DNA of 64,000 bases, from assembly GCF_000384415.1 (NCBI RefSeq), contig NZ_ARVU01000001.1:124001-188000 (forward strand). Direction: 5' to 3'. This document shows, one piece after another, positions 1 through 64,000 of this stretch (position 1 is its first letter; each line of letters opens with the position of its first letter). Origin of the DNA: Cycloclasticus pugetii PS-1 (GTDB lineage: Bacteria > Pseudomonadota > Gammaproteobacteria > Methylococcales > Cycloclasticaceae). Position numbers and translations under genes: made by a program. The notes beneath the pieces were generated by a model. It was not told the DNA's origin and searched no databases. It saw nothing but the letters and a program-made list of their open reading frames with translations.

Positions 1-162
1 GGCTTGTTACAGCTTTTTTTACCGGGCTTACCGATAACGTTTAATTTACTTTTCTTAGGGCTGGCATTAGTGATGTCAGCAGTAATTGGCCTAATAGCCG
101 GTGTTGTCCCAGCTGGGCAAGCGGCAAACTTAAACCCGATTAACGCACTTCATGAAGAGTAA
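1..162 (+). CDS. ABC transporter permease, FtsX/MacB type (C-terminal end only)
   Basis: An open frame runs in from the left edge and stops with TAA at 160-162, giving the last 53 residues of a protein. It has one long hydrophobic helix followed by GVVPAGQAA and LNPINALHEE. The pattern P-A-x-x-A-x-x-x-x-P-I-x-A-L is the usual end of FtsX/MacB-fold ABC permeases, where the last membrane helix is followed by a short cytoplasmic tail. Such proteins drive mechanotransmission or lipoprotein/peptide export with a partner ATPase, which would lie outside the window. It converges with the minus-strand gene that ends at 163, with no gap. Substrate unknown. Confidence 0.75.
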   Translation, partial: GLLQLFLPGLPITFNLLFLGLALVMSAVIGLIAGVVPAGQAANLNPINALHEE

Positions 163-1338
163 TTAATGCGCAGGCTGATGTGTCTTTAAGCGCTGAGTGA
201 AGAGAATAATACTGATCGTTAACAGTATGTAAAAAGGATACAGGTTTTGCCAATGGTGATGATTGCCGATTAAAAACCCGGCCAGTGGAGGGCCAAATAA
301 TATCCCTGGGCCTTGGCCAGTAATAACAATGCCTATAACACGGCCTGTATCAATCGGCTTATCGGCTAAACGAGGGCTTTGGGCAAAAATAGCAGTGGGT
401 ATCATGCCTAAGAAAAACCCCAGTAAAGCCAATAGTATTAAACCCAATTGGTCTGGATAGCTTGTATGTAGCAGTAGAGTGATTACGATAGTAAGCGCGA
501 CGGCGGGGAACGTCAGCATTTTAAACCAAGGGATACCCCGATGAATGAGAAAGCCGCTGACTAAATTTCCAGGGATAATAAAAGCGGGCAAAATAGTCGT
601 AATAAAAAGTGCGTTGCTCAAGCTAACTTGATAGGTTTCAATGAGGTATGTGGGAAGATAGGTGAGCATGCTAAAGAAGGTGCCAGTGAAACAGGTAAAA
701 ATGAGCCCCATAATAATAGCCTTATAGACAACGGACCGAGAGAGTTTCTTATGAACGGTGTCAGAGGCGGTACGTGTTGGGTCAACAAGTTTTATTGATA
801 GTATAAGTAAGGGTAGGGCAAGAAAAAACGCCGCGCCCCACAGCCAACGCCAGTTAAAAAACTCTAAAATCACAGGGGCTAATAAAAAGGTTAGCACACT
901 TCCCGCGGGCATCCAAAGTGCCCAAACACCCATTGTTAATCCCATATCGGAAGGTTTCGATAAATGTGAAATTAAAGTTGGTGCAGCAACAGACACAAAG
1001 ATAACGGCGATGCCTTCAATGATACGGCTTAATATTAATTCGTTAGCAGAATTGATAATGATGCTAAAGCCGGCGGTAATAATAATCAGGCTTAATGCGA
1101 TTTGTAACACTTTTTTGGGGCCGTACCGATGCGATAAGGCGCCAACAAATATGCCCAGTAGGACACTGGCTAAGGCAGCCGAAGACATAATCCAACCAAT
1201 TTGGATAACACTCAACGGTAACTCTTTTTTTATCTCTAATAAAGCAGGGCTAGCTTTGGTAACAGTAATGGCCGACGCTATACCGGTTAGGAAGCTTAAG
1301 CAAACACCACTCCATTGGGTTTTCGTAACTGTGTTCAT
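163..1338 (-). CDS. MFS transporter (substrate unknown)
   Basis: 391-residue membrane protein with about 12 hydrophobic helices. An early loop contains GALSHRYGPKKVL, the signature between helices 2 and 3 of major facilitator proteins (G-x-L-x-x-R-x-G-x-K/R). It therefore probably moves a small solute across the inner membrane by proton coupling. Its ATG overlaps the stop of the upstream AEC gene in an ATGA junction (1335-1338), so the two are translationally coupled and probably act together. It is the last gene of a three-transporter minus-strand run. Nothing in the sequence identifies the substrate; CynX/NimT-like or drug efflux roles are both possible. Confidence 0.85.
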   Translation of the reverse strand: MNTVTKTQWSGVCLSFLTGIASAITVTKASPALLEIKKELPLSVIQIGWIMSSAALASVLLGIFVGALSHRYGPKKVLQIALSLIIITAGFSIIINSANELILSRIIEGIAVIFVSVAAPTLISHLSKPSDMGLTMGVWALWMPAGSVLTFLLAPVILEFFNWRWLWGAAFFLALPLLILSIKLVDPTRTASDTVHKKLSRSVVYKAIIMGLIFTCFTGTFFSMLTYLPTYLIETYQVSLSNALFITTILPAFIIPGNLVSGFLIHRGIPWFKMLTFPAVALTIVITLLLHTSYPDQLGLILLALLGFFLGMIPTAIFAQSPRLADKPIDTGRVIGIVITGQGPGILFGPPLAGFLIGNHHHWQNLYPFYILLTISIILFTQRLKTHQPAH

Positions 1339-2261
1339 ATTAATTGTGTTAAATAATCTGAAAGGCTAGGGGCTATTAAAAGGTAAGCCGCTGTGCCTAA
1401 GGTTAATGCGGTACAAAAAAGTGCAGAATCCAGTTTAAATCGATCAGCTAAAGCAATACCAACGATAACGGGGGGGGCAGCGGCTGTAATGCTGGTGATA
1501 ATTAACACCTCACCGCTTAAGCCAACAGGAACCCCACTACTAAACGCGATGGCTGGGCTAACAATCAGCTTAATGAACATAGCTGGTATTGTCAAAAGAA
1601 CATATTTAAAGCTGCTTATTTTAAAGTTTACGCCCACCATTAAAAGTAACATAGGCACAGTTGCCAGCCCCATCATTTTAAATGCCTGAATAATGCTTTC
1701 GTGCGGGATCCATTGAAAATACCGAAGGGTTAACGCTATAACGATTGCCCAAACGGGCGGCATCAGCAGTAATTCACGACCTAAATGACCACCGGCAATG
1801 CGCGTTCCAAAGTGCGCTGCAACCAGCACGGCAATTATCCAAACAAAAGGGACGGTAGCGAGCAGGTCATAAATTAATGGAATGCTGGCCATTTCAGCAC
1901 CAAATAAGGCCTCAACGGCAGGCAAGGAAATCCCCATGCCATTGCCAAAACTAGCCGCTAAAACTAACGCACCGGCTTGAGGGCGGGAAATATACCCAGC
2001 ACGAAGCAGCCCAGAAAATAGGATTAGGCTTAGACCCAAGCACAGGCTGATGGTGATAATGCCGGTCATGGGTACCTGATAAAGCTCTTCTTTTAGTGGC
2101 GTTGTAAGAATGATATATAAAATCAGGGTAGGTGCTAACAGGTTAACCACCAAGGCACTTAGGGTGCTTCTTAGTTGTTGTGTTGTAACACCGCCGGGTT
2201 CAAATTTATGCCAAGCCACGCCGGTGGCGAGGATTAAAACCATGGGTATTAAGCTACTCAT
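1335..2261 (-). CDS. AEC family transporter (auxin efflux carrier-like permease)
   Basis: 308 residues, about ten hydrophobic helices arranged as two similar halves. The family signs are a broken helix with NLLAPTLILY near residue 40, GNGMGISLPAVEALFG near 106, and a C-terminal ITAAAPPVIVGIAL segment. AEC proteins export or take up organic acids and related compounds across the inner membrane. The start lies 5 bp after the stop of the preceding MFS_3 gene and the 3' end overlaps the next MFS gene by 4 bp, so all three are probably one transcript. Substrate cannot be read from sequence. Confidence 0.85.
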   Translation of the reverse strand: MSSLIPMVLILATGVAWHKFEPGGVTTQQLRSTLSALVVNLLAPTLILYIILTTPLKEELYQVPMTGIITISLCLGLSLILFSGLLRAGYISRPQAGALVLAASFGNGMGISLPAVEALFGAEMASIPLIYDLLATVPFVWIIAVLVAAHFGTRIAGGHLGRELLLMPPVWAIVIALTLRYFQWIPHESIIQAFKMMGLATVPMLLLMVGVNFKISSFKYVLLTIPAMFIKLIVSPAIAFSSGVPVGLSGEVLIITSITAAAPPVIVGIALADRFKLDSALFCTALTLGTAAYLLIAPSLSDYLTQLI

Positions 2262-2266
2262 TGAGG

Positions 2267-3847
2267 TTATGCTTTTCCTGCAATTTGAATGGAAGTGGCC
2301 GGTGCTTTTTCACCAACGTGCATGGCCATAACTTGATCACGAATAGACATTTCCGAATAGGTCATTCGGTCTCGTTGACGCAAGACCTCAAACCAGGACT
2401 CAGACATATACACTTCAGAAAAAAGCTGGTGGTCATTCGCATCATGAAATATTTGCCAGAAATACGCGCCATTCCTTTTGCGAATAACCCGTAATTTTTT
2501 CATTAGAGAGAGAAACTCATCTGTTTTGTCCTGAGGAATACAGTATTGAATAGACACCAAAACGGGGCCTCTATCACCGGGAACTGAGTCTTCATCAATA
2601 GCGATGGGCCATTGAGTTGTGGGAGAGGGGTCTAAGCTATCATTTGCGATGGCAAAACGGCGGCTTAACAATAAAGTGAGTAGTAGTCCAGTGGACGCGA
2701 TGAATATTGAAATGCTAGAGCCATAATGGTCAGATAAGCTCCCCCATACCAAGCTGCCAAACCCCATGCTGCCGCCAAAGGTAAGCATGACAAGAGAAAT
2801 GGTGCGTGCACGTACCCAGTTAGGTACGACCATTTGAGCAGATAAAATAAAAGATGAAAAACTAGAAATCCACGCGCAACCCAAAGCAACTAAGGTTAAG
2901 CCTAAGGTATACAAATTAGGTTTATAAGCGAGCAGTACCAAGGGTAAAGATAAAATGACGGTGGATAATGAAATAATTTGGTTACGTGTGAGTAAACGAT
3001 GAAACCGCGGTAATAAGAACGCACCCAAAATTGTTCCCAAGCCCACGACAGCCATTGAAATACCGAAACTTTGAGCGCCCATGTTCATTTCACGAATAAC
3101 AATAATGGGTAATAAAGCCCAAGAAACACTGGCGAAAAAGAAAAACATCGCACTACGGAATAATACGATACGTAATGAACGGACATTTCGTGTGTAGCGT
3201 AAACCAGCTTTAAAAGCACCCATAAATCGTTCAACGGGCAAGGCAGACTGATTATCTGGTTTTTTGGGTTTCCAAATAGCTAAGGCCACAATTAAGCCGG
3301 TAAACGAAACTGCGTTAAAGATGAAAACCCCAGTTGGGCCAGATTGAAAAATAATAAAGCCACCAATGGCCGGACCAATGGCGCGGGTAACATTGGTACT
3401 TAAGGTGTTTAAAGTAATCGCGTTTGGCAACTGTGCTCTGGGCGCAAAATCGGGCACGCTGGCTGCCCAAGCGGGCCTCATCATCGCATTGCCAGCACCT
3501 AAGGCAAAAGTAAATAGCAACAAACTTAAGGGCGTAACGGCATCAAAATAAGTACTGATCGCAAGGCCGCTTGCTGTTAGAAACAGTGCGATATGTAGGG
3601 CCAGCAACATTCGACGGTGGTCAATTAAGTCAGCCAACGTGCCGGATGGGTAGGCTAAAAATAAAAATGGTAGGGTGATGGCCGTTTGGATTAAAGCGAT
3701 ATAAAGGTCGGATGTTGGCATGGAAGCCATCAGCCAGGTGGTGCCAATTTCTGTCATCCAGGTGCCAACATTTGAGATGGTCATAGCGATCCACATCATC
3801 CTGAAAACAGGCGATTTAAAAGGAGTCGTTAACGAAGATGAGTTCAA
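2267..3847 (-). CDS. MFS_3 family transporter with C-terminal dimeric alpha-beta-barrel domain
   Basis: 526 residues. Residues 1 to about 410 form a 12-helix MFS core of the MFS_3 (EntS-like, transmembrane secretion effector) type; the N-terminus reads FKSPVFRMMWIAMTISNVGTWM, typical of that family. The last 100 residues are soluble and start PVLVSIQYCIPQ, matching the antibiotic-monooxygenase-like ferredoxin fold often fused to this family. Length is normal for the fused form. First gene of the MFS_3-AEC-MFS operon. Related proteins export siderophores or drugs; the substrate here is unknown. Confidence 0.85.
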   Translation of the reverse strand: MNSSSLTTPFKSPVFRMMWIAMTISNVGTWMTEIGTTWLMASMPTSDLYIALIQTAITLPFLFLAYPSGTLADLIDHRRMLLALHIALFLTASGLAISTYFDAVTPLSLLLFTFALGAGNAMMRPAWAASVPDFAPRAQLPNAITLNTLSTNVTRAIGPAIGGFIIFQSGPTGVFIFNAVSFTGLIVALAIWKPKKPDNQSALPVERFMGAFKAGLRYTRNVRSLRIVLFRSAMFFFFASVSWALLPIIVIREMNMGAQSFGISMAVVGLGTILGAFLLPRFHRLLTRNQIISLSTVILSLPLVLLAYKPNLYTLGLTLVALGCAWISSFSSFILSAQMVVPNWVRARTISLVMLTFGGSMGFGSLVWGSLSDHYGSSISIFIASTGLLLTLLLSRRFAIANDSLDPSPTTQWPIAIDEDSVPGDRGPVLVSIQYCIPQDKTDEFLSLMKKLRVIRKRNGAYFWQIFHDANDHQLFSEVYMSESWFEVLRQRDRMTYSEMSIRDQVMAMHVGEKAPATSIQIAGKA

Positions 3848-3926
3848 TGATTAGTTTGAGGCAAGTTTTATTAATAGGCGATTATAACAGGTGTTACTTA
3901 TCAACTTGTTATTCGGTTATTACCGT

Positions 3927-5024
3927 TTAACGTTGAAATAAATAAGACGTTCTTTTGCATAAGGCAACTAACATTAACATTAAAGGCACTTCAATTAAAA
4001 CACCCACAACAGTGGCTAAGGCTGCTCCAGATGAAAGACCAAACAGTATAACTGCGGTAGCAATCGCCACTTCAAAGTGGTTAGAGGCACCAATCAGTGA
4101 TACCGGTGCCGCATCTTGATAAGAGAGTTTAAACAATCGAGACAAGACAAAATAACCTAACGTAAATATGAATACCGTCTGTACTAATAAGGGGATGGCT
4201 ATCCATAAAATAGTTAAAGGGTTTGAAACAATAACCTCGCCTTTGAATGAAAACAGCAAAACAAGGGTCATTAACAACGCTAAGATGCTCACCGGTGTCA
4301 GCCAATGTAAAAACTTTTCATTAAACCAATCCATGCCCTTATGTTTGATGATTAATTGCCTTGAAAAATAACCACTGATCAATGGCAAGGCGACATAGAT
4401 AGAAACAGAAAAAAGCATCGTTTCCCAAGGGACTGGCATTGCGTTTACATTCAGTAGTACCGTGCCTAATGGCCCATAAAGGAAAAGCATCATGAGTGAA
4501 TTGATAGCGACCATCACTAATGTTAAGCCGCCGTTTCCTTTGGCTAAGTGGCTCCACATTAAAACCATGGCAGTACATGGTGCAATTCCCAGTAAAATCG
4601 TCCCAGCGATATAACTTCGCCATAACTCCACCTCCTCACCATTTACGAGGACTTCTGTACCCGGTAAAAAATCTCTAAATAAGTAGCCTAAAAAGAAATA
4701 GGAAATGGCAAACATCGTGAACGGTTTAATCGCCCAGTTTATAAATAGGGTTAATAAAACGGGTTTTGGTGTTTTTGCAGACTTAAGCACCTGAGCAAAA
4801 TCTATTTTAACCATGATGGGGTACATCATAAAAAATAAGCACACAGCAATGGGGATGGAGACTTGGTAAATAGAAAAGTCATTAAGTACAGTTGCAACGC
4901 CTGGCGCAGCTTTACCTAAGAATATGCCACCGCCAATACAAAGAGCGACCCAGAGACTTAAATAACGTTCAAAAATGGATAGTTTTTTCTCTGTTACATC
5001 AGTCACAGTTATCTCCTGATTCAT
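3927..5024 (-). CDS. acr3: Acr3-family arsenite efflux transporter
   Basis: 365 residues with ten predicted helices. The essential Acr3 cysteine sits in GIAPCTAMV (Cys150) and the conserved glutamate in EVPLML (Glu345). Acr3 extrudes As(III) (sometimes Sb(III)) as a thiolate through the inner membrane. An acidic periplasmic insertion (LVNGEEVEL, near 127-134) separates two helices. No arsR repressor or arsenate reductase is next to it; an ArsC-type gene lies 42 kb away at 46875-47222. A DUF3147 and a VTT protein lie just upstream on the same strand. The start has a weak AGGAG-like site in front (gattcAGGAGataac reading on the minus strand). Confidence 0.92.
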
Positions 5025-5098
5025 ATCGTGAGTCTAATGGCGAGCTAAATGGTGAGGAGTTCGCACGCCGAGCCTAGCTAACAAACCCTTATGGTCAT

Positions 5099-5449
5099 TT
5101 ATAACTTAACGCCATAATGGTTTAGAGCCACCATCATAAGCCAATAACTGCCAATTGTAAGCGCAATAGAAAGGCTGAGGCTGGTGTAAAAATGTAAGCC
5201 ATACCTTAACAAAAAGGGGAGGGATATAAATAAAACAAAAGATGGCAAAATAAGCCAAAAAACACTGCTTGACAGTGCGCTGACCTTATCCACATCTTTT
5301 GTGTCAATGTATAGCCAAATCATTGCTAGTACCGAAATGAGAGGCATAGATGCCAGTAAAGCGCCCATTAAAGAGCTTCGCTTTGCTAGCTCTGAGACAG
5401 CTACAATAAGAACTGTTGTGATAACAATTTTTGTTATGTAGTAGATCAC
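5099..5449 (-). CDS. DUF3147 family membrane protein
   Basis: 116 residues, almost wholly hydrophobic, about four helices. The middle reads SLMGALLASMPLISVLAMIWLYID, characteristic of DUF3147, whose function is unknown. It lies 74 bp upstream of acr3 and 64 bp downstream of a VTT protein on the same strand, so it may be co-transcribed with both. No catalytic motif visible. Family assignment is by pattern memory and moderately sure. Confidence 0.7.
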   Translation of the reverse strand: MIYYITKIVITTVLIVAVSELAKRSSLMGALLASMPLISVLAMIWLYIDTKDVDKVSALSSSVFWLILPSFVLFISLPFLLRYGLHFYTSLSLSIALTIGSYWLMMVALNHYGVKL

Positions 5450-5513
5450 TTAAGGTGCCTTTATTTTGCCTTTATAACACTTGATTGAATCGAGTCTTAA
5501 GCATTGTATCAGC

Positions 5514-5954
5514 TCAAGTTACTTGTAATAACATATAACTAACGGCGATATAACGCAGGAGTTTACCTGCCGTAACCAATATAAGAAACCAGAGTAAGTG
5601 AACCCTTAAAACACCGGCAATAACGGTTAACGGGTCGCCAATGATTGGAACCCATGCAAAACATAAGGAAAACAAACCGTATTTAGTAAAACGCTGTTCT
5701 GCTCGAATAAAATCAGCTTCCGACATTCGTAACCATTTTTTTATTACAAGCAAGCTAGCCCAGTAGCCTAGGGCATAGTTTGTCAGTGATCCGAGCACAT
5801 TGCCTATTGTCGCAGTGATAACTAGCGTAGTGGGTGATAAACCGCTCAGTAATAAAGCATTTAAAACAATTTCTGAGCTTAACGGTAAAACTGTGGCGGC
5901 TAAAAATGCAGCAATGAAAAGGCCAAGATGTCCGAGTTCTGAAAAATAGTCCAT
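5514..5954 (-). CDS. VTT/DedA superfamily protein, YqaA type
   Basis: 146 residues with about four helices. It carries the VTT (SNARE-associated) pattern: an early E in LSSEIVLNALL, then GNVLGSLTNYALGYW (G-N-x-x-G-x-x-x-N-Y-x-L-G) and WVPIIGDPLTVIAGVLR, the P-x-x-G-D pattern of YqaA-like proteins. DedA-superfamily members are inner-membrane proteins linked to lipid-carrier recycling, proton-motive force or metal/alkali tolerance. It is short, as YqaA proteins are. A second, longer member lies at 17921-18502. Exact substrate unknown. Confidence 0.8.
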   Translation of the reverse strand: MDYFSELGHLGLFIAAFLAATVLPLSSEIVLNALLLSGLSPTTLVITATIGNVLGSLTNYALGYWASLLVIKKWLRMSEADFIRAEQRFTKYGLFSLCFAWVPIIGDPLTVIAGVLRVHLLWFLILVTAGKLLRYIAVSYMLLQVT

Positions 5955-6008
5955 GAGGCTTAACGGTCGAGTTAAGTGACCGCTTTAGTCATGGTAAAGG
6001 TTTCTTTG

Positions 6009-6689
6009 TTAGACATGTTTAACTACCAGCATTTCGCTAGCGCCTTTTTGAAACTCATACGGCACGGCACTAAGAGAAACCTCAAAACCAGATTCTTTTA
6101 AAGCAGTCATTACTGGTTTTAAATGTGGTGAAACTTGATTATCGCCTAATGAAAGTAATGGATAAACTCGAACCTCGGTGGCTATACGACAAAGCTCTTT
6201 CATCGATAGAAGGTGCTGCGCTCGATCGACATGCCCACTGTATAAAAATAAATAATGCGAACATAAGGCCAGCTCAAACGCATGATCTTTAAAAGGCAAC
6301 ATGGGTAGTGCAGAATTTACATAACGGCCGGATTTTTTACCGTGCTCATAGTCGTTTAAGAATATTTGCATGGCACCCATTCTAATTTTACCCATGGCCT
6401 CAACGTTTGCGATGTCTTTCCACACATAATCAATTGTATTGTTGGCAACTTGCTCCATAACCTGCGGGTAAACCGTATCAATTCTTGAGCGTATTTCCTC
6501 GGCAGTAAATTGATAGATAGGGTCTACAGACACAACCTGATCATTGGTGCGTGATAATTCGGCATTAAAGCTGGCTGGGCCATCTCCACAGCCAACAATG
6601 CTTTTTTTAAGATCAGATTCTGATAACGAAAACATGCCCCTGTATTCGCTTAACGACCTTCCCCATGGGATGACTTCAGAAAGCTGCAT
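6009..6689 (-). CDS. SAM-dependent methyltransferase-like protein
   Basis: 226 residues. Near residue 32 it has VGCGDGPASFNAEL, a class I methyltransferase motif I (G-x-G-x-G), followed by VVSVDP with the acidic residue that would bind the SAM ribose. FELALCSHYLFLYS near 140 fits motif IV and REVRVYPL-like strand segments follow. The insertion between motifs (residues 60-125) is long for the fold. It lies 54 bp upstream of the VTT gene, same strand. Substrate unknown; a non-catalytic SAM-binding role cannot be excluded. Confidence 0.7.
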   Translation of the reverse strand: MQLSEVIPWGRSLSEYRGMFSLSESDLKKSIVGCGDGPASFNAELSRTNDQVVSVDPIYQFTAEEIRSRIDTVYPQVMEQVANNTIDYVWKDIANVEAMGKIRMGAMQIFLNDYEHGKKSGRYVNSALPMLPFKDHAFELALCSHYLFLYSGHVDRAQHLLSMKELCRIATEVRVYPLLSLGDNQVSPHLKPVMTALKESGFEVSLSAVPYEFQKGASEMLVVKHV

Positions 6690-6765
6690 TATGATTCCTT
6701 TTTTGTATCGAACTTATTTTGGCAGGGTTTGCGTGTAGCAAGAAATAGACAGGTGGTTATTAATA

Positions 6766-7425
6766 TTAATGGTGTTGTTTAGAATATAAACGATAAACCA
6801 AAGAAATTAACAGGCAGATACTCGCTGGAAACAATAATGCCATGAAATGGTATTTTAAGAATAGTAATGAGCCTAAGGTACCACCCAATATAAAGCCAAT
6901 AATGATCGTTAAAAAAAGTTTTGTTTTACGTTTATCCAGTTCGTTACCTTTAACAAGCTCTCCAAGCATAATGCCTAAATCGGTGAAAATTCCTGTTAGG
7001 TGGGTGGTTCTAATGATCGCTCCACTATAGGTTGTTGCCAATGCATTTTGTAAACCGCAAGCCATCGAAGCAAAAAAATGGCCATAAAATGAGCCTTTAG
7101 TTAGCAGCAATAGGGTTACTAGTAACAAGGCAGATTCTAAAAATAATGCAGTATCGTAATGCTTTCCAAGCTTTAGCGTTGAACCATGTAATAAAAATCC
7201 AGCTATCGACGAGCCAAATAGAAATGACAATAAAATACCCAGTAAATGAAGGGTATGTTGAAAGGGCAATGTTAAAAAGCCGGTACCTAATAAGGTAGCG
7301 GTACCTGACAAGTGCGAGACTGATTGATGCTCAAAACTAAGTAATCCGACTGCATTAACAAAGCCTGCTACTAGTGCCAGAATGAAGGCACCAACTTCAA
7401 CCCATTTTGGTAACGTTGAAATCAA
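6766..7425 (-). CDS. DUF1275 (YoaK) family membrane protein
   Basis: 219 residues with about six helices. FILALVAGFVNAVGLLSF near the N-terminus and HLSGTATLLG, then CGLQNALATTYSGAIIRTTHLTGIFTDLG near 125-150, match the DUF1275/YoaK signature (G-x-x-N-A, H-x-T-G-x-x-T-D-L-G). The family is inner-membrane and of unconfirmed function. It stands alone between the methyltransferase and marC, same strand, with 61-bp and 76-bp gaps. Confidence 0.88.
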   Translation of the reverse strand: MISTLPKWVEVGAFILALVAGFVNAVGLLSFEHQSVSHLSGTATLLGTGFLTLPFQHTLHLLGILLSFLFGSSIAGFLLHGSTLKLGKHYDTALFLESALLLVTLLLLTKGSFYGHFFASMACGLQNALATTYSGAIIRTTHLTGIFTDLGIMLGELVKGNELDKRKTKLFLTIIIGFILGGTLGSLLFLKYHFMALLFPASICLLISLVYRLYSKQHH

Positions 7426-7486
7426 CCCTCAAAGTCCTGTGTAGTTAGTGGCTCAAACAATGGCATAAGGCAGGCGAGCGAAACTG

Positions 7487-8101
7487 TCATGACATTGTCT
7501 GTACCCAATTTGCGACTCCGATGGCCTCCATAATAAACTCAACCGATAAAGCGGCTAATATCATGCCCATGATTCGTGTTAAAAGAGAGGCGCCGCCGTG
7601 GCCAATTATTCTGATGATCCCGCCTGAAAAAAGAAGTAGAAGCAGCGTAATTACCAAAACAACAAGTACCGTTGCTGTAGTCATCATTTGTTCTTGAACG
7701 GTGTATATATTATTGTCCGTTATTAGGATAACCGCCAGAATTGCCCCGGGTGAGGCGGTGGCAGGAATCGCCAGCGGAAACACAGATATGTCGTGCATAG
7801 GTTCACCTGTTTTTTCGGGCGTGTTATTTGAAAAAACCATCTGTAAACCAAATAAAAATAGAATGACCCCGCCAGAAACCTGAAATGAAATAAGGCTAAT
7901 TCCCATTGCGCTAAGTAAGACTTGGCCGACCAAAATGGCGCCGACTAAAATTAGCACGGTATAGACAATGGTTTTGTAGGCCGTTTTTATCCGTTCCTTG
8001 CTAGAAAGCTTTGCGGTTAGTGCAGCAAAAAGCGCCATTGTGCCTATAGGGTCGATTGTCGCCCAAATAATTAAAAAGTCGTGCAGTAATTTATCTATCA
8101 T
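7487..8101 (-). CDS. MarC family integral membrane protein
   Basis: 204 residues with six helices. IIWATIDPIGTMALFAALT at residues 11-29 and FPLAIPATASPGAILAVILI near 107-126 are the two MarC signatures (D-P-x-G; P-L-A-x-P-x-x-x-G-P). Despite the name, MarC proteins are not shown to confer multiple drug resistance; the function is unknown. Here the second signature has S-P-G rather than the usual G-P-G. The ATG at 8101 follows a 169-bp intergenic gap. Confidence 0.88.
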   Translation of the reverse strand: MIDKLLHDFLIIWATIDPIGTMALFAALTAKLSSKERIKTAYKTIVYTVLILVGAILVGQVLLSAMGISLISFQVSGGVILFLFGLQMVFSNNTPEKTGEPMHDISVFPLAIPATASPGAILAVILITDNNIYTVQEQMMTTATVLVVLVITLLLLLFSGGIIRIIGHGGASLLTRIMGMILAALSVEFIMEAIGVANWVQTMS

Positions 8102-8270
8102 TTGTACTCGGTTTAATTGTCATCATATTTTAAATAGCCGTCGTATCTTTTTGTTTGAGTTGATGTGCTTGAAAGCAATGAATTTAACATGGAAGCACTA
8201 GGCGTACTAAATGCAATTTTAGTGGAAATCAAACGGCATAGTGGTGCGGTTAAGTTAAAGCATACAATGG

Positions 8271-8966
8271 TTAAGCATGGTTTGTGTGTAAATAGTTAAG
8301 CATACGGCCCATTAAGCGGTTGATTGAAAGAAACCGTTCTTCAGGTGCGGATAAAATTGTATCCTCCGTTTGAATGTATTTAGCTTCTACAAGCTCATCA
8401 CCACAGTTATCGACAAGAGCTTGTGCAGATTGAAGCGTAGTTTCTAGGTGAAATTGCAAACCGATGGTCTTAGTGCCAATTTGAAAAGCTTGGTTTTCGC
8501 AAGCTTCACTTTTTGCAATGTGAATGGCACCTTTAGGTAGCGTAAAGGTTTCGCCATGCCAGTGGAATGCATTAATGTCATCGGGAAATTGGAAAACGGT
8601 GCTTAGCTTTGGTTGTATGGCCTTTACTGGAAACCACCCAATTTCTTTTTTTGGCTGTGGATAAACTTTGGCGCCCATGGCGCTGGCAATAAGTTGTGCG
8701 CCTAAACAGATACCAAGAACAGGAAGGTCTGATTTAACGGCTTTTTGTATAAATTGTTGTTCCGCTTCTAACCAAGGGTATTGTTGATGGTCGTTTACAC
8801 TCATTGGCCCGCCCATCACAATAAGAAAGTCAATATCTGTTAAGTCGGGTAATGCCTCAGAATTATAAAGCTGTGTGCTGGATATGTTGTAACCCGCCTG
8901 TTGAAGCCAAGGCGCAATACTGCCCAAACCCTCAAATGGAACGTGCTGTAAGTAATGTGCTCGCAT
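8271..8966 (-). CDS. Class I glutamine amidotransferase (GuaA-N/YfeJ-like)
   Basis: 231 residues forming a single type 1 glutamine amidotransferase domain. The nucleophile elbow is GICLGAQLIA with Cys87, and the rest of the triad is His173 and Glu175 in GLQFHLE. Such stand-alone domains release ammonia from glutamine or act as gamma-glutamyl hydrolases; the acceptor is unknown. The triad is complete, so it is probably active. It is followed by the membrane-protein gene cluster without obvious functional link. The start is supported by an AAGGAA-type site about 7 bp upstream. Confidence 0.88.
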   Translation of the reverse strand: MRAHYLQHVPFEGLGSIAPWLQQAGYNISSTQLYNSEALPDLTDIDFLIVMGGPMSVNDHQQYPWLEAEQQFIQKAVKSDLPVLGICLGAQLIASAMGAKVYPQPKKEIGWFPVKAIQPKLSTVFQFPDDINAFHWHGETFTLPKGAIHIAKSEACENQAFQIGTKTIGLQFHLETTLQSAQALVDNCGDELVEAKYIQTEDTILSAPEERFLSINRLMGRMLNYLHTNHA

Positions 8967-9038
8967 GGTGTTCCTTACCTTTTTATGCCAACGTCTTTAA
9001 ATAAGGGCGAAAAAAAATACGGCGAAGGGGCGTTGAGC

Positions 9039-9518
9039 TTATCCATCTGCATGAACAGGTGATGTTCCATTATTTTTGCGAGTTAAGTGTAAGAAAACAC
9101 CCAGCGAAGCGAGTAATAAAGCAGTGCTTGTAATAATCGCTACGGGGTAATATAAATTACCAGCCAGTTCTAACTGGCTATATTTAATCACCATAATTAA
9201 CGCCTCTAAAGACAGCGCAATACAAACCGTTCCAATAAATCTTGGAATGGTTCTACGTAAACTTTCAACAGCATCTTCATGTTCTTCTTCGCCGGAATAC
9301 TCTTTATTAATGACCAAGGCGAGTTCAAAAACAGCTAAAGCGATAATCCCTGTATTAACTCCGCTCAAAAATATTTGCATAATATCTTTGCCTGCAAGAA
9401 TGCCTTGAATAATTGTTTGCGCGAGCGAAAAAATGATAGCTAAAGCCATCCCAAAAAATATAAAAGTAAAGAGTTTTGCAACAAGAAAACGCATGATATG
9501 GCTGATGTCTTTTTTCAT
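9039..9518 (-). CDS. Conserved membrane protein of unknown function
   Basis: 159 residues. Four hydrophobic helices are visible at about 12-35, 48-66, 93-113 and 121-145, with an acidic loop (YSGEEEHEDAVESLRR) between the second and third. I do not recognise the family; the topology recalls small phosphate-starvation (PsiE-like) proteins but there is no decisive motif. It stands alone, 72 bp downstream-facing from the amidotransferase gene, and 236 bp separate its start from the ZIP transporter's end. Coding is supported by length, an ATG with an AGGAAG site close upstream and absence of competing frames. Confidence 0.7.
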   Translation of the reverse strand: MKKDISHIMRFLVAKLFTFIFFGMALAIIFSLAQTIIQGILAGKDIMQIFLSGVNTGIIALAVFELALVINKEYSGEEEHEDAVESLRRTIPRFIGTVCIALSLEALIMVIKYSQLELAGNLYYPVAIITSTALLLASLGVFLHLTRKNNGTSPVHADG

Positions 9519-9754
9519 TTAAAACTTCCTATGACATTTAACGACCGCGCTTAGTGACTGTGCTATGTTGCTTGGTCAGATTAATTTATTGGTGAGTTGG
9601 CCCCCATTTATACCGCAGTGTAGTCACTATTTAAATATTTGTTAGCATTTTAATAATGCTTATATTGCTTTAAACCTAATGGTCAGATTGTGCAAAAAAG
9701 GCCCCGTTTAGATAAACACAGCAAGGTGCGATTTTTACAGAGTAACTTCATGGT

Positions 9755-10468
9755 TTATGTCGTTATTATTAAGCCTAACATACCAAACATAAAGCCCAAA
9801 ACGGCTCCCATGGGTGGTGCCCAATGTTTTTCTAAAGCCACTTGTGGCGCCAAGTCTTGAAATATTGAATAAAGAATGCCCCCAGAGGCGAAAAGCATAA
9901 TACCAGCGATAATAACTATTTCGTCAGACAACCAAAGATAACCGCTCACTCCAGCAATCGGGCCAAGCAAGGCCATCACAGCAAAGGTAATGATAATTTT
10001 ATAAGGCTTATAAATAGCTGTGGCGTTTAATTCGCGATAGGCATTAAAGCCTTCTGGCATATTTTGTAAAGCGATTAAGCCAGCCAGTAACAGGGCGTTG
10101 CTACTGCCCGTTGCAAAGGCTGCTCCTAACGCTATGGATTCAGGAATAAAATCAGACAGCATAGCGGCTAATTGACTTGCTGAAGTGTTGGTTTTTTTAA
10201 GATAAATATCAAGAAATAAAAAACTGAAGCCACCCATTAGCAAGCAAAGGCAAGCAGACAATGGGGGCAGTACCTCTATACTTTCGGGGACTAAAACAAA
10301 AGCAACTGCGGATAATAATGCGCCTGCTCCAAAAGCGATCACACTGTGCCTGAGCTCTTCTTCTAACCATTTGTTTGCAATTTTTTCAAAGCAGGCAATA
10401 GCAGCGCCCAAGGCCATCGCTAGCCCAGCGAATAAAGTTGAGGTAATAACAGTCAATAAAGAATCCAT
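9755..10468 (-). CDS. ZIP family divalent metal transporter
   Basis: 237 residues, about eight helices. The metal-site helices carry SDFIPESIALG (106-116) and LQNMPEGFNAY (134-144), matching the ZIP TM4/TM5 patterns with P-E-S and P-E-G; the usual histidine before the first is replaced by Asp/Phe, as in the GufA-like subgroup. ZIP proteins move Zn(II), Fe(II) or related ions into the cytoplasm. No Zur or Fur site is evident in the 46 bp between it and the GGDEF gene, so the metal is unassigned. Confidence 0.85.
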   Translation of the reverse strand: MDSLLTVITSTLFAGLAMALGAAIACFEKIANKWLEEELRHSVIAFGAGALLSAVAFVLVPESIEVLPPLSACLCLLMGGFSFLFLDIYLKKTNTSASQLAAMLSDFIPESIALGAAFATGSSNALLLAGLIALQNMPEGFNAYRELNATAIYKPYKIIITFAVMALLGPIAGVSGYLWLSDEIVIIAGIMLFASGGILYSIFQDLAPQVALEKHWAPPMGAVLGFMFGMLGLIITT

Positions 10469-10514
10469 TCACCAAAAGAGCGAATCTTTATTGCACTGTT
10501 TTCTAAACAGCTGA

Positions 10515-11444
10515 TTATGGACGTGCAATGTGCTTAAAAGAAACTTGGTTTCTACCATTGTTCTTTGCAGAGTAAAGAAGTTCATCCGCTTCTTTAATGA
10601 GATCGTTCTCGTTATTTTCCTTGTTTGGGTGCATTGTTGATAATCCTATGCTGGCAGTTAAGATAGGAAGCGTTGGTGCTTTTTTATTAGGAATATTTAA
10701 AGAAAGAATCTCATCAAGTAATTTACTAAGCAAAACCTGTGCTTTATCTAAACTAGTGTTTCCATACACTATCGCAAACTCTTCACCACCATACCGAGCA
10801 CATAGATCACTTGGCCTTGTGGCAAAGCTTTTTAGGACTTGGCCGATTGATTTTAAACAGCTATCGCCGGCCTGATGTCCGTAAGTGTCATTTAGTAATT
10901 TAAAATGGTCAAGATCAACGATGGCCAGTGAGATGGGCATCCCAAGGCGGCGGCATCGCTTCCATTCACTATCTAGAAATTCATTAAAGTATCGGCGGTT
11001 TGGAATATCCGTTAAGCCATCAATACGCGATAAATTGAGAACCTCTTCTTCGGCCAGTTTTCGTTCGGTAATATTTTGGTGTGAAATGACAAAACAGTGA
11101 TCACCCTCTACAGTGAAGGGGGTCACGCGCATCATAAACCAGCGTTCTTCATTAGGGCTATGGCATGGGTATTCAAAGTAAAACTCTTTTTTATCGGCTG
11201 CTATAACCGATCTAATTCCGCTGGCAGCTTTGACGCCAAAGTCATCGCCCATAGCCGCTGCTTTATCGCATTCGCTTAAATAATTAACGCCGCTCCATCT
11301 TTCATCTATCAAACAGGCATTGTTTTGCCCAAATGAGCTCCAACTCTTATTTACAAATAAGATGTCGCCTTGACTATCTATCACCACAATATGTTCTGTA
11401 ATGGTATCGAGAACAGATTTTAGGAAATCATAGGATTCAATCAT
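10515..11444 (-). CDS. PAS-GGDEF diguanylate cyclase
   Basis: 309 residues. An N-terminal PAS domain (about 8-128; VIDSQGDILFVNKSW) is joined by a short helix to a GGDEF domain (about 135-300). The active site is GGEEF at 219-223, and an intact RxxD inhibitory site (RPSD, 210-213) lies exactly five residues before it. It should make cyclic di-GMP from two GTP and be product-inhibited. There is no membrane helix, so the sensor is cytoplasmic. The PAS ligand is unknown. The start is followed upstream by a 57-bp gap to the zinc-finger gene. Confidence 0.93.
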   Translation of the reverse strand: MIESYDFLKSVLDTITEHIVVIDSQGDILFVNKSWSSFGQNNACLIDERWSGVNYLSECDKAAAMGDDFGVKAASGIRSVIAADKKEFYFEYPCHSPNEERWFMMRVTPFTVEGDHCFVISHQNITERKLAEEEVLNLSRIDGLTDIPNRRYFNEFLDSEWKRCRRLGMPISLAIVDLDHFKLLNDTYGHQAGDSCLKSIGQVLKSFATRPSDLCARYGGEEFAIVYGNTSLDKAQVLLSKLLDEILSLNIPNKKAPTLPILTASIGLSTMHPNKENNENDLIKEADELLYSAKNNGRNQVSFKHIARP

Positions 11445-11501
11445 CTGTTACCCCTATTTTTTTATAAGATAAAAACCAAACGAGGCGTATCATTCACCTT
11501 T

Positions 11502-11870
11502 TTATACTCTTTGCTCACTACGTTTTCCAAAATAGTGCCCAGTTACTGCCCCAACGAGAGTCCCTGAAAAAGTAAGGATTTCAGAAAAGTGAGGGTTTTT
11601 AGTAAGGCCAAAGGAGAAAATAAGAATAAAACAGAAACAGATAATGCTGATTGCTAATAAGGGCGTGGCTCGGTTATTCATTCGATAAGTAAGGGTGTCA
11701 GTTTTACCTAGTCCACCACAGGTTCCGCAGGCTAGCCCCATGTAGTTACCACGTTTCAGTTCTTGCTTTTTTACACAGGCAGCGCATGCGTCGCCATTCT
11801 CTCCATGGTTGCAAGTTCCTGTTCCTGAGCAGTGTGCGCAGTCATGTAGGTGATACTCTTCATTATTCAT
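11502..11870 (-). CDS. Small membrane protein with DnaJ-like zinc-finger cysteines
   Basis: 122 residues. The first 60 contain paired cysteines in DnaJ zinc-finger spacing: CAHCSGTGTC, CAAC, then CGTCGGLG, suggesting one or two zinc sites. Residues 70-92 and about 96-113 are hydrophobic, giving a membrane hairpin with the finger in the cytoplasm; the end GHYFGKRSEQR is basic. There is no J domain. It lies 90 bp downstream of the ferritin-like gene, past a hairpin. I do not recognise a named family; a chaperone-like or redox role is only a guess. Confidence 0.65.
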   Translation of the reverse strand: MNNEEYHLHDCAHCSGTGTCNHGENGDACAACVKKQELKRGNYMGLACGTCGGLGKTDTLTYRMNNRATPLLAISIICFCFILIFSFGLTKNPHFSEILTFSGTLVGAVTGHYFGKRSEQRV

Positions 11871-11910
11871 GTTCGATCATTCCTTAATCAACACTCTGTT
11901 TAAATTAACA

Positions 11911-11932
11911 GACGGCGCATTTTTGCGCCGTC
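11911..11932 (-). terminator. Hairpin after the ferritin-like gene
   Basis: GACGGCGCA pairs perfectly with TGCGCCGTC around a TTTT loop. The 9-bp G+C-rich stem lies 29 bp past the stop of the ferritin-like gene and 40 bp before the start of the zinc-finger gene. The trailing T-run is weak, so termination may be partial or Rho-assisted. Confidence 0.6.
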
Positions 11933-11960
11933 CAAGTTAAATCATCCAGTTAGGCGTTGC

Positions 11961-12248
11961 CTATTTATGTGCGATGGGTTTGTCGGTAAATAGGTAGTCT
12001 TTTAGTTCTTTGTCCATCCTTGGGTCTTTTCTTCTAATCCATTCAAGAACCATGGCAGCATGCTCTTTCTCTTCATCTCGGTTGTGAGCAAGAATGGCTT
12101 TTAATTCTTCATCTTTGCATGCATCAACTCGTTGGTTATACCAATCTACCGCCTCAAGTTCTTCCATAAGGGAGGTGATGGCTCTATGCATATCTCTTGT
12201 TTCATCTGTAATTTCACTAATAGGTTCGTGATAGCCTTCATTTGACAT
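11961..12248 (-). CDS. Encapsulated-ferritin (EncFtn) homologue without targeting tail
   Basis: 95 residues. SLMEELEAVDWYNQRVDA and HNRDEEKEHAAMVLEW are the EncFtn ferroxidase helices: Glu29, Glu30, Glu32, Trp36, Tyr37, Glu60 and His63 line up with the iron and entry residues of the Rhodospirillum rubrum protein. EncFtn oxidises Fe(II) as a decamer and normally carries a C-terminal extension ending in a GSLGIGSLK-like encapsulin-docking peptide. Here the protein ends at YLFTDKPIAHK and no such peptide is encoded after the stop in any frame I read. No encapsulin shell gene is in the window. It follows katG by 77 bp, suggesting joint oxidative-stress control. Confidence 0.85.
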   Translation of the reverse strand: MSNEGYHEPISEITDETRDMHRAITSLMEELEAVDWYNQRVDACKDEELKAILAHNRDEEKEHAAMVLEWIRRKDPRMDKELKDYLFTDKPIAHK

Positions 12249-12281
12249 ATTTTTAATCCTTTTTTATTTCCTTAGTTTATA

Positions 12282-12314
12282 CGGCTCCCCGTTAAGGGGT
12301 TTAACGTGGAGCCG
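12282..12314 (-). terminator. Hairpin between katG and the ferritin-like gene
   Basis: CGGCTCC and GGAGCCG close the base; a second pair, CGTTAA with TTAACG, continues it after one mismatch around a GGGGT loop. It lies just past the katG stop. No strong T-run follows, so it may attenuate katG transcription, letting part of it run into the ferritin-like gene 34 bp further on. Confidence 0.55.
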
Positions 12315-12325
12315 CAATATAAATA

Positions 12326-14846
<2,521 letters not shown>

Positions 14847-15557
14847 TTATTTTTTCTTTCGTAGGTCTTTTACTAAATATGAATTGCCCGGCCCTCGTTT
14901 GAGTTGAAACAAATCGATGGCTTTAAGAAGGCTGCTGAGGTTTTTATAACCGTAGTTTCTTGAATCGAATGATGTTTTATTAGAAATATGTGCGCCGACG
15001 GGGCCAAGGGCCGCCCATCCATTATCTTCTTCAGTGGCCTCAATGGCCTGCCGAAGTAAATTTATTAACTTGGTGTCAGACTTAATAGTCTTTGTTTTTG
15101 TTTGTGCGGTATCGTTGTTATCAGGTTTTTGATCTAAAAATAAAAACTTAGAGCACGCGTTAACGAAAGGAGAGGGTGTTTTTCGCTCACCAAATCCTAA
15201 TACCACTTTGCCTTCTGCTAGGGCACGAGTAACCATTGGTGTAAAGTCGCAATCAGATGATACAAAGCACATAACATCTATATCTTTCGTATACATGACA
15301 TCCATTGCATCAATAACCAAGGCTATATCAGACGCGTTTTTTCCTTTCGATAAATCATATTGTTGAACTGGCTGAATAGCATATTCATGTAAAAGGTCCT
15401 CCCATGCCTTTATAGAGGTTTTTTTCCAGTTACCATATGCTTTTCTTATGGTGACTACGCCGTATTTAGCAACCTCGCTAAGCACATCTTCAAACTTACT
15501 AGCGGGCGCATTATCAGCATCTATAAAAAGAGCAATCTTTTGTTTTGAATCATCCAT
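14847..15557 (-). CDS. NYN-domain nuclease-like protein with C-terminal LOTUS/OST-HTH domain
   Basis: 236 residues. The N-terminal half (about 5-145) is a PIN-like NYN domain of the LabA/DUF88 group: ALFIDADNAP (Asp13, Asp15), SDIALVIDAMD (Asp77) and SSDCDFTPM (Asp102, Asp104) give the acidic metal-binding set. After a polar linker, residues 165-232 (LLRQAIEATEEDNGWAALG, YKNLSSLLKAI) form an OST-HTH/LOTUS domain, thought to bind RNA. A role as an RNase acting on structured RNA is likely from family knowledge; the target is unknown. A basic RKKK tail ends the protein. Confidence 0.85.
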   Translation of the reverse strand: MDDSKQKIALFIDADNAPASKFEDVLSEVAKYGVVTIRKAYGNWKKTSIKAWEDLLHEYAIQPVQQYDLSKGKNASDIALVIDAMDVMYTKDIDVMCFVSSDCDFTPMVTRALAEGKVVLGFGERKTPSPFVNACSKFLFLDQKPDNNDTAQTKTKTIKSDTKLINLLRQAIEATEEDNGWAALGPVGAHISNKTSFDSRNYGYKNLSSLLKAIDLFQLKRGPGNSYLVKDLRKKK

Positions 15558-15646
15558 TCTTTTTACCTTGTTAATAGTTTTTAATAGCTAGTACTGCCAA
15601 TAAAGTTTGTTTGGCTTAGTTAGCGTCGTGTAGCAATCGCTTGTCA

Positions 15647-15955
15647 TTAGCGTGTATGCTCGGGAAACAGTATTGGCCAAGAATCTTGAGAACCGGCAAA
15701 CAAACTTAGGCTGTTTGCTGAGAGTTTTTCGCATGGTTCTGCAGCAAACTCTTTAGCTACGTGTGCAGACACTGGGGAGAAATAAATGTTCACGTCGCAA
15801 TGCAGGCGACCTTCCGATTCATGTCGAATAAAGGCAGCCATTTCTTTTGGTTTGCCGGCCTGAGTATACGCTAACAATAGGTGTTGGTTGATTAACTCTA
15901 GTTGATCATAGGCCAACATGGCATCACCAAGGTTTTTTTTGAACCAGTTTTTCAT
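15647..15955 (-). CDS. Hypothetical protein
   Basis: 102 residues, soluble, with no recognised domain. The first half is helical (KNWFKKNLGDAMLAYDQLELINQHLLLAY); the middle, GRLHCDVNIYFSPVSAHVAKEF, looks like a beta strand followed by a helix. No signal peptide. It has an ATG and occupies the whole space between the NYN gene and an empty 298-bp stretch. Coding is likely from amino-acid composition, but the function is unknown. Confidence 0.6.
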   Translation of the reverse strand: MKNWFKKNLGDAMLAYDQLELINQHLLLAYTQAGKPKEMAAFIRHESEGRLHCDVNIYFSPVSAHVAKEFAAEPCEKLSANSLSLFAGSQDSWPILFPEHTR

Positions 15956-16253
15956 AAGGGTCTTGAGGCTAATGTATTGTTGTGCGTTAGGGTTTTAGGG
16001 TATACCTTTTCTCTTAAGTTCAGGAGCTTTTGACGTATTGGTAAACTCAATTTTAACGTCGAAAAAATTGGGCCTTTTTAATGCCTGCTTGATAATGGAT
16101 GAAGGCATTAGCTATGCCAACAAACCTCAAGCAGACGAGGTGGCTCAAATAAAAAAAACTGCATAGCCTTGAAGGTAGTATTTAGCAAACCATTTGTAGT
16201 GTTGCTTTAGGTTTTACGGAGAGCGAAGCCAAATACGAATCGAGCCTATCACG
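15956..16253. other. 298-bp stretch without a recognised gene
   Basis: No annotated gene or RNA seen. A plus-strand frame of about 56 codons ending in TAG at 16165-16167 has protein-like composition but only an internal ATG and no ribosome site; it may be chance or a gene remnant. An AATGCC...GGCATT inverted repeat (about 16080-16108) with a wide loop is the only structure noticed. Confidence 0.4.
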
Positions 16254-16913
16254 TCAAGGAGCGTTTCGCTGTGAAGGTTTTGTTTTGAAATCAGTGATTA
16301 AATGATGAGGGTCAATGTAGGCACGTTGTTCCCTTGCGGCTTCGGCCCACCAAACTAATTGTTTGATGGTTCGGTCAAAATAATCGAACCATGAGTCATT
16401 ATCGACCTCTGCTTGCGCAGCCCCGGTTTTGGTGAAGACTTCTTGTGCTTTAGGTACATGTATCATTGCGGAAACAGGCAAACAGCCCAGTTCTGATAAA
16501 TACGTACGCATTCCAATGGCTGCACGCATACCACCCCATTGTCCTGCGGAATAGGTAGCGATCGCACTTGGTTTGTAGGCAAACAAAGAGCTGCCAAAGT
16601 GATTCAACAGGTTAGCAAGTGCGGGGCTCATAGAATGGTTATATTCAGGGCTAACCATAATAAAGCCATCAGCACTCTCAATTTTTGTCGCTAAATCATT
16701 GAGTTCATCAGGGGCCTTGTTTTCTGGGTAAGCAAAATGAGGCTTAAAGATAGTATCAAGCGAATAATCTAAAACATCGATCAACTCTATTTCATGCTTT
16801 TCATATCGGCTTTGCAGGCAGGTTAGCACCGCCTTAGCTACTCGAACACCCAAACGCGCAGGCTTCGGAGGCGTGCTATCACGAACTGTGCCTAAAAAAA
16901 CTAAGAATTTCAT
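16254..16913 (-). CDS. NADPH-dependent FMN reductase family protein
   Basis: 219 residues, flavodoxin-like fold. KFLVFLGTVRDSTPP at the start gives the phosphate-binding loop (G-T-x-R-x-x-S/T), and MVSPEYNHSMSPALANLLNHF near 91-111 is the hallmark S-P-E-Y-N flavin/dimer motif. AGQWGGMRA near 133 fits the second flavin loop. It should reduce FMN or quinone/azo/chromate-type acceptors with NADPH in the cytoplasm. It stands alone on the minus strand; the tail (FKTKPSQRNAP) is longer than in minimal members. Confidence 0.88.
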   Translation of the reverse strand: MKFLVFLGTVRDSTPPKPARLGVRVAKAVLTCLQSRYEKHEIELIDVLDYSLDTIFKPHFAYPENKAPDELNDLATKIESADGFIMVSPEYNHSMSPALANLLNHFGSSLFAYKPSAIATYSAGQWGGMRAAIGMRTYLSELGCLPVSAMIHVPKAQEVFTKTGAAQAEVDNDSWFDYFDRTIKQLVWWAEAAREQRAYIDPHHLITDFKTKPSQRNAP

Positions 16914-17011
16914 ATCAACCTCTACTTGATGCTAGCTATGGAGCATAACGCTTGGTTAAACAGGGCGTGCGAAAATCATTTGTGAGATTATTTAACTCAA
17001 ACATACAAAAG

Positions 17012-17046
17012 CATAAGCCGCCAGCGCAACGAGCTGACGGCTTATG
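17012..17046 (-). terminator. Terminator of the PEBP-like gene
   Basis: CATAAGCCG pairs with CGGCTTATG; after one mismatch CAGC pairs with GCTG around a 7-nt loop. On the minus strand the stem is followed by CTTTTG. It lies 38 bp past the stop of the gene ending at 17084. Confidence 0.65.
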
Positions 17047-17083
17047 TGGTTGCTGTTTTAATCGGGTAGGCTGGTTAACTAGC

Positions 17084-17584
17084 TTAGTATTTACCCATTT
17101 CCAACACGGTGGATGCAGTCACTTTGTCGTCTTTAACTGCTTTGATGGTTACGTAGTATTCATTATTCTTGCCTCCAGAACACGGTGGCATATAAGCGCC
17201 TGCTTTATCCCAACTTGGGCTGCGATGCGCTTCGATTAATGTAAACTCTTTAGGGATATCGAACGTATGGCCAAGAACAGAGGGGACTTCCACCTGACTT
17301 TTTTGTGGATCAATCATGAATTTAATTATTCCATGTCCACCGTTATCCATTACCTCGTAATTACGATCACTGTACTCCAGAACCAACGCGTTAGATTCCG
17401 CAGGGATTTCGCTAACAATTAGCTTAGGTGTTGCTGGGTTAATACCGCCAAATTTCTGACATTGTTGTCCTGTAGGCACTGTAACGCCATCCCATGATTT
17501 ATCAGCAAACTTGGCATCCAGAGCGAATGCGCTAGTGCTGGCTAAAAAAGTGACTGCTAAAGCGTTGAAAAATTTAAATTTCAT
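17084..17584 (-). CDS. Secreted PEBP-like (YbhB-type) protein
   Basis: 166 residues from the ATG at 17584, chosen because AGGAG precedes it by 11 bp and it begins a clean signal peptide (KFKFFNALAVTFLASTSAFA, cut before LDAKF). A longer frame to 17683 has no such site. The mature part has the order of phosphatidylethanolamine-binding (Raf kinase inhibitor-like) proteins: NPATPKLIVSEIP, ALVLEYSDRNYE, GHGIIKFMI and YMPPCSGGKNNEYYVTIKAV, but the family's D-P-D-x-P ligand motif is altered to SDRNY. It would be periplasmic. Function unknown; assignment is tentative. Confidence 0.6.
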   Translation of the reverse strand: MKFKFFNALAVTFLASTSAFALDAKFADKSWDGVTVPTGQQCQKFGGINPATPKLIVSEIPAESNALVLEYSDRNYEVMDNGGHGIIKFMIDPQKSQVEVPSVLGHTFDIPKEFTLIEAHRSPSWDKAGAYMPPCSGGKNNEYYVTIKAVKDDKVTASTVLEMGKY

Positions 17585-17920
17585 AATAATGTTTGCTCCT
17601 AGTGTTGAGTGTAAAGAGTGCAGAAATATTTTTTTTCTGTCTTCTGCCTTTGTGACGCTAACTGCCGAATTTGATGCACCCACTTAAGATAAATGAAATT
17701 GTTGTCGCCCCACTTGGTCATTCGCAGGCGGCGTGTATTGAGGAGCACCATCAGTTAGGTTTATCATAAAAAAAGATGCGTGTCTACCCATCGTAGTTTG
17801 CTGTATAGGCAGTGCTGAGTACTTACGATTAGCGACAGATGACGTGCACAACGGCGTCCATTAGTAGGCGTAAGCTGACTTAAAACTTCACTTGGCAAAT
17901 TTTGGAACAGAACAATTATT
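17585..17920. other. 336-bp intergenic region
   Basis: It separates the second VTT gene (ending at 17921) from the PEBP-like gene (starting at 17584). It must hold the PEBP-like promoter. I searched it for an attC site that would make the VTT gene a third integron cassette and saw none, and found no RNA gene or repeat. Confidence 0.5.
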
Positions 17921-18502
17921 TTAAACGTTCGATAACCACCACAGCAGTAAAATTATTAGCGTGATAGCAATAATGGCTTTCGTTCTATAATGCTTTATAA
18001 GCGCTTCAGCTTTATCCCCCGCATAATAAACAACGGCGGCTAAACCAACATACCGTAACGATCTGGCTATTACTGTGGCTAGTAAAAATAAAGCCAAGGA
18101 ATATTGCATCGCTCCTGCAGCGAGCATGGCCACTTGAAACGGAATAGGGGCAACACCAAGGGACATAACAAACCAAAAACCCTGGGTTTGCATATGTTGT
18201 TTTACATTATCGAATTGCTGCTGGTTAAAAAAGGTATCAATAATCCATTGTCCGGCCATATCAAAAAGGTAATAGCCTAGTGCGTAGCCAAAACAGGCCC
18301 CAATAACACAGCCAATAGTAGCCATCAGTGCAATTTTCCACAGCGAATCTCGTCTGGCCTGCATCAATGGCGCCATAACAGCTTCAAGAGGGATAGGCAC
18401 AATCGTCGATTCTAAAAACGAGGCAAAGGTAATGCTTTTAAGCATGTGTTGTGAATCGACTAACTTCTGAGTTTTCTGTTCAACTTCTTTACTAAAAGGC
18501 AT
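17921..18502 (-). CDS. VTT/DedA superfamily protein (YqaA-like), next to the integron end
   Basis: 193 residues from the ATG at 18502, chosen for the AAAGGA site 5 bp upstream; the frame is open to 18559. About five helices. The VTT pattern is SFLESTIVPIPLEAVMAPLM (E-S-x-x-x-P-x-P-x-E), GCVIGACFGYALGYY and LGVAPIPFQVAMLAAGAM. The P-I-P-F variant is typical of the group labelled YqaA family, with a lipid-transport or membrane-homeostasis role. It begins 62 bp past the last integron R' box, but no attC follows its stop, so it is probably chromosomal or a cassette that has lost its attC. Confidence 0.8.
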   Translation of the reverse strand: MPFSKEVEQKTQKLVDSQHMLKSITFASFLESTIVPIPLEAVMAPLMQARRDSLWKIALMATIGCVIGACFGYALGYYLFDMAGQWIIDTFFNQQQFDNVKQHMQTQGFWFVMSLGVAPIPFQVAMLAAGAMQYSLALFLLATVIARSLRYVGLAAVVYYAGDKAEALIKHYRTKAIIAITLIILLLWWLSNV

Positions 18503-18595
18503 GTAGTCCTTTATGCGATTGTATGGAGACCCTTGGGTTTTTATTAACAAAAAGGCCAAGTTCTATATAACAATAACACTCTAAACCAAGGAAAC

Positions 18596-18615
18596 GGGGT
18601 CAGGTCTTGCAATCA
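18596..18615 (+). repeat. Left terminal inverted repeat of the Y1 element
   Basis: GGGGTCAGGTCTTGCA followed by ATCA; 20 bp, a perfect inverted copy of 19490-19509. The similarity continues inwards for about 7 bp with two mismatches. It contains the transposase stop codon, so the repeat encodes the last residues DCKT. Confidence 0.9.
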
Positions 18616-19463
18616 CGCATCTCCGCTTTTTTAATGGCTCGACTAACCGTTGAATAATGCACATTAAACACATCAGCAATGTCTTTCATTAAATAATCAC
18701 CACTGACATATGCACTAACGATTCCCTCGTCACGTGAGGAATAATTTTTCATATACCAGTTTAAAGGTTTAGCTTGCGCCCTACGCTGTACTCTTGGAAC
18801 TTCTCTAAGGTCACCTTCTCCAGCAATGTCTTCAATTCGTGTTAGCGCCTTATCAACAAATGCATCGTCACCTAAAAAAACTTGTCGCTTCAAAGCAGCC
18901 CATATTGGCGACAGGCCAACGCCCTCACGGACAAAGTTTTCATAATTAATGACGGCAGTTTTTCTAGAATGACCAAAATGGTTTAATATCCAGTCCGTTT
19001 CCAACCAATCTGAACTAGAAACAACACCGATCATCGCCTGATAACTACTCCATTTCCAGTCCGACAAATCTGTTACCATTCCCGCTCTAATTGGGTTTAG
19101 TACAACATAACGTGATAATTCAAGTAAGTAAGCATCTTTTTGAACAAGAATAGCCTTAAATCGCCCCTGAAAAACATGACCAACACGCCCATGCCTTCGA
19201 TTAGACTTTTGGGTAAATACTCCATTCAGTTGGCGCATCCCTTGTGACAAATTCCCCTCAATTGTTTCAATAACAATATGGTAGTGGTTATCCATCAAAC
19301 ACCATGCATGGCATCGCCAATTAAACCGATGACAAACCTGAGAAAAAACCTCTAACCAAATCAACCTATCTTCATCGTCAACGAAAATATCTTCACGTCG
19401 ATCACCACGAGAGGTCACATGATAAAGCGCACCCGCATATTCAATTCTTATTGGTCTAGCCAT
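18600..19463 (-). CDS. REP-associated tyrosine (Y1/HUH) transposase
   Basis: 287 residues. The N-terminus ARPIRIEYAGALYHVTSRGD is the standard start of TnpA-REP (RAYT) proteins; the metal-binding HUH motif is DNHYHIVIE near residue 60, and YVVLNPIRAGMV near 120 holds the candidate nucleophile tyrosine region. The C-terminal third ends in a helix-turn-helix (LMKDIADVFNVHYSTVSRAIKKAE). It cuts and joins single-stranded DNA at hairpins. The gene is full length and intact. Its stop lies within the left inverted repeat, and its start is 27 bp inside the right one. Confidence 0.93.
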   Translation of the reverse strand: MARPIRIEYAGALYHVTSRGDRREDIFVDDEDRLIWLEVFSQVCHRFNWRCHAWCLMDNHYHIVIETIEGNLSQGMRQLNGVFTQKSNRRHGRVGHVFQGRFKAILVQKDAYLLELSRYVVLNPIRAGMVTDLSDWKWSSYQAMIGVVSSSDWLETDWILNHFGHSRKTAVINYENFVREGVGLSPIWAALKRQVFLGDDAFVDKALTRIEDIAGEGDLREVPRVQRRAQAKPLNWYMKNYSSRDEGIVSAYVSGDYLMKDIADVFNVHYSTVSRAIKKAEMRDCKT

Positions 19464-19489
19464 AAACAGACCCTATCAACACAAATGCA

Positions 19490-19509
19490 TGATTGCAAGA
19501 CCTGACCCC
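19490..19509 (-). repeat. Right terminal inverted repeat of the Y1 element
   Basis: TGATTGCAAGACCTGA then CCCC; the exact reverse complement of 18596-18615. It lies upstream of the transposase start, so it may also hold part of that gene's promoter or operator. Confidence 0.9.
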
Positions 19510-19533
19510 CTTATTTTTCTTTTGAGCGTTTTG

Positions 19534-19875
19534 TTAGCTTTTAATGTTAAGTGAGTCCCTAATTTCTTTTTCATGAAGAATGCCATCATATTTAGAGGCT
19601 ATGTTTAAAAATTCGACATTTATTCTTTCTTTAAGAGGCCGCAAATTACTGTTTATCTTTACCGCATGGCCACCCCATTCTTTCTGGGTTTTACCTTGGG
19701 ACTTCAAGTCATCTATAATTTTAGAGTGATAGTCAATTTTTTCTTGGATTAGTGATGCGGAGTGAATAAGAGAGTTTATTTTTCCATTCTTAATTATTTC
19801 CTTTTTCTGTAAATGTAAAGCCCAAACCGCTATAGCTAAGGCAATAGTTCCAATTACTACTTCTATATACTCCAT
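19534..19875 (-). CDS. Cassette 2 gene: single-pass membrane protein of unknown function
   Basis: 113 residues. One N-terminal helix (VVIGTIALAIAVWAL, about 6-20) is followed by a charged, helical, probably coiled-coil domain (LQKKEIIKNGK, SLIQEKIDYHSKIIDDL, LKERINVEFLNIA). The ATG has AGAGG 4 bp before it. Its TAA stop lies inside the attC R'' box, as in many integron cassettes. I recognise no family. Codon use is more A+T-rich than in the flanking core genes, in keeping with acquisition. Confidence 0.75.
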   Translation of the reverse strand: MEYIEVVIGTIALAIAVWALHLQKKEIIKNGKINSLIHSASLIQEKIDYHSKIIDDLKSQGKTQKEWGGHAVKINSNLRPLKERINVEFLNIASKYDGILHEKEIRDSLNIKS

Positions 19876-19893
19876 ATATCCTCTATTTGTGGA

Positions 19894-19956
19894 AGCTAAC
19901 GCTTAGGGTAAAGCGCGCGGGCTTTTTCCGCGTCGCCTTTGACCCACTTGTTATAC
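19894..19956 (-). other. attC1, recombination site of cassette 1
   Basis: 63 bp. Read on the minus strand it opens with GTATAAC (R'') and ends with GTTAGCT (R'). Between them GGGT-AAAG-CG-CGCGG pairs with CCGCG-CG-CTTT-ACCC around an A-rich loop, and three bases on one arm (C, G and A) are left unpaired, the extrahelical bases that direct IntI to one strand. The stop codon of the cassette gene is inside R''. Size, imperfect pairing and bulge polarity all match attC. Confidence 0.9.
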
Positions 19957-20409
19957 GTATTTCGTAAGGGCATTATTAACATAATTATAAGCCTGATTAA
20001 CATCCTCTATATTAGCGGAATAATTAATATATTTATAAAGAAATTCTAATGCAAAGTATCTTTTTATTTCTGTATATTGATTAACCATAGGGTGATTTGA
20101 GTAACCATAAATGGGTTCTGAAAATTCTGGAAATTGATCTATTGTGATGTCGAAAATCAACCCATCAACTTCAACCCAAAAATGGCTTTCTGATTCTTTA
20201 TCTTTTCCATGAATCACCTCAACGGATAAATCAGGAAATTTCTCTATTAAAATCCACGCTAACAAGCAAGAGGAGCCTTCACATGAATTATTAGGGAAGC
20301 CATAAAAGAAAGGAAGTCCGATTTTTTCCTTTTCTTTTGCAAATAGTGACCTGATAAATTTTGACAGCTTGATGAGATCATCCATGCTCACCGGCTCCTT
20401 TACGTATAA
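19900..20409 (-). mobile_element. Integron gene cassette 1 (510 bp)
   Basis: It starts with TTATAC after the G of the attI core (20410) and ends at the G of attC1's R' (19900). As a circle its R' would be GTTATAC, the exact reverse complement of its R'' GTATAAC. It carries one gene (19951-20385) in the leftward sense, the usual orientation away from attI, with only 18 bp of leader before the start. Confidence 0.85.
19951..20385 (-). CDS. Cassette 1 gene: putative transglutaminase/papain-like fold protein
   Basis: 144 residues from the ATG at 20385, which has AAGGAG 9 bp upstream; a GTG at 20391 is only 3 bp from that site. Three blocks suggest a Cys-His-Asp thiol-enzyme fold: a cysteine before a helix (NNSCEGSSCLLAWIL, Cys35 or Cys40), a strand with ESHFWVEVDG (His68) and the next strand LIFDITIDQF (Asp79). 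The spacing is like the transglutaminase/NlpC-type core, but activity is unproven. It is cytoplasmic, with no signal peptide. Visible A+T-rich codon use supports its being acquired. Confidence 0.75.
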   Translation of the reverse strand: MDDLIKLSKFIRSLFAKEKEKIGLPFFYGFPNNSCEGSSCLLAWILIEKFPDLSVEVIHGKDKESESHFWVEVDGLIFDITIDQFPEFSEPIYGYSNHPMVNQYTEIKRYFALEFLYKYINYSANIEDVNQAYNYVNNALTKYV

Positions 20410-20477
20410 CTAGTTATTAAGGGGAATAAAAACTCCCTGTAATTTCTTTACTTATAAGGAATATAATTCCCTGTAAT
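20404..20477 (-). other. attI recombination region of the integron
   Basis: It lies between intI and cassette 1. The simple core site is GTTATAC on the minus strand (20410-20404). On the intI side are two direct repeats, GGAATAaaaacTCCCTGTAAT (20423-20443) and GGAATAtaatTCCCTGTAAT (20458-20477), 35 bp apart, in the place where attI1 has its accessory IntI-binding repeats DR1 and DR2. Position and layout fit an attI; binding is not shown. Confidence 0.7.
20423..20477 (+). repeat. Direct repeat pair in the attI region
   Basis: Two copies of 21 and 20 bp (20423-20443 and 20458-20477) share GGAATA and TCCCTGTAAT exactly and differ only in the centre. They overlap the candidate cassette and intI promoters, so they may bind IntI or a repressor. 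Confidence 0.75.
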
Positions 20478-20488
20478 GCGATAATCAA
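20460..20488 (-). promoter_or_regulatory. Candidate cassette promoter (Pc)
   Basis: On the minus strand TTGATT (20488-20483) and TATATT (20465-20460) are separated by exactly 17 bp and point towards the cassettes. On the opposite strand TATAAT at 20462-20467 could be the intI -10 box, so the two promoters would face each other and overlap. Strength is unknown. Confidence 0.5.
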
Positions 20489-20513
20489 GAAAAAACAGGA
20501 GGTAATTTACGTT

Positions 20514-21536
20514 ATGTCCAATTTCAATAGCCCTTCAGAGAATAAGTCAATTTTTCGACCACAATCCAAACGTTTAATGGATCAGGTTCGAGAAGTTCTT
20601 CGGTATCATCATTATGCCTTGCGTACTGAAGAGTCGTATATCAAATGGATCTTAGCTTTTATCCGTTTTAATAATAAAAGGCACCCTAACGAATTGGGTA
20701 AGGCTGACATTGAGGCATTTTTGTCAGATATGGCACTGAATAAGAACTATTCGGCCTCTTCTCAGAATCTTGCAATGAATGCGATTGTTTTTTTGTATAA
20801 AAAGGTTCTTGATATGCCTGTGGCGGAGAATATTTCGGCGGCACGATCCAAAAAACCAGTGCGAATTCCTGTTGTTTTGAGTAAAGGTGAGGTGGTTGAG
20901 CTTTTAAAACATATGCGGGGAGTGAGGGGTTTGATGGCTCGTTTAATGTATGGTGGCGGCTTAAGGGTATTGGAGGTGTCGCGCTTACGGGTACAAGATA
21001 TTGATTTTGCTAATGGCTATCTTATGATTAGAGATAGCAAGGGTGGTAATGAGAGAAAAACACCTTTGGCGGCTACGGTTGTAACGGATTTAAAGTTACA
21101 GCTAGAAAAAGCCAGGTCATTATTTGAGAAAGATCTTGCAGCGGGTGAAGCGAATGTTTACTTACCGGGTGCGCTGGCTAAAAAATACCCTAAGGCAGCT
21201 TCAAGTTGGGAGTGGCAATATGTATTCCCATCTAAGAATTTATCAGTCGACCCGCGAGATGGTGAAATAAGGCGTCATCACCTTAATGAGTCGGGTATTC
21301 AAAAATCTATTCGTGAGGCAAAGCAAAAAGCCAATATCAATAAAAGAGTCACGAGTCATACCTTAAGGCATTCGTTTGCGACACATTTGTTGGAAGCCGG
21401 TACAAATATTCGCGTGGTGCAAAAATTATTGGGCCATAAAGATGTTAAAACCACTGAAATTTACACCCATGTATTACAAGAAAACATGGATGGGGTGATT
21501 AGCCCCTTAGAACGTTTAGAGGGATTGAATGAATAG
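20514..21536 (+). CDS. intI: Integron integrase (tyrosine recombinase)
   Basis: 340 residues. The tyrosine recombinase residues are Arg151, Lys176, His282, Arg285, His308 and Tyr317, each exactly five positions beyond those of IntI1 (146, 171, 277, 280, 303, 312). The IntI-specific patch between motifs II and III is present at about 244-270 (VDPRDGEIRRHHLNESG), which separates it from XerC/XerD. It catalyses attI x attC and attC x attC recombination on folded single-stranded attC. AGGAGG lies 12 bp before the ATG. The gene is intact, is divergent from the cassettes, and its end overlaps the next gene by 8 bp. I saw no LexA box (CTGT-N8-ACAG) upstream. Confidence 0.97.
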   Translation: MSNFNSPSENKSIFRPQSKRLMDQVREVLRYHHYALRTEESYIKWILAFIRFNNKRHPNELGKADIEAFLSDMALNKNYSASSQNLAMNAIVFLYKKVLDMPVAENISAARSKKPVRIPVVLSKGEVVELLKHMRGVRGLMARLMYGGGLRVLEVSRLRVQDIDFANGYLMIRDSKGGNERKTPLAATVVTDLKLQLEKARSLFEKDLAAGEANVYLPGALAKKYPKAASSWEWQYVFPSKNLSVDPRDGEIRRHHLNESGIQKSIREAKQKANINKRVTSHTLRHSFATHLLEAGTNIRVVQKLLGHKDVKTTEIYTHVLQENMDGVISPLERLEGLNE

Positions 21537-22338
21537 AAAAAACACCGGCGCACAACGCATTGTGTGCCTAACTGAAGAAACCACCGAAGCCTTGTATTTA
21601 ATGGGAGAGCAACAGCGCATTGTAGGTATTTCGGGCTTTACTGTGCGCCCCGCGATGGCCCGTAAGGAAAAGCCTAAAGTGTCGGCATTTACCTCGGCTA
21701 AAATTGATAAAATTTTGGCCTTAAAGCCGGATTTGGTGCTGGGTTTTTCCGATATGCAGGCGGATATTGCAGCTGAACTTGTTAGGGCTGGTTTGCAGGT
21801 GCATGTGTTTAATCAGCGTTCAGTGGGTGAAATTTTTACCATGCTGCATACCTTAGGCGCGTTGATTGGTGAGCCTGAAAAAGCGGCGGTGCTGGTGAAC
21901 CAATACCAGCAAAATATTAAACAATGTGTTGAGCAAGCCAGTGGCTTTAAGAAAAAACCGAGCATTTATTTTGAAGAATGGGATGACCCATTAATTTCTG
22001 GAATTCGATGGGTGTCTGAGCTGGCTGAAATAGCAGGGGGTGTGGATTGTTTCCCCGAGTTATCAAAACAAGGGGGGGGTAAAGATAGAATTATTGCCGA
22101 CCCTAAGACGGTGATTGACCGCGCGCCGGATATTATTATTGGTTCGTGGTGCGGTAAAAAGTTTCGACCAGAGCGAGTGGCTGAGCGTGAGGGCTGGGAT
22201 GTTATTCCTGCGGTAAAAACGAATCAACTGTTTGAGATTAAATCGGTGGATATTTTACAACCGGGGCCAGCTGCGCTGACCGATGGCTTGCGTCAGCTAC
22301 AAACTATTATTAACAACTGGGTGATGCTATATGGATAA
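21529..22338 (+). CDS. BtuF-like cobalamin-binding protein without signal peptide
   Basis: 269 residues with the two lobes of a class III (BtuF/FepB) binding protein: IVCLTEETTEALYLMG, KIDKILALKPDLVLGFSD, and a second lobe with PDIIIGSWCGKKF. The N-terminus MNRKNTGAQR has no signal sequence, so it would be cytoplasmic, as in a group of gammaproteobacterial proteins annotated as cobalamin-binding. No BtuC or BtuD partner is nearby. The ATG lies inside the intI stop region, suggesting translational coupling, and its own stop overlaps the next gene by 8 bp. Confidence 0.82.
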   Translation: MNRKNTGAQRIVCLTEETTEALYLMGEQQRIVGISGFTVRPAMARKEKPKVSAFTSAKIDKILALKPDLVLGFSDMQADIAAELVRAGLQVHVFNQRSVGEIFTMLHTLGALIGEPEKAAVLVNQYQQNIKQCVEQASGFKKKPSIYFEEWDDPLISGIRWVSELAEIAGGVDCFPELSKQGGGKDRIIADPKTVIDRAPDIIIGSWCGKKFRPERVAEREGWDVIPAVKTNQLFEIKSVDILQPGPAALTDGLRQLQTIINNWVMLYG

Positions 22339-22939
22339 GGTGCTGTATTACGTACACGACCCAATGTGTAGTTGGTGTTGGGCATTTAATAAAACATGGG
22401 CCGCAATACAGTCTAGTTTGCCCAGCTCTATTGAGGTACGTTATTTATTAGGAGGGCTTGCGCCAGACAGTGACCAGCCAATGGCTACCGACTTGCAAGA
22501 GAAAATTAGTGAGGGCTGGTATCGCATTCAGCAGCATGTTCCAGGTACCGAGTTTAATCACGACTTTTGGACTGTTTGTAAGCCACGGCGCTCAACGTAT
22601 CCATCATGCCGTGCCTTAATTGCTGCAAGAATGCTGGATAGAGCAGCAGAAAAGCCGATGCTATTGGCGATTCAACAGGCGTATTATTTGCACGCTAAAA
22701 ACCCAGCCGATGACGAGGTGTTAATAGAATGTGCTGGCGAGATAGGGCTTGATCAAAGCGAGTTTTCGGCCTTATTGAATCACTCAAGTACTCAGCAGCA
22801 ATTATTGATGGAAATAAAATTGGCTAGAAGTATGGGTGCCAGTAGCTTTCCAAGTATCGTGTTACAGCAGGGCGAACAGACCCGGTTGTTACGCTATGAC
22901 TATAACGACCCACAGGTACTATTAAATCAGTTAAGCTAA
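22331..22939 (+). CDS. DsbA/FrnE-like thioredoxin-fold protein
   Basis: 202 residues. VHDPMCSWCWAF places a CxxC redox pair at Cys13 and Cys16 right after the first strand, and SFPSIVL near 180 is the cis-proline loop. The helical insertion between them is that of the DsbA/2-hydroxychromene isomerase-like group. There is no signal peptide, so it is probably a cytoplasmic disulfide or glutathione-linked oxidoreductase. It overlaps the BtuF-like gene by 8 bp and so is likely co-translated. Confidence 0.85.
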   Translation: MDKVLYYVHDPMCSWCWAFNKTWAAIQSSLPSSIEVRYLLGGLAPDSDQPMATDLQEKISEGWYRIQQHVPGTEFNHDFWTVCKPRRSTYPSCRALIAARMLDRAAEKPMLLAIQQAYYLHAKNPADDEVLIECAGEIGLDQSEFSALLNHSSTQQQLLMEIKLARSMGASSFPSIVLQQGEQTRLLRYDYNDPQVLLNQLS

Positions 22940-22972
22940 CACGGTAAAGCCGAATAAATAAAAGGAACAGTG

Positions 22973-23431
22973 ATGATGGAGCTTGAGTTGGTTTATTGGC
23001 ACTGGTTAGTGCTGGGTATGTTGCTGGTGGGGTTTGAGATTTTTGTGCCCAGTTTTACAGTGCTATGGTTTGGTTTGGGTGCTGTTGTTGTGGCTGCTTT
23101 TTTGGTCTTAGTACCCTCGTTAACGCTCGGTTGGCAATTGTTTATTTGGACCATTTTTTCGGTTGTTTTTGCTGCGGGCTGGTTTAAATTTTTGCGCCCC
23201 AAAATGATCGATCGTACTAAGGCGGGTATTACGCAAGAAGCGATTGCAGGTGAAACGGGAATGGTGATTAAAGCGCCCAGTGAAGCATCGCGTGGGCATG
23301 TGCGTTTTACGACCCCTATTTTGGGTGATGATGAATGGGAGTTTATCTGTGAAGACCCTGTGATAGTCGGCGATAAAGTGATGATTAAAGAAGCCTCGGG
23401 TAATACGCTTGTGGTTAACAAAGTAACGTAA
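22973..23431 (+). CDS. NfeD-family membrane protein
   Basis: 152 residues from the ATG at 22973; AAGGAA lies 5 bp before it, and a GTG at 22970 or ATG at 22976 are alternatives. Three hydrophobic helices (about 8-75) with WFGLGAVVVAAFLV are followed by a C-terminal OB-fold domain starting near 88 (AIAGETGMVIKA). NfeD proteins work with SPFH/stomatin proteins in membrane organisation or quality control, and one is encoded 20 bp downstream. They probably form one operon. Confidence 0.9.
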   Translation: MMELELVYWHWLVLGMLLVGFEIFVPSFTVLWFGLGAVVVAAFLVLVPSLTLGWQLFIWTIFSVVFAAGWFKFLRPKMIDRTKAGITQEAIAGETGMVIKAPSEASRGHVRFTTPILGDDEWEFICEDPVIVGDKVMIKEASGNTLVVNKVT

Positions 23432-23451
23432 TTTAAAAAAAGGAGTTAACA

Positions 23452-24300
23452 ATGGAAGGACTTATTGTAGCGGCGGTATTTTTTGGGCTAGTGTTCTTAA
23501 CGGTTGCGATGGGGGTTAAATTGGTGCCCCAAGGGTCTAAGTTTGTTGTGCAACGCCTTGGTAAGTTTCATAAAACATTAGGGCCGGGGTTAAATTTGGT
23601 GGTGCCATACATAGACCAAGTTGCCTATCGTGTTACCACGAAAGACATTGTGTTGGATATTCCCTCCCAAGAGGTGATTACGCAAGATAATGTAGTGATT
23701 ATTGCTAATGCGGTTGCGTACATTAATATTGTGGCGCCAGAACGTGCTGTGTATGGCGTGGAAGACTATGAGCTAGCCATTAGAACCTTGGTACAAACGT
23801 CGCTTAGGTCTATTGTGGGTGAAATGAAGTTGGATGATGCATTAACCTCTAGAGAATTAATTAAAGCACGTTTAAAAGAAGCTATTTCAGATGATATTTC
23901 AGACTGGGGGATTACGCTTAAAACCGTTGAAATTCAAGATATTACCCCATCTGGCACAATGCAAAATGCAATGGAAGAGCAAGCGGCTGCAGAAAGGCAA
24001 CGTCGCGCAACGGTGACTCGGGCAGAAGGTGAAAAAGCCGCTGCCGTTTTGGAAGCGGAAGGTCGTTTAGATGCATCAAGACGAGATGCAGAGGCGCAAG
24101 TAGTATTGGCAGAAGCGAGTAAGTTGGCTATTACTAAAGTAGCTGAAGCGATTCAAGATAAGGAATTGCCGGTGATGTATATTCTGGGTGAGAAATATGT
24201 CGATGCAATACAAGATATGTCAAATTCAGATAACGCAAAAACCATTTTGCTACCGGCAGATTTGCCGGCAGCAATTAAAGGCATGTTGGGTGGGCGTTAA
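23452..24300 (+). CDS. SPFH/Band 7 (stomatin-like, QmcA) membrane protein
   Basis: 282 residues. An N-terminal membrane anchor (residues 3-20) is followed by the SPFH domain (VPQGSKFVVQRLGKF, GPGLNLVVPYIDQV, RSIVGEMKLDDALTSR) and a long coiled coil rich in Ala, Glu and Arg (EEQAAAERQRRATVTRAEGEK). The protein makes large oligomeric cages at the inner membrane and modulates FtsH or similar proteases. AGGAG precedes the ATG. Paired with the NfeD gene upstream. It ends 3 bp before a convergent lipoprotein gene. Confidence 0.93.
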   Translation: MEGLIVAAVFFGLVFLTVAMGVKLVPQGSKFVVQRLGKFHKTLGPGLNLVVPYIDQVAYRVTTKDIVLDIPSQEVITQDNVVIIANAVAYINIVAPERAVYGVEDYELAIRTLVQTSLRSIVGEMKLDDALTSRELIKARLKEAISDDISDWGITLKTVEIQDITPSGTMQNAMEEQAAAERQRRATVTRAEGEKAAAVLEAEGRLDASRRDAEAQVVLAEASKLAITKVAEAIQDKELPVMYILGEKYVDAIQDMSNSDNAKTILLPADLPAAIKGMLGGR

Positions 24301-24303
24301 GGC

Positions 24304-24768
24304 TTATTGAATAACGCGAACTTTGCCAGAGGCGCTGCGAATCAGTTTGACGTGGTCGCCTTTTCTAAACATAACGTTTTCGTTAACTTCTTGTACAACG
24401 GATTGTACTTGGCCGTTATCGAGCTGAATAGTAATTTGCACGCCATTGGCCTTGTTATACATAGCCTCGGCTTTGTTGCCGACAATACCACCGACAACTG
24501 CGCCCGCCACGGCTGCGGCAGCACTGCCTCGACCGCTACCAACACTGCTGCCACCAATGCCGCCAATTAAACCACCGGCAATTTTACCGACGGCGTTGCC
24601 TTCTGAATCGATGGTGACTGGCTGAAGATCAAGGATGATGCCATTTGTGACGTGTAAGGTTTGATTAGCTTCACTACGGGTGTAGCCTTCGCTGGATGGG
24701 CCATATGGGTTGGGGCCAGCACAAGCGATTAATAGTAAAGATAAGGTGATTGGAAGTAGCAGCTTCAT
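24304..24768 (-). CDS. Glycine-zipper 2TM lipoprotein (SlyB/PcP-like)
   Basis: 154 residues from the ATG at 24768, chosen because AAAGGAG lies 6 bp before it and a lipoprotein signal follows (LPITLSLLLIACAG, lipobox Cys). A second hydrophobic region with G-x-x-x-G repeats (GGLIGGIGGSSVGSGRG, AVAGAVVGGIVGN; about 63-98) is the glycine-zipper 2TM domain. A beta-rich C-terminus follows. Likely an outer-membrane lipoprotein stabilising the envelope. It converges with the SPFH gene. Confidence 0.88.
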   Translation of the reverse strand: MKLLLPITLSLLLIACAGPNPYGPSSEGYTRSEANQTLHVTNGIILDLQPVTIDSEGNAVGKIAGGLIGGIGGSSVGSGRGSAAAAVAGAVVGGIVGNKAEAMYNKANGVQITIQLDNGQVQSVVQEVNENVMFRKGDHVKLIRSASGKVRVIQ

Positions 24769-24825
24769 GATGTCTCCTTTTTTTAAAGGCTGTTGTAAGT
24801 CAGAGTACAAAGATCTCTGGTTGGT

Positions 24826-25317
24826 TCATTTCTTTAAGAGCGTATTAAGGTTTAAGGTACCTTCTTTTACAAAGGGTAAGCTGTACATAGAGGCAGGAAT
24901 GTTAACGGTGCCATGGCTGACTTTACCGGTTAAACGAAAGTGTAAATCAGTCTTGTTAGTGCCAGAGAGTGTTTCTAGTTGTCTGATTACGCCCAATGTA
25001 TTGCTGATCAGAGAGACCGTTAGGTAGGCTTCTTGATAAGGCAATATATTGACCGATTGGCTGCTGACCCCGTGCGCAAATTCTGATCCATTAATTTCTA
25101 ATTGATAACTAAGCCCTTTAATGAAAAACGGGAAGTCGTTTGTATTTTGAATGCGTAAGGTTAATGCGTATTCTTGCTCTAGCAGTTGTGCGTTAACCAG
25201 TTCAATATTATTAAGGCTGATTTGCGGTGGTTGTGCATGATAGGTAATACCGGCGCAACCTGCCAAGGTTAGTAGAGCTATAAATGGAACTAGAAGTTGG
25301 TGTGTAAGGAAACGCAT
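24826..25317 (-). CDS. LEA type 2 (WHy-domain) lipoprotein
   Basis: 163 residues. The signal ends in a lipobox (LLTLAGCAG, Cys21). The rest is a single immunoglobulin-like WHy domain: IELVNAQLLEQEYALTLRIQNTN, then FPFFIKGLSYQLEING and the closing LHFRLTGKV strand. Such lipoproteins are periplasm-facing and their role (stress or desiccation) is poorly known. It lies 57 bp upstream of the glycine-zipper gene, same strand, and may be in its operon. Confidence 0.82.
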   Translation of the reverse strand: MRFLTHQLLVPFIALLTLAGCAGITYHAQPPQISLNNIELVNAQLLEQEYALTLRIQNTNDFPFFIKGLSYQLEINGSEFAHGVSSQSVNILPYQEAYLTVSLISNTLGVIRQLETLSGTNKTDLHFRLTGKVSHGTVNIPASMYSLPFVKEGTLNLNTLLKK

Positions 25318-25372
25318 GGTTATCTCCGTGGCGGGTTTTAATCTTATGCTAGGCAGAAGCTAAAAGAAAGGG

Positions 25373-26023
25373 TTAGAACAAAAGAGTATCTTGGCCTTCT
25401 TCCCAAGCTGGGTATTTGTTCATAATGCTAGTAAACAGTTCAGAAGAAAGATAGTGTTCAAACCAGCGCTGCAAATACGGGTAAGGGGTTTGCTTGAACC
25501 AATCAATGTCTACATGCGCAAACTGGCGAATAAAGGGAAAAATGCCAATGTCTGCAATCGAGGGTTCATCGTCCAGTAGAAAAGAATGCGCTGCTAATCG
25601 TTGATCTAAAAGGCTAAGAAAAGCCTCAGCTTGTGTACGATAGTGCTCCGCTGAGAAGTCGGGAAATCGATCAGCATATTTATAGTGATCGAGGTGTTGT
25701 TTAAATTCATTATCATTCAGTGATACTAGGCGGTTAGCGTCTAAAACCCGCGCCGAAGAACCCCTTAGGGACTGGCTATCGTTTATTGATGTTGCCCAGT
25801 GCACAATTTCCCAGCTTTCATCAATGACTTCACCAGTGGGTAACTGAAGCACAGGCACAGTTCCTTTAGGTGAGATCGCTAACATGGCAGGTGGCTTGTT
25901 GCGCAAGACAACTTCACGCAAGATCACCTTAATACCAGCGTGCTTTATTGCTAAGCGGGCTCGCATGGCATAGGGGCAGCGACGAAATGAATATAAAATG
26001 GGCGTGTTGGCTGTAGAGGTCAC
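25373..26023 (-). CDS. Glutathione S-transferase family protein
   Basis: 216 residues. The thioredoxin-like N-domain starts ILYSFRRCPYAMRARLAI (Cys at the catalytic position) with the cis-proline in GTVPVLQLP near 55, followed by DESWEIVHWA. The helical C-domain (about 95-210) has the N-capping-type motif SIADIGIFPFIRQF. It would conjugate or reduce electrophiles with glutathione in the cytoplasm. It follows the SlyD-like gene by 2 bp, so both are probably co-transcribed. Confidence 0.9.
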   Translation of the reverse strand: MTSTANTPILYSFRRCPYAMRARLAIKHAGIKVILREVVLRNKPPAMLAISPKGTVPVLQLPTGEVIDESWEIVHWATSINDSQSLRGSSARVLDANRLVSLNDNEFKQHLDHYKYADRFPDFSAEHYRTQAEAFLSLLDQRLAAHSFLLDDEPSIADIGIFPFIRQFAHVDIDWFKQTPYPYLQRWFEHYLSSELFTSIMNKYPAWEEGQDTLLF

Positions 26024-26025
26024 GT

Positions 26026-26508
26026 TTAGTGGTGGTGGCCGCCTGCGCCATGAGCATGCCCGTGTGAAATTTCTTCTTGTGTGGCGGCTCGAACATCAAC
26101 AATGTCAATGTCAAAGTGAAGCGTTTGTCCTGCAAGGGGGTGATTGGTGTCTACCTTAGCCATAAATTTACCCACTTTTACGACGTTGACTTGGTGCTGA
26201 CCTTTTTCAGTTTGCACGGTGGCAATCATGCCTGGACGCCATTTTTTAGCGCCCATTAAATGTTTGACTGGAACGCTTTGAATTGAATTATCTAGACGTT
26301 CGCCATAACCATCTTTTGGTTCAACACTGACGCTAAACTTATCGCCTGCTTGTTTGCCTTCAAGTGCTAATTGAACACCACGAATCATGCCGCCATGACC
26401 TTGTAAATACGCGATGGGTTCTTGAGCCGAAGAGCGCTCAATAATTTCTTGTTCGTCATTTTTTAAGATGTAGTTAAATCGTACAACGGTGTCTTTAGTA
26501 ATCTGCAT
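26026..26508 (-). CDS. FKBP-type peptidyl-prolyl isomerase, SlyD-like
   Basis: 160 residues from the ATG at 26508, where the family start MQITKDTVVRFNY begins; the frame is open to 26547. The FKBP half (QEPIAYLQGHGGMIRGVQLALEGKQAGD) is interrupted by the insert-in-flap chaperone domain (about 70-125). The tail is histidine-rich (HGHAHGAGGHHH) and may bind Ni or other metals, as in SlyD. It catalyses prolyl isomerisation and aids folding in the cytoplasm. It is divergent from the PHP gene. Confidence 0.92.
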   Translation of the reverse strand: MQITKDTVVRFNYILKNDEQEIIERSSAQEPIAYLQGHGGMIRGVQLALEGKQAGDKFSVSVEPKDGYGERLDNSIQSVPVKHLMGAKKWRPGMIATVQTEKGQHQVNVVKVGKFMAKVDTNHPLAGQTLHFDIDIVDVRAATQEEISHGHAHGAGGHHH

Positions 26509-26579
26509 GGTTAAAAGTTTGTGGTCAATAAATAACAATTTTAACATTCAAGTTTGCCTCACGGTGTAAACTTCATGGC

Positions 26580-27401
26580 ATGAAAAAAATTGATCTTCAT
26601 TCGCATACCCTTATTTCTGATGGGACATTAACCCCCAATGACTTGGTTGAACGGGCGAAAGCAAAGGGTGTTGAGATGTTAGCCATTACTGACCATGATA
26701 CGGTAGATGCTTATGAGCAATTGTCGCCAGCCAGTTATGACGGCTTGAAGATTATTCCTGGTGTTGAACTGTCAACGCAATGGCGAGGGGTGGGTGTTCA
26801 TGTTGTCGGTTTGAACTTAAGCCTCGATAGTGCATCGATTAAAGAAGGGGTCGCTCAGCAGGGAAAAGCACGGGCTGATCGAGCACAGATTATTGCCAAA
26901 CGGTTAACTAAACTGGTTGGCCCCATCGATTTTAATCGGGTTAGTGAAATTGCTAACCATAGCCAGATTGGGCGGCCCCATTTTGCACAGCATCTTGTTG
27001 AACTCGGTGTGGTTAAGAATATCTCCACGGCGTTCAAGAAATACTTGGGAGATGGAAAGCCGGGCGATGTAAAACAATGCTGGGCAGAGTTACCGAACAT
27101 TATCGACTGGATAGTAAAGGCAGGCGGGGTGGCAGTATTAGCGCACCCACTGAAGTATAAAATGACATGGACTAAGCGGTCGGCGTTATTGGATGATTTT
27201 ATTGCAGCAGGTGGTAGAGGGATGGAAGTTGTCTCTGGCCAGCAAACCAAGCAAGAAACGGACAGATTGGCTAGGCTGTGTGTTGAAAAAGGCTTACTGG
27301 CTTCGTGTGGCTCGGATTTTCATCAATCGAGTCAGTGGAGTGATATTGGTGCAATGTCAGCATTTCCAACGGTATGCAAACCGATTTGGCTAGACTGGTA
27401 A
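26580..27401 (+). CDS. PHP-domain phosphoesterase (RNase AM/YciV-like)
   Basis: 273 residues. The four PHP metal motifs are visible: DLHSHTLISDG near 5, ITDHDTVDAY near 37, HPLKYKM near 193 (after VAVLAH) and SCGSDFHQSS near 248. The E. coli relative is a 5'-nucleotidase/exoribonuclease that acts on short RNA and 3',5'-bisphosphates. Cytoplasmic and metal-dependent. It is divergent from slyD with 71 bp between starts and converges with the TonB-like gene (4-bp gap). Confidence 0.9.
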   Translation: MKKIDLHSHTLISDGTLTPNDLVERAKAKGVEMLAITDHDTVDAYEQLSPASYDGLKIIPGVELSTQWRGVGVHVVGLNLSLDSASIKEGVAQQGKARADRAQIIAKRLTKLVGPIDFNRVSEIANHSQIGRPHFAQHLVELGVVKNISTAFKKYLGDGKPGDVKQCWAELPNIIDWIVKAGGVAVLAHPLKYKMTWTKRSALLDDFIAAGGRGMEVVSGQQTKQETDRLARLCVEKGLLASCGSDFHQSSQWSDIGAMSAFPTVCKPIWLDW

Positions 27402-27405
27402 GCGC

Positions 27406-28071
27406 TTAGTAACTGTTCAGTCGAAACTCGATTTTTTGCTTATAGGTGGAAAGAGAGTTGAATTTGCTAGCAGGAAATCGCCACGTTTGAATTGTTTTTA
27501 AGGCAGATCGGTCAAGGGCAGATGAGCCAGAGCTTTGAATAATAATTGCTCGGGTAACACGCCCATCATTAGCCACTGAAAGATCAAAAATAACCGAACC
27601 TTCAACGCCTCTTCGCCTTGCAACGCTTGGGTATTTTGGCTTAGGTTGATAGGTTGGCTGTGGCGACATAAAAAGGGCTGGTTTTTTAACCGGCGATGGC
27701 AGGGGAGAAGCGACCTTTTTGGGTGTTACTTTAGGCGTTGCAGCGGGTGCCTTTTTTTTGACCACTTTCTTGGGCTTTGGGCTTACTTTTTTTGCTGTAG
27801 CTGCCTTTGTGACAATTTTTTTCGGTGTTACTTTCTTTGGCTTAGGTTCAGGCGGTTTAATGGGGGTTGGCGGAGTGATAGGCGTTGGCACAGCCAAAGA
27901 AATACTTATTTTCTTAGTGGCAATGCTGTCAATATCATCGCTTGAAAAAATACCGGTTTGATAGGCAAGAGCCACAACAATGGCATGAGCTACAAACGAA
28001 ATAAAGACAAATAGCAGCACTGACTTTGGCTTGTAAATAACCGACCCCCATGACTGTGCCACGCTACTCAC
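27406..28071 (-). CDS. TonB-family energy transducer
   Basis: 221 residues. One N-terminal helix (about 17-38) is followed by a Pro/Lys-rich periplasmic linker (about 60-140, repeated PKP, KKV and PPT units) and a C-terminal TonB domain (about 145-221: YPSVARRRGVEGSVIFDLSVANDGRV, LDRSALKTIQTWRFPA). It should carry proton-motive energy to outer-membrane receptors. No exbB, exbD or receptor is next to it. It begins 9 bp after rnfE on the same strand, so it may be read from the rnf transcript, which is unusual. Confidence 0.88.
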   Translation of the reverse strand: MSSVAQSWGSVIYKPKSVLLFVFISFVAHAIVVALAYQTGIFSSDDIDSIATKKISISLAVPTPITPPTPIKPPEPKPKKVTPKKIVTKAATAKKVSPKPKKVVKKKAPAATPKVTPKKVASPLPSPVKKPALFMSPQPTYQPKPKYPSVARRRGVEGSVIFDLSVANDGRVTRAIIIQSSGSSALDRSALKTIQTWRFPASKFNSLSTYKQKIEFRLNSY

Positions 28072-28080
28072 GAATTATAA

Positions 28081-28764
28081 TCAGGCTTTTTCAGGGTCCA
28101 TTGATAAAGTGACTGTTTGAGTACTTGGTTTTGCAAGTCGCTTATCAATAACATTTTTTAGCGCAATAAGTAGGCCTAAACCAATAAAGGCTCCCGGCGG
28201 TAAAATAGCGAGCAAGAAGCCTTCGTAATCGCGAATGACATAAATGACCATGTCTTTAGCCGCGTCTCCAAACATTAAATGAGCGTTTGCAAATAAAGTT
28301 CCAGAGCCAAGAATTTCACGTGCGGCGCCTAGAATAACTAAAGCGGCAGTAAAGCCAAGCCCCATAGCTAAACCATCTACCACGGATGTACCAAGAGGGT
28401 TTTTGGATGCAAAGGCCTCTGCGCGGCCAATAATGGAACAATTGGTCACAATCAGTGGAATAAAGATGCCAAGTATGAGGTATAGCTCGTAAAAGAAGGC
28501 ATTCATGAGCAGCTCAATGGCGGTGACAATGGAGGCAATAATGAGTACAAAAACGGGCAACCTAATTTCGCTACCCACTTGTCGCCGAATAATAGACACA
28601 ATAGCATTGGATAATACGAGGGTGAGGGTGGTTGCCAGCCCAAGACCTAAACCGTTAATAACGGTATTACTCACTGCCAGCAAGGGGCATAGCCCTAGTA
28701 GAGCAACGAAGGCTTGGTTGTTATCCCAAAGACCATTTTTTAAAATTTGTTTGTAACTATCCAT
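28081..28764 (-). CDS. rnfE: Rnf/Rsx electron transport complex subunit E
   Basis: 227 residues, six helices. [28 protein letters not shown] is the RnfA/RnfE-type iron-site region, with the paired family motif [19 protein letters not shown] near 108. RnfA and RnfE form the intramembrane Fe-S core that passes electrons across the membrane while Na+ or H+ is moved. Its start overlaps rnfG by 8 bp. Last structural rnf gene; the usual nth neighbour is missing here and a tonB-like gene takes its place. Confidence 0.95.
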
Positions 28765-29413
28765 TGTTAGTTGCTTGGGTAATGGTTGTTAATGTTTCTT
28801 GATTGGCTTGATAATATTGTAAGGTTCTTAACACTGCTTTAACGACGGCTCTAGGTGTAATAGTAGCGCCAGTAAATTGGTCAAAACGACCTCCGTCCTT
28901 CTTAACCTGCCATAAACGGCTTACAGGGTTGTTTAATGAACGTCCATTAAAGCCGTAGATCCAATCACTCTTGTTGGTATCAATGGCATCGCCTAGCCCC
29001 GGTGTTTCGTGATGTGAGACCACGCGAACACCAATTAGTTCGCCATTCGCTCGAATAGCCACCAATAGTTTGATAGAGCCATTGTAGCCATCCGCTGCAG
29101 TCGGTGAAGCAATGATGGCCATCAGTTGGTTGTTTTTGATGGCTTTATAAATAGTGACTTCGTGTTTATTTCCAAAGGCGCTTGGGTCTACGACTTGAAG
29201 TGTATCTGTTAGCAGGTCGTTATCATGAAGCGTTTCAGGGACTAGCTCACGTAGGTTTTGTAAAATAAATAAGCGCTCATTATCTGCAATTTTTTCATGT
29301 GTTATCGAATAAGTGAGCGAGACAAGCCCAATGCCAATTAGCGAAAACAAGCCGAGCACCCAGCCAGACTTTAGAATTGATGTTTTATTATTAGCCATAT
29401 TAGTGGTGCCCAT
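28757..29413 (-). CDS. rnfG: Rnf complex subunit G (FMN-binding)
   Basis: 218 residues (213 if the ATG at 29398 is used; neither start has a clear ribosome site). A single N-terminal helix anchors a periplasmic FMN-binding domain. The flavin is attached through Thr184 in [10 protein letters not shown], matching the S/T-G-A-T flavinylation motif used by Apb[10 protein letters not shown] near 125 is also conserved. It relays electrons between RnfD and the rest of the complex. Overlaps rnfD upstream and rnfE downstream. Confidence 0.95.
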
Positions 29414-30425
29414 AAACGCGTGGAGGCGTGTAATGGTCGATCAGTGGAACGGCCATATTAATAAGGATAACTGCAAAAGCAATGCCTTCGGGGTAACCAC
29501 CCCATGTGCGAATAATGTAAGTGAGTAAGCCAATTAAAACGCCATAAATAAAGCGGCCCTTTAAGGTCGCGGCTGCGGTAACCGGATCGGTAGCGATAAA
29601 GAAAGCACCGAGTATGGCGCCACCGCTAAGCAAGTGAAACAACGGTGATGGTGTCACGCTAGGTTCCAGTAGGTAGAAAGCAACGCTGATGGTGAACAAG
29701 CCACTTAACAAACCGACAGGAATATGCCAGCTAATGATTTTTTTAAATACTAATAGAAGGCCGCCCACAAGGTAAGCAATAGACACCCATTGCCAGCCTT
29801 CACCTGACAGACTACCAAATATAGATGATGAGCGTATTTCACCGATGGTTTGATTCAGGCTGAGCTGCGTCTTCATTTCATCGAGTGGTGTTGCGGCGGT
29901 TATTGCGTCAATTAGTGCTTGTTTAGGTTGTTGATCTAGAATAATGGGCAGTAGATCAGTAAAGCTGCTATCGGCAGGTAGCATTGAATAGGGCAGCATC
30001 CAAACGGTCATGCTTTTTGGAAAAGAAACCATCAAGACGGCAAAGGCAACCATCGCTGGATTGAACGGGTTATAACCGAGCCCGCCGTATAAGTGTTTGG
30101 CAATAACAATAGCAATAAAAGTACCTATGCACGGAATCCACCATGGTGCGATGGTGGGTAAGGCAAGTGCTAAAAGTACGGCAGTTACTACGGCGCTTAG
30201 GTCAGACAGAAAAGGGAGTACAGGCCTGTTACGAAGGTTCAACATGACCGCCTCAGTGATAACGGCGGTGGAAACACAGATAATAATATTGCTTAAAACG
30301 CCTAGGCCAAATTGCCAAATCATCGTAATGATGCCCGGCACTAATGCAATAAGAACCCAGAGCATCATTTTCTGAATACTATTTTGCGGTTCAATAAAGG
30401 GCGCGTTAGAGGTTAAAAAATGCAC
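29400..30425 (-). CDS. rnfD: Rnf complex subunit D
   Basis: 341 residues, about nine helices, NqrB/RnfD family. The covalent flavin threonine is in ITAATPLDE (Thr179), where the more common sequence is S-G-A-T-P. GYNPFNPAMVAFAVL and FFIATDPVTAA are other family landmarks. It forms part of the ion-translocating membrane core. Starts 3 bp after the rnfC stop. Confidence 0.95.
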   Translation of the reverse strand: MHFLTSNAPFIEPQNSIQKMMLWVLIALVPGIITMIWQFGLGVLSNIIICVSTAVITEAVMLNLRNRPVLPFLSDLSAVVTAVLLALALPTIAPWWIPCIGTFIAIVIAKHLYGGLGYNPFNPAMVAFAVLMVSFPKSMTVWMLPYSMLPADSSFTDLLPIILDQQPKQALIDAITAATPLDEMKTQLSLNQTIGEIRSSSIFGSLSGEGWQWVSIAYLVGGLLLVFKKIISWHIPVGLLSGLFTISVAFYLLEPSVTPSPLFHLLSGGAILGAFFIATDPVTAAATLKGRFIYGVLIGLLTYIIRTWGGYPEGIAFAVILINMAVPLIDHYTPPRVYGHH

Positions 30426-30428
30426 AGT

Positions 30429-31955
30429 TTAGCCCTCGTCTGGTGTTGGGTTTTTCTTGGCTTTTGAGCGACTAACAGCAGCATCAATTTCTTCCTTAGC
30501 AGGTTTGTTTTTTAACGCTGCTTTCTTTTTGCGAGAACGTTCTGCGCGTTCTGCTTTCTCACGAGCGATACGTTCTTCTCTTGCTTCAAAGCGTTCACGG
30601 GCCACATTTGATAAATGCTTTTCATGTTTTTGTACTTTTAAGGCACTTTTTGCATATCGAAAATGCTGTACCAATGGAATATGGCTGGGGCACGCGACAT
30701 CGCAACAGCCGCACTCAATACAATCAAATAAATTTAGTTTTTCAGCCTTTTCTAGCTGCTCAGAACGGCTATACCAATACAGCTGTTGTGGGAGTAGCGA
30801 AACCGGGCATACGCTGGCGCATAAGCCGCAGCGAATACAGGGCATGGCTTGTTTTTCGGTGACTACTTCTTGTTTGCTGGCAACTAGAATACAGTTGGTT
30901 GCTTTGATAATGGGGATATCGTCGTTTAACAACGCAAAGCCCATCATTGGACCGCCCATAATTAAGCGTTCGGCAAATTTTGTGTAGCCATTGCAAATAT
31001 CAATCAGTGCTTTAATAGGCGTGCCTAATCTAACCTCAAGGTTATGAGGTTTATTAACCCCTTCTCCGGTGACGGTGATAATTCTTGATGTTAGCGGTTT
31101 ACCTTCAATAACCGCCTGTTGAACGGCGTAAACAGTACCAACATTAATAGATACAATGCCAATGTCCGCAGGAATTTTGCCGCTGGGAACTTCTTTACCC
31201 GTTAGGGTTTGAATCAGTTGTTTTTCGCCACCTGTTGGGTAGATAGTTGGAATTTGAACGGCGCTAATAATGCTGTTTTGGTGCTCGGCTATGGTGCGTT
31301 GAACGGTCTTAAACGTGTCGGGTACATTGTCTTCAATAGCAAGAATCGCACGCTTTGCGCCGGTCATATGTAGCAGAATTTCAATGCCTTCTACGATGCG
31401 ATCGGAGCGCTCTTTTAATAGCCGATCATCGCAGGAGATATAAGGTTCACACTCGGCACCGTTTAAAATTAAAGTGTCGATTTGGATAGCTTTGCTTTGC
31501 GTGTTAAGTTTGATCGCGGTAGGAAATGCGGCGCCACCTAGGCCAACAATCCCAGCTTCACGAATCAGTTGAACCAGTTTCTCAGCCGATAACTGTTTGA
31601 AGTCAGCCTGAGGTGTTGGCGTTACTTCGGTATCGAGGCCATCAGTTTCTATTGTTATAGAGGGCGCAGAAAAACCAGAAGGGTGGGGGATTAGGTGGTC
31701 GGCAATGCTTATTACAGTGCCAGAGCTGCTGGCATGAATCGGTGCGCTGATCATGCCTTGCGCTTCAGCTATTTTTTGCCCACGTAGCACAGTGTCGCCA
31801 ACGTTAACCAGCGGTTTTGCAGCATTACCAATGTGCTGGCCTAAAGGGTAAATTAAGTGCTTTGGTACAGGTGCTATTTCAATGGGTAAGTTGACCGACT
31901 CATTTTTATGGTCGGCAAGCGATGGTAGACCACCTTTAAATGACCATAGTTTCAT
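30429..31955 (-). CDS. rnfC: Rnf complex subunit C (NADH/flavin and 4Fe-4S)
   Basis: 508 residues. An N-terminal barrel-sandwich domain leads into the NADH/FMN-binding region ([13 protein letters not shown] near 131, [10 protein letters not shown] near 162) and two 4Fe-4S clusters: [12 protein letters not shown] and [12 protein letters not shown], about 370-425. The C-terminus is Lys/Glu-rich ([19 protein letters not shown]), without the long Ala-rich repeats seen in many enterobacterial RnfC proteins. It accepts or donates electrons at NAD. Overlaps rnfB by 4 bp. Confidence 0.95.
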
Positions 31956-32497
31956 GAGTTTTTCTCTTCAGAAGATTTAGGCTTTTCCCACTCCCAAAGG
32001 GACAAGGTTGTTGCCACAGGCTCCATTGTTATGCACTCAACAGGGCAAGGGGATACGCACAATTCACACCCCGTGCATTCTGCTTCGATAACGGTATGCA
32101 TATGTTTGGGTGCACCTAGAATAGCGTCTACAGGGCAGGCTTGAATACAGAGTTTGCAACCAATACAGGTATTTTCATCAATAACCGCCACTAAGTTTGC
32201 TTTTTCAACGCCGTTTTCTTCGTTGAGTGGTTTGGGTTCAACCCCTAATAAGTCTGCAAGGGCGATAATGCCTGCTTCGCCACCGGGTGGGCATTGATTG
32301 ATGTCAGCATCACCATTGGCAATAGCTTGTGCGTATGGTCGGCAGCCAGGGAAGTTACATTGACCGCATTGAGTCTGTGGTAAGACAGCATCAATTTTAT
32401 CAACCAGTGGGTCACCTTCTACCTTAAAGCGAATAGCGGCATACCCAAGAAGGATACCAAGTGCGGCGAATAAAATAATGAGTATAAAAAAAGACAT
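31952..32497 (-). CDS. rnfB: Rnf complex subunit B (ferredoxin-type)
   Basis: 181 residues. An N-terminal anchor helix (2-22), then a 4Fe-4S domain with Cys44, Cys47, Cys52 and Cys69 ([20 protein letters not shown]), then two bacterial ferredoxin clusters: [16 protein letters not shown] and [16 protein letters not shown]. It passes electrons between ferredoxin and the membrane core. Starts 3 bp after the rnfA stop and overlaps rnfC. Confidence 0.96.
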
Positions 32498-32500
32498 GAG

Positions 32501-33082
32501 TTAGAATTTAATCAAGCCTGAAAAGCCCATAAAGGCAACTGACATTAAGCCCGCAGTGATTAAAGCAATAGCATTACCTTTAAATGGCTCGGGCACGTCA
32601 GACACTGTAATGCGTTCTCGAATGGTGGAAAATAATACCAACACCAAAGAAAACCCTAAAGCGGCACCAAAGCCATATAAGCCAGACTCTATAAAATTAT
32701 GCTCTTCTTGAACGCTTAATAAGGCGACACCTAAGACAGCGCAATTAGTGGTAATAAGCGGCAGATAAATACCTAAAACCTGATGCAGTAAGGGGCTTGT
32801 TTTATGGACGATAGCTTCGGTCATTTGCACAACGACAGCAATAACAACAATAAAAGTAATGGTCCGCAAATATTCTAAGCCTAAAGGAGCCAGTAAATAA
32901 TGATTGGCTAAATAACTGCAAATGGACGCTAGGGTAAGTACAAATGTTGTCGCAAATCCCATACCCATAGCAGTTTCCAGCTTGTTTGAAACACCCATAA
33001 AGGGGCACAAGCCGAGAAATTTCACCAACACAAAGTTGTTGACTAGTATGGTGCTGACTAAAATGAGTAGGTATTCAGACAT
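32501..33082 (-). CDS. rnfA: Rnf/Rsx electron transport complex subunit A
   Basis: 193 residues, six helices. [28 protein letters not shown] and [17 protein letters not shown] carry the two conserved cysteines that hold the intramembrane cluster shared with RnfE. First gene of rnfABCDGE; the 166 bp before it up to metG must contain the operon promoter, but I could not pick clear -35/-10 boxes. Confidence 0.96.
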
Positions 33083-33248
33083 AGGGTAAATAAAGGGTTT
33101 TGACTAGTATATAGCCATTAGTTCAAATCGTATGGTTGATTGTTAGCGCCTCATATAACCAGATAGAATGAAAATTGTATTTAATATTCAATTTAAGAAT
33201 TATAGGGGCTTTTTATTAAATGCTCAACTTTTTGCACCATACTGGTTT

Positions 33249-35282
33249 TTATTTAATGCGCATTCCGGGTTTTGCGCCATTGTCTGGCGATAAGATCCAT
33301 AATTCATCACCACCTGGACCTGCGGCTAGAACCATGCCTTCGGATACGCCAAAGCGCATTTTACGTGGTTTAAGATTAGCGACCATAACAGTGAGTCGGC
33401 CTTCAAGTTGCTCAGGCGTATAGGCAGATTTTAACCCTGCTAATACTTGCCGGCTTTCATCACCCAAACTTAGTGTTAAACGAAGTAATTTGTCAGCCTC
33501 TTCAACGTGCTCGGCTTTTTCAATAAGGGCAACGCGCAAATCAATATTAGCAAAATCGTCAAACTCGATAGTATTGGCTATCTTTTCAATTTTTTTAGTC
33601 GCTGGGCTTTTTGCGGCAGTAGGGGTTGAGAGTAAGTTTTCTTTCGATGCTTCAATTAAAGCGCTGAGCTTATCTGCGTCAACACGGGCCATCAAGGGTT
33701 TGAATTTATTGATGGTGTGAGCGGTTAGAGGCGATAACCCATCTGGCCAAGCAAACTCGCCGGCGTTGATAAATGTTTCAGCTTTAGCAACCATCGTTGG
33801 TACAACGGGTTTTAAGTAACTGGCAATAACATAAAATAAATTAATGCCGACACTGCAAATGTCGTGTAATTCAGCATCGCAATTGTCTTGCTTAGCAATG
33901 ACCCATGGCTGTTTTTCGTCAATATACTGGTTGGCTTTATCGGCCAAGGCAGAAATGGCGCGCATGGCTTTGCCGTATTCGCGTGACTCGTACAGTTCAG
34001 CAATAGTGTGGTTTTCCTCAACAAATGATTGGAATAGCTCAGGCTCGGAGCACGTAGCGGATAATTCATTATTAAACCGTTTTTTAATAAAGCCACTGCA
34101 ACGGCTCGCAATGTTTACCACTTTATTTACAAGGTCAGTATTGACGCGCTGGCTAAAGTCTTCGAAGTTAAGGTCGATATCTTCAACCCGGTTGCTCAAT
34201 TTTGCTGCAAAGTAATAGCGTAAATATTCAGGGTTTAAGTGCTCTAAATAAGTGCGAGCTTTGATAAAGGTGCCGCGAGACTTTGACATTTTTTCACCAT
34301 TAACGGTTAAAAAGCCATGAGAAAATATCGCGGTTGGGGTTCTAAACCCAGCACCTGTTAACATGGCTGGCCAAAATAAGGCATGAAAGTAGACAATGTC
34401 TTTGCCGATAAAGTGATAAAGCTCGGTGTTACTGTCTTTACCCCAGTACTCGTCAAAATCAAGCCCATTTTGGTCGCATAAATTCTTAAAGCTGCCCATG
34501 TAGCCAACCGGCGCATCAAGCCAAACATAAAAGAATTTGCCTGGTGCGTTAGGGATTTCAAAACCGAAGTAAGGCGCATCCCGAGAGATATCCCAATCTT
34601 GCAAGCCCACTTCAAACCATTCGTTTAGTTTGTTAGATACTTGTTCTTGTAGATGACCAGATTGAGTCCAGTCTTTTAACATGGCTTCAAATTCGCCCAG
34701 TTTAAAGAAAAAATGCTCTGACTCTTTATCAATGGGCCTTTCACCTGAAACAGCTGAAACAGGGTTAATTAAATCGGTAGGGGAATACGTTGCACTGCAG
34801 ACTTCACAGTTATCACCGTATTGATCGGCGGCACCACATTTTGGGCATTCGCCTTTGATAAAACGATCAGGAAGAAACATTTCCTTAACCGGGTCATAAG
34901 CTTGGGTGATGGTTTTGCTGTGAATATGCTGCTTTTCATGTAAGCGGTTGTAGATCAGTTCGGCAAAGTCGCGTGTTTCGTCTGAATGGGTTGTATAAAA
35001 ATTATCGAAACCAATATTAAAGTCTTGGAAGTCGGCGTTGTGCTGAGTCCATGTGTCTGCAATTAATTGCTCAGGTGTTATGCCTTCTTGTTGTGCCCTT
35101 AACATAATGGGTGTGCCGTGTGCATCATCGGCGCAAACATAATGACAGGTGTGTCCTCGCTGTTTTTGAAAACGCACCCAGATATCAGTTTGGATATATT
35201 CAACTAAATGGCCAATATGAATAGGGCCGTTAGCGTAAGGTAAAGCACTGGTAACAAGAATTTTTCTTATTTCGTTTGACAT
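33249..35282 (-). CDS. metG: Methionyl-tRNA synthetase
   Basis: 677 residues, the dimeric form. The class I signature HIGH is in [17 protein letters not shown] (residues 15-31), KMSKS is in [12 protein letters not shown] near 330, and the zinc knuckle is [17 protein letters not shown] near 145-161. A C-terminal tRNA-binding (EMAP II-like) domain spans about 575-677 ([13 protein letters not shown]). It charges initiator and elongator tRNA with methionine. Read on the same strand as, and just before, the rnf operon. Confidence 0.98.
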
Positions 35283-35369
35283 AAATAAAGGTGATAGTGT
35301 TGAGCAAGTAAGCCTAACAATAAATGGTGTTGTATAGGCGTTGGTTTATTTGGCTGTATTGTCCCATAA

Positions 35370-35402
35370 AATAAGCACAATGCCTTCGGCATTGTGCTTA
35401 TT
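35370..35402. terminator. Strong hairpin terminator downstream of the DUF3012 gene
   Basis: A perfect 15-bp stem AATAAGCACAATGCC / GGCATTGTGCTTATT with a TTC loop, followed on the minus strand by TTTATG. It lies 63 bp past the stop of the small lipoprotein gene and 87 bp ahead of metG, insulating the two. Confidence 0.8.
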
Positions 35403-35464
35403 CTTTACACGGTATGTTTTAAGTTTATGAAAAAAGTTGTCCGGTTTGTGAATTTAAAATGACG

Positions 35465-35641
35465 TTATTTAAAAACGCAGTTTTTTGCAAAATCAGATGT
35501 TTGGTTAGCGGTCCAATCAGCTTTAGATTTTTCTTTCATGTCTGTGCACCAAGCGTCACTTCCAACTTCTGGCGTGCATGCTGTAAGGGTTAATAATGTG
35601 ATAACAAGGGCGCTAAGGGCGCTTTTTTTAATGATGCTCAT
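35465..35641 (-). CDS. DUF3012 family small lipoprotein
   Basis: 58 residues, too short for usual ORF cut-offs. The ATG at 35641 has AAGGAC 6 bp upstream. A basic start (SIIKKSALSALVITLL) and lipobox LTACTP with Cys22 make a lipoprotein signal; the mature part PEVGSDAWCTDMKEKSKADW and DFAKNCVF matches DUF3012, with two further cysteines that may pair. It is probably an outer-membrane or periplasmic lipoprotein of unknown role. A strong terminator follows. Confidence 0.85.
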   Translation of the reverse strand: MSIIKKSALSALVITLLTLTACTPEVGSDAWCTDMKEKSKADWTANQTSDFAKNCVFK

Positions 35642-35871
35642 GGATGTCCTTAAAAGTATTGATGTTAGACGTGTTGTGAAAACGAGATACGGAGATGCTA
35701 CTAAAATTAGTCGCGTAGGTGTTAATAATTTTATTAACCCTTGTCGATGATGTGAGGCTGGCTTATAAATGGTTGCTTGGTTTGCGCTTTTAGTCGGTGC
35801 CTAAAATTCGCAAAAGTTGCGAATAAACGTATAGAATAGAGTGTTTTATTGCAGGGCTATTTGGAGCACAA

Positions 35872-36957
35872 ATGAGTGAATTGTCAGTAACAGGTATAGA
35901 GCAGCACCTAAAAGAATTTATTGACCCGTTAACGGGTAACAGTATCGTGTCTAATAAGGCGTTGAAAAACTTAACACTGGTCAATGGTGAGCTTCGAGTT
36001 GAGCTCATATTGGGGTACCCAGCTGCGGGCGTTAAAGAGCAGTTAGAGGCTGAAGTTGCGGCGCATCTTCAGCAGCTCGATGGCATTAACAGTGTTGAGG
36101 TAACGATTAGCTGGATCATCAAACCACACGCTGTTCAAAAGGGCGTTAAATTAATGAATGGTGTAAAGAATATGGTGGCTGTGGCTTCTGGAAAAGGAGG
36201 GGTCGGCAAATCAACAACATCGGTTAATTTAGCGTTGGCGCTTGTTGCAGAAGGTGCACGTGTCGGCATTCTTGATGCGGATATTTATGGCCCAAGTCAA
36301 CCGACCATGTTAGGTATTAGTGGTCGCCCTAGTTCGCCAGATGGCCGAACCATACAGCCAATGGAAAGCCACGGTCTGCAAGTGATGTCAGTTGGTTTTT
36401 TAGTTGACGAAGATACACCGATGATTTTGCGTGGGCCGATGGTTACGCAAGCCTTAGGTCAATTGTTAAATGATACAAATTGGGATGATCTTGACTATTT
36501 AATTATTGATATGCCACCGGGAACCGGCGATATCCATTTAACCTTGGCACAAACTGTTCCTGTAACCGGTTCTGTCGTGGTGACAACACCGCAAGATATC
36601 GCCTTGATTGATGCGAAGAAAGGCCTAAAAATGTTTGAAAAAGTGGATATCCCAGTGCTCGGAATCATTGAAAATATGAGTCTGCATATCTGTTCAAACT
36701 GCCAACACGAAGAAGCAATTTTCGGGCAAGGCGGTGGCGAGGCGATGGCGCAACAATATGGTGTTGAATTTTTGGGAGCGCTGCCGTTGGATATCTCTAT
36801 TCGAACCAGCACAGATACTGGAACCCCCACCGTTGCGTTAGACCCGGACAGCCAAATTTCTGTGATTTATAGAAAAATGGCTAGGAAACTGGCCGCATCA
36901 TTGTCAGTAAAAGCAAAAGACTTTAGTGGCAAAATTCCAAACATTGTTATTAATTAA
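35872..36957 (+). CDS. apbC: Mrp/ApbC iron-sulfur cluster carrier ATPase
   Basis: 361 residues. The N-terminal MIP18/DUF59 domain (about 1-90) is followed by a MinD-like ATPase with P-loop [10 protein letters not shown] (106-115), [13 protein letters not shown] near 135 and PPGTGDIHL near 215. The bridging CxxC for the Fe-S cluster is Cys274-Cys277 (CSNC). It carries and delivers 4Fe-4S clusters in the cytoplasm, which suits the neighbouring Rnf Fe-S proteins. Followed by dcd 11 bp later on the same strand. Confidence 0.95.
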
Positions 36958-36968
36958 TTAGGTTCGCT

Positions 36969-37535
36969 ATGGGTATTAAATCAGACAGCTGGATTCGCCG
37001 TATGGCGAATGAAAAAGGGATGATCGAGCCTTTTGAGTCGCATCAGGTGAGACACTCAGATGAGGGGCGAGTTATTTCTTATGGTACATCGAGTTATGGT
37101 TACGATATTCGATGTTCTGATGAGTTTAAAATTTTTACGAATATTAATTCGGCAGTGGTTGACCCTAAAAATTTCGATGAAAATAGTTTTGTTGATATTA
37201 AGTCGGATGTTTGCATTATTCCACCTAATTCATTTGCCTTGGCAAGAACGGTTGAATACCTAAGGATCCCACGGGATGTATTGACAATTTGCTTGGGTAA
37301 ATCAACATATGCGCGTTGCGGCATTATCGTTAATGTCACCCCATTGGAGCCAGAATGGGAAGGGCATGTCACTTTGGAATTTTCGAATACCACACCTTTG
37401 CCAGCCAAAATTTATGCTAATGAAGGCGTCGCGCAAATATTGTTTTTAGGTGCCGACGAAATATGTGAAACATCATATGGCGATCGCGGTGGTAAGTATC
37501 AAGGACAAACTGGCGTTACATTACCTAAAGCTTAA
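36969..37535 (+). CDS. dcd: dCTP deaminase
   Basis: 188 residues, dUTPase-fold. [12 protein letters not shown] near 38 and the catalytic block [29 protein letters not shown] near 109-137 (with the catalytic Glu in the last strand) are diagnostic; the end [13 protein letters not shown] closes the trimer site. It turns dCTP into dUTP for thymidylate synthesis. It follows apbC, a pairing common in gammaproteobacteria, and converges with the DUF3108 gene. Confidence 0.96.
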
Positions 37536-37550
37536 CGAGGCGTTGTGTTG

Positions 37551-38285
37551 CTAATTGTCAAAATGGGCACTTAGCAGGCGCATTTCAAAAGTCCCATAGG
37601 TTTTTTTACGTTGTAAAAGAATGGGGAGGTTATGTAATTCCTTTGCGCACCAATAATAGGTAATCAAGGGTTTATCGTCTTTTTTACGCGCAAGTTTAAT
37701 GGTCTGGTATTGTTTTCCGGCTACTTTAATTTGCTCGTCGCCTAGTTGAGTAAAGGAATAGGTTTTTAATTTTCCACCATCGGCAATTTGGTAGCTCAAC
37801 GACTTTTCGGCCGGGTTTTTTAAGTCCTGCATTAGGGCTAATTGTAAAAGCGCTTTATCTAAGACGCCGTTGCTTAGCGTTAGCCTCCAATCGTGCCCTT
37901 TTGACGAATTTGTAAGTGTTTTTGTCTGCCAATCAAAGTGCAATTTTATGTTTTTCTTGTCATCGCCAAGAGTTTGTTGGTATTCGTAGGATAAAGGCCT
38001 TACTTGCTGTTCAGTGAGCTCAAATCGACTGCTTTCAAGTACGATATCGTCACGTACGAAGGCAAGCAAGCCGCTTGTTTCAGTGGATGAGAGAAGCTGA
38101 TATTGGCCATTGGCTAACATTTTAACGTTTAATGAAACGTGGCCAATTTCAATATTATTATGGCTTAGTTTGTATTCGGCTTTAAAGGTGGGAAGGGTTT
38201 GGTCAGCTGCAAAAGTATGAGTAGATAATAGACTAAAAAAAACGACGATAATAAATAGGCTGGTTTTTTTTAGTAATATATTCAT
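37551..38285 (-). CDS. DUF3108 secreted protein
   Basis: 244 residues with an N-terminal signal peptide (LFIIVVFFSLLSTHTFAADQ). The mature protein is a beta-rich DUF3108 domain: FKAEYKLSHNNIEIGHVSLNV, LLSSTETSGLLAFVRDDIVLESSRF, and TYYWCAKELHNLPILLQ at the end. Presumably periplasmic; function unknown. Located 9 bp after purN in the widespread purM-purN-DUF3108 arrangement. Confidence 0.9.
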   Translation of the reverse strand: MNILLKKTSLFIIVVFFSLLSTHTFAADQTLPTFKAEYKLSHNNIEIGHVSLNVKMLANGQYQLLSSTETSGLLAFVRDDIVLESSRFELTEQQVRPLSYEYQQTLGDDKKNIKLHFDWQTKTLTNSSKGHDWRLTLSNGVLDKALLQLALMQDLKNPAEKSLSYQIADGGKLKTYSFTQLGDEQIKVAGKQYQTIKLARKKDDKPLITYYWCAKELHNLPILLQRKKTYGTFEMRLLSAHFDN

Positions 38286-38294
38286 CTGCTTACA

Positions 38295-38933
38295 TTACAT
38301 GTAATCCATGACGACTGGGCCGCTCATTTTTTTTCCATCCATATAGACTTCGTTGCCTTTTAGTTCAATTCGCCCCTCGGCAAGCCAGCTAATGGCGGTT
38401 GGGTAAATAAGGTGTTCCTTCGTTTTAATTCGAAGCTCAAGGCTCTCGGGGCTGTCGTTGGGAAGAACCGGTAAGCGTGCTTGCAAAACCACAGGGCCGC
38501 CATCGAGCTCAGTATTAACAAAATGCACGCTGCTACCGTGAAGTGGCTCGCCATCGTCCATAACCCGTTGGTGTGTGTGCATGCCTTTGTATTTTGGCAG
38601 CAAAGAGGGGTGAATATTGATGAGTCTGCCGTAATAATGGTTCACAAAGTCATCGCTAAGAATGCGCATGAACCCAGCTAAAACCACTAAATCAGGTTTG
38701 TATTCATCAATTTGTTGCTGCAAGTCTTGATCGAAGGCTTCACGTGATGAATAAGTGGTGTGATCTAAAACATGGGTTGGAATATTGGCTTCTTTGGCAC
38801 GGTTAAGTCCCATAACCCCGGGCTTGTTACTGATAACCGCCGAAATAGTGGCGGGTAGGCCAGTATCTATAATCGATTGGAGCGTTGTGCCAGAGCCCGA
38901 TAGTAAAACGACAATACGATAGTCGGAGTTCAT
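38295..38933 (-). CDS. purN: Phosphoribosylglycinamide formyltransferase
   Basis: 212 residues. RIVVLLSGSGTTLQSII opens the nucleotide-binding domain; the folate/catalytic region is VLAGFMRILS, NIHPSLLPKYKGMHTH (with the conserved Asn-His pair) and HFVNTELDGGPVV with the catalytic Asp. It transfers a formyl group from 10-formyl-THF to GAR, step 3 of purine synthesis. It starts 5 bp after purM. Confidence 0.97.
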   Translation of the reverse strand: MNSDYRIVVLLSGSGTTLQSIIDTGLPATISAVISNKPGVMGLNRAKEANIPTHVLDHTTYSSREAFDQDLQQQIDEYKPDLVVLAGFMRILSDDFVNHYYGRLINIHPSLLPKYKGMHTHQRVMDDGEPLHGSSVHFVNTELDGGPVVLQARLPVLPNDSPESLELRIKTKEHLIYPTAISWLAEGRIELKGNEVYMDGKKMSGPVVMDYM

Positions 38934-38938
38934 TATGA

Positions 38939-39976
38939 TTAAAGGTAGTTAACCTTGGGTTCGCCCTCGGCTTGGGCAATATCGCCGATGATGAATGCAG
39001 ACTCTCCGCTTGACTCAAGTTGAGCGAGAACAGCGTCTACATTGTCTTTTGCGACGCAAAGGACCATGCCGATGCCGCAATTAAAAGTTTTAAGCATTTC
39101 CTCATCGCTAATATTGCCTTCTTCTTGAAGCCAATCGAACAACGCGAGCGTTGGCCAGCTACCTAGTTTTACATTGGCTACTGTATTGTCAGGTAAGACG
39201 CGGGGCAAGTTCTCGGTGATGCCGCCACCGGTAATATGAGCGATGGCATGAATGGGTTGTTTGCTAATTAAATCAAGTAGGGTCTTAACGTAAATACGCG
39301 TTGGTTCGAGTAAAACATCGGTAAGAGGTTTGTTGTCCAATGTTTGATTTAGGTCGTCTTGTAGTTCGATTACTTTGCGAATTAATGAGTAGCCATTTGA
39401 ATGTGCGCCTGATGAGGCAAGGCCAATTAATATATCGCCAACGGCAACCTCAGTGCCATCAATGATGTTGTCTTTTTCAGCAATACCAACACTAAAGCCT
39501 GCTAAGTCGTAATCTTCGCCATGATACATTCCGGGCATTTCGGCGGTTTCACCGCCAACCAGTGCGGCACCGGCTAATTCACAGCCCTTTCCAATGCCTG
39601 CAATTACGTCACTGGCCACGTCTACATTTAGTTTGCCTGTTGCGTAATAGTCGAGAAAGAATAAAGGTTCAGCGCCGGTTACGATAATGTCATTGACGCA
39701 CATGGCAACAAGGTCTATGCCGATCGTGTCATGCTTGTTCAGCATCATAGCCAATTTAAGTTTTGTTCCAACACCATCGGTGCCGGAGACAAGAACGGGT
39801 TTTTTATAACGATCGAGTGGTAGCTCAAATAAAGAGCCAAAGCCGCCCAGCCCTGACAGGACGCCTGCGCGCTGGGTTCGCTTAGCAATAGGCTTTATTC
39901 GTTCGACGAGTTGTGTGCCGGCATCAATATCAACACCTGCGTCTTTATAGCTTAGGCTATTCTTTGAATCGTTCAA
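38939..39976 (-). CDS. purM: Phosphoribosylformylglycinamidine cyclo-ligase (AIR synthase)
   Basis: 345 residues. [12 protein letters not shown] at the start, [12 protein letters not shown] near 65, [11 protein letters not shown] near 140 and [14 protein letters not shown] near 248 are PurM signatures. It makes AIR from FGAM with ATP, step 5 of purine synthesis. Upstream of purN in one operon; divergent from the DUF2066 gene with 108 bp between. Confidence 0.97.
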
Positions 39977-40028
39977 AATAAACTGTATTCGGTTATAAAA
40001 AGTTAGATTATATCAGTTGAGTTAATTG

Positions 40029-40056
40029 TTGGCAGTAATAGGGCTAACTATATTAT
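40029..40056 (+). promoter_or_regulatory. Candidate promoter of the DUF2066-pgsA-AI-2E operon
   Basis: TTGGCA (40029-40034) and TATTAT (40051-40056) are 16 bp apart, and 29 bp separate the -10 box from the first possible start. It lies in the gap divergent from purM. Visual match only. Confidence 0.4.
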
Positions 40057-40084
40057 GCTATAGCTTATTATTAATTAAGGTTTT

Positions 40085-41170
40085 GTGGGCGTAATGATGC
40101 GTTTTTTAGTGAGTATTTTATTGTTACTATTATCTGTGCCGGCATATGCGGTGCAGTTAGAGGGCCTATACACGGCGCAAGTAGCAGTTGATGACCAGTC
40201 TCAGTCTGTGCGTAATCAGGCCATTAAACAGGCGCTTCATACAGTAGTACGTAAAGTCTCTGGCCGTCGTAGTACATTGAATAATTCGCCGTTACTGGAA
40301 GCCTTATCGAATGTTGGCTCCTATGTAGAGCAGTTCCAGTATAAAAAAAGAGATCAAGATAACGGATATTGGTTGATCGTTAGGTTTCAAAAAGCTGCAC
40401 TAGATCGAACTTTGCAACAGTTTGATGTGCCTGTTTGGGGCGCTAATAGGCCGGATGTGTTGTTATGGTTAGCAGTGGATGATGGTAATGATCGTTATAT
40501 ACTCAATAGCAGCACAGGCAAAGAATTGGCTGATGCGCTGAAACAAGAGTCGTTAGATGCTGGCTTAGCAGTGACCCTACCTTTGTTAGATTTGGCAGAT
40601 CAAAGAGCCGTTAGTTTTAACGATATACGGGCAGGTTTTTCAGAGCAGATAGCGCTCGCTTCTCAACGTTATAGTACAAATCAGGTAATCTTTGCTCGGT
40701 TGTTAAAAACCAACGGGATATGGCAGCTTAACTGGACCTGGCTAAGTGAAGGTCGGCAATACGATGGGGTGGAAAAATCCTCCGGTGTTAGTACTGTTTT
40801 TCAGCCGGTATTTATTGAAATGACAGAAAAGCTAGCAGATATTTATGCCCCGATGGGTATTGTCAGCTTGGAAAAAAAGCTGACAATTGAGCTGATTGGA
40901 GTTGATGACCTGCTGGCATTTACTCGCGCTACAGGCTATTTATCATCGCTTGATATGGTAAAAAAATTAAACTGGGAGCAATTACAGGGAAATAAGGTGG
41001 TGCTGAACCTAGTTATCACAGGTGATGAGTCGGTATTGATACAGACCATTGCATTGAACGATGTTTTGTCACCGGGTAGTTCTCAAAGACTAGTTGCCCC
41101 GGTTAGTGTCGATATCAATAGCTTGCCTGCTCAACCATTGGAAAAAGTTCTTTACTACCGAGTCAACTAA
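40085..41170 (+). CDS. DUF2066 secreted protein
   Basis: 361 residues from a GTG with AAGG 4 bp upstream; ATG codons at 40094 and 40097 are alternatives and give a cleaner signal peptide (RFLVSILLLLLSVPAYAVQ). The mature part begins LEGLYTAQVAVDDQSQSVRNQAIKQAL, the DUF2066 start, with KVSGRRS following. Periplasmic or membrane-linked; function unknown. It is regularly found before pgsA and AI-2E genes and next to purM, as here. Its stop is directly followed by the pgsA start. Confidence 0.85.
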   Translation: MGVMMRFLVSILLLLLSVPAYAVQLEGLYTAQVAVDDQSQSVRNQAIKQALHTVVRKVSGRRSTLNNSPLLEALSNVGSYVEQFQYKKRDQDNGYWLIVRFQKAALDRTLQQFDVPVWGANRPDVLLWLAVDDGNDRYILNSSTGKELADALKQESLDAGLAVTLPLLDLADQRAVSFNDIRAGFSEQIALASQRYSTNQVIFARLLKTNGIWQLNWTWLSEGRQYDGVEKSSGVSTVFQPVFIEMTEKLADIYAPMGIVSLEKKLTIELIGVDDLLAFTRATGYLSSLDMVKKLNWEQLQGNKVVLNLVITGDESVLIQTIALNDVLSPGSSQRLVAPVSVDINSLPAQPLEKVLYYRVN

Positions 41171-41725
41171 ATGAATAGGCGCGATATTCCTAACCTGATC
41201 AGTGTCATTAGGATTGTATTAGTTTTACCAATCATCTATTTGTTATGGAACAAGCAGTATCAGATGACCTTGGCGCTTTTTATTATTGCTGGGTTGTCAG
41301 ATGCATTAGATGGTTTTTTAGCCAAGCGATATGACTGGACGAGCCAGTTGGGGTCTTTTCTAGACCCATTAGCTGATAAGTTGCTATTGGTGTCCTGCTT
41401 TTTAGTATGCGTCTTAACAGGCTTAATGCCTGCTTGGCTATTTATTGTGATTTTGTTGCGTGACGTCATTGTGTCTTTTGGCGCTCTAGCGTATCACTTG
41501 ATGATTGAGACGTTTCAAGGCACGCCACCATTTTCTAGTAAGTTAAATACGACATTTCAGATCGTTTATTTGGTGTTGTTAATAGCCAGCCAAGGCATCG
41601 TGCCTATACCGCACAGTTGGATTGAGTTTGCGCTTTATTCGGTTGCTGCAACTACTGTCATTAGTGGTTTGGAGTATGTTTGGAGCTGGGGGTTTAAAGC
41701 ATGGGAAGCGAAGGTTCGGGAGTAG
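41171..41725 (+). CDS. pgsA: CDP-alcohol phosphatidyltransferase (PgsA-like)
   Basis: 184 residues, about five helices. The CDP-alcohol motif D-x2-D-G-x2-A-x9-G-x3-D-x3-D is read in SDALDGFLAKRYDWTSQLG followed by SFLDPLADK (about 37-64). It most likely makes phosphatidylglycerophosphate from CDP-diacylglycerol at the inner membrane. This copy belongs to the short group that sits beside DUF2066 and AI-2E genes, so a second, canonical pgsA near uvrC may exist elsewhere. Confidence 0.85.
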   Translation: MNRRDIPNLISVIRIVLVLPIIYLLWNKQYQMTLALFIIAGLSDALDGFLAKRYDWTSQLGSFLDPLADKLLLVSCFLVCVLTGLMPAWLFIVILLRDVIVSFGALAYHLMIETFQGTPPFSSKLNTTFQIVYLVLLIASQGIVPIPHSWIEFALYSVAATTVISGLEYVWSWGFKAWEAKVRE

Positions 41726-41726
41726 T

Positions 41727-42776
41727 ATGAAAAACGATAACACTAAGTACTATTTAGTTGCCATTGCCTTTATTGGTCTGGCTTACGTGTTATTGCCCAT
41801 TTTAATGCCATTTGTTTGTGCGGCATTATTAGCCTACTTAGGTGACCCACTGGCAACGTGGCTGGAAAAACATAAGTGGCAGCGATCATGGGCGGTCAGC
41901 TTGGTGTTTGTTGTAATCTTTACTCTTTTGGCAGGCGTGGCCATCGTGCTTGTGCCGCTGATAGAGCAACAGTTTGCTAGTTTGGTTGAAAAAGTACCGG
42001 CTATTATCAGTTGGGTAAAAGAAACGGTGCTGCCGTGGCTGCAAGTTCGTTTAAATCACTATGGCTCCGTGAATGTAGATGAAATTCAACAGACTCTGCA
42101 AGACAATATTGGCAGTGCTGGTAGTGTCGTGGCAAGCATCTTGAGCTCTGTCAGCTCGTCTGGAATGGCTTTCTTGTCGGCGCTGACTAATCTGCTGTTG
42201 ATTCCACTCGTCACGTTTTACTTTTTACGCGATTGGAATGCGATATTAGAACGCATTCAACATTCGTTTCCACGTCGGCTAGAAGATAAGTTAACGGGTA
42301 TTGCGCACGAAGTTGATGCTGTTCTTGGCGCTTTTTTCAAGGGACAACTTTTAGTAATGGCTAGCCAGTCAGTTATTTACTATATTGGATTAAGTCTAGT
42401 GGGGCTGGAGTTTTCCTTGTTAATCAGCTTAATTATCGGGCTGGTCAGTTTTGTGCCTTATCTAGGTTTGATTGTGGGGCTTGTATTGGCCTGCGCTACG
42501 TCTGTTTTTCAGTTGCATGATGTCAGTGGTGTTTTGCCAATCTTAGTAGTGTTTGCAGTAGCACAAGTTTTAGAAAGCTTCGTGTTAACCCCTGTGTTGG
42601 TCGGCGATAAGATCGGTTTGCATCCGGTAACGGTCATATTTTCGGTGATGGTTGGTGGTCAGTTTTTTGGAGTGACCGGGGTCTTATTGGCTTTGCCGGT
42701 GGCGGCGGTTTTATTTGTACTATTGAGACACGTCAATGATCAATATAAAAGCAGTGAGTTATACAAGCAAACATAA
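41727..42776 (+). CDS. AI-2E family transporter (PerM-like)
   Basis: 349 residues from the ATG at 41727, which directly follows the pgsA stop and has GGGAG 4 bp before; the frame is open back to 41622. About eight helices. LLPILMPFVCAALLAYLGDPLATWLEKH at the start and the conserved PYLGLIVGLV and ALPVAAVLFVLLRH segments near the end are typical. Family members include the autoinducer-2 exporter and Na+/H+ antiporters; the substrate here is unknown. Ends at a bidirectional terminator. Confidence 0.9.
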   Translation: MKNDNTKYYLVAIAFIGLAYVLLPILMPFVCAALLAYLGDPLATWLEKHKWQRSWAVSLVFVVIFTLLAGVAIVLVPLIEQQFASLVEKVPAIISWVKETVLPWLQVRLNHYGSVNVDEIQQTLQDNIGSAGSVVASILSSVSSSGMAFLSALTNLLLIPLVTFYFLRDWNAILERIQHSFPRRLEDKLTGIAHEVDAVLGAFFKGQLLVMASQSVIYYIGLSLVGLEFSLLISLIIGLVSFVPYLGLIVGLVLACATSVFQLHDVSGVLPILVVFAVAQVLESFVLTPVLVGDKIGLHPVTVIFSVMVGGQFFGVTGVLLALPVAAVLFVLLRHVNDQYKSSELYKQT

Positions 42777-42803
42777 AAAAAGGCACCGATTCGGTGCCTT
42801 TTT
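42777..42803. terminator. Bidirectional terminator between AI-2E and sodB
   Basis: AAAAAGGCACCGA and TCGGTGCCTTTTT form a 13-bp stem around one base (functionally a 3-5 nt loop), with A and T tracts on either side, so it works for both converging genes. Confidence 0.9.
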
Positions 42804-42820
42804 ATAATTATGTCTCGTGA

Positions 42821-43393
42821 CTATAGGTTTTGTGCAACAAAATCCCAGTTCACTAATGCCCAAAATTTATCCATGTAGGCAGGGCGAGCGTTACGACAGT
42901 CGATGTAGTAAGCGTGCTCCCATACGTCACAAGTTAATAATGGTGTTTGGCCAGCGGTTAACGGTGTGCCCGCATTGCTGGTTTGAACGATTTCAAGTTT
43001 GCCATCAGCATTTTTAACCAACCAGCACCAGCCAGCGCCAAATAAATTAACAGACTTGTCTGTAAACTCTGCTTTAAATGCGTCAACAGAACCGTATGCT
43101 TCATTGATGGCAGCCAATAAATCACCTGTTGGCTCAGTGCTGTTTGGCGTTAAACAGTTCCAATAAAATGTGTGGTTCCAGATTTGTGCTGCATTATTAA
43201 AAATAGGGCCAGAAGAGTTTTTGACAATCTCTTCAAGACTTGCGTTCTCAAACTCTGTTCCAGGGATTAAACCATTTAATTTAGTAACATAGGTTGCGTG
43301 ATGTTTACCGTGGTGAAACTCTAGTGTTTCTTGAGAGATATGAGGTTCCAATGCGTCAATTGCATAAGGAAGAGCGGGTAATTCATGTGCCAT
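42821..43393 (-). CDS. sodB: Superoxide dismutase [Fe]
   Basis: 190 residues. Metal ligands are read in [10 protein letters not shown] (near 27), FWNCLTPNS-preceding NHTFYWN (near 74) and [23 protein letters not shown] (Asp and His near 155-160). [10 protein letters not shown] and the FGAGWCWLV segment with Ala rather than the Mn-type Gln pattern favour the iron enzyme. It removes superoxide in the cytoplasm. An FNR-like site lies about 75 bp upstream of the start. Confidence 0.95.
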
Positions 43394-43464
43394 GATAATT
43401 GCCTTTGTAGTTAAGTGATGCGCTAAGCGCGTTAAAAAGTACGTATATCACAATAGTAAAGTTT

Positions 43465-43478
43465 ATGATATAAATCAA
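43465..43478. promoter_or_regulatory. FNR/ANR-like site upstream of sodB
   Basis: Minus strand reads TTGAT-TTAT-ATCAT, nine of ten bases of the FNR consensus TTGAT-N4-ATCAA. It lies 72-85 bp before the sodB start. By-eye match in an A+T-rich region, so chance is possible. Confidence 0.3.
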
Positions 43479-43516
43479 TATTAAATGAGACTTACCGTTA
43501 TTTTTTTGCAAAAAGC

Positions 43517-43542
43517 AAAAGGGCTGGTAAACCAGCCCTTTT
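43517..43542 (-). terminator. Terminator of the mscS-like gene
   Basis: AAAAGGGCTGGT and ACCAGCCCTTTT form a 12-bp stem with a very short loop; A and T tracts on both sides. It lies 21 bp past the stop of the channel gene. Confidence 0.85.
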
Positions 43543-43562
43543 GGTAAGCGTTTTAAATGACG

Positions 43563-44396
43563 TTACTTGTCGTCGCTTGTATTGTGTACGTGGATGTCTT
43601 GTTGTGGGTAAGGAATGCTAATGCCTTCGCTATCAAAGCGTAATTTGATGCTTTCGAGTAAGTCGAAATGCACACCCCAATAATCAGCAGAGTTGACCCA
43701 AGGGCGTACGGCGAAGTTTACGCTGCTATCGCCTAATTCGAGTAGGCCAATGGTTGGAGCGGGGTCTTTTAAGATGCGTGTTTCATTTTGCATGAGTTCG
43801 TCTAATACGGATTTTGCTTTCTTAATATCATCATCATAACCAATGCCAATAACTAAATCTAAACGTCGTGTTGGCTTGGTTGAGTAGTTAACAATATTTC
43901 CGCCCATTAAACTGCCGTTAGGAATGATAATGGTTTTATTATCGCCAGTACGCATCACGGTATTGAAGATATGAACCTCTTCGATGATACCTGAAGCGCC
44001 AGCACCTTCAATAAAATCGCCTTTTTTGAAGGGACGAAAAATAATCATTAATACGCCAGCGGCAAAGTTTGCTAATGAGCCTTGAAGGGCTAAACCAATC
44101 GCTAGACCAGCAGCACCAATGATGGCAATAAATGAAGTGGTTTGTATGCCCAGTTGCCCCAGTGAGGCAATGATGACGAAAGCCAGTAGAGCGGTATAAA
44201 TAATGTTAGTAGTGAATGAAATAAGGATCGGGTCTGAGCCGCCTTTTTTCATTGCTTTAATGACGCCGGACTTAATCGACTTAGCAATCATCTTACCAAT
44301 AATAAATATTGCGAGTGCAGCGATGATTTTAAGCCCGTATACGGTGAGTAGCTCTTGAACTTGAAGAAGGGTTTCTTCGGATAATACGTTTTCCAT
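43563..44396 (-). CDS. mscS: Small-conductance mechanosensitive channel (MscS)
   Basis: 277 residues, close to E. coli MscS (286). Three N-terminal helices; the pore helix is IAIIGAAGLAIGLALQGSLANFAAGVLMIIFRPF (about 88-121) with the Gly/Ala packing pattern. The beta domain has GIIEEVHIFNTVMRTGDNKTIIIPNGSLMGGNIVNYS and the C-terminal part SINFAVRPWV-like strand. It opens under hypo-osmotic tension to release solutes. Stands alone, with its own terminator. Confidence 0.95.
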   Translation of the reverse strand: MENVLSEETLLQVQELLTVYGLKIIAALAIFIIGKMIAKSIKSGVIKAMKKGGSDPILISFTTNIIYTALLAFVIIASLGQLGIQTTSFIAIIGAAGLAIGLALQGSLANFAAGVLMIIFRPFKKGDFIEGAGASGIIEEVHIFNTVMRTGDNKTIIIPNGSLMGGNIVNYSTKPTRRLDLVIGIGYDDDIKKAKSVLDELMQNETRILKDPAPTIGLLELGDSSVNFAVRPWVNSADYWGVHFDLLESIKLRFDSEGISIPYPQQDIHVHNTSDDK

Positions 44397-44419
44397 TTTA
44401 TACCTCGGTTAGTTTTTGG

Positions 44420-45166
44420 TTAGGGGGTGAAGACTTTTTTTAGTAAATCGGTTGTTCGGGCTGCAGGGTTTTCACGGATGAGCTTTTCTTGCTCGGCAAT
44501 TCGTAAAAACATAGCGTCAACCGCTTTTTGTGCAACAAACGTGTCAAGATCCGGTGTTTGTGAGGAAACTAATTGGCCGATCGAGCCTGAGTTAGCGATA
44601 AGTTGCTTGTAACTGGCGGTCACACCAGCACTATCTGTTGACTGTTTAACAATGGGTAGGAACTTGTTAAGTAATTGCTCGGAGCTGTGTTGTTTGAAAT
44701 AGTCAGTTGCAGCGGTATCTGATCCATTGAGAATCTGTGCCGCATCATCAATACTCATGTTTTGAATGGTGTTTGCAAAAATAGTAGCCGCTTCAGGGGC
44801 TGCTTGTTCGGCGGCCTTGTTGAGCGTGGCTTGGAAGCTGTCTACTAAACGACCTTGGCCAAGCATTTCCAGTGAAGAGGCAATGGGTTGTAAGCTGCTT
44901 GGAATGGGGACCTTTACATCCTCATGGTTCAAGAAACCACCTTCTTGGCTTAAATTGTTAACAGCAACGGTCGTGCCTTTTTTAAGGGCTTCTTTTAGTC
45001 CTGCAATAACATCAGTCTGACTTAAATTTGCGGGAAGTTGGCTGGATGTTGGAATGCTGAGCTTGCTGGTATCGATGTCTTTAATAAAATCAAAAAGCCC
45101 TGCGTTGACAAGAGGTGTTGTTAATAAAGCGATGATAAACGTCGTTTGTTTTAGCCAATTGTTCAT
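44420..45166 (-). CDS. DUF4197 secreted protein
   Basis: 248 residues with a signal peptide (FIIALLTTPLVNAGLF). ALKKGTTVAVNNLSQEGGFLNHEDVKVPIP, MNRAAEQAAPEAATIF-like helix and the end VDAMFLRIAEQEKLIRENPAARTTDLLKKVF are DUF4197 landmarks. Mostly helical, periplasmic, unknown function. It is 23 bp upstream of mscS on the same strand and could be co-transcribed with it. Confidence 0.88.
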   Translation of the reverse strand: MNNWLKQTTFIIALLTTPLVNAGLFDFIKDIDTSKLSIPTSSQLPANLSQTDVIAGLKEALKKGTTVAVNNLSQEGGFLNHEDVKVPIPSSLQPIASSLEMLGQGRLVDSFQATLNKAAEQAAPEAATIFANTIQNMSIDDAAQILNGSDTAATDYFKQHSSEQLLNKFLPIVKQSTDSAGVTASYKQLIANSGSIGQLVSSQTPDLDTFVAQKAVDAMFLRIAEQEKLIRENPAARTTDLLKKVFTP

Positions 45167-45238
45167 GGAAACGTCTCCTTGTTTTTAAAAACGATATCAT
45201 ATTTCCCCGAACTGAACACAGCCTTAATCAATAATGGC

Positions 45239-45925
45239 TTATATCGATTTTGATAACGTGGACTTTAAAAAAGGAATGGTCAACTTTCGCTGGGCTGCTA
45301 GGCTTGCTTTGTCTAATGTGTTAAGCAAGTTCCAGAGCGTATGCAGATTTCTAGGAAAGTGCGTCATTAAATAGTTAGCGGTTTCACGGTTAAGTTCTAA
45401 GCCGAGTTTTTGAGCACGTGCTTGTAAGGCTTGTAGGGTGCTTTCGTCGCTAAGAGGGGCCAAGTTAAGTGGAAGGCCGCTATTTAATCGGCTTTGCAAA
45501 TCGTTAAGGCTGATCTGAAGATGTTGTGGCGATACCGTGGCGCTTACAATTAAACGCCCAGTTTGCTGTTTAATTTGATTAAACAGGTTAAATAAGGCCT
45601 CTTCCCAATCAGTCTTTTCACATAGGATGTCGATATCATCTATACAAATTAGGTCGAGGTTCGCCAAGCCCTCCAGTATTTTTGCCGAGGTGCCCAGTAG
45701 CTCTTTTGCTGGCAAATAGCTGGCTGTGCCACCTAGTTGGCTTTGGCGTTGGCAAGCCGATTGTAATAAATGAGACTTACCGGTTCCTATGTCGCCCCAA
45801 AGAAAAATAAACGGTTCATCGGCGTCTTTTAGGGACTTAATGACCAGTTGATTCTCAGTGGCAATAAAGCTCTCAAAGTTAAACGCTTCTTTTAACTTGA
45901 AAGGCAGAGGCAGTTGGGGGTGCAT
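45239..45925 (-). CDS. hda: DnaA regulatory inactivator Hda
   Basis: 228 residues, a stand-alone AAA+ domain like that of DnaA. HPQLPLPFKLKEAFNFESF begins with the QLPL clamp-binding motif, Walker A is LWGDIGTGKSHLLQSA (about 43-58) and Walker B LDLICIDDIDIL. Bound to the sliding clamp it stimulates ATP hydrolysis by DnaA and so prevents re-initiation of replication. Follows DUF2069 with a 1-bp overlap. Confidence 0.95.
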   Translation of the reverse strand: MHPQLPLPFKLKEAFNFESFIATENQLVIKSLKDADEPFIFLWGDIGTGKSHLLQSACQRQSQLGGTASYLPAKELLGTSAKILEGLANLDLICIDDIDILCEKTDWEEALFNLFNQIKQQTGRLIVSATVSPQHLQISLNDLQSRLNSGLPLNLAPLSDESTLQALQARAQKLGLELNRETANYLMTHFPRNLHTLWNLLNTLDKASLAAQRKLTIPFLKSTLSKSI

Positions 45926-46277
45926 TAATGTTTGCTAATGTGACGAATATATAGAGAGGCGCTAAAAAATACCGTTAAGCTGATGACAATTTCAAGAAGG
46001 CCAAGCAGTCGAGTAGTTGAGCTTGCAAACGCTTCGGTTGTGCCATGTATAAAGTACAGCAGGCTTAAGTAAGCCGCCCAGTTAACGGGCTTTTCTTTAC
46101 CATGTAGAACACCCCTTAATGGTAATAATAATGGGATAACACAGGTGATAAGCACCAAGGCTACTGGGAAGGTTTGCGGTGGCGCGAGTAGGGTGATCCA
46201 AGCGGTTATGAAGCCAATTAAGCAAAGGTAGCTGAGTAGTTGCAACCAGTACGCTGCTTTTTTACCGGGTAAAGTCA

Positions 46278-46278
<1 letters not shown>
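45925..46278 (-). CDS. DUF2069 membrane protein
   Basis: 117 residues, four helices. LLSYLCLIGFITAWITLLAPP, PLLLPLRGVLHGKEKPVNWAAYLSLLYFIHGTTEAFAS and LEIVISLTVFFSASLYIRH match DUF2069, an uncharacterised inner-membrane family. It overlaps wrbA and hda by one base each in a conserved arsC-wrbA-DUF2069-hda order. Confidence 0.92.
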
Positions 46279-46874
<596 letters not shown>

Positions 46875-47222
46875 TTATAAAATTTCCAGAACGGTTTCAG
46901 GTGGGCGGCCAATTGCTGCTTTGCCATTCGCTAAGACGATAGGCCGTTCAATTAAAATAGGGTTCTCCAGCATTGCTGTGATTAACTGTTCATCGCTAAG
47001 GCTGTTGTCCTTTAGGTTTTGTTCTTTATAAATGGCTTCGCCTTTGCGCATTAAGTCGCGTGGCTCCATATTGAGCATGCTTAATATGGATTCTAGTTCG
47101 GCTCGGCTAGGTGCTTTCTTCAGGTACTCGATAACGTCTGGTTGAACGCCTTTTTCTTCAAGTAGTTGGAGTGTTTGGCGAGATTTGCTGCAACGTGGGT
47201 TATGATAAATTTTAATGCTCAA
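46875..47222 (-). CDS. arsC: ArsC-family (glutaredoxin-type) reductase
   Basis: 115 residues. The active site is YHNPRCSKSRQTLQLL with Cys11, and ERPIVLANGKAAIGRPPETVL holds the conserved arginines of arsenate-binding ArsC. It would reduce As(V) to As(III) with glutathione/glutaredoxin, producing the substrate of the distant Acr3 pump; but this wrbA-linked copy may serve another thiol role. First gene of the arsC-wrbA-DUF2069-hda run, divergent from hldE. Confidence 0.9.
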   Translation of the reverse strand: MSIKIYHNPRCSKSRQTLQLLEEKGVQPDVIEYLKKAPSRAELESILSMLNMEPRDLMRKGEAIYKEQNLKDNSLSDEQLITAMLENPILIERPIVLANGKAAIGRPPETVLEIL

Positions 47223-47343
47223 CAGAGTATCCTCATGCGTGTTTTCTTGAATTATAAATTATCTGTTAATTTAGGGCAGGCTTTTTCTGCTTTGTGTGCT
47301 GCGTGATATGATGGGCGGTAGATTATTAAATAAGAATTCGAAG

Positions 47344-48777
47344 ATGAAATTACCTGATTTTAGCCAAGCGTCAGTACTGGTTGTTGGAGACTTGATGCTG
47401 GATAGAAACTGGCAAGGCGATACCTCGCGTATTTCTCCAGAAGCGCCAGTGCCTGTTGTGCACGTTAAAAATGTAGAAGATCGCCCAGGCGGTGCCGGAA
47501 ACGTTGCGTTAAATATTGCGGGTTTGGATGCGGCAGTGTCAGTTCTTGGTTATACCGGTGATGATGACGCAGCAAGATCGTTAAAAAGTCAGCTAGAAGA
47601 AGCAAAAGTAGTGTGTCAGTTTATGACACTGGCTAATCAGCCAACGATTACCAAATTACGCATTTTAAGTCGTCATCAGCAATTGATTCGTTTGGACTTT
47701 GAAGACAGTTTTCATGATTTGCCGGCAGAGGCCTTACTAGAACACTATACAGCGGTACTTGCCTCGCATGATGTGGTGATTTTGTCAGATTATGGCAAAG
47801 GAACGCTGGCGTCTGTAACACAACTTATTGCTGCGGCAAAAGCAGCAGGTAAAAAAGTATTAATAGACCCGAAAGGAACAGACTTTAGCAAATACCGAGG
47901 GGCCACGTTAATTACCCCAAATTGGAGTGAGTTTCAAGCCGTGGTAGGTGAATGTGAGAGTGATGAGGATGTCGTCATTCGTGGCGCTGCCTTGCTTAAT
48001 GAGCTAGAGCTGGAGGCGTTATTGGTTACCCGTGGTGACAAAGGCATGACCTTATTGCAGCCGCAACAGCCGCCGATTCATTTACCAACGCAGGCGCAAG
48101 AAGTGTTTGATGTGACGGGCGCAGGTGATACGGTTATTTCAACATTAGCAGCATGCTTGGCCGCGGGCTCAAGTTTTTCAGAAGCCACCGTATTGGCTAA
48201 TCAAGCAGCCGGCTTAGTGGTGGCTAAATTAGGCACGGCATCGATTACTCAGCAAGAGTTGCAGGCGACTTTGCACACCTTAGAAGACATGCCTCGCGGC
48301 TATGTTAGTGCAGATGAGTTGTCAGAAGCGATTTCAACAGCGCGCTTGAATGGCGAAAAAATTGTACTAACAAACGGTTGCTTTGATATTTTACACCCAG
48401 GACATGTGCGGTATTTGCAGCAAGCAAAGGCGTTGGGTGATCGGTTAATTATTTTAGTGAATGATGATGCCTCGGTGTCTCGCTTAAAGGGCCCTGAGCG
48501 GCCGATTAATAATTTAGCAACACGTGCAGAAATGTTGTCCGCATTAGCGTGTGTAGATTGGGTTTGCGCTTTTTCAGAAGATTCACCACGCGAGCATATT
48601 TGTCGCATTTTGCCTGATGTGTTGGTGAAAGGTGGCGACTATCAACGAATTGAAGATATTGAAGGACATGATTGTGTTGCCAAGGCAGGTGGTTCTACCT
48701 ATGTGCTGGATTATGTGGATGGTTGTTCAACGACCAATTTGATTAAAAATATACGCGATACAAGCGATAAAAGGTAA
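47344..48777 (+). CDS. hldE: Bifunctional heptose-7-phosphate kinase / heptose-1-phosphate adenylyltransferase
   Basis: 477 residues from the ATG at 47344, exactly the length of the E. coli protein; a frame to 47296 has no support. The ribokinase domain (about 1-320) shows VVGDLMLDRNW, RPGGAGNVALNIA and DVTGAGDTVISTLAA; the nucleotidyltransferase domain shows TNGCFDILHPGHVRYLQ. It phosphorylates and then adenylylates D-glycero-D-manno-heptose for LPS inner core. Starts the hldE-hldD-waaA block. Confidence 0.97.
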   Translation: MKLPDFSQASVLVVGDLMLDRNWQGDTSRISPEAPVPVVHVKNVEDRPGGAGNVALNIAGLDAAVSVLGYTGDDDAARSLKSQLEEAKVVCQFMTLANQPTITKLRILSRHQQLIRLDFEDSFHDLPAEALLEHYTAVLASHDVVILSDYGKGTLASVTQLIAAAKAAGKKVLIDPKGTDFSKYRGATLITPNWSEFQAVVGECESDEDVVIRGAALLNELELEALLVTRGDKGMTLLQPQQPPIHLPTQAQEVFDVTGAGDTVISTLAACLAAGSSFSEATVLANQAAGLVVAKLGTASITQQELQATLHTLEDMPRGYVSADELSEAISTARLNGEKIVLTNGCFDILHPGHVRYLQQAKALGDRLIILVNDDASVSRLKGPERPINNLATRAEMLSALACVDWVCAFSEDSPREHICRILPDVLVKGGDYQRIEDIEGHDCVAKAGGSTYVLDYVDGCSTTNLIKNIRDTSDKR

Positions 48778-48783
48778 ACGAAG

Positions 48784-49743
48784 ATGATAATCGTAACAGG
48801 TGGTGCAGGGTTTATTGGCAGCAATATAGTGCAAGGTTTAAACGCTAGAGGTATTAGCGACATCTTAGTCGTTGATGACTTAAAAGACGGCACAAAATTT
48901 AAGAACATCGTGGATGGCCGGATTGCCGACTATATGGATAAAGATGATTTCTTAGATAGCGTATTAGGCGGGGACCTCGACGGGGTTAAGATTGAAGCGC
49001 TTTTCCATCAAGGCGCCTGCTCATCTACAACTGAGTGGGATGGTCAGTTTATGATGGAAAACAATTATGAATACTCGAAAACCCTTTACCATTTTTGCCA
49101 AGAAAATAAGGTGCCGTTTATTTATGCATCCAGTGCCTCGGTTTATGGCGGTGGGCGTGTTTTTAAGGAAGACTTATCCAACGAAGCGCCACTGAATGTG
49201 TATGGTTATTCTAAATTCTTGTTTGATCAATATGTCAGAGCACAAGAAGCATTAAGCCCGCAAGAGGCCAGAAGCCAAGTAGTTGGACTGCGTTATTTTA
49301 ATGTATATGGCCCCCGTGAACAGCATAAAGGAAGCATGGCGAGTGTAGCGTTTCACTTAAATAATCAACTACTTGAAAAAGGTGAAATCAAACTTTTCGC
49401 TGGTTGTGATGGTTATGCAGATGGTGAGCAAGTACGTGACTTTGTTTATGTGACGGATGTGGTTGACGTGAATTTATGGTTTTTGGATAACCCAACGGTG
49501 TCTGGAATTTATAATTGTGGCACGGGTAAGAGCCAACCTTTTAATGATGTAGCGAAAGGCGTACTGGATTATCACCAAAAAGGCAGCCTAAGTTACATTC
49601 CTTTTCCCGACCATTTGATTGGACATTATCAAAGCTTTACAGAGGCAGACTTAACGGCGTTAAGGGCGGCCGGTTGTGATGTTAGATTCAAAACCGTGGC
49701 TGAAGGAGTAAAGTGTTACATGGAATGGTTAAACGCCGGTTAG
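48784..49743 (+). CDS. hldD: ADP-L-glycero-D-manno-heptose 6-epimerase
   Basis: 319 residues, extended short-chain dehydrogenase. The NADP loop is [13 protein letters not shown] at the start; [11 protein letters not shown] near 115 and the [12 protein letters not shown] catalytic Tyr-Lys pair near 140 follow, then [16 protein letters not shown]. It inverts C6 of ADP-heptose in the final step of the precursor pathway. Six bases after hldE and five before waaA. Confidence 0.97.
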
Positions 49744-49747
49744 TTTA

Positions 49748-51019
49748 ATGCGACTGGCGTACTCAGTCTTATTGTACTTACTGACCCCGTTTTTTATTTT
49801 ACGGCTGTTAATCCGTGGGCGCAAAGCACCGGCATACTTAAACCGTTGGGCAGAACGTTTTGGTTGGTATAAAAAAGGTCATCCGCAAGGGGTTATTTGG
49901 TTCCATACCGTGTCTGTCGGTGAGGCAGAGGCAGCTTTTGCACTGATTGATAAAATTGCAGCTGCTTATCCAGATAAGCCAATTTTGGTTACTACAACCA
50001 CACCAACGGGCTCTACGCGAGTGAAGGCATTTTTAGGTTATCGTGTTCATCATGTGTATTTGCCTTACGATTTGCCGGATGCGATGTGGCGCTTTTATCG
50101 GTGTTTTAAACCAGCCATAGCGATTATTCTAGAAACAGAAATTTGGCCAAATATGCTTCACCAAGCGCAGAAAAATGCTGTGCCGTCTATTATTGTTAAC
50201 GCACGACTTTCTGAAAAGTCTGCAAAGGGGTATGCAAAACTAGGTGCTTTTATGGTGCAAACATTGGCGAATATTACGCATGTCTGTGCGCAAACTGAGG
50301 CGACCTTAGAGCGATTCGTTGATCTCGGTTTAAATAAAAATAATATCAGTGTGCCAGGTAATATTAAGTTTGATCTAGAAATGTCAGCCCATCTGTTTGA
50401 AGAAGCAGAGGTCATCAGGCGAGATTGGTTTCAACAGCGCCCTAGTTGGATAGCTGCCAGTACGCATGAAGGCGAAGATGAAATAGTATTGGATGCTTTT
50501 TCTCAAATAAAAAAACAGTTACCGAATAGCTTGTTAGTTTTGGTGCCTCGGCACCCAGAGCGATTTAACACCGTTGCAAAAATGTGTGAAAAACGTGGTT
50601 ATACCGTGACGCGACGAAGCGAGCAAAAATCATCGCCAGTAAAAACAGACGTGTTTTTACTGGATACCTTGGGTGAATTGAAACTGTACTATGCAACCGT
50701 TGATGTTGCATTTATTGGTGGTAGTTTCGTGCCAACTGGTGGGCACAATATGCTTGAGGCGGCGGCACATTCAGTGCCGGTTCTTTTTGGTCCATTTGTA
50801 CATAACTTCACCGAAATTAGTGAGTGCTTATTAAAAAAAGGCGCTGCGATTCAAGTGATAGGTGCGGACGAACTTGCATTACAAGTGGTTGACTTACTCG
50901 AGCACCCTGAGCAACGAGATCAGATGGGAATGAAGGGCCTTCGTTTTGTTGAGCAAAACAAAGGCGCGGTGGATAAAGTGGCAGAGCGTATTGTCAGTAT
51001 GGTTAATGCGTCTCGTTAG
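49748..51019 (+). CDS. waaA: 3-deoxy-D-manno-octulosonic acid transferase
   Basis: 423 residues. A membrane-anchoring N-terminus (SVLLYLLTPFFILRLLIRGRK) leads into the GT-B fold; IWFHTVSVGEAEAAF holds the catalytic Glu, TTTTPTGSTRVK and LETEIWPNMLHQ are acceptor-domain landmarks, and FIGGSFVPTGGHNMLEAAAHSVPVLFGP binds CMP-Kdo. It attaches Kdo to lipid A at the inner membrane. It overlaps the following MFS gene by 14 bp. Confidence 0.97.
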   Translation: MRLAYSVLLYLLTPFFILRLLIRGRKAPAYLNRWAERFGWYKKGHPQGVIWFHTVSVGEAEAAFALIDKIAAAYPDKPILVTTTTPTGSTRVKAFLGYRVHHVYLPYDLPDAMWRFYRCFKPAIAIILETEIWPNMLHQAQKNAVPSIIVNARLSEKSAKGYAKLGAFMVQTLANITHVCAQTEATLERFVDLGLNKNNISVPGNIKFDLEMSAHLFEEAEVIRRDWFQQRPSWIAASTHEGEDEIVLDAFSQIKKQLPNSLLVLVPRHPERFNTVAKMCEKRGYTVTRRSEQKSSPVKTDVFLLDTLGELKLYYATVDVAFIGGSFVPTGGHNMLEAAAHSVPVLFGPFVHNFTEISECLLKKGAAIQVIGADELALQVVDLLEHPEQRDQMGMKGLRFVEQNKGAVDKVAERIVSMVNASR

Positions 51020-52196
51020 TAGCCGCTTTAAAGTACTTTCATCAGGTATTTTTTGCCTGATCTTAACAATGAGTATCGCGCGTTTTTCCTATACGCCAAT
51101 GATCCCTATCATGTTTGAACAGGCTGGATTAACCAAGGTGCTAGCGGGTTGGTTGGCGACTATAAATTATCTGGGCTATATGTTGGGTGCGTTAACAGCG
51201 ACATTAGTTGGAAACCTCGTTGTTAAAGACCGGATTTACCGGCTAGGCTTACTGCTTGCGATTATGACAACAATAATGATGGGGCTGTCTGATAACCCTT
51301 GGGTTTGGGGTGTTTCGCGCTTTGTTGCGGGTTTTAGTACGGCCGCCGGGTTGTTAATTGGCGCAGGCCTAATGTTAAATTGGTTGATTAGGCATCACCA
51401 TCGAAGCGAGATGGGTATTCACTTTTCTGGGATAGGGTTAGGAATAGTACTTGTAGCTTTATTACTTGAATACTCGAAGTCAGTCAGCTGGTCAGCGCAA
51501 TGGTTGTTGCTCGGTTTTGTTGGGATGGGGTTAGCTATTCCTGCATGGCGATGGTTACCGCCTCCAGCTACAAGCAAGCTAACAGAAAAAGGGCAGCTTC
51601 TTGATGATAAACCACCCAGTAAGCGGTTCTTGGGGCTTATGTTGTTGGTGTACTTTTGCGCAGGTTTTGGCTTTGTTATTAGCGCAACGTATATTGTGGC
51701 AATAGTCGAGAATCAGCCTGCTTTGAAGGGGCAAGGTGAAATTGCATTTCTTGTATTGGGTGCCTGTGCCGCGCCAGCGTGCATTATCTGGGATTTAATT
51801 TCAAGAAAAACGGGTATTTTGAATGCGCTGCTATTTGCATTTTTGATACATGCGGTAGGTATTGTGCTTCCCGCGTTGAGCGATACATTGCTGTTTGCTT
51901 TATTAAGTGCTGCTTTGTATGGTTTTACTTTCGTGGGTATCGTAAGCATTGTGTTGACAATGGCGGGCCGATTTTACCCGACAAAGCCGGCAAAGCTGAT
52001 GGGTATGTTAACGATGAGTTATGGTGTTCCGCAGATTGTAGCGCCCACTATCGCAGGCTATTTAGCAGCCTCAACGGGTGATTATAATGCCTCATTATTT
52101 ATGGCGAGTGGCTGCGTTTTGTTCGGTTCAGCTGTTATTTGGCTGATCAAAAAATGGGCTATTAAAGACATGGCGTTACTTAATGCAACGCCATGA
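51006..52196 (+). CDS. YbfB/YjiJ-family MFS transporter
   Basis: 396 residues from the ATG at 51006, which sits inside the waaA end; the frame is open to 50946 but the earlier start would cut far into waaA. Twelve helices. MSIARFSYTPMIPIMFEQAGLTKVLAGWLATINYLGYMLGA is the YbfB/YjiJ pattern (A-R-F-x-Y-T-x-x-x-P). Substrate unknown. The overlap suggests coupling to waaA, though the functional link is not evident. Confidence 0.88.
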   Translation: MRLVSSRFKVLSSGIFCLILTMSIARFSYTPMIPIMFEQAGLTKVLAGWLATINYLGYMLGALTATLVGNLVVKDRIYRLGLLLAIMTTIMMGLSDNPWVWGVSRFVAGFSTAAGLLIGAGLMLNWLIRHHHRSEMGIHFSGIGLGIVLVALLLEYSKSVSWSAQWLLLGFVGMGLAIPAWRWLPPPATSKLTEKGQLLDDKPPSKRFLGLMLLVYFCAGFGFVISATYIVAIVENQPALKGQGEIAFLVLGACAAPACIIWDLISRKTGILNALLFAFLIHAVGIVLPALSDTLLFALLSAALYGFTFVGIVSIVLTMAGRFYPTKPAKLMGMLTMSYGVPQIVAPTIAGYLAASTGDYNASLFMASGCVLFGSAVIWLIKKWAIKDMALLNATP

Positions 52197-52243
52197 TGCT
52201 TATGTAGCTAGTGTTCTTTATTACGGCTAATAATGAGCGGTGT

Positions 52244-53578
52244 CTAGTGTGCTAGCCAGTTGTTGACTATGCCAAGGTCGGCCTCAGAAAGGGTTCCAGC
52301 ATTGTTTTTAAGGTTTAAAATATTAAGAATATAGTCTTTTTTCGCAATGCTTAGTTCAAGTTTTGCTCGTGATAAGTTACTTTGCGCATCAAGCACATCA
52401 ACGATGGTACGGGTCCCTACTTCTAAGCCAACTTCATTTGCGTCTAAAGAGCTTTTGTTTGAAACAATGGCCTGCTCTAAGGCATGGATGCGTTTTAGGT
52501 TGGTCGTAACGCCCCTAAATGCGTCACGCGTTTTTCTTAGAGTGGTGCGTTGTAATGATTGTAAGATATCTAACGATTGTTGATGGTTAAACGCTGCTTG
52601 CCTTGTTAGTGAGCTGGTTCTTCCGCCCGCAAATAAAGGCACATTTAGTTCTACGCCAATGCTATCGGATTCATTTCTTAAGCCAGTTCCAAAGCTGCCA
52701 CCGCCGGTTTCAGCATATTGGTGAGAAGCGACTAGATCTACAGTAGGGTAGTGGCCTGCGCGCTGTAGCTCTATTTCTTTTTTAGCAATGTTGACATCGT
52801 ATTTAGCTACTTCCAGCGATAGGTTTTGCAGGGCAGCAAACTCTTCCCAGCGATTGATATCATTCGGTTCAGGCGCAGATAAGGGGAAACTAGAGGCTAA
52901 ATGAGCCAGTACTAATTCGTCGGTTTGGATAATCTCTCGAAGTGACTCTTGTGCAGAATACAGGTCATCTTGTGCAGCAATTTGAGTTGCAATAGACAAA
53001 TCATATCGAGCTTGGGCGTTATGTACGTCAGTGATCGCGATAAGGCCAACTTCAAAGCGAGCTTGTGCTTGCTCAAGCTGACGGGTGAAAGCATTAACAT
53101 CGTCGTTTGCTAAGTTCAAGGCTACTTCGGCTTGAAGGCTGTTAAGGTAACGTTCGGTTAAACGTAAAATTAGTGCTTGTTGCGCAATTTCATACTCTAC
53201 TTCGGCTCTAGAAACCTGCTTATTAGCTTGCTTGTAGCGAGTGTAGTTGGCCCAATTAAAAAGAGGCTGTCTTAGGGAAACTGCAAAGCCCTCATCACGG
53301 AATTGGTCTGTGCTTTTCCCCGTTCCCGAAAAACTACTTTCACTTTCTTGGCGGACATCATTAGACAGCGCCGATGCGTTAATGCTAGGTAGTAACCCAG
53401 CTAAAGCCTGTGGGCTTGCTTCTTTTGAAGATAGCAACTGGTTATAAGCAGCATGAATGTCAGCATCATGTTGAAGAGCACGTTTGTAGGCCGTCATCAA
53501 ATCGATAGGTTGGGCGATGCTTAAAACAGGGAAAATACAAAGAGCGAGACTTGGAAGAAGTTTTTTCAAAAAAATCAT
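52244..53578 (-). CDS. tolC: TolC-family outer-membrane efflux protein
   Basis: 444 residues from the ATG at 53578, which begins a signal peptide (IFLKKLLPSLALCIFPVLSIAQPID). Two OEP repeats are visible, starting LMTAYKRALQHDADIHAAYNQLL and with RQPLFNWANYTRYKQA, then NVPLFAGGRTSSLTRQA in the second half, and EVGTRTIVDVLDAQSNL near the end. It forms a trimeric channel through the outer membrane for type I secretion or RND/MFP pumps. No pump genes adjoin. The 3' end converges with the MFS gene. Confidence 0.93.
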   Translation of the reverse strand: MIFLKKLLPSLALCIFPVLSIAQPIDLMTAYKRALQHDADIHAAYNQLLSSKEASPQALAGLLPSINASALSNDVRQESESSFSGTGKSTDQFRDEGFAVSLRQPLFNWANYTRYKQANKQVSRAEVEYEIAQQALILRLTERYLNSLQAEVALNLANDDVNAFTRQLEQAQARFEVGLIAITDVHNAQARYDLSIATQIAAQDDLYSAQESLREIIQTDELVLAHLASSFPLSAPEPNDINRWEEFAALQNLSLEVAKYDVNIAKKEIELQRAGHYPTVDLVASHQYAETGGGSFGTGLRNESDSIGVELNVPLFAGGRTSSLTRQAAFNHQQSLDILQSLQRTTLRKTRDAFRGVTTNLKRIHALEQAIVSNKSSLDANEVGLEVGTRTIVDVLDAQSNLSRAKLELSIAKKDYILNILNLKNNAGTLSEADLGIVNNWLAH

Positions 53579-53632
53579 GTTGGTAAAGAGACTAGTAGTA
53601 ACAGCCAACACTTTAGCATGTTGGGCAGGTTC

Positions 53633-54085
53633 TTAACCATCTTCATTCCGTGTTTTTAATGTAAATGTGACGGGTCCGTCATTGCATAAAGTAACTTGCA
53701 TATCGGCAGCAAATTCACCGCATGAAACAGCGGCATATTGTTGTTTTGCATAACGCGTAGTAAATTCGAACAACGGCTTTGATAGTTGAGGTGCTGCAAC
53801 GCAGCTAAAACTGGGGCGAGCGCCTTTTTTGGTATTGGCCGCTAAGGTGAACTGTGGGATCAGTAATAAACCACCGTTAATATCTTTTAAGCTTAAGTTC
53901 ATTTTACCGTTTTTATCGGCAAAAATCCGATACGATAAAATACGATCAATCAATTGCTTTGCTTCGGTTTCGCTATCGTTTTCCTTAATGGCGACAAGGG
54001 CGACGATGCCTTGGCCAATTTCACCAATGAGGCAATCATTAACGGTAACCTTGGCATAAGTGACGCGTTGAATAACGGTTAGCAT
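53633..54085 (-). CDS. dtd: D-aminoacyl-tRNA deacylase
   Basis: 150 residues from the ATG at 54085, where the family start MLTVIQRVTYAKVTVN begins. LLIPQFTLAANTKKGARPSFSCVA carries the S-Q-F-T-L-like catalytic motif (here P-Q-F-T-L) and the conserved RPSF; the C-terminal NDGPVTFTL is the Gly-Pro cross-subunit motif. It removes D-amino acids from mischarged tRNA. Follows the Mug-like gene by 7 bp. Confidence 0.95.
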   Translation of the reverse strand: MLTVIQRVTYAKVTVNDCLIGEIGQGIVALVAIKENDSETEAKQLIDRILSYRIFADKNGKMNLSLKDINGGLLLIPQFTLAANTKKGARPSFSCVAAPQLSKPLFEFTTRYAKQQYAAVSCGEFAADMQVTLCNDGPVTFTLKTRNEDG

Positions 54086-54092
54086 GAGCAGG

Positions 54093-54620
54093 TTATGATA
54101 AGTGTTTAAAAAAATCTGCATAGCTGTCGCTAATAACAGCTAGTGAGAAAGCGGCATTTGCAGGGCTAGGATTGGGTGATACGTAAACGGGTTTGGCGTT
54201 AATCGTCCAAGATTGCAGGCCCCAGCTGGTGGCAGATTGTTTGCCTTCGCTGTATTGCAGGTATTTTTGACAGGTTAATTTACCGTGGAACCAAATTATG
54301 TCGGGCTGTGCATCGTCGATGAGTTGCTGTAGTCGGGAGCTACCGTTACGGTAGTCAAAGGCTTTTAAGTCGCCGCAGCCAGCGGTTGGGCGCTTTACTA
54401 GGTCAGTAAATCCAATTCGGTATTTAGTGTGTAGGTATTGGCAGCCTTTAAAACTGGCCTCGATATGTTCATCAAAAAAACCGCACTGATTGAGTGCTTT
54501 CCAAAATCGGTTTCTGGGGTTGGCAAAGTAAAACCCTGCCTTAACAGACGGAATAGAAGGGTTTAACCCAACTGACAAAGCGGCTAATGGGGCGCTAAGT
54601 AGGTCTGGCAAGGTTTCCAT
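54093..54620 (-). CDS. mug: Mug-type mismatch-specific uracil/thymine DNA glycosylase
   Basis: 175 residues from the ATG at 54620, just after the rhodanese stop. Motif A is VGLNPSIPSVKAGFYFANPRNRFWKAL (G-x-N-P), and motif B is SPNPSPANAAF near the end, in the place of N-P-S-G-L-N. It removes uracil or ethenocytosine opposite guanine. The second motif departs from the E. coli form, so substrate range may differ. Likely one operon with the rhodanese and dtd genes. Confidence 0.85.
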   Translation of the reverse strand: METLPDLLSAPLAALSVGLNPSIPSVKAGFYFANPRNRFWKALNQCGFFDEHIEASFKGCQYLHTKYRIGFTDLVKRPTAGCGDLKAFDYRNGSSRLQQLIDDAQPDIIWFHGKLTCQKYLQYSEGKQSATSWGLQSWTINAKPVYVSPNPSPANAAFSLAVISDSYADFFKHLS

Positions 54621-54624
54621 TAGC

Positions 54625-54945
54625 TTAATAAGTTGGCATAGAATTATCGACCTGAGCGGCCCAAGCATTAACACCGCCGGTCAAGTTAATAACATCGGTA
54701 AAGCCGTTTTGGAGCAAAAACTGAGCTACTTGTTGGCTTCTCATTCCATGGTGGCAGATAGTAATAATAGGGCTGTCTTTTGGCAGTTCATCTAGACGAT
54801 TAGGGATGCTCTGCATTGGTATTAAATGGCTGTTTGATAGATGACAATATTCAAACTCGTTAGGCTCTCTAACATCAAGCAAAAATAAGGAGTGATTAGG
54901 TTGCTCAAGCAGTGAGCTTAGTTCAGTAGCAGAAATTTTTTTCAT
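54625..54945 (-). CDS. Single-domain rhodanese-like protein (GlpE-like)
   Basis: 106 residues, one rhodanese domain: FLLDVREPNEFEYCHLSNSHLIP and the active-site loop ITICHHGMRSQQVA with the catalytic Cys. It transfers sulfane sulfur in the cytoplasm. It starts the rhodanese-mug-dtd run and is divergent from thiC, with 99 bp between. A sulfur-supply link to thiamine synthesis is possible but only inference. Confidence 0.92.
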   Translation of the reverse strand: MKKISATELSSLLEQPNHSLFLLDVREPNEFEYCHLSNSHLIPMQSIPNRLDELPKDSPIITICHHGMRSQQVAQFLLQNGFTDVINLTGGVNAWAAQVDNSMPTY

Positions 54946-55014
54946 ATGGGTAATAAAGCCTTTTTTATTGGAAATTAATTATAGCAGTGTGTGATAAGAT
55001 GAAGGCTACCCTAA

Positions 55015-56910
<1,896 letters not shown>

Positions 56911-57045
56911 CATCTTCTCATAATAGCGCAGAGATCCTGAGCAATCAAAATTCGGCTAGCTTTTTGAAGGAGCTAAATGTTTAGGCTGGCGTTGTTATTA
57001 GCTGGCCTAACCAGAGTAAGTTGATTAATCGCTTGAGGCTGAGTC

Positions 57046-57876
57046 ATGGCTGAAATGGATCTTGCTGCTAAGCCGGTTCTTGTTGCTCTGGTATTAGCAA
57101 CGCTGGTAATGCTAGAAATGCTAGCGCCGATGTTTCGATTTTATGATGCTGTCAAACCACGGTTGAGGCATGATGCGGCTAATATTTTATTAGGTGTTTT
57201 AAATGCGGCTATAGCGAGTATTTTGTTCACGGGATTGGTGTTGTCAGTCACAACATGGGCAGTGGGCTATTCGTTTGGCCTATTGAATTGGCTGACATTA
57301 AGCCCCTACCTTGAGTTATTAATTGGTCTATTGTTATTCGATTGCTGGCAATATTGCTGGCATAGACTCAATCATGCAATTCCCTTTTTATGGCGATTTC
57401 ATGCTGTCCACCATTCGGATGCGGCAATGGACGCCAGTTCAGCGGTGCGGTTTCATAGCGTAGAGATAATATTTTCAAGCGCTCTGCGTTTATTGGTATT
57501 GCCAATCATTGGCTTAAGCGTAGAGCAGTTGCTAATTTATGAGTTGATAGCGTTACCGATTATTTTAATTCATCATAGTAATGTTGCTGTTCCAGCTACG
57601 TTGGATAGATTATTGCGTGTCATTATTGTTACGCCTCATGTTCATTGGGTTCACCACTCGCACTTGCAAAACGAAACAGATTCCAATTACGCCAGTGTGT
57701 TGTCCATTTGGGATAGGGTTTTTGCTAGCTTTTGTTTGCGAGATGATCCTCAAAAGATACGGTTTGGTTTAGGCGATAGATTTGATCAAACGCGGTGGGA
57801 TCAATTTATTGGGCAGTTAAAACAACCCTTTAATTCAGCCTTATATGAACAAAGAGAAAGCAGTCTTAAAAAGTAA
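57046..57876 (+). CDS. Sterol desaturase/fatty acid hydroxylase family protein
   Basis: 276 residues with about four helices. The di-iron histidine boxes are present: HRLNH near 106, HAVHHS near 121 and HHSHL near 203, preceded by VHWV. It should use O2 at a di-iron site to hydroxylate or desaturate a lipid at the inner membrane; the substrate is unknown. It stands alone between thiC and a methyltransferase gene, converging with the latter (22-bp gap). Confidence 0.9.
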   Translation: MAEMDLAAKPVLVALVLATLVMLEMLAPMFRFYDAVKPRLRHDAANILLGVLNAAIASILFTGLVLSVTTWAVGYSFGLLNWLTLSPYLELLIGLLLFDCWQYCWHRLNHAIPFLWRFHAVHHSDAAMDASSAVRFHSVEIIFSSALRLLVLPIIGLSVEQLLIYELIALPIILIHHSNVAVPATLDRLLRVIIVTPHVHWVHHSHLQNETDSNYASVLSIWDRVFASFCLRDDPQKIRFGLGDRFDQTRWDQFIGQLKQPFNSALYEQRESSLKK

Positions 57877-57898
57877 TTTGAATAAGCGCTTGTTTGGC

Positions 57899-58516
57899 TT
57901 AGCGAGGGATTTGTCGGCTAACAATAGCCAGCCAAGGTTGTTGTTCTTGTGGTTTCCCTTCGGGGCGATAGTAGTGCGTTAATATCTCGAACCCGGCTTG
58001 CTCCAAAAAAGCTTTACTGTCCTCTAGCTCTTGGTAATGCCCGTAACGCTGACCTTGCCAGCCTTCAGCGTTACCGCGTGGATTAGACGTAAATAAAATG
58101 CCATTTGGGCGTAAGCACTGATGCAACTTATTCAATACATTTAAAAGTTGTGAGCTTGGCACATGAAACATTGATGCATTGGCGAAAACTCCATCAAAAT
58201 GTTCAAAGGGCAACGTCATCGTGGCAAAGGTTTGATTAAGTGTTGGGCAGCCGCTGTACTGTGTGGCCATTTTGCAAAAGGTTGGCGAGCCATCTAGGCC
58301 TATTGGAACGTGCCCTAAGGATTTAAAGTGTTTTAAATCTCTGCCGGGACCACAGCCAAAATCAAGGATATTAAGGGTTTTGTCTTTTGGAAGGGCGGCT
58401 AAGAAGGCCTTAATGTTTTGCGAAACATCATGATCTTTTGTGCCACTCCAAAAAGCGTCTGCATTATGTTCGTAATGCTTTATGGTTGTGGTTTCTTTAG
58501 CGCTGATGTCGTCCAT
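57899..58516 (-). CDS. Class I SAM-dependent methyltransferase
   Basis: 205 residues. Motif I is NILDFGCGPGRDLKHF near 48-63, the acidic residue follows in IGLDGS, motif IV is FDGVFANASMFHV near 113 and the post-motif reads GILFTSNPRG. The fold is complete; substrate unknown. The ATG is divergent from uvrD with 136 bp between. Confidence 0.88.
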   Translation of the reverse strand: MDDISAKETTTIKHYEHNADAFWSGTKDHDVSQNIKAFLAALPKDKTLNILDFGCGPGRDLKHFKSLGHVPIGLDGSPTFCKMATQYSGCPTLNQTFATMTLPFEHFDGVFANASMFHVPSSQLLNVLNKLHQCLRPNGILFTSNPRGNAEGWQGQRYGHYQELEDSKAFLEQAGFEILTHYYRPEGKPQEQQPWLAIVSRQIPR

Positions 58517-58652
58517 TTGTTTATTCCAAAGTTTTTGCTGTCATTTGTCAGTCGAGGCAACTTAAATAACGAACGGGGCATTGGTTTATGAAAGGTTGTT
58601 ATTTTTTGTCTGTTTCAATGAAACTGGTGTCGGGTCAGTATAAAATATTCAC

Positions 58653-60818
58653 ATGGATATTACACATATATTAGATGGGCTTAACGATGCTCAGCGAGAT
58701 GCAGTGAGTGGCCCAGAAAAGGCCGCACTTATTTTAGCAGGGGCAGGCAGTGGTAAAACGCGTGTGCTGGTGCATCGAGTTGCCTGGCTGATGCAGGTTG
58801 AAGGTGTTTCGCCGTATAGTATTTTGGCGGTAACGTTTACTAATAAAGCGGCAGGTGAAATGCGTGAGCGTGTGCAATCGATGCTAAAAACACCGGTTGG
58901 TGGCATGTGGATTGGCACCTTTCATGGGATCGCCCATCGTTTATTAAGAATGCATGCTCAAGAACTGGGCTTACCCGATGCGTTTCAGGTGCTAGATTCA
59001 GATGATCAATTTCGGATGATTAAGCGTTTGCTTAAATCAATGAATGTGGATGATTCACGCTGGCCACCTCGCCAAGTCCAATGGTTTATCAATGCACAAA
59101 AAGACGAAGGTAAACGAGCGAAACATATTGCGCCGTCGAGTGATCATTTTGAGCAAAAAATGTTAGAGATTTATGCAGAATATGAACAAGTTTGTCAGCG
59201 CTCTGGGCTGGTCGATTTTGCTGAATTATTACTTAGAGCACATGAGCTATTACGTGATAACGATGCGGTAAGAGCGCATTATCAGCAGCGTTTTAAACAT
59301 GTGTTAGTCGATGAGTTTCAAGATACCAATACCATTCAATATGCTTGGTTACGGCTACTCACAGAAGAATCTGAAAACTTATATGTAGTGGGTGATGACG
59401 ATCAATCTATTTATGGTTGGCGTGGTGCAAAGATTGAGAATATTCATCGTTTTCAAAAAGATTATGCTGAACATAAGGTGGTGCGTTTAGAGCAAAATTA
59501 CCGTTCCACCAGTACCATCCTAAAAGCAGCCAATGCCATTATTGTTAATAACGATGGGCGGATGGGTAAAGAGTTATGGACCGATGGTGAGGAAGGCGAG
59601 TTAATCTCTTTGTATTCGGGCTATAACGATCAGGATGAAGCGCGCTTTGTTGTTGATAGAATTAAAGACTGGGTGACGAATGGGCACAGTCGTGAAGAAG
59701 CCGCTATTTTATATCGCTCCAATGCTCAGTCGCGCTTATTTGAAGAGTATCTAATGGCTGCCGGTATTCCTTACCGTGTGTATGGTGGTTATCGTTTCTT
59801 CGAACGGTTAGAAATTAAAAATGCATTAGCCTATATGCAACTGGCGACCCATCACGATAATGATGCGGCATTTGAGCGCATTGTTAATACGCCAACACGT
59901 GGGCTAGGTACGCGTACGCTAGATATTATTCGTGAGCAAGCTCGTGGGAAAAGCATAAGCCTTTGGCAGGCAGCAAATGAGTTATGTGAGGAAGCGGCGT
60001 TAACTGGTCGAGCATTAAATGCATTGACGGGCTTTTTAGCCTTGATTCGTCAACTGGTTGTTGATATGGCATCGATGAGCTTACATGAAAAAGTTGAACA
60101 GGTAATTAGCCGTTCTGGTTTGATTGAACATCATAAAAAAGAAAAAGGCGAGAAGGGCGAAGCACGAGTAGAAAACTTAGAAGAGCTTAGCAATGCAGCG
60201 CGTCAATTTGCCTATGAGGCTGATGAAGCTGAAGAGTTGAGTGAGTTAGACTCATTCTTAGCCCATGCTGCTTTAGAGGCTGGTGAAGCTCAAGGTGATA
60301 AATTTGAAGACTGCGTTCAATTGATGACCCTGCATTCGGCAAAAGGCTTGGAGTTTCCACTGGTCTTTATGGTTGGTATGGAAGAAGGCTTGTTTCCTAG
60401 TCAGCGCTCGGTTGATGATGCAGCGAAACTAGAAGAAGAGCGACGGCTAGCCTATGTTGGTATTACACGAGCAAAGGAGAAGTTGTATTTGACCTCTGCA
60501 GAATCGCGTCGTTTACATGGGCAAGAAAGCTATCCGATGCCGTCTCGTTTCATTAGGGAAATTCCTGCAGAGTTAATGCAGGAGGTTCGTTTAGGCACTC
60601 GTGTAACACGCCCCGTAGTAAGCAATCAACAAGCTAGTTTTAGTGATGAATCAGCCGTTGGTTTTAAAATGGGCGAGCATGTCGTGCATGCAAAATTCGG
60701 CGAAGGTGTGGTGCTGAATATTGAAGGCAGTGGTGCGCAGGCGCGAGTGCAGGTTAATTTTTCTCCAGCGGGTAGTAAATGGCTAATGCTTGCCTATGCG
60801 AAATTAGATAAAGTTTAG
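58653..60818 (+). CDS. uvrD: DNA helicase II (UvrD)
   Basis: 721 residues, the length of E. coli UvrD (720). Walker A is GAGSGKTRV (30-38), Q-motif LNDAQRDAV, motif II DEFQDTN, motif III GDDDQSIYGWRGA, and VTLHSAKGLEF-like motif V (MTLHSAKGLEFPLVF). The C-terminal Tudor-like region (GEHVVHAKFGEGVVLNIEG) is present. It unwinds DNA 3' to 5' in mismatch and nucleotide excision repair. The start fits MDITHILDGLND; Rep is less likely from length and ends. Confidence 0.97.
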   Translation: MDITHILDGLNDAQRDAVSGPEKAALILAGAGSGKTRVLVHRVAWLMQVEGVSPYSILAVTFTNKAAGEMRERVQSMLKTPVGGMWIGTFHGIAHRLLRMHAQELGLPDAFQVLDSDDQFRMIKRLLKSMNVDDSRWPPRQVQWFINAQKDEGKRAKHIAPSSDHFEQKMLEIYAEYEQVCQRSGLVDFAELLLRAHELLRDNDAVRAHYQQRFKHVLVDEFQDTNTIQYAWLRLLTEESENLYVVGDDDQSIYGWRGAKIENIHRFQKDYAEHKVVRLEQNYRSTSTILKAANAIIVNNDGRMGKELWTDGEEGELISLYSGYNDQDEARFVVDRIKDWVTNGHSREEAAILYRSNAQSRLFEEYLMAAGIPYRVYGGYRFFERLEIKNALAYMQLATHHDNDAAFERIVNTPTRGLGTRTLDIIREQARGKSISLWQAANELCEEAALTGRALNALTGFLALIRQLVVDMASMSLHEKVEQVISRSGLIEHHKKEKGEKGEARVENLEELSNAARQFAYEADEAEELSELDSFLAHAALEAGEAQGDKFEDCVQLMTLHSAKGLEFPLVFMVGMEEGLFPSQRSVDDAAKLEEERRLAYVGITRAKEKLYLTSAESRRLHGQESYPMPSRFIREIPAELMQEVRLGTRVTRPVVSNQQASFSDESAVGFKMGEHVVHAKFGEGVVLNIEGSGAQARVQVNFSPAGSKWLMLAYAKLDKV

Positions 60819-60828
60819 CCTTAAAACG

Positions 60829-60855
60829 CCCCAGCTTATGTTCAATAAGCTGGGG
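60829..60855. terminator. Bidirectional terminator between uvrD and the aldehyde dehydrogenase
   Basis: CCCCAGCTTAT and ATAAGCTGGGG form a perfect 11-bp stem with loop GTTCA, 11 bp past the uvrD stop and 15 bp past the end of the convergent dehydrogenase. T-runs are poor on both sides. Confidence 0.7.
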
Positions 60856-60869
60856 GAATAGCTATTAAT

Positions 60870-62327
60870 TTAAAATGGGTAGTGCACGTGGTTTGGTGCA
60901 ACTGTGACCCAGCGTAATTCGGTAAACTCATCAATCACTGCGCGGCCATCGAAGCGTCCATAACCGGTTGCTTTAGTACCGCCGTACGGCGCTTGAGCTT
61001 CGCCATTAACAGTTGCGCTGTTAATGTGACAAATGCCCGATTCAATATGTTTTGCCATTTTCATCGCTCTTGGGAAGTCGCGGCTGAAGACAGAGGCCGA
61101 TAAACCGTATTCCGTATCATTTGCAACAAACAGTGCTTGTTCATCGTCTTTAACGCGAATAATAGAAATAACCGGACCAAAAGACTCCTCGTGATAGGCA
61201 CGCATGTCAGCAGTAACATTATCTAAAATAGTGGCAGGCATCGATGCGCCCTCTGCTGTTCCGCCAGACACAACGTTGGCGCCTTTGTCTACTGCATCTT
61301 TAACAATACTGTTTAAGCGCTCACCGGAGGACGAGTCAATCAGTGGGCCAACAATACACATTTCGTTGCCGGGTTCCGCTGGATTGCCCATGGTCAGTTG
61401 TGCGGTAGCGGCAGCAAATTTTTCTATAAATTCATCAGCCACTTTTTCATCTACGATGATACGGCCTGTTGTCATGCAAATTTGACCTTGATATAAGAAG
61501 CAACCAAACACAGCCGCTCTAACCGCTTCGTCAATATTGGCATCGTCTAGAATCACTAGCGGAGACTTTCCACCTAACTCAAGCAAACAGCGTTTTAAAT
61601 GCTTTGCTGCTTGCTGGGCAATAATGCTGCCGACACGAGTAGAGCCTGTGAAGTTAATGCGGCGGATGGCTGGGTGTGCAATCAATGCTTCAGTGATTTG
61701 AGGTGCGTCTTCAGAAGCATGTGTGATAACGTTTAAAACACCTGCTGGTAAACCTGCCTCAAACAGCGCTTCGCAAACCAATAGATGCGTTTTTGGGCTG
61801 ACTTCAGAAGCGCGAAAGACAACCGTATTACCAAATGCAATAGGGTAGGCAATGGCTCTAGCTGCTAACGCTACAGGGCCATTCCAAGGTGCCATACTTA
61901 ACACAACACCAACGGGTTGGCGGAATGTCATAGACAGAGTGTCAGGCTTATCCGTTGGGATTGTTTCACCCTGTACTTGGGTTGTTAAGCCTGCGGCTTC
62001 ACGGAATAAACCCGCTGCCATCATTACGTTAAAGCCAGACCATAAGGCGGATGCGCCCACTTCGGCAGCCATGGCTTGAATAATATCATTCGTTTTGCTT
62101 TCTAGGATGTCGGCTGCTTTGAGTAATAAAGCGCGACGCTCGGTTGGGCCAGTTTCTGACCAAGTTTTAAAAGCAATAGCAGCGGTTTCAGCTGCTTTGT
62201 TTGCATCGTCAATGGTTGCAGCAGCACCTTGAGAAACAACGTTGCCAGTGAGTGAATTTAGGCGTTCAAATGTTGCGCCATTTGAGGCGTCTACGGCCTC
62301 ATTATTGATGATAAGTTGGGTTTTCAT
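60870..62327 (-). CDS. NAD(P)-dependent aldehyde dehydrogenase, salicylaldehyde/vanillin dehydrogenase-like
   Basis: 485 residues. The catalytic set is Asn149 (APWNG), Glu250 (LELGGK) and Cys284 (GQICMTTGR). Residue spacing and the segments SGFNVMMAAGLFREAAGLTTQ and EVSPKTHLLVCEALFEAGLP resemble the salicylaldehyde (NahF-type)/vanillin dehydrogenase group, which oxidises aromatic aldehydes to acids. It is monocistronic with no aromatic-degradation neighbours in the window, so the substrate is inferred from similarity only. Confidence 0.88.
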   Translation of the reverse strand: MKTQLIINNEAVDASNGATFERLNSLTGNVVSQGAAATIDDANKAAETAAIAFKTWSETGPTERRALLLKAADILESKTNDIIQAMAAEVGASALWSGFNVMMAAGLFREAAGLTTQVQGETIPTDKPDTLSMTFRQPVGVVLSMAPWNGPVALAARAIAYPIAFGNTVVFRASEVSPKTHLLVCEALFEAGLPAGVLNVITHASEDAPQITEALIAHPAIRRINFTGSTRVGSIIAQQAAKHLKRCLLELGGKSPLVILDDANIDEAVRAAVFGCFLYQGQICMTTGRIIVDEKVADEFIEKFAAATAQLTMGNPAEPGNEMCIVGPLIDSSSGERLNSIVKDAVDKGANVVSGGTAEGASMPATILDNVTADMRAYHEESFGPVISIIRVKDDEQALFVANDTEYGLSASVFSRDFPRAMKMAKHIESGICHINSATVNGEAQAPYGGTKATGYGRFDGRAVIDEFTELRWVTVAPNHVHYPF

Positions 62328-62712
62328 AGTGTTCCGTTGTTATTATATAAGCATTTAATTATGAATGTTTTTTTCAATGACTACAAATGAATTTCGAGAA
62401 AAAGATAATTAATCGATATTCATGTGGTTGTATGCTCGCAAAGGCATAGTGCTTATGCAAGAGCAATCTTAAGATTACGCTGACGAATACATGACATAAC
62501 TAGGGTTTGCCCGTAAACCTAGAGCTAGACCGTTATTTTTGTGTGTTGAACGACGCGCCCAATGCTCAATAGATGGGATTTATGTGGAATATATGATTGA
62601 GATCAAGAAATACATGATTGTTAGCACTTTAAGGGTGTTTTTATTGAGAGAAAATTAGAGTTATTTGTCTACATTAGTGGGTATGGAATGAATATAGAAA
62701 AAGGAGTTAATG
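62328..62712. other. 385-bp intergenic region upstream of the aldehyde dehydrogenase
   Basis: It separates the divergent dehydrogenase and the 90-residue gene. On the minus strand a TATAAT box lies just ahead of the dehydrogenase (62342-62350 region). A small imperfect hairpin CTAGG-TTT...AAACCTAG is at 62500-62522. No RNA gene or clear operator was recognised. Confidence 0.5.
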
Positions 62713-62985
62713 ATGCTTACATATGAAGATTGTGTCGAATTGAGTGGTCTCACCAACGAAGAAATAGAGGCTATCGCAGAGCATGAACATGTGCCAAACA
62801 TTGTAGCGTTAGAGCTAGGGCATTACTTGCTTGAAACTGAAGCTGGCGTTCCAGCAATTAAAGAGATTATCTTAGACGATATCCATGAGGCAGAAGCGTG
62901 CGGTAACCTTGTGCAAAGTGCTAAGCTCAAGTTAGTGCTTCAACACTTTGTTAGCCAGCACCCTTATCATGAAGTTGGGCAATAA
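62713..62985 (+). CDS. Hypothetical small soluble protein
   Basis: 90 residues from the ATG at 62713; AAGGAG lies 6 bp upstream (an ATG three bases earlier is too close). Acidic and helical throughout: LTYEDCVELSGLTNEEIEAIAEHEHVPNIVALELGHYLL, then IKEIILDDIHEAEACGN. No signal peptide, no metal-binding set beyond scattered His and Glu. I do not recognise the family, although the strong ribosome site and composition make it a real gene. Confidence 0.75.
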   Translation: MLTYEDCVELSGLTNEEIEAIAEHEHVPNIVALELGHYLLETEAGVPAIKEIILDDIHEAEACGNLVQSAKLKLVLQHFVSQHPYHEVGQ

Positions 62986-63037
62986 CCCGTTGGTTGGGCA
63001 CTGGCATAAAAGGTCGTTTTGATACGTCAGATATGGC

Positions 63038-64000
63038 CTAAAAAGGCATAGGGTATTGTCTTCTAATGGTTTTAATTCCCTCGTTAACTTCATCAGATAG
63101 CGTTAGGTCAATAGACGCAATATTGCTTTTTAATTGCTGCATACTGGTAGCGCCAATTAAATTAGAGCTAACAAAAGGTTGCTGATTAACAAAGGCTAAC
63201 GCCATTTGGCAAACATCAAGCTGATGTTTTTTAGCTAGCGCGATATAGGCTTCAATGGTGGCATCAGTTTGTGCGTTAGCACGATGTTCAACACGCGAAT
63301 CAATAGCCAAACGGGTGCCTTCAGGCATAGCGCCGTTAAGGTATTTCCCGCTGATTAAACCACGAGTTAAAGGCGACCAAGCGAGTAAGCTGCAATCTTC
63401 ATGTAGACTAATTTCACTAAGGTCTGGCTCAAAGTGCCTAGCCATTAATGAGTATTCATTTTGAATCGATACCATACGTGGCAACTGATGTTTTTCAGAC
63501 AACTCTAGCCATTTAGAGGTGCCCCAAGCAGTTTCATTTGATAGACCCACATGGCGAATTTTGCCTGCCTTAATAAGCTCATCCATGGTTTCAAGAACTT
63601 CAATGAAGTTGTCTTCAACCGCTTGTTTGTCAAAGTTAGGAGCGTAGTCCCAAATTTGACCAAAGTGGTAAGAACCGCGGTTTGGCCAATGCAGTTGATA
63701 AAGGTCGATGTAGTCGGTTTGTAAACGTTTTAAACTGTCTTCAACGGCTAATAGAATATTTTTACGGTCAATAAAGTTGTTGCCCTCACGTACCCACTCC
63801 ATACCGGGCCCGGCAATTTTTGACGCAAGGATCACCTTGTCGCGATTTTTACGTGAGGCAAACCAGTTACCAATAATAGTTTCAGTTTTGCCGTAGGTGT
63901 CAGGTGTTGGTGGAACAGCATACATTTCAGCGGTATCAAAAAAATTGATGCCCTGAGTGAGAGCATAATCCATTTGCTCAAACCCTTCTTCTTGCGTGTT
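63038..64000 (-). CDS. Aldo/keto reductase, Tas-like (5' end beyond the window)
   Basis: At least 320 residues; the frame is open to the window edge, and the upstream codons (NTQEEGFEQMDYAL) continue the family sequence, so the ATG at 63973 is internal. DTAEMYAVPPTPDTYGKTETIIGNW, ILASKIAGPGMEW, RLQTDYIDLYQLHWPNRG and GLSNETAWG are as in E. coli Tas. The catalytic Tyr (EMYAVP) and His (LHWP) are visible. It reduces aldehydes with NADPH; the physiological substrate is unknown. Confidence 0.93.
   Translation of the reverse strand, partial: NTQEEGFEQMDYALTQGINFFDTAEMYAVPPTPDTYGKTETIIGNWFASRKNRDKVILASKIAGPGMEWVREGNNFIDRKNILLAVEDSLKRLQTDYIDLYQLHWPNRGSYHFGQIWDYAPNFDKQAVEDNFIEVLETMDELIKAGKIRHVGLSNETAWGTSKWLELSEKHQLPRMVSIQNEYSLMARHFEPDLSEISLHEDCSLLAWSPLTRGLISGKYLNGAMPEGTRLAIDSRVEHRANAQTDATIEAYIALAKKHQLDVCQMALAFVNQQPFVSSNLIGATSMQQLKSNIASIDLTLSDEVNEGIKTIRRQYPMPF

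Follow-up and report, generated by a model that had tools for sequence, protein, structure and literature searches.

How has a Y1 transposase element come to lie within an attC site of an integron, and did it choose this site as a folded hairpin? The initial annotation of the window, the whole stretch of 64,000 nucleotides analysed here (G000:C1:124001-188000, in a genome of 2.38 Mb), placed such an element exactly in the loop of an attC hairpin and proposed that two systems acting on single strands had met there. By its sequence features the element belongs to the TIRYT type (RAYT group 1), and a single insertion probably brought it into the variable loop region of the site, here called attC2, between its A-rich and T-rich sides. 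It looks like one chance insertion at a spot of that composition.

The integron

Two cassettes on the minus strand run away from an integrase gene.

20514-21536, plus strand: integron integrase IntI, intact (TIGR02249, 438 bits)
20402-20410, minus strand: junction of attI and cassette 1, GTTATACGT
19951-20391, minus strand: ORF of cassette 1, 146 aa, no family match, overlapping the R'' of attC1
19893-19958, minus strand: attC1, intact
19534-19875, minus strand: ORF of cassette 2, 113 aa, no family match

Integron biology predicts that R'' is complementary to the 5' end of its own cassette. The R'' of attC1, ACGTATAAC, is the reverse complement of the 5' end of cassette 1, GTTATACGT, and the R'' of attC2, AAGCTAAC, is the exact complement of the 5' end of cassette 2, GTTAGCTT. 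The order of intI and a btuF-like gene (20514-22939) is shared by seven further genomes of the genus (L150, L151 and L153-L157), and a dsbA-like gene follows in those loci where the fetched stretch reaches that far. Apparently this is a chromosomal integron that is inherited vertically and whose cassettes differ between genomes. A simple scan for AAC...GTT pairing over the arrays of the genus was too unspecific to give a reliable list of attC sites.

The element and its relatives

18596-19509, minus strand: TIRtron element, 914 bp, outer ends GGGG...CCCC (GGGGTCAGGTCTTGCAATCA...TGATTGCAAGACCTGACCCC)
18596-18615, plus strand: terminal inverted repeat (TIR) at the end near 18596, GGGGTCAGGTCTTGCAATCA
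19490-19509, minus strand: TIR at the end near 19509, a perfect 20-bp match to the other end
18600-19463, minus strand: Y1/HUH transposase TIRYT, 287 aa, with HYH, Y---NP and a C-terminal HTH

The 914-bp unit with perfect 20-bp inverted ends that the initial annotation had described was borne out. Its single ORF is intact. The protein matches Pfam Y1_Tnp (43.4 bits) and the NCBIfam model NF047646 for REP-associated tyrosine transposases (89.7 bits, cut-off 80), and its sole match in the PDB is TnpA-REP (4ER8, E=4e-4). The catalytic motifs H60-Y-H62 and Y119-VVL-NP are present in the alignment, and both HYH and the Tyr of Y---NP are invariant among 14 aligned relatives. HTH_23 is detected in 11 of 14 family members (best 5e-6); the C-terminal HTH of the copy in the window is below threshold (HTH_28, E=0.0098). 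Both ends carry GGGGTCAG, in agreement with the published TIRYT consensus GGGGWSAS (PMC3733652, PMC6006769).

Two routes yielded related copies: 73 loci came from scanning 84,980 genomes, and whole-genome searches added more. Both ends were recognisable in 66 copies, consisting of a first set of 37 that includes the copy in the window and a held-out set of 29, and thus 65 relatives are available for comparison. The same architecture is found in all 65, mostly with a size of about 890-1000 bp. These sequence features identify the element as a TIRtron, a Y1/HUH unit that ends in TIRs and carries a TIRYT gene (RAYT group 1 / TnpA-Y1 subclass 2.1). An IS200/IS605 identity was ruled out by the 20-bp TIRs, the lone ORF and the lack of a match to the NCBIfam IS200 model. 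A typical REPtron identity was also rejected. REP-associated is the database name of the family; the unit itself is of the TIR-bearing TIRYT type.

A copy of the element with 97% identity is present in a genome of the same genus (G016, contig C32, 25067 bp), and among plasmids the TIRYT protein was matched only in Legionella adelaidensis (47-49%). The element is also represented by two isolated end fragments (AGGGTCAGGTCTTGCAATCA...; L003 and L004, at G000:C1:1714383 and 1714887), which are separated by about 504 bp and belong to a tandem duplication before an antitoxin-like gene.

The 5' half and the probable 3' half of attC2

19510-19540, minus strand: attC2 5' half, with R'' AAGCTAAC, a spacer, L'' GCTCAA and the A-rich AAGAAAAATAAG up to the element
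18565-18595, minus strand: probable attC2 3' half, candidate A, GTTTCC...TTTAGAGTGTTATT-GTTATAT, of atypical grammar
18545-18559, minus strand: alternative attC2 3' half, candidate B, TTGGC-CTTTTT-GTTA, with a chance of about 1%

The minus strand reads ...GCTCAAAAGAAAAATAAG up to 19510 and then enters the element. There can be no reasonable doubt about the left arm of attC2, because each R'' exactly complements the 5' end of its own cassette, and judged from its sequence the 5' half is certain to be authentic. Of 301 genomes of the order, 80 contain the 16-mer CTAACAAAACGCTCAA of this half with no more than one mismatch, a figure above that of a control with the reversed pattern. A canonical 3' half, TTAGC-N4..6-GTT, follows within 130 nt in 14 of 39 sampled occurrences, where 2.3% would be expected by chance.

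The 3' half is less regular. In the window the left arm pairs best with 18565-18595. The joined arms have an anchored pairing score of 11.8, a value that 11 of 20,000 random genomic, 18 of 10,000 AT-rich and 44 of 20,000 shuffled partners also attained. This candidate A has TTTAGA as L' instead of TTAGC and a spacer outside the range of 4-6 nt. Candidate B has canonical grammar (TTGGC-N6-GTTA) but pairs more weakly. An attC 3' half is probably present in the flank beside 18596, with candidate A as the probable one, and with either candidate the element would be placed on the loop side of attC2. Of the proposal that the Y1 element separates two attC2 arms, the 5' arm is therefore certain and the 3' arm probable.

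Could the original 3' half have been lost? An insertion accompanied by an adjacent deletion or rearrangement would leave a genuine 5' half, and the complementarity of the right arm would then be a chance product of A-rich and T-rich sequence. This would fit a right arm that lacks the canonical TTAGC and spacing and whose p-value is only about 6e-4 to 2e-3. It would also fit L216 and L217, whose left flanks are almost identical while the right flanks on the far side of the element differ, which suggests rearrangement at the right end. However, chance seldom produces pairing that is anchored at AAC/GTT and keeps the attC register, and no more than about 50 nt away there is another 3' half of canonical-like form. 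Loss of the 3' half is unlikely.

Probable insertion into attC2

The preferred reading remains a single insertion of the TIRYT element. The Y1 enzyme of the element would have cut and joined single strands so that the element entered as a unit, with the A-rich AAGAAAAATAAG of the site on one side and the T-rich GTTTCC...TTT on the other, and the right flank would be the original 3' half of attC2. The site may have been selected by its local A/T-rich sequence and by tolerance of an intergenic insertion, and not by recognition of a folded attC. Several points count against this reading. The 3' half is non-canonical and has two candidates, two relatives (L056 and L073) lie in striking inverted repeats, and movement of TIRtrons as a unit is without experimental demonstration (PMC6006769). 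The lack of an empty site is a further one.

An empty site was sought in relatives, as the initial annotation had suggested, and none was found. The cassette 2 protein has no relative among 369 genomes. The joined 65-nt site gave no full match among plasmids, only short AT-rich partial matches, and the right flank had no match among viral contigs. For other copies, joined flanks were sought in related genomes by a local all-versus-all blast and in the genus of G687, and none of the junctions was spanned. The neighbouring VTT/DedA gene was considered as an anchor and set aside, as its genus relatives are only about 30% identical and not orthologous. Because no empty site was found, insertion is inferred from the anatomy of the locus and is not proven by an uninterrupted homologue.

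Target choice across the family

Y1 enzymes act on folded single-stranded DNA. The transposase could accordingly recognise or capture folded hairpins, in which case it would have entered the loop of the extruded attC bottom strand, with attC as a preferred target. The general properties of Y1 enzymes and the closeness of the junction to a possible apical loop speak for this. So do two relatives within long inverted repeats, and in the first set the left and right flanks are more complementary than permuted pairs (p=0.005, n=37; p=0.013-0.014, n=36, without the copy in the window). This signal is led by the same two copies, L073 and L056. A within-locus control gave p=0.12 on raw flanks and p=0.017 after post-hoc trimming of the tandem repeats that many element ends carry (described below). 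Against the proposal, flank complementarity has p=0.82 in the 29 held-out copies, p=0.60 in copies without end repeats and p=0.12 in the pool of both sets without the copy in the window. None of the 65 other two-ended copies lies in a recognisable attC. Targeting of hairpins by the transposase, with attC preferred, is quite improbable as an account of attC2.

Hairpin loops as a general target of TIRYTs are not supported, and a weak tendency toward them is possible. As a general rule the copies have inserted without regard to hairpins, the outcome that the initial annotation had named as speaking against its proposal; this statement applies to the family and not to the single event at attC2.

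What the copies do share is a bias in base composition. They occupy many unrelated sites, and the left 8 nt of the 65 relatives are A-rich (0.39 against a background of 0.26) and the right 8 nt T-rich (0.34 against 0.25). The contrast of A with T has p=1.5e-6 on the left and p=0.003 on the right. The flanks at attC2, AAGAAAAATAAG and GTTTCCTTGGTT, fit this bias, and the attC2 site is thereby explained without invoking structure.

L073 lies in a long inverted repeat, with AGGTGCCCGGAA before the element and TTTCGGGCACC after it, and L056 in another, with GCGCCAGCACAAA before the element and TTGGCG... after it; the family as a whole is not so placed. At L227 (G832:C32, about 11435-12644) the TIRYT copy has murI on one side and, at a distance of about 150 nt on the other, the start of a decayed N-terminal remnant of intI; this is the second association with an integron in the sample. 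A tblastn search found no intact intI beside any other copy. The left flank of L242 contains a 12-nt attC-like stretch, AACAAAACGCTC, which has neither R'' nor a 3' half and was taken as a coincidence.

Predicted folding and likely fate of the split site

In silico, the joined empty site folds into one hairpin, and the junction lies about 1 base from a possible apical loop within the A-rich/T-rich stretch. The placement exactly in the loop was thus loose. For the bottom strand with the element (991 nt), both the MFE and the centroid predict paired attC arms, two unpaired stretches of 10 nt and, inside, a stem of the 20-bp TIRs. It is likely that the split attC2 with its oversized loop would be much less recombinogenic, or dead. 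If TIRYTs did enter apical loops of folded single-stranded hairpins including attC, and the split cassette could still move with its outsized loop, then one and the same folded bottom strand would serve both HUH transposition and integron recombination. This combined proposal is very improbable.

The remaining alternative, that an ordinary gene cassette (cassette 3) simply carries the TIRYT gene and no insertion took place, agrees with the position of the gene in the array and its cassette orientation but is almost certainly wrong, as the element starts inside the 5' half of attC2 ahead of any R' site, has its own 20-bp TIRs that are met at unrelated sites in relatives, and is followed by no attC after the TIRYT gene.

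Repeats at the element ends

Tandem repeats, or stutters, were found at 48 of the 130 ends of the 65 relatives, with 3.9% in the control (binomial p about 7e-34, the ends taken as independent). In the typical repeat, about 7-8 nt of flank precede the first 2 or 6-7 nt of the element (GGGGTC or GGGGTCA); the element part ranges from 2 to 7 nt overall. An example is CCAAACTTCGGGGTCCAAACTTCGGGGTCAGG at L214. Others are found at L032, L043, L050, L051, L058, L072, L206 and L219, among further loci, and the copy in the window has none. The stutters look like the product of repeated cleavage and rejoining, or possibly of template switching, at the junction. We know of no description of a repeat unit made of flank plus element end. 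The TIR clusters mentioned in PMC3733652 and the stutters may be the same phenomenon.

Significance

The locus is one member of a known element type within one attC and is not evidence for a new class of attC-targeting elements. What can be learned from it? The uninterrupted form of the host site is roughly predictable, which is suggestive that TIRtrons can enter new sites as intact units, a point treated as unproven for this class in the literature. The split attC2 is also a ready substrate for asking how large a loop attC tolerates. The stutters and the A|T target bias from the family survey bear on how TIRYT enzymes work. The host of the split site is a Cycloclasticus, an oil-degrading marine bacterium, and the transposon is of a kind that is known but little studied.

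Comparison with known systems

IS1111/IS110-type elements and group IIC introns have a recurrent specificity for attC, and their enzymes and mechanism differ from those of TIRYT. The present element, like them, interrupts or adjoins an attC, but no recurrent targeting of attC is seen among TIRYT copies. It shares the Y1 core with E. coli TnpA-REP and the REPtrons, as reflected in the sequence match to 4ER8 (E=4e-4). Unlike in the REPtrons, TIRs with GGGG ends flank the TIRYT gene, and the protein has a C-terminal HTH extension.

The closest agreement is with the TIRtrons and their TIRYT transposases described by Di Nocera et al. in 2013, with the TIR consensus GGGGWSAS (PMC3733652). These correspond to TnpA-Y1 subclass 2.1 of Quentin et al. 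in 2018, equal to RAYT group 1, which has C-terminal HTH extensions resembling HTH_23, HTH_28 or Bac_DnaA_C, and no REPs (PMC6006769). According to the latter, class 2 has not formally been shown to move autonomously. The element in the window has the same HUH/Y1 core with Y---NP and C-terminal HTH, TIRs that start with GGGGWSAS, a unit of about 0.9 kb and few copies. It differs from the reported TIRtrons in that it sits in an integron attC. No report of a RAYT or TIRYT in an attC was found in the open-access papers searched, which is weak evidence since subscription papers were mostly outside the search. The nearest case in the literature is ISHahl1, which lies beside an integron CALIN of Halorhodospira (PMC7923331). 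It is likewise a Y1/HUH element associated with attC-bearing DNA, but it is a true IS605 element of the IS200/IS605 family with subterminal hairpins and tnpB, and it is located beside the last attC, whereas the TIRtron described here is located inside one.
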